A stretch of DNA of 23,011 nt, taken from positions 1-23,011 of IMG/VR virus record IMGVR_UViG_3300009703_003175. One strand, 5' to 3'. Made by a program: the position numbers and the translations under genes. The stretch is from a virus. Below the pieces are notes generated by a model that searched no databases, was not told the DNA's origin, and was given only the letters and a program-made list of their open reading frames with translations. Positions within the stretch are counted from its first letter, which is position 1; every line of letters starts with the position of its first letter. This document shows, piece by piece, positions 1-23,011 of the stretch.

Positions 1-2
1 AA

Positions 3-575
3 ATGAAAGAACAAAAATTTATACTAACTGATATAGACGGAGTGTGTTTCGATTGGGCCAAACAATTTAGAAAGTTTCTTGCATATTATCATCCTACTGT
101 TGAACTTGAAGATCCAACTGCAAACTTTAAACATGTAAAACATATCATGGAAGAATTCTGTGTGTCTGCATGGATGGGTTGGTGTGAGCCGCTAAGAGAT
201 TCTGTGGAAATACTTTCAAAATTTAAACAAGAAGGTTATGAATTACATGCCTGCACTGCAATGGGTTTTGATCCATATGCTATTGCATTACGCAGAATTA
301 ATCTTGAAAGATTTTTTCCTAACATATTTTCTAGGGTGGACACAACTGAAATGGATGAACATGCAACCAAGTCAAATTGGTTGGAGCAATACAGAGATAA
401 AGATTGTGTTTGGGTTGAAGACAAATGGGCAAATGCATTATGTGGCGCACAAATGGGTATAAAAACATTTTTGATGCGACAACCTTATAACGCACAGTAC
501 AATGATTCAAGGATCACCAAGGTTGACAATTGGCAACAAGTATATTACTATATAAAAAACAATGACAGATATTAA
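3..575 (+). CDS. HAD-superfamily phosphatase (copy 1)
   Basis: This 190-aa protein is a probable HAD-fold phosphohydrolase acting on a phosphorylated small molecule in the cytoplasm. The N-terminus carries the DxDGV nucleophile motif (TDIDGV, residues 9-14). A CTA motif near residue 84 fits motif II, and a WVEDKWANA stretch near residue 137 fits the acidic motif IV. The length suits small 5'-nucleotidase-like HAD enzymes. A paralogue lies at 9120-9689 with the same order of motifs and a similar C-terminal HPYN/QPYN segment. The start is three bases from the window edge, so no ribosome site can be judged and an upstream start is possible. The last 14 nt overlap the next gene. The substrate is unknown: a nucleotide or a sugar phosphate (for example a KdsC-like role, given kdsA further on) would both fit. 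Confidence 0.85.
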   Translation: MKEQKFILTDIDGVCFDWAKQFRKFLAYYHPTVELEDPTANFKHVKHIMEEFCVSAWMGWCEPLRDSVEILSKFKQEGYELHACTAMGFDPYAIALRRINLERFFPNIFSRVDTTEMDEHATKSNWLEQYRDKDCVWVEDKWANALCGAQMGIKTFLMRQPYNAQYNDSRITKVDNWQQVYYYIKNNDRY

Positions 576-1292
576 AGTATTCATTGGCTGGGATTCAAGA
601 GAGGATATTGCCTTTCAAGTTGCCAAGCATTCAATACAAAAACACAATCCGATGTAAAAGTTTATCCACTAAAATTACCAACACTCCAACAACTTGGTAT
701 CTACACAAGAGGCGTTGATGCAAAAGCATCTACTGAATTTACATTTTCAAGATTTTTTGTGCCAATGCTGACAGGATACAAAGGTTGGGCATTGTTCATT
801 GATTGTGATTTTTTATGCACGACTGATATCAGCGAACTATTTAAACAAGCTAACGACAACTATGCAGTCATGGTTGCAAAACATGATTACACTCCTAAAG
901 AAGGCACTAAAATGGATGGCAAACAACAATTACCATATCCAAGGAAAAATTGGTCATCATGCATGTTATGGAACTGTGAACATCCTTCCAATAAATTGCT
1001 AGATCTTAATGCACTAAACACCAATGATGGATTATGGCATCATAGATTTGTCTGGTTAGCAGATCACGAAATTGGTCAAATATCTCATGAATGGAATTGG
1101 CTTACAGATTGGTATCAATCTCCTGCAGATGGACAACCTAAAATGCTTCACTACACAGAAGGTGGCCCTTGGTTTGAACATTTACAAAATGTTCCATATG
1201 CTCAAGAATGGCGTGATGCACATGGCGATTACAAATTGACTTTGCAAGATTCGGTGGAAGACAAAATAGCACGTGATGATGGTGGTTGGTAA
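562..1292 (+). CDS. GT-A glycosyltransferase, interrupted by a frameshift near 638-650
   Basis: This is a GT8-like glycosyltransferase of the kind with an N-terminal FIGWDSRE segment and an FSRFFVP segment, followed by an FIDCDF segment holding the metal-binding DxD (DCD). Reading starts at ATG 562 and overlaps the HAD gene by 14 nt, but meets TAA at 655. The homologous continuation (VKVYPLKLP and onward) is in another frame. A missing base in the A5 run at 638-642 or near 649-650 would restore one protein of about 243 aa. The longest intact piece with its own ATG is 759-1292 (177 aa), which keeps the DxD but lacks the N-terminal nucleotide-binding strand. No programmed-slippage heptamer is visible, so an assembly or sequencing error or a recent mutation is likely. 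The family call is firm; whether the product is active is not. Confidence 0.75.
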
Positions 1293-1306
1293 TATTTTGA
1301 GATCCA

Positions 1307-2005
1307 GTGATTATATCTCACAAGTATAAATTTATTTTTATAAAGACAGCTAAAACTGCAGGTTCAACTATTGAAACTCTTTTAAAGCCATACATCGATC
1401 AAACACAAGACATATCCTGTGGATCAGTTGTTTGGAAACATGGTCACAGGATTGAACCAACCGTGCCTTCCTACAACCTTCCAAAAGATAAAAGAATAGA
1501 CGCTCATATGAGTAGCAAAGACGTTTACGATATTTTTTTTGATTCCGTAAAACCAAAAGATTATTTTGTGTTTACAGTGGAAAGAAATAGTTATGACAAA
1601 TGTGTATCTCATTATTACTGGCACTGTAAACAAAAAATGATAGATAAAGGGCGGAATATAGATACTAGAAATTTTGAAGATTACATTCAAGACATTTATG
1701 ACACTAGAATGGACATGCCTAGCTGTTGGCATAGATATACCATTGATGATAAAATTGCTGTTGACAAAGTGTATCAGTACAACAACTTAGAATGTATATT
1801 CAAACATCTTAATAAAATGCATGGTTTGGATGTGGACTTAGATAAACTAAAAACAACAAAGGTGAAATCTAGTAATAGACCTAACGAATCGATAAAAAAA
1901 TATTACCAAAAGGGCCGTTTATCATATAGAAAAAGTCATCCAAAAAAAATTGTAGAGTGGATCTGTAAGAAAGAGATAAAATACTTTAACTATGGAATCA
2001 ATTAG
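1307..2005 (+). CDS. Sulfotransferase family protein (GTG start)
   Basis: This 232-aa protein resembles the carbohydrate/family 2 sulfotransferases, which move sulfate from PAPS to a sugar hydroxyl. The 5'-phosphosulfate loop is KTAKTAGST (residues 13-21) directly after the first strand. The 3'-phosphate-binding motif is TVERNSYDKCVSHY (about residues 90-103), with the usual Arg and Ser. The only sensible start is GTG at 1307; the next in-frame ATG is far inside and would remove the loop. The last 14 nt overlap the oxygenase gene. It sits among sugar-decorating enzymes, so sulfation of a glycan is the natural reading. The acceptor is unknown, and PAPS would have to come from the host because no sulfate-activation gene is present here. 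Confidence 0.82.
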   Translation: MIISHKYKFIFIKTAKTAGSTIETLLKPYIDQTQDISCGSVVWKHGHRIEPTVPSYNLPKDKRIDAHMSSKDVYDIFFDSVKPKDYFVFTVERNSYDKCVSHYYWHCKQKMIDKGRNIDTRNFEDYIQDIYDTRMDMPSCWHRYTIDDKIAVDKVYQYNNLECIFKHLNKMHGLDVDLDKLKTTKVKSSNRPNESIKKYYQKGRLSYRKSHPKKIVEWICKKEIKYFNYGIN

Positions 2006-2726
2006 TGTCATACAAAATATAACAAAAGTAAACAAAGATCCCTATCCGCATGTAATTACAGAAGAAGCACTCCCACAAAAATATATAAATGAACTACAAA
2101 GCACTCTACCTGGCGCTTACATTGATAGCAAACCATTTTCAGAAGTAGATCCTTCACAAAGAATTAAGTGGAATATTTTAGTGGAAGATAACTGGCCTAT
2201 AGCAAACATTTGGAAGGACTTTTTTGCATATCATACCTCAAGAGAATATTTCAATGCAGTTTGTAATTTGTTTGAACCTTGGTGGGATAACATGCCAGTA
2301 CAACCAAACAAAATACATTTGGATGAAAGGAAAGGAAAAAAAGAATTTTTTACTGCATATACTGAAACACAATTTGTAAGACACAGAGTTATGCCAGAAG
2401 GCAAAACAACTAGAACAGCACATTTAGATAATGGCATGGAGATATATGCTGGACTTTTATATTTTAGACACAAAAACGATACAAGTAAAGGTGGTGGTTT
2501 TAACATACATAGTGGAAATCCCCAACCCAAGTTTGATAGAAAAAATAATAATGAAGTACAAAATCCAGGACCTATAGTTGCAACGTGTCCCTATAAAACA
2601 AATACATTTGCAATGTTTTGGAATACACGTAACGCGGTACATTCTGTTGAACCAAGACACAATGCACAACACGAACGCTGGTCAATTAATATTATAGGAA
2701 GATATAACACCAGAAGGATGTGGTGA
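1992..2726 (+). CDS. 2-oxoglutarate/Fe(II)-dependent oxygenase-like protein
   Basis: This 244-aa protein fits the double-stranded beta-helix oxygenases, which use Fe(II) and 2-oxoglutarate to hydroxylate a substrate. The iron triad can be read as H144-L-D146 (in RTAHLDNG) and H217 (in NAVHSVEP). R229 in ERWSINI is in the right place to bind 2-oxoglutarate. Proteins of this size and layout are common in T4-like marine phages, often annotated as prolyl-hydroxylase-like. The start ATG lies inside the sulfotransferase end (14-nt overlap), and the stop shares a base with the next start (TGATG). The substrate is not visible. Placed between a sulfotransferase and a methyltransferase, it may hydroxylate a sugar or peptide. 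Confidence 0.78.
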   Translation: MESISVIQNITKVNKDPYPHVITEEALPQKYINELQSTLPGAYIDSKPFSEVDPSQRIKWNILVEDNWPIANIWKDFFAYHTSREYFNAVCNLFEPWWDNMPVQPNKIHLDERKGKKEFFTAYTETQFVRHRVMPEGKTTRTAHLDNGMEIYAGLLYFRHKNDTSKGGGFNIHSGNPQPKFDRKNNNEVQNPGPIVATCPYKTNTFAMFWNTRNAVHSVEPRHNAQHERWSINIIGRYNTRRMW

Positions 2727-3316
2727 TGCACAATAAATCCAAGATCCAAATATACAGGGATCAGTACAATTTTTGTAAACCTTATATTAGCAAATTCAAC
2801 ACAGCACTAGACATTGGATGCGATTTTCTCGAATGGAGTATTGTGATGATTGACGACTTTGAAGCAGTAAAGGCATTTGATTTCCGGCCAAAAACTAAAG
2901 GCATAAAAAAATTTTTTAGGAGATATAATAAAGCCTATAAAAAACATCCAAATATAAAATTGTATAAACATGGCCTTGCGGAAAAACGAGTTACAAGATA
3001 TACTAAGCCTGGAGTTGGAAGAATTAAAGGTACAGAAAAGTCTGAAGGAAGCAGTTGGTGGCCAGTCAAATTGCATACATTAGATTCATTCGATTTTACT
3101 AATGTTGACTTTATTAAACTAGACTGTGATGGTTATGAGGAAAAAATTTTGCAAGGTGGCGAACAAACTATCAAGAATAATAAGCCTGTAATATTTTGCG
3201 AACTACAACCTCAAAGATGCAATTCACATGGCTGGTTAACTAATCATGGTTACAAACTTGCAGATACATATTTTTTGGATGGTGAACCACATGATGGTTT
3301 ATACATAATCTACTAA
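2726..3316 (+). CDS. FkbM-type SAM methyltransferase (copy 1)
   Basis: This 196-aa class I methyltransferase probably O-methylates a sugar. The SAM-binding loop is ALDIGCD (residues 27-33), the acidic end of strand 2 is FDFR (about 51-54), and the FkbM signature KLDCDGYE is at about 121-128, followed by FCEL. The start is set at ATG 2726, not the in-frame GTG codons at 2720 and 2723. An AGAAGG site at 2712-2717 is 8 nt from this ATG but only 2 nt from the first GTG, and TGATG coupling with the oxygenase supports the same choice. A second FkbM-type protein is at 12999-13634. The gene ends one base before the asparagine synthetase start. Confidence 0.85.
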   Translation: MHNKSKIQIYRDQYNFCKPYISKFNTALDIGCDFLEWSIVMIDDFEAVKAFDFRPKTKGIKKFFRRYNKAYKKHPNIKLYKHGLAEKRVTRYTKPGVGRIKGTEKSEGSSWWPVKLHTLDSFDFTNVDFIKLDCDGYEEKILQGGEQTIKNNKPVIFCELQPQRCNSHGWLTNHGYKLADTYFLDGEPHDGLYIIY

Positions 3317-3317
3317 C

Positions 3318-4964
3318 ATGTGTGGAGTATACGGAATAACCTGTAGAGATGAAAAATTTATTAGAGATTACATCACCACTTGTTCATACAGAGGGCCCGA
3401 TGGATCAGGCATATGGGCAAATGATGATATCACCCTTGGACATAACCTATTAGCAATAACTTCACAACCTGATCATGGCAAACAACCATGGCACACCAAT
3501 AATGGCAATGTGTTAATATACAATGGCGAAATATTCAACTACAAAGAGTTAGTAACAAAATATAACCTTACATTGCAAACAAGTTGTGACACCGAACTGT
3601 TAGCACACCTATTAGATACAATCGGAATAGATTGTGTAGGACAAATTGATTCAATGCATGCCTTTGCACTATACAATGTTAAAGATCAAACCATTATCCT
3701 AAGTAGAGATCACGCAGGCATAAAGCCTTTGTTTTATGCAGAAACATCAGATGGATTAATATTTGGATCTGAAATTAAAGGCATGCTTGATCGTGTGCCA
3801 AACGCAAGATGTATAGATGATCTAGCTGCCGCGGCTATGTCATATTCTGGATTAAATGTTACAAGAAACACAATGTTTTGTAATATTAAAAAAGTGTTAC
3901 CTGGAGAAACTTTGGTGTACAGTATACATCATAAAAAGTTTATTCAAAACCATCGAACTACAATTACTCCACAATCAAATGGACTACTTGACCATAAAGA
4001 ATTTAGACATGAAGCACACCAAACTGTTAAAATGTGTACACTTGGCATTAGGAAATTCGGCATGTTTTTATCTGGTGGAATAGATTCCACTTTGGTTGCA
4101 TATGAATTAAAAAAAATATTAGGAGAACTTGATTCATTTACTAACGAAATGAATCCAAATGTAATTATTGGTGAAAATTTTAATGATGATGCAAATTGTG
4201 CCAAACGATTTGCACAGGATCTAAATCTTAATCATAATCCTATTGTTATTACTCCTGATACAATAGAACAATGTTGGGCAGATGCAATGCACACAATGGA
4301 ACAGCCAGTTTACAACATGAGCATGCCTATGTACTATTATTCAAATAAGTTTTTAAGCAACAAAGGTGTTGTGGTTACAATGGCCGGAGACATGGGAGAT
4401 GAACTATTGGGAGGATATCCTAAATATTGGAAGTTGCGTAATGATCCACCTAAGTCTTTCAGGGACATGATATGGAGATGGATGCATAGAATCAAAAGGC
4501 CTATCAAACTTACAAGTAAAATTGATGCTAACACAATACATGAAGAACTATGCAAAACTATTCCGGATCAATTATGGAATCCAAAAGATCCTATTAATTC
4601 ATATATGGCCGTTGACTGTATTACACAAGTACCAGAAGAATTTTTTTCTCGCAATGATCAGTTTGGTATGAGATTTTCAATGGAGGGGAGATTTCCATTG
4701 GCCACAAAACGTTTTATGAAATATTGTTTGGATATAAATTCTGATTATAAGATGGGTAAAGATAAATCGGATACAAAACTTCCTACAAAATTGGCCTACA
4801 AAAATATTCTTCCTCACTACATCATTGACAAAATGAAAACAGGTTGGACAGTCCCATTAATATACTGGATCAGCAATCATAAAAATTTAGAAACACTTGC
4901 AATGAAATACATGCAAGGCAATGACTGTCTTAAAGACACAGTAAAAATGGACAATTGGGATTAA
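3318..4964 (+). CDS. asnB: Glutamine-hydrolysing asparagine synthetase-like amidotransferase
   Basis: The 548-aa protein has both halves of class II asparagine synthetases. The N-terminal glutaminase starts with MCGVYG, giving catalytic Cys2 after Met removal, with RGPDG (25-29), NGEIFN (69-74) and DTEL (91-94). The synthetase half has the PP-loop SGGIDS (252-257) for ATP. The reaction is amidation of aspartate or, in glycan clusters, of an acidic sugar. Lying beside sulfo- and methyltransferases, it may amidate a uronic acid; this is inference. The end is odd: TAA at 4962-4964 is followed by 21 sense codons in the same frame (to a stop at 5030). These encode a Trp-rich segment (SWMMRSWAHYY) that resembles the last helix of this family. 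The protein is therefore probably short by one helix through a premature stop or a base error. Confidence 0.93.
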   Translation: MCGVYGITCRDEKFIRDYITTCSYRGPDGSGIWANDDITLGHNLLAITSQPDHGKQPWHTNNGNVLIYNGEIFNYKELVTKYNLTLQTSCDTELLAHLLDTIGIDCVGQIDSMHAFALYNVKDQTIILSRDHAGIKPLFYAETSDGLIFGSEIKGMLDRVPNARCIDDLAAAAMSYSGLNVTRNTMFCNIKKVLPGETLVYSIHHKKFIQNHRTTITPQSNGLLDHKEFRHEAHQTVKMCTLGIRKFGMFLSGGIDSTLVAYELKKILGELDSFTNEMNPNVIIGENFNDDANCAKRFAQDLNLNHNPIVITPDTIEQCWADAMHTMEQPVYNMSMPMYYYSNKFLSNKGVVVTMAGDMGDELLGGYPKYWKLRNDPPKSFRDMIWRWMHRIKRPIKLTSKIDANTIHEELCKTIPDQLWNPKDPINSYMAVDCITQVPEEFFSRNDQFGMRFSMEGRFPLATKRFMKYCLDINSDYKMGKDKSDTKLPTKLAYKNILPHYIIDKMKTGWTVPLIYWISNHKNLETLAMKYMQGNDCLKDTVKMDNWD

Positions 4965-5011
4965 AAGAAAACAAAGATAGTAAGTTGGATGATGCGTTCA
5001 TGGGCACACTA

Positions 5012-5809
5012 CTATCGAATGCAGTTGTAAGCATAACCAGAAGCCATTTCTGATAATGTAAACTGCTGATGTGCTAGATGCCATAACCAAGGTTCACGAT
5101 CAGGGTAGTCTAAACTTTCTATCATATCAATTTTATTTGCTACAGGATACGCCGCACATTCATTACCACATACCACAGGAATACCCATACATATGGCTTT
5201 TACAGCAACCATTGAATTGAAGGTTATTACACAGTAGGCATTTTTAAGATCTTCCTCTAGTGGTTTTTGACTTTTGTGTTTGTCAAATCCACTTAGTTGC
5301 GTAAGTCCGTTGACTGTTTTTACTTGTGGGTTCATAGGCTTATCTCTCACTACGATTTCTCTGCTTGTTTGCTGTTTTAAGGCGTCTAGCACACCGTTGA
5401 GCCATTGTTGTGCATCAAAGAACCACTCTATTGCTCCTGTAGGTGGACATACTATAATTTGTGTGCCAGTTGTTTGCCATGGCGCAAGATCTTGTGCAAA
5501 ATATTTTTCATATCTATCAGGCGTTTGCTCTGTGATACTAGAATTTGTGTGTGCATTTTTGGTTATTCTATACCAATTTGTTTTGTTGTTATGTCCCGGC
5601 AAAAAATATGCATGATCACAGAAGTAATATGTGTGACCTTTGCGTTTCATCATATCACCTGAACCTCTCAGTATGCCCCAGTAAAAATATTCGTCATCAA
5701 TCATAGGTTGATCGTTCGGAATAGGGTCTATAATTTTTCCATTAGTGCCTTTAGCCCAATGTTGCACAATGCCTTCTGTGGCTTTACGCATGGTCCTAAC
5801 GCAACGCAT
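5012..5809 (-). CDS. GT-B glycosyltransferase, capsule/Kdo-transferase-like (copy A)
   Basis: This is a paralogue of the upstream gene 5796-6587 and more distantly of 7423-8409 and 16708-17562. Shared features are a strand ending in VVRDKP (the place of RPHP in the other pair), a TFNSMVAVKAICMGIPVVC segment (NS...A...G.PV), and a C-terminal YPDREPWLWHLAHQQFTLSEMASG block. These resemble the nucleotide-sugar-binding half of capsule-synthesis GT-B proteins. The frame is open back to 5851, but AAGGA on the minus strand (5816-5820) is 6 nt before ATG 5809, giving a 14-nt overlap with the previous gene. ATG 5812 or 5791 remain possible. It is the last gene of a three-gene minus-strand unit and converges with the asparagine synthetase-like gene. 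Donor and acceptor are unknown. Confidence 0.72.
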   Translation of the reverse strand: MRCVRTMRKATEGIVQHWAKGTNGKIIDPIPNDQPMIDDEYFYWGILRGSGDMMKRKGHTYYFCDHAYFLPGHNNKTNWYRITKNAHTNSSITEQTPDRYEKYFAQDLAPWQTTGTQIIVCPPTGAIEWFFDAQQWLNGVLDALKQQTSREIVVRDKPMNPQVKTVNGLTQLSGFDKHKSQKPLEEDLKNAYCVITFNSMVAVKAICMGIPVVCGNECAAYPVANKIDMIESLDYPDREPWLWHLAHQQFTLSEMASGYAYNCIR

Positions 5810-6587
5810 CATACATCCTTTCGAACATGTCTTTAAATAGGCCCGATTCAATTTCTTCTTGCGTGTATTGATGCCAACTCAGTGTGGCCAACCAATCTTC
5901 ACGGTTGTCTGGATGCAGTGGTGTGCCAAAATTTTGTATAGTCTGCGATACAGGACTTGCAGGACAACGAGCATGGCAGTAAACAGGAATGCCTTCAATC
6001 AAGGCATCAATGGAGACCATAGAGCATGAAGTAACCACACAGTGTGCATTCTCAAGATCATCTGCAAGCGGTACATCAGCATATGCAGGTCCACTCTTAC
6101 CGTTTTTCCTTGGCTTATGTCTTACTTTAATTGGCATATCAGTTTTTGTGCGTAACCATGCAACAGTTTGCTGTTCCCAATCCCGCTGGCCAACGTAAGA
6201 ATTAATTGTATTAGAAGATGGTGCAACTAAAATATAATCACCTTTATTTTTCCTCCATGGCTTTATATTGATGTGTTGTATCCTATTACGCGGAAGATTT
6301 GGATAAACTTCCGTTACATGTATATCACTAAAACATATTCTCCAAAAATATTCTCCTTGCGGATTGACTGCCTCTTTCAAAGGATTCCATCTACCCCAAT
6401 ATGGCATGTCGCAAAATAACCAAGGCTGTTTGTTGTTTTTTAGATCTATTGCTCTATCATAGTTTCCCACAGCTAGTCCCCACATTGTTGGTATTCCTTT
6501 ATCATGATGATATTTCATTAAGGGTTTTAGTGTATACCACGCTTTTGAATCAGGCCCGTGACGATTGTTAATAATTTTAAGTTTCAC
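5796..6587 (-). CDS. GT-B glycosyltransferase, capsule/Kdo-transferase-like (copy B)
   Basis: This 263-aa protein belongs to the same four-member GT-B family. It has VRHKPRK near the middle, SCSMVSIDALIEGIPVYC (nucleotide-sugar-site helix and G.PV turn), and a C-terminal HPDNREDWLATLSWHQYTQEEIESG block matching PDR..WL...S...W...EI..G in the paralogues. The start is GTG at 6587, joined to the stop of the preceding GT-A gene by a 4-nt GTGA overlap, so translation is probably coupled. A small hairpin covers this start. The same GT-A then GT-B order with a 4-nt overlap recurs at 15920-17562 on the other strand. No signal peptide or membrane segment is visible, so it should act at the cytoplasmic face. 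Confidence 0.78.
   Translation of the reverse strand: MKLKIINNRHGPDSKAWYTLKPLMKYHHDKGIPTMWGLAVGNYDRAIDLKNNKQPWLFCDMPYWGRWNPLKEAVNPQGEYFWRICFSDIHVTEVYPNLPRNRIQHINIKPWRKNKGDYILVAPSSNTINSYVGQRDWEQQTVAWLRTKTDMPIKVRHKPRKNGKSGPAYADVPLADDLENAHCVVTSCSMVSIDALIEGIPVYCHARCPASPVSQTIQNFGTPLHPDNREDWLATLSWHQYTQEEIESGLFKDMFERMYDALR
5816..5820 (-). promoter_or_regulatory. Ribosome binding site deciding the start at 5809
   Basis: The minus strand reads AAGGA here, 6 nt before ATG 5809 and 3 nt before ATG 5812. It supports an internal start instead of the longest frame from 5851, which would overlap the upstream gene by 56 nt. Confidence 0.5.
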
Positions 6588-7396
6588 TGGATTTTATTCC
6601 AGTAATCGTTTTCATGCTTGATATAAATGTCAGTGCGTTTAGAATGGCCATCTATTTTTCTTTTGCCTTTTAAATGATCCATGTAAGCTCCTAATGGTGA
6701 ATTTATAAACACATGAACCCCAGGCCGATGTGGATGATCTTTAGATATATTGAAAGATTGCATGCCTTGACTTGTGTATTTTTGTAGCAACACCCAAAAT
6801 AGAAAGGAGTCATGATATTCATTTTCTTTAAACAATGAATCTGTCTGATACATATTTTGCCAATCCTCCATAAAATGCTTATTGTAATTAGATCGGGTGT
6901 CGTAGATTACAAACCCACACTCAGGATAAATTTTTTGTCTGCCTAGATATGCACAATAATGATCTTCTGGTAAGAGGCTCTCAATGAAACTTTCTGGAAC
7001 AGGTGAGTGGGTAACAACATCTGCATCCAACCAGACAACTAAGTCTGAGTCAGCATTGAGAGCCGCATGTGATACACAATATGATTTATGTGAAAATTTT
7101 ACAGCGTCCCACAAATATGAACGTTTGGGTTTTTTTTCTGTGCCTGGCTTTCGTCCATTAGCGTATGGATTGTTTGCATGTCTTTGTTTGAACACTCCAA
7201 GTTGGGGACATGCTTCATTAAGATCGATCCATTGGATTCTTTCACTATTATTTTTTTCAGTTGGTAATTGTTCATAGTAAACTTTTAATTTAATATTTTC
7301 TGGCCAATGTTTGTCAAATGTGTCTATCATTTTTTCACCATAATGATGATATCCAGCGTTTGACATAGTCGTGATAACCGTAATTGATGTTGGCAT
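6584..7396 (-). CDS. GT-A glycosyltransferase (pair member 1)
   Basis: This 270-aa protein has a GT-A layout: an N-terminal strand (ITVITTMSNAGYHHYG), a metal-binding WLDADV with DAD at 124-126, then YLGR (150-153), ECGFVIYD (159-166), HDSF (195-198) and a distinctive YMDHLKG (238-244). The paralogue at 15920-16711 shares HWP, DAD, LGR, GF, DSF and GDYMDHLKG in the same order, so the two clearly have one origin. It is the first gene of the minus-strand unit, and its ATG is only 26 nt from the divergent ATG at 7423. No Shine-Dalgarno sequence is seen in front. Sugar and acceptor are unknown. Confidence 0.82.
   Translation of the reverse strand: MPTSITVITTMSNAGYHHYGEKMIDTFDKHWPENIKLKVYYEQLPTEKNNSERIQWIDLNEACPQLGVFKQRHANNPYANGRKPGTEKKPKRSYLWDAVKFSHKSYCVSHAALNADSDLVVWLDADVVTHSPVPESFIESLLPEDHYCAYLGRQKIYPECGFVIYDTRSNYNKHFMEDWQNMYQTDSLFKENEYHDSFLFWVLLQKYTSQGMQSFNISKDHPHRPGVHVFINSPLGAYMDHLKGKRKIDGHSKRTDIYIKHENDYWNKIQ
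6586..6603 (-). repeat. Inverted repeat over the GTG start of the downstream GT-B gene
   Basis: ACTGGA and TCCAGT are separated by six A/T bases and form a perfect 6-bp stem that includes part of the GTG start at 6587. In the mRNA it would hide that start until ribosomes finishing the upstream gene open it, which suits translational coupling. A stem this short can occur by chance. Confidence 0.3.
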
Positions 7397-7422
7397 GCTA
7401 ATGACTATTTAAATAGCATATA
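7397..7422. promoter_or_regulatory. Divergent intergenic region with a 12-bp palindrome
   Basis: The 26 nt between two divergent start codons hold CTATTTAAATAG (7405-7416), a perfect palindrome. Each strand contains TTTAAATA, one base from the T4 late promoter box TATAAATA. It could therefore drive transcription both ways as a shared late promoter. Start codons lie 8 nt (minus) and 6 nt (plus) from the palindrome, so leaders would be almost absent. A CATATAAT box (7417-7424) overlaps the plus-strand ATG. Confidence 0.4.
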
Positions 7423-8409
7423 ATGAAAGTAGAGATATTTCGAAATACTGTAAAACGCAGAGGTAAGGGTGCTTCCTTCGAAATGATGAAAGCATGGCGT
7501 GAAGGCATAAAATCAGTTGGCGATGATCCTATATGGATAGAAGGAAAGCCTGATCCTGAAAAATGGATGGGAGATCCAAAAGAAAAAGTATCAATACATT
7601 TTGGTTATGGACCTGATAATGCTGGTGACTTTTTAAAAGGCAACCGAAAAAAAATTAGACAGTATCAAGAAAAAAATGGTGGAGTTACTATTGTGTTCGA
7701 TGGAGGACTATGGACTTCATTTGGCAATCGATCTTCGGATTGGAACAAACACTATTTCAGATGTGCCCTTTGGTCACCTATGCGTAATGGAAATTTCCTA
7801 AACGAAAACTCTCCTGGAGATAGGTGGCATCATATTGCTAAAACTTTTAACATTGAAAACAGACCATGGAAAAATTGTGGCAAATATATTATGCTTTGCA
7901 CACAACCAAAAGACAATTGGTCCATGGCGCAAAAAGATCCCTATGAGTGGGTTGATCAAGTGGTTGAAAAATTAAAAGGGGTGACAGATAAAACATTATT
8001 ACTGCGTCCACATCCGAACCATGCTGATAAATGTGCTGAAGATATTGGTAAACGTCATCCACAAATAAAAATTGCAGACATGACCAGAGGTGGAGGTATG
8101 TTTTATGATTATCGCTGGACATTTTTAGAGGAACTTAATGCATCCGATGTGCATTGTGCCTTAACACATAATTCTACTGCCGCTGTTGATGCCGCAACAT
8201 ACGGTGTCCCTGTCTTTATGACTTCGGACTTGTGCTTAGCTTGGGACATAGGATCATCTGATCTTGCTAAAGTTGAAACTCCACATGTTCCGGATAGGAC
8301 ACAGTGGCTGAACAACTTGGCTTATGCCAACTGGACTTTAGAAGAAGTACGAAATGGCACTGTATGGAAAAGATTTCGGCCTCACGTAGAACAAATGATC
8401 AATGAGTAA
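7423..8409 (+). CDS. GT-B glycosyltransferase, capsule/Kdo-transferase-like (copy C)
   Basis: This 328-aa protein is the longest member of the four-copy GT-B family and the closest to 16708-17562. Visible shared motifs are RPHP (195-198), HNSTAAVDA (249-257), GVPVF (261-265), PDRTQWL (290-296), NWTLEE (303-308) and a terminal WKRF. RPHP plus NS...A...GVPV resembles the donor-binding half of capsule-synthesis proteins of the KpsS/KpsC type. The relation is by motif only. It is the first gene of the long plus-strand series; its ATG follows the divergent promoter region and has no Shine-Dalgarno sequence. It overlaps the next gene by 8 nt. Confidence 0.78.
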   Translation: MKVEIFRNTVKRRGKGASFEMMKAWREGIKSVGDDPIWIEGKPDPEKWMGDPKEKVSIHFGYGPDNAGDFLKGNRKKIRQYQEKNGGVTIVFDGGLWTSFGNRSSDWNKHYFRCALWSPMRNGNFLNENSPGDRWHHIAKTFNIENRPWKNCGKYIMLCTQPKDNWSMAQKDPYEWVDQVVEKLKGVTDKTLLLRPHPNHADKCAEDIGKRHPQIKIADMTRGGGMFYDYRWTFLEELNASDVHCALTHNSTAAVDAATYGVPVFMTSDLCLAWDIGSSDLAKVETPHVPDRTQWLNNLAYANWTLEEVRNGTVWKRFRPHVEQMINE

Positions 8410-9136
8410 TTTAAAAGTGATACTGCCAGCTGCCGGTAAAGGATCTAGATTAAACTTGCCTTATCCAAAAGAAATATTAAGGTTGAACAATGATGATGCA
8501 CTAATAGATTATAGTTTCAACTTTTTTAGAGATTATGGAAGAAAGGACGTTGAATTCATTATTGTTGTTAATGAAAACAAAACTGAAATAATAGAATATC
8601 TATCAAAATATAAAGATAGATTTAACATATCGTTTACATTCCAAAATCCAAATGAACATGAATACACAGGAGCTATTAAAAGTGCAAAACATTTATTTGG
8701 TGAACACAACTTAGTGTTGTTACCTGATACAATAATGACTTTGCATCCAAACGAAAATCTTTATGATCTAGTTCAATCTGCACTTACAGAAACTGGCTTT
8801 ACATTCCTTTACAAAAAAGAACAAGATCAAAATATTCTTAAAACAAAAGGATGTGTGCATGTGGATCAAAATTCTATAGTATCTTTGTATGAGGACAAAC
8901 CAGAAACTAACTTGTCTCAGTACAATGCATTTTGGTGTGGCTTTGCTTTTAGAAAGAGAACATTTGATATGTGCATGCAGTACATGGAAAAGTCAACACT
9001 AAAACTAAAAATAGATCACAACGAAATACAAAGAACTCCAATATATTCGTCCAAAGCAATCCAGGTTGAAGATTATGTAGATCTTGGCACATGGAAAGAA
9101 ATACGACGATTACTGCAAAATGAAAATAATAACTGA
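8402..9136 (+). CDS. Sugar-phosphate nucleotidyltransferase (RmlA/GlmU-like)
   Basis: This 244-aa enzyme should couple a sugar 1-phosphate with an NTP to give a nucleotide sugar for the neighbouring glycosyltransferases. The N-terminus PAAGKGSRL (9-17) with PKE (22-24) is the signature of this fold. LLPDT (106-110) supplies the metal-binding Asp, and VEDYVDLGTW near the C-terminus matches the second metal site area (D.GT). It is shorter than typical RmlA (about 290 aa) and has no C-terminal hexapeptide acyltransferase repeats, so it is a single-domain enzyme. It is not KdsB-like, which begins with a different motif. It overlaps the genes on both sides (8 and 17 nt). The sugar used cannot be told from sequence. 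Confidence 0.87.
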   Translation: MSNLKVILPAAGKGSRLNLPYPKEILRLNNDDALIDYSFNFFRDYGRKDVEFIIVVNENKTEIIEYLSKYKDRFNISFTFQNPNEHEYTGAIKSAKHLFGEHNLVLLPDTIMTLHPNENLYDLVQSALTETGFTFLYKKEQDQNILKTKGCVHVDQNSIVSLYEDKPETNLSQYNAFWCGFAFRKRTFDMCMQYMEKSTLKLKIDHNEIQRTPIYSSKAIQVEDYVDLGTWKEIRRLLQNENNN

Positions 9137-9689
9137 TTGTGACGGAGTTTTATTAGACTGGATATTTGCTTTCGACGTGTGGATGGCTGAACAAGGATAT
9201 CAAAAACTTCCGGATGCTGACCAACATTTTAAACAGACACAAAGATATGCTTTATCAGAACAGGATGCTTTAACTTTTGTAAGAAAATTTAATGAATCCG
9301 GTAGTGTTGGATTCATTCCAGCATATAAAGATGCTGTGGAATACGTTAATAAGTTTGCATCTAAAGGATATAGATTTGAAGTTATCAGCAGTTTACATAT
9401 GGACAAATACGCACAAAAATTAAGAATAACTAATCTTAAACATTTATTTGGAGATGTCTTTGATTACATTGACTGTAGTTTGGATTTCACCAAAGGTAAA
9501 AAAAACATATTATCCAAACGTTACGAACACACTGGATATATTTGGTTGGAAGATTCTATAGCACATGCTGAAGCAGGTGATGAAATAGGCATGCAAACTT
9601 ACATATTTGACCATCCTTATAATAAAAGTTATACTGGACGTAGAGTAAAAAACTGGAAGGAACTTTATGACGCCGCATCTAGAGGCTAG
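9120..9689 (+). CDS. HAD-superfamily phosphatase (copy 2), 5'-nucleotidase-like
   Basis: This 189-aa HAD hydrolase is a paralogue of the gene at 3-575. It has TDCDGVLLDW near the N-terminus (nucleophile DxD), an ISS motif near residue 92, a Lys-rich TKGKK region, and IWLEDSIAHA (motif IV) before DHPYN. The frame is open back to a TTG at 9084, but ATG 9120 puts the DxDGV at the usual distance from the N-terminus and overlaps the nucleotidyltransferase by 17 nt. It overlaps deoD by 23 nt, so the two are probably made together. A nucleoside monophosphate would be a fitting substrate, feeding the phosphorylase next door. A sugar phosphate is the alternative. Confidence 0.83.
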   Translation: MKIITDCDGVLLDWIFAFDVWMAEQGYQKLPDADQHFKQTQRYALSEQDALTFVRKFNESGSVGFIPAYKDAVEYVNKFASKGYRFEVISSLHMDKYAQKLRITNLKHLFGDVFDYIDCSLDFTKGKKNILSKRYEHTGYIWLEDSIAHAEAGDEIGMQTYIFDHPYNKSYTGRRVKNWKELYDAASRG

Positions 9690-10353
9690 ATTAGGAGATT
9701 ATGCAGACACTGTATTGATGCCAGGTGATCCGTTGCGGGCAAAATGGATTGCAGATACATATCTCGATGACTGTAAACAAGTTAACGCTGTGAGAAACTG
9801 TCTTGGTTATACAGGCACTTACAAAGACAAAAAAATCTCTGTACAGGCAAGTGGCATGGGTCAACCTTCAAGTTCGATCTATGTGGAGGAACTTTTTAAC
9901 ATTTATAACGTGCAAACAATTATTAGGGTAGGTAGTTGTGGAGCCATCGCAAAGCATTTAAGCATCGGTGATATAGTGGTTGCTTTAACAGCTAGCACTG
10001 ACAGCGCCATGGCAAAAAATTTTATTCCAGACTTCCAATTTTCTCCATGTGTTACATTAAACCTTTTGGAAAAATTTAAAACACATTGTCCTGGATGTTT
10101 TATTGGCGGGGTCACTGCAAACGATTATTTTTATCAACCCAACCCTAACTGGTGGAAAGATCATCAAGCAATGGGCGTATTAGCAGTAGACATGGAAACT
10201 TATATGCTGTATGCCTTGGCAAATAAATTTAATAAAAGTTGTTTAAGTGTAAACACAGTGTCAGATCATCTTGATGGTGCACACACAAATTTATCACCTT
10301 CAGAAAGAGAAACTAGTTTTACAAGGATGGTAGAAAGTGCGTTGTCATTATGA
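9667..10353 (+). CDS. deoD: Purine nucleoside phosphorylase, DeoD type
   Basis: This 228-aa enzyme splits purine (deoxy)nucleosides with phosphate into base and (deoxy)ribose 1-phosphate. The match to the hexameric bacterial type is close: TPH (2-4, His4 reaching the neighbouring subunit), MPGDPLRAKWIA (phosphate site, G20 and R24), R43, IRVGSCG (R87, S90), VDMET (174-178, ribose site, with Asp where E. coli has Glu179) and TVSDHL with the catalytic Asp at 200. E. coli DeoD has 239 residues, so this is full length. The gene starts inside the HAD gene (23-nt overlap) and joins the next by ATGA. It is unusual inside a glycan island and looks like a nucleotide-scavenging auxiliary gene. Confidence 0.94.
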   Translation: MTPHLEARLGDYADTVLMPGDPLRAKWIADTYLDDCKQVNAVRNCLGYTGTYKDKKISVQASGMGQPSSSIYVEELFNIYNVQTIIRVGSCGAIAKHLSIGDIVVALTASTDSAMAKNFIPDFQFSPCVTLNLLEKFKTHCPGCFIGGVTANDYFYQPNPNWWKDHQAMGVLAVDMETYMLYALANKFNKSCLSVNTVSDHLDGAHTNLSPSERETSFTRMVESALSL

Positions 10354-11051
10354 AAATTTGTGTGTGTATTCCTAGTAGAGGAAGATCAAAATTTGTAGAA
10401 AGGCTGGTCAAATCAGCATACAAAAACTGTAATAATAAAAATAATGTAATTGTAAAATATTATCTTAATGAAGATGATGATCAAATAGATTATTACAAAG
10501 ACCAATTGAAAATGATGAAAAAGAAACACGGTGATGGTGTCCAGTATCAAATTGGGCCAGATCAAAACACAGTGTATAGTTGGAACAAACTTGCTGAATC
10601 TGTCGAAGCTGATTTTTACATGTTAGCAGGCGATGAGGTTCAATTTGTTACTAAAGATTGGGATACAAAAATCTTCGCAGTAAAAGAACAATGGCCTGAT
10701 GGAATTTTTTGTGTGGGGGTCTATGATGGTCGGGACTGGCGTAAAAATAATTGTACAACTCCAGTGGTTACCAAGGAATGGGGCCATGCATTAGGTTATT
10801 ATTTCAATCCTGTCTTTTGGCATTGGCAAATAGACAAATACACTGGAGAACTTGCCATGTCGATAGACAGATTTATTTTCCTTGAAACTGTTTGTGTAAA
10901 AATGAAAAAAATTAAAGATATTACTGGCATGAGAAATAGAAAACAAGGTGTGTTTGATCGTGACGAATATATGTATGATAAAATGATACAACTGTATTTT
11001 AATACAGATCAAAATCGATTAATAGAGGCATGCGATGCTGTCAAAGAATGA
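10350..11051 (+). CDS. GT2-like glycosyltransferase, PSRGR family (copy 1)
   Basis: This 233-aa protein has the start of a GT-A fold, with CIPSRGR (7-12 region) after the first strand, then KYYLNEDD, and YMLAGDEVQF (about 90-99) where the metal-binding acidic residues are expected. The paralogue at 14614-15288 shares PSRGR, FYLN.DD, SWN.(I/L)AES, MLVGDDAEF, DWD.K, PDGIF, HPVITQEW/TPVVTKEW and RIDR(Y/F)IF(M/L)E in order. Such small PSRGR proteins occur in T4-like marine phage glycan clusters. It is coupled to deoD by an ATGA overlap and to the methyltransferase by 17 nt. The sugar is unknown, and the family assignment is at fold level only. Confidence 0.75.
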   Translation: MKICVCIPSRGRSKFVERLVKSAYKNCNNKNNVIVKYYLNEDDDQIDYYKDQLKMMKKKHGDGVQYQIGPDQNTVYSWNKLAESVEADFYMLAGDEVQFVTKDWDTKIFAVKEQWPDGIFCVGVYDGRDWRKNNCTTPVVTKEWGHALGYYFNPVFWHWQIDKYTGELAMSIDRFIFLETVCVKMKKIKDITGMRNRKQGVFDRDEYMYDKMIQLYFNTDQNRLIEACDAVKE

Positions 11052-11658
11052 AGCAGACAAATGGTTTGCTGAACATATTGAATCAAATATAAAAATTTTT
11101 CCTAATAAAGATATAGAACAGCATTTACGCTATGCATTATCAAAAGTTACCACTGAAAATTTGTTTTTAGAATTTGGTGTAAGAGATAGGAAAACATTTA
11201 ACGTTATCAAAGAATATGCAAATGTTGTGCATGGTTTTGATTCATGGATAGGAATGCCATGGCCATGGCAACTAACAAGATTGGTTGAGCCTGAGAAAAC
11301 AGGCCCGCACTTGGCTGCAAAAACTATTCCGCAAACAGACGACACACAGATATTTTGGTCTGGATTGTTTGAAGACACACTACCAAAATTTATAAAAAAA
11401 TACGATCATCCAATAAGTTTTTTACATATAGATTCAAACTATTACAGATCTGCCACACAAGTATTATCTTTGCTTGACACAAATATTACCAAGGACACAA
11501 TTATAGTGATTGGCCAATGCCATGCTTTTGAACAAGCAGATCTTAAAAAATGGAGTAATGTGTGGAACCATGGACTTTTAGCTTGCAAAAATTGGGGACG
11601 TAATATACAATTTTTTAGTAGAAATCATTTTTTACAAGCGGCAGGAAAAATAAAATGA
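11035..11658 (+). CDS. TylF/MycF-like SAM-dependent methyltransferase
   Basis: This 207-aa protein looks like the macrocin O-methyltransferase family, which methylates sugar hydroxyls. It has FLEFGVRDRKT (44-54, SAM loop), GFDSWIGMP (67-75) and SFLHIDSNYYRSA (128-140), where the family has a metal-binding Asp in an HIDGDLY-type motif. A later Asp usual in this family may be replaced around GQCHAFEQAD. It is unlike the two FkbM-type enzymes in this window and is thus a third, separate methyltransferase. The start lies inside the previous gene (17-nt overlap), and the end is joined to the GT25-like gene by ATGA. Confidence 0.72.
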   Translation: MLSKNEADKWFAEHIESNIKIFPNKDIEQHLRYALSKVTTENLFLEFGVRDRKTFNVIKEYANVVHGFDSWIGMPWPWQLTRLVEPEKTGPHLAAKTIPQTDDTQIFWSGLFEDTLPKFIKKYDHPISFLHIDSNYYRSATQVLSLLDTNITKDTIIVIGQCHAFEQADLKKWSNVWNHGLLACKNWGRNIQFFSRNHFLQAAGKIK

Positions 11659-12284
11659 AAGCATTTATAATATATCTGAAAGAAGTGCAAGCCACTGTTG
11701 ACTCAGCATTAGAATGCAAGCGAACAGCAAGGCAATACGGATTAGATGCATGGCTCATGGAGGGGTTTACTCCATCACGTGCAGATAAATTTATTCAAGA
11801 GCAGAATTTGAAGCCATATCTACCTGGGCCAAAACTTTACAATATTAAATGGCAGAAAGGTGGTGTACGCGGTTGTATGATATCACATTATCATGTATGG
11901 CAAAAGTGTATTGAATTGGATCAACCAATTGTTGTGCTTGAACATGATTCTAGAGTTGTAAGCGACACTTATCTCCAAGATTTCGAGGATGTGTTACATC
12001 TTGATGGATATAGATTTAAAAAGGATCCAAATATTGGAAAACTCCCTATTGTTGAAGATTTTGTAAATGTGCGTAAAGGCGAGAATCAACTAATGGGCAC
12101 ATATGGTTATGTTATAAAACCACATGCGGCAAAAAGATTAATCCAAGGTGCACATGAAGATGGGATCACAGCATCAGATATGTTTGTAAAAGACAAATAT
12201 GTACGCATCCAAGTTGTTAGACCACGTGCTGTTGAAGTCAACAGTCAGGATAGTTTGACCGGAGATCGCACATTCTATATATAA
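11655..12284 (+). CDS. GT25-like glycosyltransferase (LPS biosynthesis type)
   Basis: This 209-aa protein matches family 25 glycosyltransferases, often beta-galactosyl- or glucosyltransferases of lipooligosaccharide. Evidence: an N-terminal AFIIYLKE strand, RGCMISHYHVWQKC (72-85), VVLEHDSRV (93-101, ExD-type acidic motif), then GTYGYVIKPHAAKRL (148-162) and a late SDMF. The order is that of the family, and the length is near the usual 200-260. It starts with ATGA overlapping the methyltransferase, and ends 4 nt before the epimerase. No membrane anchor is seen. Confidence 0.85.
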   Translation: MKAFIIYLKEVQATVDSALECKRTARQYGLDAWLMEGFTPSRADKFIQEQNLKPYLPGPKLYNIKWQKGGVRGCMISHYHVWQKCIELDQPIVVLEHDSRVVSDTYLQDFEDVLHLDGYRFKKDPNIGKLPIVEDFVNVRKGENQLMGTYGYVIKPHAAKRLIQGAHEDGITASDMFVKDKYVRIQVVRPRAVEVNSQDSLTGDRTFYI

Positions 12285-12288
12285 TTGC

Positions 12289-13002
12289 ATGCACATCACA
12301 GTTACTGGATCGCATGGTTTTATAGGCAGTCACCTCAGGCAACATTTGTCCAAAGACAATGAACTTAATTGTTGGGACACAAAGATACAAAAAAACATTG
12401 CTGATTTTCATATTGATCGAACAGATTTAATAATTCATCTTGCCGCACTGGCGGGTATCAGAGAATCCTTTGAACAAGCGGATGACTTTTGGAAAACAAA
12501 TGTTGAATATACGAAGCATGTTTTTTCTGTTGCTGAGAAGAGCAACACTAGAGTCATATATGCATCGTCATCTGCATGTAAAAAATGGTTTGGCAATCCT
12601 TACTCAATTTCAAAATATGTAAATGAATTTATTGCTCCACCTAATTCTGTAGGACTAAGATTTTCAACTGTATGGGGCCAAGGCGCAAGAGGCGACATGT
12701 TGGTACCACAGATTCAAAATAAAACTTTAAAGTTTGCTACACAACACAAAAGAGATTTGATACATGTGACTGATGTTGTAAGTGCAATACAAACAATTAT
12801 TGATCATCCAGAACAAACAGGTGTGTTCGAAGTAGGCACAGGAAAAACAATTAAAGTAGATGAACTTGTTGCGTACAACGGACTTGATGTGCCAATACAG
12901 CATGGTCAAGATTATGAACTAGAAGAAAATTTATTGCCTTCACACAGACTACGTGCATTAGGATGGGCACCAAAAAAAGATATAATGGACAGCAAATTAT
13001 GA
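12289..13002 (+). CDS. Short NAD-dependent sugar epimerase/dehydratase (SDR)
   Basis: This 237-aa extended-SDR protein changes a nucleotide sugar. The Rossmann loop TGSHGFIGSH (6-15) binds NAD(P), LAAL follows near 51-54, SSS (93-95) supplies the catalytic Ser region, and Y105-SISK109 is the YxxxK pair. LRFSTVWGQGARGDM and LIHVTDV match substrate-site segments of the family. Typical members have about 310 residues; this one is shorter, chiefly in the C-terminal substrate domain, and no frameshift is visible. The longer epimerase at 13631 is not a close copy. The downstream methyltransferase is coupled by ATGA. Which epimer is made is unknown. Confidence 0.86.
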   Translation: MHITVTGSHGFIGSHLRQHLSKDNELNCWDTKIQKNIADFHIDRTDLIIHLAALAGIRESFEQADDFWKTNVEYTKHVFSVAEKSNTRVIYASSSACKKWFGNPYSISKYVNEFIAPPNSVGLRFSTVWGQGARGDMLVPQIQNKTLKFATQHKRDLIHVTDVVSAIQTIIDHPEQTGVFEVGTGKTIKVDELVAYNGLDVPIQHGQDYELEENLLPSHRLRALGWAPKKDIMDSKL

Positions 13003-13634
13003 TATTATTAGACGATGGGTACTGGATCCCCAATGGTGATGATCCTGTGCATCATATTGGAGGCAATGTCAAAGAACATGATGGAAAAATACATAGCGAA
13101 GTGTTAAAACTTTGCAAAAATAAAGGACACATGTTAGACATAGGAGGAAACGTAGGACGTTGGTCAAATCATTATGCAAATATTTTTAAAAAAGTTACTG
13201 CTTTTGAACCAGCAGATTACAACATTGAGTGTTTTAAAAAAAATACGGAAGACAAAACAAATATTACATTGCATGAATATGGATTATCAGATAGATCAGG
13301 AAAAGGCAATCTTTCAGTAGCCATTCCAGAACATTTGGGTTCAACTAGAGTCCATCCTAGTGATGATGGAAATATTATTTTAAAAACACTTGATTCACAC
13401 AGTTATGATGACATTGATGTATTGAAAGTAGATGTTGAAGGACTAGAGATACCAGTGCTTAATGGCGCTAGAGAAACTTTAGAGCGTTGTTCTCCTATAA
13501 TTGTAATAGAAAGATGTGTGTTAAATTCAACTGCATATGGTTATAGTAAAAACGATAGTCACAAGTTGTTAGAAGAACTGGGATATTCTCGTGCAGTAAA
13601 AATTACCAGAGACTGCATCTATATAAAAAAATGA
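12999..13634 (+). CDS. FkbM-type SAM methyltransferase (copy 2)
   Basis: This 211-aa methyltransferase has MLDIGGNVGRW (45-55) for SAM, VTAFEP (66-71), LKVDVEGLE (132-140) and VIER (159-162), the clear FkbM series. The start chosen is ATG 12999, which overlaps the epimerase stop as ATGA, the commonest junction type in this island. The in-frame ATG at 12963 would add 12 basic residues with no known counterpart and a 40-nt overlap. The gene lies between two epimerases and is joined to the second by ATGA, so it probably methylates a sugar made by them. It is more typical of FkbM than the copy at 2726. Confidence 0.88.
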   Translation: MILLDDGYWIPNGDDPVHHIGGNVKEHDGKIHSEVLKLCKNKGHMLDIGGNVGRWSNHYANIFKKVTAFEPADYNIECFKKNTEDKTNITLHEYGLSDRSGKGNLSVAIPEHLGSTRVHPSDDGNIILKTLDSHSYDDIDVLKVDVEGLEIPVLNGARETLERCSPIIVIERCVLNSTAYGYSKNDSHKLLEELGYSRAVKITRDCIYIKK

Positions 13635-14635
13635 AAATTTTAGTAACAGGGTCACTTGGCTTTGTTGGATCACATCTAGCCAAAAGATATTATTATCAAG
13701 GGCATGACGTTGTTGGCATCGACAATGGAGTTGGTGGTTATGATGATAATCTTACTGAAGTGCAAACTTATAAAATAGACTGTTGTGATCAATCCAACTT
13801 AGATTTATTATTTTCAAAACAAAAATTTGATCTAGTTATTCACGCCGCCTGTACTGCATATGAAGGACTTAGTGTGGTATCGCCTGTATTTGTAACACGC
13901 AATACGTATGACGCTACTGTAAATGTGGTTACATCTTCTATCAAACATAATGTTAAAAAATTTGTTTATATGAGTTCAATGGCTAGATATGGCAAACAGA
14001 CACCACCTTTCACAGAGGACATGAAGCCTGCACCAGAGGATCCATACGGTATTGCAAAAGTGGCTGCGGAGGACACAGTGAAATGTTTATGTGATGTGAA
14101 TGGAATACAATGGGCTATTGCTGTACCACACAACATATATGGACCTAACCAAATTTATAATGACCCTTTTAGAAACGTTGTATCAATATTTTTACATAGA
14201 AATTTACAAGGCAAGCCACCTATAATATATGGCGATGGTGAACAAAAACGTTGTTTTTCCTACATCGATGATACCCTACAAATATTCGATGAAATATGCT
14301 TTGGCACAAAAGCAAATGCTGAGACATTTAATATAGGACCAGATGAAGATTATGTTACAATAAATGAATTGGCCAAATTGTGTGCTAATGCCACCGGTTA
14401 CAATGGCATGCCTACATATATGAAAGGCAGACCAAAAGAGGTAAAGTATGCAACTTGTTCTTCAGATAAAATTAGAAAATTTTTTAATTACAAAACACAA
14501 GTAGATCTAAAGCAAGGAATCAATAACACATTGAATTACATAAAAGCAAGAGGGATAAAAAAATTCAATTATTCATTACCAATAGAAATAGACAATGAAA
14601 ATACTCCGCAAACATGGACCAAACAACTAATATAA
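13631..14635 (+). CDS. NAD-dependent nucleotide-sugar epimerase/dehydratase (GalE/WbpP-like)
   Basis: This 334-aa protein is a full-length extended SDR. TGSLGFVGSH (6-15) is the dinucleotide loop, GIDNGVGG follows strand 2, HAAC lies near 71-74, MSSM (114-117) provides the catalytic Ser, and Y139-GIAK143 is the YxxxK pair. VPHNIYGPNQ and GDGEQKRCFSYIDD (201-214) match UDP-sugar 4-epimerases of the GalE/WbpP/Gne group, so a UDP-hexose or UDP-uronic acid is the likely substrate. It is joined by ATGA to the methyltransferase and overlaps the next gene by 22 nt. Confidence 0.9.
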   Translation: MKILVTGSLGFVGSHLAKRYYYQGHDVVGIDNGVGGYDDNLTEVQTYKIDCCDQSNLDLLFSKQKFDLVIHAACTAYEGLSVVSPVFVTRNTYDATVNVVTSSIKHNVKKFVYMSSMARYGKQTPPFTEDMKPAPEDPYGIAKVAAEDTVKCLCDVNGIQWAIAVPHNIYGPNQIYNDPFRNVVSIFLHRNLQGKPPIIYGDGEQKRCFSYIDDTLQIFDEICFGTKANAETFNIGPDEDYVTINELAKLCANATGYNGMPTYMKGRPKEVKYATCSSDKIRKFFNYKTQVDLKQGINNTLNYIKARGIKKFNYSLPIEIDNENTPQTWTKQLI

Positions 14636-15288
14636 CGCTGTGCTGTCCTAGTAGAGGACGCCCCCAATTTGCTAAACGTATGCAAGACAGTGCTTTGGCC
14701 ACTGCAAAATATCCTGATAAAGTAAAAGTAAAATTTTATCTCAACAAAGATGATCCTCAACTTAAAAATTACAAGCTTAAGGACTTTGATGTTGGCATAG
14801 ATAGGAGCACAGTCATGAGTTGGAATGTTATAGCAGAAAGTTCTCCTAGTAGAATGTACATGTTGGTAGGTGATGATGCTGAATTTATTACACAAGATTG
14901 GGATAAGAAGTTCTTGGATCAATATAAAAAATATCCTGACGGAATATTCATGATAGGCACAGCCACAGGAAAAAAACATGGCCTCATACATAAAACATCA
15001 CCACATCCTGTCATCACCCAAGAGTGGCGTAATACGCTAGGATATTTTTGGCCTGTGCAGTTTCATCATTGGTGCTTAGACAACTACACAAATGATCTTG
15101 CAAAAAGAATAGACAGATATATTTTTATGGAGGACGTATTAATAAAAGTAAAAAAAATTACTGAAGACGATACAGCAAAACGTATCCGCACAGACGCTGT
15201 GCATCTCAGAGACAAATGGGTATATGAAAAAACAAAAGAATGTTATTTAGACTTTGATGTTTTAAGATTAAAGATGGCATGCAAATGA
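14614..15288 (+). CDS. GT2-like glycosyltransferase, PSRGR family (copy 2)
   Basis: This 224-aa protein is a paralogue of 10350-11051. It carries CCPSRGRPQF (11-20), FYLNKDD (41-47), TVMSWNVIAES (66-76), MLVGDDAEF (83-91) with the acidic metal site, HPVITQEW (131-138) and RIDRYIFMED. The two copies can be aligned from end to end with few gaps, so this is an old duplication within the island. It overlaps the epimerase end by 22 nt and is joined to the SGNH gene by ATGA. No membrane segment is present. Donor and acceptor are unknown. Confidence 0.75.
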   Translation: MDQTTNITLCCPSRGRPQFAKRMQDSALATAKYPDKVKVKFYLNKDDPQLKNYKLKDFDVGIDRSTVMSWNVIAESSPSRMYMLVGDDAEFITQDWDKKFLDQYKKYPDGIFMIGTATGKKHGLIHKTSPHPVITQEWRNTLGYFWPVQFHHWCLDNYTNDLAKRIDRYIFMEDVLIKVKKITEDDTAKRIRTDAVHLRDKWVYEKTKECYLDFDVLRLKMACK

Positions 15289-15905
15289 ATCTAGCAATAT
15301 TTGGAGACAGTTGGCCAGTTGGTGTGGAACTTAACAAAGGTGAACTGCCTTTTGGTGATATTTTACATAAAAAATTAGGAACAAAAAATTATTACAATGA
15401 GTCACAACAAGGAAGCACAGTGGATTCATTGATACTACAACTAGATAATTTTGCTAAGAAAAACATATCTGACTGTGTATGTGTATTTTTTATAACTAAT
15501 CCTGCAAGATATTTGTATTTCCAAAATGGCAAAGAAAGGGTTTTACGTCCAACAGGGGATAAAAGTGAACTTGCAAAGTTTTATTTTGGCCATGTGCAGT
15601 CTGATGATCTAGATTATCACAAAGCAAACATATCTGTACTTGCACTTCATAGGATGTGTGATAAATTAAATTACAAAGATTATTACATGGAAGGATGGAC
15701 TAACATAGATTGGAAATACACTGGTATAGATCAAACAAAATTTCTAGGAAAAAGTGCAACAGAATTATTTGGTGCAGATACAAATAATAAAACACTTGAA
15801 CTTGTAAAGTTTCAAAACAACCAATACATTACTCCAAACAAATATCATCCAAACAGCAAAGGACATGAACTAATAGCAGAACACTTGTATAATTTTATAA
15901 GTTAA
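15285..15905 (+). CDS. SGNH/GDSL-hydrolase-like protein
   Basis: This 206-aa protein has the start of an SGNH esterase, IFGDSW (5-10, Ser9 nucleophile), an FITNPARY segment (69-76) that could carry the Asn of the third block, and a C-terminal KYHPNSKGHELIAEH (186-200) matching the His block. In most members that block is DxxH, but here the place of Asp is N185, so the charge relay is unusual. Family members remove acetyl or acyl groups from sugars or lipids. The start is placed at ATG 15285 (ATGA overlap with the previous stop); ATG 15279 would add two residues. The ordinary role here would be deacetylation or acyl transfer on a glycan. Confidence 0.72.
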   Translation: MNLAIFGDSWPVGVELNKGELPFGDILHKKLGTKNYYNESQQGSTVDSLILQLDNFAKKNISDCVCVFFITNPARYLYFQNGKERVLRPTGDKSELAKFYFGHVQSDDLDYHKANISVLALHRMCDKLNYKDYYMEGWTNIDWKYTGIDQTKFLGKSATELFGADTNNKTLELVKFQNNQYITPNKYHPNSKGHELIAEHLYNFIS

Positions 15906-15919
15906 TATAATATAAAAAT
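15906..15919 (+). promoter_or_regulatory. Possible -10 box just before a start codon
   Basis: TATAAT at 15906-15911 is followed by 8 A/T bases and then ATG 15920. The string to the ATG is almost the same as that at 21833-21849. A -35 box is poor (TTGTAT at 15885-15890, 15-nt spacer). A TATAAAAATA string also resembles a T4 late box. Transcription from it would begin at or next to the ATG. Confidence 0.3.
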
Positions 15920-16711
15920 ATGGCGTCTTACACAATTACAACAACTTGGGGACAAACACATTGGGACATCTATGCAAAAAGATGTGTAGAATCAATTGGT
16001 AAACATTGGCCAGATGACGTTGTAAAATATTTTTATCCTGATGACGTGTCACAGCAAGTTACAATTGCTAATTCATATTATTTTGATCTTAAACAGTCAC
16101 AACCTGAATTGCAAGAATTTATCGATAGAAACCAAAACAATGCACTGGTAAAAGAACGTATGCACAAGCCATTGCGTTCTGCATTCGAATATGATGTAAT
16201 TAGATTTTGCTACAAAGTTTACTGCATGTTAGATGCCGCAGAGCGTTGCACAACAGACATATTAATTTTTGTTGATGCAGATACTGTGACGTATAAAGAT
16301 GTGCCTACATCCTGGCTGGATCATATTGCTCCTATTGAAAAATTTTCTACATTTCTTGGCAGGCCAAAAAAAGGATTTTCTGAGACTGGATTTATAACTT
16401 TTAACATGACTTTGCCAGAGTCCAAAACATTTTTTGATCGGTGGCGAGAATATTACACAAAAGATCTTTGGGTAAACTTACAAGGCTTTACAGATTCATT
16501 TACATATGATGCCGCAAGGCTGGATACCACTGATAGAAAATTAGATAATGATCTAAATGATGGTAGATATCTTGGATATAGAGGATCTAAGCATCCATTT
16601 GTTAATTCAGAGCTAGGAGATTATATGGATCATCTCAAAGGTGAGCGAAAGGACATCCAATCATCCGTAGAAGATATGAAAGTTAAAAGGCAAGATGATC
16701 ACTGGCAATGA
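15920..16711 (+). CDS. GT-A glycosyltransferase (pair member 2)
   Basis: This 263-aa GT-A protein is a paralogue of the minus-strand gene 6584-7396. It has a similar N-terminal strand (YTITTTWGQTHWDIYAK), IFVDAD with the DAD metal site at 119-121, FLGR (145-148), ETGFITFN (155-162), TDSF (191-194), and HPFVNSELGDYMDHLKG (225-241), which is the clearest shared block. The C-termini also agree (a DDHWQ or NDYWNKIQ end). It is joined by ATGA to a GT-B gene, just as its paralogue is joined by GTGA to one. It follows the SGNH gene after a 14-nt A/T-rich gap that may hold a promoter, and has no Shine-Dalgarno sequence. Confidence 0.82.
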   Translation: MASYTITTTWGQTHWDIYAKRCVESIGKHWPDDVVKYFYPDDVSQQVTIANSYYFDLKQSQPELQEFIDRNQNNALVKERMHKPLRSAFEYDVIRFCYKVYCMLDAAERCTTDILIFVDADTVTYKDVPTSWLDHIAPIEKFSTFLGRPKKGFSETGFITFNMTLPESKTFFDRWREYYTKDLWVNLQGFTDSFTYDAARLDTTDRKLDNDLNDGRYLGYRGSKHPFVNSELGDYMDHLKGERKDIQSSVEDMKVKRQDDHWQ

Positions 16712-17562
16712 AGATAGCAGTGTTTCCAAAGACTTGCGCCATAGCGGGCAGGCCGGTGATGGCAGCTTTTATAAAGTCTCTCCAAGGAGAAGACTACGTC
16801 ATATGCGAAAATCACGAAAGACCAGAAGCAGATGTAGTTGTTATGTGGTCATGGCTTCTTGGAATGTACGGCCGTGATGCAATATACAATCACTACAAAA
16901 ACACAAAAACAAAGTTTTTAATATTAGAAGTAGGAGCACTTGCACGTAATCACTCTTGGAAGATTGCAATTGGTGGTATAAACCGTGACGCCGATTTTGC
17001 CAATTCCTCCGTTGATGATAAAAGACTATCATTGTTTAACTTGCATACAAGACCTTGGCGCAATAATGGAAAGTATATAATTGTGTGCGGACAAAATGAA
17101 AGATCACTTGCATGGGACCAAGGTACAACATCCGATTGGGCCCAATCAATGTTCAAATGGATTAGAAGGTATACCGAAATGCCAATTTGGTTTAGACCAC
17201 ATCCAAGATTTCCTGTATCCATCAAAGAATCAAAGAGCAACAATGTGCGTATCAGCACGCCGAAAAAAATTGGAAAAATAGATGAAGTAGACTTTGATAG
17301 TGCTTTGAAACACGCTTATGCTGTGGTCAATTACAACTCAAATCCAGCAATTGAATCTGTGTTGGCTGGAGTGCCTGTGTTTGTAGGTGAATCATCTTTG
17401 TGTTGGTCTGTTGGCAATGAAATAGGCACTAATCTTAATACACCTGCCACGCCCGATCGAACCGAGTGGCTGAAACAGATAAGTTATACTGAATGGTTTA
17501 CAAAAGAAATAGGAAATGGAATACCATGGAAGAGACTGAAACAAAATTTAATCGATGGGTAA
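16708..17562 (+). CDS. GT-B glycosyltransferase, capsule/Kdo-transferase-like (copy D)
   Basis: This 284-aa protein is closest to 7423-8409. It has RPHP (163-166), NYNSNPAIES (208-217), GVPVF (221-225), LCWSVG, PDRTEWL (249-255), then SYTEWFTKEIGNG and WKRL at the end. These align with RPHP, HNSTAAVDA, GVPVF, LAWDIG, PDRTQWL and NWTLEEVRNG of copy C. The N-terminal domain is about 40 residues shorter than in copy C, so acceptors may differ. It is translationally joined to the GT-A gene in front (ATGA). The gene for a small membrane protein begins inside its last 37 nt. Confidence 0.78.
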   Translation: MKIAVFPKTCAIAGRPVMAAFIKSLQGEDYVICENHERPEADVVVMWSWLLGMYGRDAIYNHYKNTKTKFLILEVGALARNHSWKIAIGGINRDADFANSSVDDKRLSLFNLHTRPWRNNGKYIIVCGQNERSLAWDQGTTSDWAQSMFKWIRRYTEMPIWFRPHPRFPVSIKESKSNNVRISTPKKIGKIDEVDFDSALKHAYAVVNYNSNPAIESVLAGVPVFVGESSLCWSVGNEIGTNLNTPATPDRTEWLKQISYTEWFTKEIGNGIPWKRLKQNLIDG

Positions 17563-17639
17563 CTAGAATATATTTCGGAACGATGATTTTTGGTTTTCCG
17601 TTAATCTATCTAATTCTTATATTTTTCGAGACAAGATGA
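17526..17639 (+). CDS. 37-residue single-pass membrane microprotein
   Basis: ATG 17526 opens a 38-codon frame ending in TGA 17637-17639. The protein has a charged N-terminal part (MEETETKFNRWVTR), one hydrophobic helix of about 20 residues (about 15-34, rich in Phe, Ile, Leu with one Pro), and ETR at the end. The positive residues before the helix suggest the N-terminus stays in the cytoplasm. The gene overlaps the GT-B end by 37 nt, and its stop overlaps the next start as ATGA, the junction seen all through this island. It fills what would otherwise be a 73-nt gap in a region almost without gaps. A role as membrane anchor for a glycosyltransferase complex is possible but unproved. No homologue is recognised. 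Confidence 0.6.
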   Translation: MEETETKFNRWVTRIYFGTMIFGFPLIYLILIFFETR

Positions 17640-18337
17640 ACAATTTTGTTTGTGTATGCACTGGTACCAAGTATGGTACACAATACGTAGACAAGTTGTA
17701 TAACATGGCTTGTCGACACGCTCACGATTTTAAGTTTCATGTCATTACTGATGTCAAGAAAGATTGGCGTCCTGAAATAAATCAAATAGTTGTTGATCCA
17801 ATTTATCCCACTTGGTGGAATAAAATCCATATATTCAGAGATGATATTGGCATTGAAGGCAGAGTGTTGTTTATGGATCTTGACGTTGTAATCTTTAGGA
17901 ACATCAACCATTTCTGGGACTTTGAAGGTGATGCTTTCATAATAATTCAGGATTTCAATAGATGTCGCATCAAGGATTATCCTGTAAGAAACTCTTCAGT
18001 TATGAAATTTAACGCCGGACAAGAAGTGCATGTATGGAACGATTTCAAGAAAGATCCACACAGCGTAATGAAAAAATATAGGGGTGATCAAGATTACATG
18101 ACTGCTAAATTTACTAATGGACCAATTTGGCCAAAGGAGTGGGTGATGTCTTACAAATGGGAGATTGGTTTAGAGCCAGGTGAAAAAAAACGTTCACCCC
18201 ATGATCTATTTGTAAAACAAGCGTACACAAATAGAAAACACAATCTACCGGATGAATGTAGTGTAGCTGTATTTCACGGTAAACCAAATCCTGCTGAAAT
18301 TGAACATGATCCTTTGGTGATACAAAACTGGAGATAA
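17636..18337 (+). CDS. GT-A glycosyltransferase (DLD type)
   Basis: This 233-aa protein has a GT-A/GT8-like layout. The N-terminus (NNFVCVCTGTKYG) is the first nucleotide-binding strand, WWNKIHIF precedes VLFMDLDVV with DLD at 81-83 as the metal site, and NAGQEVHVW, GDQDYM (150-155) and VAVFHGKPNP (about 211-219) complete the family pattern, where the late His helps bind metal or diphosphate. This type is frequent in cyanophage and pelagiphage genomes. It is not a close copy of the other GT-A proteins here, though the damaged gene at 562 is of a related kind. It is coupled by ATGA to the 37-aa membrane protein and ends 8 nt before the peroxiredoxin. Confidence 0.85.
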   Translation: MNNFVCVCTGTKYGTQYVDKLYNMACRHAHDFKFHVITDVKKDWRPEINQIVVDPIYPTWWNKIHIFRDDIGIEGRVLFMDLDVVIFRNINHFWDFEGDAFIIIQDFNRCRIKDYPVRNSSVMKFNAGQEVHVWNDFKKDPHSVMKKYRGDQDYMTAKFTNGPIWPKEWVMSYKWEIGLEPGEKKRSPHDLFVKQAYTNRKHNLPDECSVAVFHGKPNPAEIEHDPLVIQNWR

Positions 18338-18345
18338 CTAAAAAT

Positions 18346-18849
18346 ATGAAACTGTTTGATTTTCAAAAATATGGAGCAAAAGAGATGGATGTACCATCCG
18401 GCGAAGTCTTTATTCATAATATCCAAGATGACGAGATAGAAGGTGTTAATTTAGATCAATATGTAGGAGATAGAAATGTTATTATTATTGGCATCCCCGG
18501 TGCATTTACTCCCACTTGCACTGACAAGCATCTTCCAGGATTTGTAAAACACGAACAACAGTTTTATAAAAAAAACGTAGATGAAATAATTTGTTTAAGT
18601 GTAAATGATCCACATGTCATGATGGCATTCTCAGATTATATTAATCAGGATGGCTCTAGAATTGTAATGGCTGCAGATCCTTTTGGTGAAGTAAGTGAGC
18701 AAATTGGCACGTTGACTGACATGGGATTGTTAGGACAAAGAACAAAAAGATTCGCTGCCATTGTTAAAAATGGCAAGGTAGTTGATATGCTAATTGATGA
18801 AAGAGGATTAGATGTTTCAACTGCAGAAAATTGTTTTAAAAATTTATAA
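18346..18849 (+). CDS. Peroxiredoxin, Prx5 type
   Basis: This 167-aa thiol peroxidase reduces peroxides with a peroxidatic cysteine. The active-site motif is IPGAFTPTCTDKHLPGF with T55 and C58, the Prx5/AhpE-like form. R132 in LGQRTKRFAAIV is in the position of the conserved Arg. The Cys at 163 near the end is not at the usual resolving position, so whether the enzyme is 1-Cys or 2-Cys is open. No glutaredoxin domain is fused, so host thioredoxin or glutaredoxin would recycle it. The gene is oddly placed after glycosyltransferases. CTAAAAATA before the ATG resembles late-promoter boxes of T4-like phages but is weak. The next gene overlaps by one base (TAATG). Confidence 0.92.
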   Translation: MKLFDFQKYGAKEMDVPSGEVFIHNIQDDEIEGVNLDQYVGDRNVIIIGIPGAFTPTCTDKHLPGFVKHEQQFYKKNVDEIICLSVNDPHVMMAFSDYINQDGSRIVMAADPFGEVSEQIGTLTDMGLLGQRTKRFAAIVKNGKVVDMLIDERGLDVSTAENCFKNL

Positions 18850-19535
18850 TGGCATTATCTGATTATCAAGGCGAAACCATTATTGACTCTATAACCATTA
18901 AACAAGGTAAAAAACATTTCAACAATCTATGGATGCCACGTACTGTGTTCAACGATCCACATGGCAAAGATGCTTTTATAATTGGTAATGGCGAGTCAAG
19001 AATAGGATTTGATTTGTATAGTTTACCACAAGATACATATGGATGCAATGCTTTATACCGTGACTATGAGCCGGACTACTTGATAGTTGTAGATCAAATG
19101 ATGTATAAGGAAATTTTACAAAATGAGTATGATCAAAAAAACACAGTCTATACAAATCGCAACAATATAAAAAAGCATGGAGGATCTGCCAATCTCATTC
19201 CAAATAATCCACACAAAGGAGCAGGGACAACTGCTATGCATATTGCAATTCATGATGGTCATAATAGATTATTTTGCATTGGGTTCGATTGTGCTGAAGA
19301 TGGGCCTAACATTAATGTATACAAAGATACATCTTGCTATGATAAAGCTAAAACCAGTACTAACCTATCTCTATGGGGGAAACAAATATATGCGTTGGCT
19401 CACGATAATCCAGATGTTACTTTTGTGTTTGTAGATGGTAATCTACCTAATGAATTGATGTATTTGGCTAACTGTTCAACAATTTCTTATACCCAATTAA
19501 ATACGCACATAAATACTAACAATGAAACTGCCTGA
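18849..19535 (+). CDS. Uncharacterised protein, possible DUF115/GT42-like fold
   Basis: This 228-aa protein is not recognised with certainty. It has DAFIIGNGESRIGFDL (41-56), a nucleotide-loop-like segment followed by YGCNALYRDYEPDYLIVVD (64-82), then KGAGTTAMHIA and LFCIGFDCAED (141-151). The pattern IGNG.S...D....L....YGCNA and GFD recalls DUF115 and sialyltransferase-type (GT42) proteins, where the first motif binds the CMP-sugar. This is suggestive only. Kdo and sialic acid are both carried on CMP, so a CMP-sugar enzyme would suit a cluster with kdsA. It starts within the peroxiredoxin stop (TAATG) and overlaps the next gene by 14 nt. Confidence 0.6.
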   Translation: MALSDYQGETIIDSITIKQGKKHFNNLWMPRTVFNDPHGKDAFIIGNGESRIGFDLYSLPQDTYGCNALYRDYEPDYLIVVDQMMYKEILQNEYDQKNTVYTNRNNIKKHGGSANLIPNNPHKGAGTTAMHIAIHDGHNRLFCIGFDCAEDGPNINVYKDTSCYDKAKTSTNLSLWGKQIYALAHDNPDVTFVFVDGNLPNELMYLANCSTISYTQLNTHINTNNETA

Positions 19536-19881
19536 TAAAATAAAAATAGGTTGGAAAGATGTTGATATCACAAAAGTAAAAGTGTCGTTCGTAAAGAATA
19601 ATTCTGACTATTGGGGACAATATATTTGCAGGCAAAATAAAATAGAAATCCAAGAAGAAGCAGTTGGGCAAGATCTTGCCAACACTTTAGTGCATGAAAT
19701 TATACATGCAATTGTGTATCACTCCTCTCTAAACGCAGAAGGTGGTCCTCTATATGAAGGTGATAATGAAGAGCAGGCAGTCAACTCAATGACAAACTGG
19801 TTAATGGGAGTTTTCAAAGACAATCCATGGTTATTAGACTTTCTAAAAGAGAACATACACGGCAAAAAGGCCAAAAAATAA
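19522..19881 (+). CDS. Small HExxH zinc metalloprotein
   Basis: This 119-aa protein contains LVHEIIHAIVY (HExxH at 58-62) and EGDNEEQAVN (79-88), where a Glu at 83 or 84 can act as third zinc ligand, as in ImmA/IrrE- and SprT-like minimal metallopeptidases. The N-terminal half is a small beta region and the C-terminus is Lys-rich. Phages carry such proteins widely, but the target is not known. It overlaps the preceding gene by 14 nt and is the last gene before a strong promoter. The short AT-rich A6/T6 hairpin behind it (19875-19891) is too weak to call a terminator. Peptidase activity is inferred from the motif only. Confidence 0.75.
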   Translation: MKLPDKIKIGWKDVDITKVKVSFVKNNSDYWGQYICRQNKIEIQEEAVGQDLANTLVHEIIHAIVYHSSLNAEGGPLYEGDNEEQAVNSMTNWLMGVFKDNPWLLDFLKENIHGKKAKK

Positions 19882-19895
19882 CACTTTTTTGTTGG

Positions 19896-19924
19896 TTGAC
19901 GGTTTTGGTATAATACCATATAAT
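19896..19924 (+). promoter_or_regulatory. Strong sigma70-like promoter
   Basis: TTGACG at 19896-19901 and TATAAT at 19919-19924 are 17 nt apart, close to the consensus for host housekeeping RNA polymerase. The start would be near 19931, giving a leader of about 24 nt that includes AAGAGG (19941-19946). The -10 lies in an 18-bp perfect A/T palindrome (19919-19936), which could be an operator or simply sequence bias. Confidence 0.75.
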
Positions 19925-19954
19925 AATATTATTATACACAAAGAGGTAACAACA

Positions 19955-20284
19955 ATGACAAACGCACAATTAGTATTACAAAAAATACAAACAACATTAT
20001 GCCATGAAGGCACAACTTATAAAGGTAATTCAGGCACTTATATGTTTATTGAAGGAAAAACTACAGAAGAAGGAACCATTAATGGAGTTGTAAAAAAATT
20101 AGATGAACAAGGAGCGGCTAAAACTGCTGGTTCATTTAAAATTGTTGAGGATGGCACTGTATTCAGATTTACAGGTTTGGCAACTAAAACACTTTCTGCC
20201 ATTACCAAAGAAGTGCAATCACAAACACCAGATGCACATCCAGGAGCAGAGCCTGAAGAAAAACAAGAAGCAATTGCAGTCTAG
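19955..20284 (+). CDS. Conserved-looking small protein of unknown function
   Basis: The 109-aa product is unknown to me. It begins with an amphipathic helix (NAQLVLQKIQTTL), continues with beta-rich segments (TYKGNSGTYMFIEG, GTINGVVKKL, GSFKIVEDGTVFRFTG), and ends in a Glu/Pro/Ala-rich acidic tail. ATG 19955 is chosen because AAGAGG (19941-19946) is 8 nt in front and because upstream codons to 19889 would run through the promoter. It has the best promoter and ribosome site in the window and its own terminator, so it is probably made in quantity as a single-gene transcript. Neighbouring uvsW suggests a role around DNA or transcription, but that is a guess. Confidence 0.8.
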   Translation: MTNAQLVLQKIQTTLCHEGTTYKGNSGTYMFIEGKTTEEGTINGVVKKLDEQGAAKTAGSFKIVEDGTVFRFTGLATKTLSAITKEVQSQTPDAHPGAEPEEKQEAIAV

Positions 20285-20327
20285 CCAAAAAGAGCTTAGA
20301 ATATCAAATGTAAACAAAACAATTTTG

Positions 20328-20358
20328 ATTGCTGAGTCTACTTGGGCTCAGCAATTTT
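20328..20358 (+). terminator. Intrinsic terminator
   Basis: ATTGCTGAGTC (20328-20338) pairs with GGCTCAGCAAT (20345-20355) through 11 bp with one G-T pair around a 6-nt loop, and is followed by three more T. It comes 43 nt after the stop of the 109-aa protein gene. It works only for the plus strand, as the other side lacks a T run. Confidence 0.75.
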
Positions 20359-20363
20359 GGAGA
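20359..20363 (+). promoter_or_regulatory. Ribosome binding site deciding the uvsW start
   Basis: GGAGA lies 7 nt before TTG 20371 and directly after the terminator. It supports TTG 20371 as the start of uvsW, against TTG 20329, which falls within the terminator stem and has no ribosome site. Confidence 0.6.
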
Positions 20364-20370
20364 TCCATTC

Positions 20371-21822
20371 TTGCCGCACTGCAAAATAATAGTCAAAGAT
20401 GAAGTAAATGTAAAACTAGATGGCTTAGATCTTGTAACCAGAAGAAAATTAACAAATAAATTCAAATATGAGATACCAGGCGCACGTTTTATGCCTGCGG
20501 TAAAACTTGGTCGATGGGATGGCACTGTGTCATTTTTCACGCAAGGGGGATTAACTTTTGTTAATTTACTTGACGACATCGTACCAATACTTGAAGAAAG
20601 TAATTATACATTTGACTTAGAAGATAAAAGGGAAACCTGGAACTTATCGTTTGATCCTGTTGATAAAAATACTTTTGCTGACGTGACATGGCCCACAGGA
20701 CATACACATGAAGGACAATCGATTGTCTTACGTGATCATCAAGTTGAAGTTATTAATAATTTTATTAACAATCCACAGTGTCTGCAGGAAGTTGCCACCG
20801 CAGCTGGTAAAACAATAATTACAGCCGCACTAAGCAAATTAATTGAACCATATGGTAGAAGCATTATAATTGTTCCGAATAAATCATTGGTCACACAAAC
20901 AGAAGAAGATTATAAAAATATGGGATTGGATGTCGGAGTTTATTTTGGTGACAGGAAGGAGCCGGGCCATACCCACACAATTTGCACATGGCAATCTTTA
21001 AACATACTGGAAAAGAAACGACAAAATGCAGAAGATAATCTTATTGAAGTGTTCAAGAGAGATGTAGTATGTGTAATTGTTGATGAGGTACATATGGCAA
21101 AAGCGGATGTTTTGCGTAGATTACTTACGAATGTGTATGGTTATGTTCCTATCAGATGGGGACTAACTGGAACAATTCCAAAAGCAGATTATGAATATAA
21201 GTCAATCCACGTTGCACTTGGCGAAGTAATTAATAGAGTTTCAGCAGTCGAACTCCAGGAAAAAGGTCTATTGGCAAAGTGTAATATTGAGATACTACAA
21301 CTTTGGGACTATGTGGACTACAAAAACTATCGTGAAGAACAAACACATCTTGTTACAAAAAAAACAAGAATAAATTATATCGCAAGGATGATTGAACAAA
21401 TGCGTACATCAGGAAACACACTTGTACTTGTGGATCGAGTGAAGTCAGGCGAAATGTTATCTGAAACTATTATTAATTCTGTGTTTGTGCGTGGGGCAAC
21501 TAAGGCAGATGAAAGAAAAGAACATTATGATGATATTAAAACATCAAATGACAAAGTAATTGTTGCCACGTATGGAGTAGCTGCTGTTGGTATAAACTTG
21601 CCACGCATATTCAATCTTGTACTAGTCGAACCAGGAAAGTCATTTGTTAGAGTGATTCAATCCATAGGAAGAGGAATACGTAAAGCCCAGGACAAAGACT
21701 TTGTGCAAGTGTGGGACGTGTGCTCCACAGCAAAGTTTTCTAAACGTCATCTTACAGAACGCAAAAAGTTTTATCGTGAAGCACAATATCCTTTCACTGT
21801 GACAAAGGTTGACTATCAATAA
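20371..21822 (+). CDS. uvsW: UvsW-type SF2 DNA helicase (TTG start)
   Basis: This 483-aa ATP-dependent helicase corresponds to T4 UvsW (503 aa), which unwinds branched DNA and R-loops and shifts replication from origin-based to recombination-based starts. Counting from TTG 20371: motif I ATAAGKT (142-148), motif II DEVH (238-241), motif III LTGT (265-268), and motif VI QSIGRGIR (430-437). The N-terminal part with GRWDGTVSFF resembles the UvsW N-terminal domain. The start is placed at TTG 20371 with GGAGA 7 nt in front. The longer frame from TTG 20329 begins inside a terminator hairpin. The terminator implies that uvsW is read by read-through or from a promoter not seen. This gene is the main evidence that the contig is T4-like. 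Confidence 0.93.
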   Translation: MPHCKIIVKDEVNVKLDGLDLVTRRKLTNKFKYEIPGARFMPAVKLGRWDGTVSFFTQGGLTFVNLLDDIVPILEESNYTFDLEDKRETWNLSFDPVDKNTFADVTWPTGHTHEGQSIVLRDHQVEVINNFINNPQCLQEVATAAGKTIITAALSKLIEPYGRSIIIVPNKSLVTQTEEDYKNMGLDVGVYFGDRKEPGHTHTICTWQSLNILEKKRQNAEDNLIEVFKRDVVCVIVDEVHMAKADVLRRLLTNVYGYVPIRWGLTGTIPKADYEYKSIHVALGEVINRVSAVELQEKGLLAKCNIEILQLWDYVDYKNYREEQTHLVTKKTRINYIARMIEQMRTSGNTLVLVDRVKSGEMLSETIINSVFVRGATKADERKEHYDDIKTSNDKVIVATYGVAAVGINLPRIFNLVLVEPGKSFVRVIQSIGRGIRKAQDKDFVQVWDVCSTAKFSKRHLTERKKFYREAQYPFTVTKVDYQ

Positions 21823-21838
21823 AAAATAAGCATATAAT
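21809..21838 (+). promoter_or_regulatory. Sigma70-like promoter at the uvsW end
   Basis: TTGACT (21809-21814), within the last uvsW codons, and TATAAT (21833-21838) are 18 nt apart. The expected start at about 21845 is one or two bases from ATG 21847, so the transcript would be leaderless or nearly so. The box and the following bases match those before 15920. Confidence 0.6.
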
Positions 21839-21846
21839 ATAATAAT

Positions 21847-22356
21847 ATGCAATTACTAACACTAGATGATCAGACTTTTTTAATGGACAGAGTACCAGAT
21901 AAAGTAGATGAAGACATGCGTTTTGCCGTTTTGGACAATTCGGATACCGCCAATCCTGATTTCTTTTTTGTTCCGCTGATATATTTAGAATCTTTTTCAT
22001 CACCATCTGCTGTGCTAGAAATAGGGGGAAATAAAATACAAATGCCTTTGGACTGGCACATACTGCTTGGCGATCCTGATTGTGGTGATCTCGAGATAGT
22101 GCCACTAACTTCATTGAATGATCGATCCTTCCATGCATTTTGTTTCAATCCAATATCAGACTCTATGCCAAGATATCAGGAAGTGCGGATAACAAACATA
22201 TACAACGAAGTAGAATGGTTTTTTCCAAGGGTAAAATCCAACCAATTAATAACCATACCAACAACTTCGAACAAAAGTCCGCAGTGTGCGTATTTTATAA
22301 AAGAGATCAACCGTAACACAGACATGGTAAATTTAAATAATCTGTTTCATGCTTAA
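21847..22356 (+). CDS. Conserved hypothetical protein of T4-like marine phages
   Basis: I recall similar proteins in T4-like cyanophages but no function. The 169-aa sequence has no membrane segment. It contains a central block around FVPLIYLESFSSPSAVLEIG (residues 38-57), then KIQMPLDWHILLGDPDCGDLE, followed by PLTSLNDRSFHAFCFNP, and an EVEWFFPRVK segment. The repeated Asp/Pro-rich turns suggest a beta-rich fold. The first ATG has no Shine-Dalgarno sequence and follows a TATAAT box by 8 nt; ATG 21883 is an alternative that would drop 12 residues. It overlaps kdsA by 8 nt. Because it sits with uvsW under its own promoter, it is likely phage-core, not island. Confidence 0.75.
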   Translation: MQLLTLDDQTFLMDRVPDKVDEDMRFAVLDNSDTANPDFFFVPLIYLESFSSPSAVLEIGGNKIQMPLDWHILLGDPDCGDLEIVPLTSLNDRSFHAFCFNPISDSMPRYQEVRITNIYNEVEWFFPRVKSNQLITIPTTSNKSPQCAYFIKEINRNTDMVNLNNLFHA

Positions 22357-23011
22357 CTTAATATTCAACAACAACGCTCCGCTTAAAATTATTGCAGGGC
22401 CGTGTCAAATTGAATCGTATGATCATGCCATGAAAATGGCTGAAATAATCGCTGACATATGTCACGAAGCAGGCATACGTTGGGTATATAAATCTTCGTT
22501 TGATAAAGCAAATAGATCTTCCATAGATTCATCGCGTGGAATTGGAATTGAACAAGGCCTTAAAATATTGGAAAAAATTAAACAAGAATATACTGTGCCT
22601 ATACTAACTGATATTCATTCGGCTGCACAGGCAAACACAGTGGCCGAAGTTGTTGATATAATCCAAGTGCCTGCTTTTTTGTGTCGACAGACTGATATCA
22701 TTGTGGCCGCAGCTAAAACAGGACTACATGTTAATGTTAAAAAAGGACAATTTTTGTCTTATAACGACGTAGCGAACATAAAAAACAAATACCCAAAAAA
22801 CAAAAACTTTTTGATAACCGAAAGAGGCACCACATTTGGTTATAATAACCTTGTTGTGGATATGCGTGGCATACATGCAATGAAAGAGCATTATCCGGTT
22901 ATTATGGACGGTACACATTCGGTGCAACAACCAGGTGGCATGGGAAAGTCATCAGGAGGCGATAGGCAATTTGTTGATCCATTGTGTAGATCGGCTGTGG
23001 CAATAGGAATT
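22349..23011 (+). CDS. kdsA: 3-deoxy-8-phosphooctulonate (KDO-8-P) synthase, 3' end outside window
   Basis: The first 221 codons of KdsA are present (E. coli: 284 aa). The enzyme condenses arabinose 5-phosphate with phosphoenolpyruvate to KDO 8-phosphate, the precursor of lipid A core and capsule KDO. Seen are IIAGPCQIES (14-23), KSSFDKANRSS (48-58, the family signature), LTDIH (86-90), PAFLCRQTD (108-116), VNVKKGQF (128-135), FGYNNLVVDMR (153-163) and MDGTHSVQ. Cys19 stands where the metal-dependent class has its ligand Cys; the E. coli type has Asn. It begins inside the previous gene (8-nt overlap), so it shares its promoter. It is separated from the main glycan island by uvsW. Confidence 0.95.
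   Translation, partial: MLNLIFNNNAPLKIIAGPCQIESYDHAMKMAEIIADICHEAGIRWVYKSSFDKANRSSIDSSRGIGIEQGLKILEKIKQEYTVPILTDIHSAAQANTVAEVVDIIQVPAFLCRQTDIIVAAAKTGLHVNVKKGQFLSYNDVANIKNKYPKNKNFLITERGTTFGYNNLVVDMRGIHAMKEHYPVIMDGTHSVQQPGGMGKSSGGDRQFVDPLCRSAVAIGI

Follow-up and report, generated by a model that had tools for sequence, protein, structure and literature searches.

The window, by which we mean the whole 23,011-base virus record analysed here, comes from a marine phage and carries two GT-A/GT-B gene pairs on opposite strands. The initial annotation had reported these pairs together with 4-nt overlaps between the partners (GTGA and ATGA), and both the positions and the overlaps were confirmed. On the minus strand the unit has a third gene, making up the island GTA1-GTB1-GTB1b, and the window carries all four GT-B subfamilies distinguished in this study. 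The genes and motifs are as follows.

5012-5812, minus strand: GTB1b, KpsC-fold GT-B, third gene of the inverted island; signature PPT with RDKP; likely ATG start at 5812, giving a 17-nt overlap with GTB1.
5796-6587, minus strand: GTB1, KpsC-fold GT-B with a GTG start; signature PSSxT with RHKP (no QXXXD, no HP).
6584-6587, minus strand: GTGA stop/start overlap of GTA1 and GTB1.
6584-7396, minus strand: GTA1, GT-A fold glycosyltransferase, the core GT-A and most likely the orthologue of the only GT-A that the second virus group carries.
6665-6685, minus strand: YMDHLKG motif of GTA1, with D-H-x-K-G invariant in the family.
7406-7415, no strand assigned: palindrome TATTTAAATA, 9 bp before the GTA1 start, kept in most loci of this type.
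7423-8409, plus strand: GTB3, KpsC-fold GT-B, divergent from GTA1; signature QPKDN with RPHP.
7903-7917, plus strand: QPKDN of GTB3, with Asn at the nucleophile position and Asp one residue before.
15920-16711, plus strand: GTA2, GT-A fold glycosyltransferase, most likely an additional paralogue and restricted to viruses of the window's type.
16622-16642, plus strand: YMDHLKG motif of GTA2.
16708-16711, plus strand: ATGA start/stop overlap of GTA2 and GTB2.
16708-17562, plus strand: GTB2, KpsC-fold GT-B; signature QxxxS with RPHP.
17092-17106, plus strand: QNERS of GTB2, with Ser where KpsC and WbbB have the nucleophile Asp.

Neighbouring genes encode GT25-type and GT8-like transferases, sugar epimerases, FkbM- and TylF-type methyltransferases and a nucleotidyltransferase, as well as an asparagine-synthase-like protein, a 2OG oxygenase, a nucleoside phosphorylase and nucleotidase-like HAD proteins, with a UvsW helicase near the end. 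When compared with phage records at the DNA level, the window as a whole gave no match. None of the six glycosyltransferase (GT) proteins of the window scored above the Pfam cut-off, and their matches in PHROGs were weak and confined to families of unknown function. The T4 late promoter TATAAATA was not found anywhere in the window, so that the palindrome before GTA1 is no more than a candidate element, possibly a bidirectional promoter.

The assignment of both products of a pair to glycosyltransferases, made in the initial annotation, is supported by the folds of the GTA1 and GTB1 models. The GTA1 model (pLDDT 94.6) matched retaining GT-A enzymes of the GT8/GT6 type with Z scores of 13-14.6 over about 190 residues, including GlyE (Z 14.6), glycogenin, LgtC and the PBCV-1 capsid transferase. 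It shares with these enzymes the fold, an invariant C-terminal His and the DxD metal motif (residues 124-126), in which D124 and D126 are invariant in the phage GT-A family. However, GTA1 is only about 10-13% identical to them, neither GTA1 nor GTA2 matched PF01501 at E ≤ 1 and no family model scored above its cut-off; a sequence search of the PDB with the GT-A also gave no match. The two GT-As of the window can be aligned along their length, as had been claimed, with 30% identity over 266 aligned columns (E 5e-42, shuffle z 61). The YMDHLKG tail, which the initial annotation had listed for both pairs, is indeed present in both, but its residues D240, H241, K243 and G244 are invariant across 38 diverse GT-As. 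We therefore rejected it as a cassette signature; its probable role in these enzymes is that of a C-terminal metal/phosphate site.

GTB1, GTB1b, GTB2 and GTB3 are all homologous to one another, with shuffle z scores in the window of 41 for GTB2-GTB3, 38 for GTB1-GTB1b and 28 for GTB1-GTB2, and the two partner proteins GTB1 and GTB2 are not each other's nearest relatives there. All 11 PDB matches of the GTB1 model (pLDDT 89.9) at E ≤ 0.001 were KpsC or WbbB (best E 2e-5), and superposition on E. coli KpsC (6mgc) gave Z 12.3 over 223 residues with an rmsd of 4.7. Chains of Gap1/Asp1 appeared low in the same list of fold matches. GTB1 thus has a whole-length fold in common with the retaining β-Kdo transferases KpsC (GT107) and the N-domain of WbbB (GT99), in which the Asp of the QXXXD motif forms a covalent Kdo adduct and the HP motif binds CMP (PMC10148158, PMC9587256, PMC12887879). 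According to PMC12887879, this covalent Asp mechanism has so far been met in no other transferases, and nearly all activity of KpsC is lost when Asp160 is replaced (PMC10148158).

The fold match was obtained with the GTB1 model, and the signature positions of the other GT-Bs come from sequence alignment; the phage family aligns to KpsC with Gln and HP in register, in a weak match (E 0.09). In this alignment the Asp nucleophile of QXXXD was not found in any of the four window subfamilies, its place being taken by Ser or Asn or the motif being absent. In particular, GTB2 and its relatives in the second virus group have QxxxS with RPHP, and the GTB3 subfamily has QPxDN with RPHP, so that both retain the (K/R)XHP CMP-binding motif and the Gln of QXXXD. 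The GTB1 and GTB1b subfamilies have PSSx(T/S) with RxKP and PP(T/S) with R(D/E)KP, respectively, a KP standing in place of HP in both. An intact QXXXD occurs only in relatives at locus L003 and in two genes of locus L028. The phage proteins are shorter than KpsC and WbbB and about 10-14% identical to them; against PF05159 (Capsule_synth) the best window member, GTB2, reached 11.6 bits and the best relative, from L028, 19.9 bits, compared with a cut-off of 20. A literature search on KpsC-like enzymes in phages found no papers. Since GTB1 and GTB2 belong to different signature classes, the same reaction is unlikely for both, and on these sequence signatures the two paired GT-Bs probably perform different ones.

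Relatives of the GT-A were found in at least 593 stretches of uncultivated viruses with a tighter GT-A alignment, the full diverse alignment giving no sufficiently conserved pattern; the records are metagenomic and mostly incomplete. Relatives in isolates are rare, being limited to Pelagibacter phage Mosig (one GT-A and two GT-Bs), one podovirus record and some Caulobacter phages. Many marine virus contigs show the order GT-A then GT-B on one strand, and more often than by chance: a GT-B follows in this way in 49 of 87 unique GT-As, compared with 20.9 ± 3.5 (maximum 33) when labels were shuffled within loci. The 4-nt overlap is present in about half of such pairs among the relatives (48/94). 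Within the window it occurs at 5 of 24 same-strand junctions, and being common there it was rejected as a sign of special coupling.

To describe the relatives we use A1 for GTA1 and its close relatives, A2 for the GTA2 lineage and A34 for the second virus group. Twenty whole virus records, chosen for carrying GT-As, were searched with the six window proteins, each place being assigned to its best query. Exactly one each of GTB1, GTB1b, GTB2 and GTB3 was found in 13 of the 16 records of two virus groups, namely G001, G003, G005, G006, G007 and G009 (A1-type) and G011-G017 (A34-type); the other three records, of A1 or A2 type (G002, G004 and G008), are fragments of 43.5-46.5 kb. A subfamily was present twice in only 4 of 126 loci, which include overlapping contigs and are not independent. 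The GT-A is single in each of the seven A34 records and numbers one to four in A1-type records. The records of L028, L120, L081 and L054, with 3-8 GT-Bs, do not follow the one-each rule neatly.

The arrangement of these genes differs between the groups. In A34 viruses the single GT-A precedes a GTB2-type gene, GTB1b and GTB3 share the operon with this pair, and GTB1 runs in the opposite direction, with an SGNH-like gene at its head in 5 of 7 records. In A1 viruses GTB1-GTB1b follow GTA1, from which GTB3 is often transcribed divergently, and GTB2 lies about 7-57 kb off. GTB2 adjoins GTA2 in the window, G003, G008 and G009, and has no adjoining GT-A in G001, G005 and G006. At locus L019 a kinase and a cupin gene lie between GTA2 and GTB2, and similarly an SGNH-like ORF sits between GTA1 and GTB1 at L011.

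Quick trees of both families have long branches, and the clades tested here come from careful trees. In the unrooted GT-A tree, GTA1 and the other A1 proteins join A34 with 97/94 support, GTA2 sits with paralogues mostly devoid of a GT-B neighbour, and the tests reject both a forced clade of GTA2 with A34 (p-AU 1e-7) and one of A1 with A2. The GT-B tree conflicts with this topology: the partners of A2 and A34, which are of the GTB2 type, group at 100/99, whereas the A1 partners (GTB1) are placed with GTB1b in the opposite half. Forced clades of A1 with A34 partners (p-AU 1.9e-12) and of A1 with A2 partners (p-AU 2.1e-13) are rejected. Mean distances between A1 and A34 are 1.87 for GT-A versus 4.62 for GT-B, and those between A2 and A34 are 3.26 versus 1.73.

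The initial annotation had regarded the two pairs as one two-gene cassette duplicated or acquired twice and working as a unit in two successive sugar transfers, and had named unrelated histories of the partners as the outcome that would speak against it. Such histories are what the trees returned, GTA1 going with the A34 GT-A, GTB2 with the A34 partners and GTB1 elsewhere. With the forced clades rejected, the paired GT-Bs drawn from subfamilies with different active-site signatures, and GTA2-GTB2 or GTA1-GTB1 split by other genes, or GTB2 standing alone, in some relatives, we consider this origin highly improbable, even though it accounts for the shared order, the 4-nt overlap and the homology of the GT-As, and partner distances do correlate within lineages (for GTA1 and GTB1 within A1, Mantel r 0.73). 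The proposal that a pair would carry out two transfers as a unit is likewise weakened by the differing signatures of the two GT-Bs and by relatives in which pairs are interrupted or a partner is missing. A very old duplication of the pair with hidden paralogy, in which GTA1-GTB1 and A34-GTB2 would both date from the root and each group would have lost one GT-A, would be compatible with the unrooted GT-A tree, as a root on the GTA1 branch would erase the topological conflict. Because of this dependence on the root, we added a root-independent comparison of distances. Between A1 and A34 viruses the subfamilies are separated by 2.51 (GTB1), 2.30 (GTB1b), 1.76 (GTB2) and 1.72 (GTB3), whereas the GT-B subfamilies differ from one another by 4.0-4.9. 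The GTA1-A34 distance of 1.86 falls inside the orthologue range of 1.72-2.51 and that of GTA2 (2.97-3.21) beyond it; judged by these distances, it is most likely that GTA1 and the A34 GT-A are orthologues and that GTA2 is an additional paralogue. Since the old duplication also requires reciprocal losses, and the GTB1 of A34 viruses is headed by the SGNH-like gene and not by a GT-A remnant, we regard it as unlikely.

The explanation that we prefer, with a probability of roughly 0.68, is that the two pairs are separate arrangements made from one conserved toolkit and not copies of a cassette. On this view the toolkit consists of a core GT-A and exactly one each of GTB1, GTB1b, GTB2 and GTB3, and is kept by at least two groups of marine tailed phages. 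Its order is shuffled, the core GT-A standing before GTB2 in A34 viruses and before GTB1-GTB1b in the inverted island of the window's group, where GTB2 follows the extra GT-A (GTA2) or unrelated genes. The homology, the conflict between the trees, the copy number of one each, the folds and the substitutions in the active sites are direct results of the analysis, whereas the functions that follow are inferred from them. The products would most likely act as successive transferases that assemble one conserved oligosaccharide. In such a scheme the GT-A may be a retaining enzyme that transfers a hexose-type sugar from a nucleotide-sugar donor, GTB2 and GTB3 may use a CMP-type donor without the covalent intermediate of KpsC, and GTB1 and GTB1b may use another donor. 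The glycan would remodel the host surface polysaccharide or decorate the virion. More tentatively, and at somewhat less than even odds, the four GT-Bs may be ancient KpsC-fold lineages, each having fixed a different replacement of the QXXXD nucleophile, that together with one GT-A form a five-enzyme assembly line, single-copy and shuffled in order, in many uncultivated marine phages, and may represent new glycosyltransferase families without Kdo double-displacement chemistry.

Loss of the QXXXD nucleophile in all four subfamilies could also mean that the paired GT-Bs are inactive pseudo-transferases, serving the GT-A as acceptor-binding or stabilising subunits like the Gap-type partners, and the translational coupling to the GT-A and the Gap1/Asp1 chains low in the fold list agree with this. 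We find it a doubtful alternative, since the substitutions are invariant and subfamily-specific, which fits changed chemistry better than decay, and since the RPHP nucleotide motif is intact in GTB2 and GTB3; inverting CMP-sugar transferases that share the (K/R)XHP motif (PMC12887879) need no nucleophile. In addition, GTB3 and GTB1b occur without an adjoining GT-A. Phage glycosyltransferases often modify DNA, and the nucleotidase-like HAD genes and the nucleoside phosphorylase in the window would suit enzymes that place two sugars in succession on modified bases of the phage's own DNA. However, this role is made less likely by the neighbouring genes, which are of the surface-glycan type (GT25, epimerases, FkbM methyltransferases, nucleotidyltransferase). 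Moreover, the 2OG oxygenase match is of the general PF13640 type, no base-modification enzyme was identified, and the fold matches are capsule and LPS enzymes, so that DNA glycosylation is very unlikely.

Assembly of a surface or virion oligosaccharide, the function that we favour, has a parallel in the host recognition cluster of pelagimyophages and cyanomyophages, T4-type marine phages with many glycosyltransferase genes in a variable region (PMC7029224); the gene setting of the window is similar. For the pelagimyophage regions, remodelling of the host O-chain against co-infection has been proposed (PMC7029224). The UvsW of the window is nearest to those of jumbo phages of Sinorhizobium, Agrobacterium and Pseudomonas, and the passages of PMC7029224 consulted describe neither the KpsC fold nor a set of four GT-B subfamilies retained in one copy each. 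As far as the literature was searched, three points are new: the one-each retention, the exchange of partners and the fixed substitution of the nucleophile motif in four different ways.

Phage glycan loci are usually portrayed as hypervariable bags of host-derived genes. Five transferases kept one each across deeply diverged marine viruses would suggest instead that a definite oligosaccharide is something on which some phages rely, and its structure and target would thereby become a direct experimental question. The phage GT-Bs would also serve as natural variants of the KpsC/WbbB fold, and may show how this fold behaves when its Asp is replaced in several ways.

The minus-strand inverted island (GTA1-GTB1-GTB1b, a GT-A fold glycosyltransferase followed by two of KpsC-fold GT-B type) is preceded by a short conserved element:

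7406-7415, 10-bp palindrome TATTTAAATA, 9 bp before the GTA1 start

The same palindrome was found in the related virus loci L006, L007, L008, L010, L013, L020, L026, L037, L048, L049, and L123, and its 9-bp distance to the GTA1 start is kept in nearly all loci of the window's type, despite differences in the upstream gene. L123 is without a GT-A gene at this site, and there TATTTAAATA precedes GTB1 instead. The palindrome is a candidate promoter of the inverted island.

In the second virus group, an SGNH-hydrolase-like gene precedes GTB1 in L130-L134, L119, and L125, taking the place of the GT-A. In L019 (6783-8137), GTA2 and GTB2 are separated by a GHMP-kinase-like gene and a cupin gene, which by eye appear to be of heptose-pathway type.

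Two further genes of the window are as follows:

563-1292, GT8-like gene, reading frame interrupted near 655 by a frameshift of one base
20329-21822, UvsW helicase

The frameshift may stem from an error in sequencing, or the GT8-like gene may be broken. Nucleoside phosphorylase and peroxiredoxin genes also lie within the glycan locus (9667-10353 and 18346-18849). The UvsW protein has its nearest relatives (50-54%) outside the pelagiphages, in jumbo phages infecting Sinorhizobium, Agrobacterium, and Pseudomonas.

Fold matches in BFVD revealed several proteins with the GTB1 fold in the giant algal virus Tetraselmis virus 1, some of them annotated as "capsule biosynthesis". The 90-kb virus record G010 (locus L028) encodes seven or eight KpsC-fold GT-Bs, two of which have an intact QXXXD motif, the one containing the nucleophile Asp of KpsC/WbbB; this locus is of use in rooting the KpsC-fold GT-B family.
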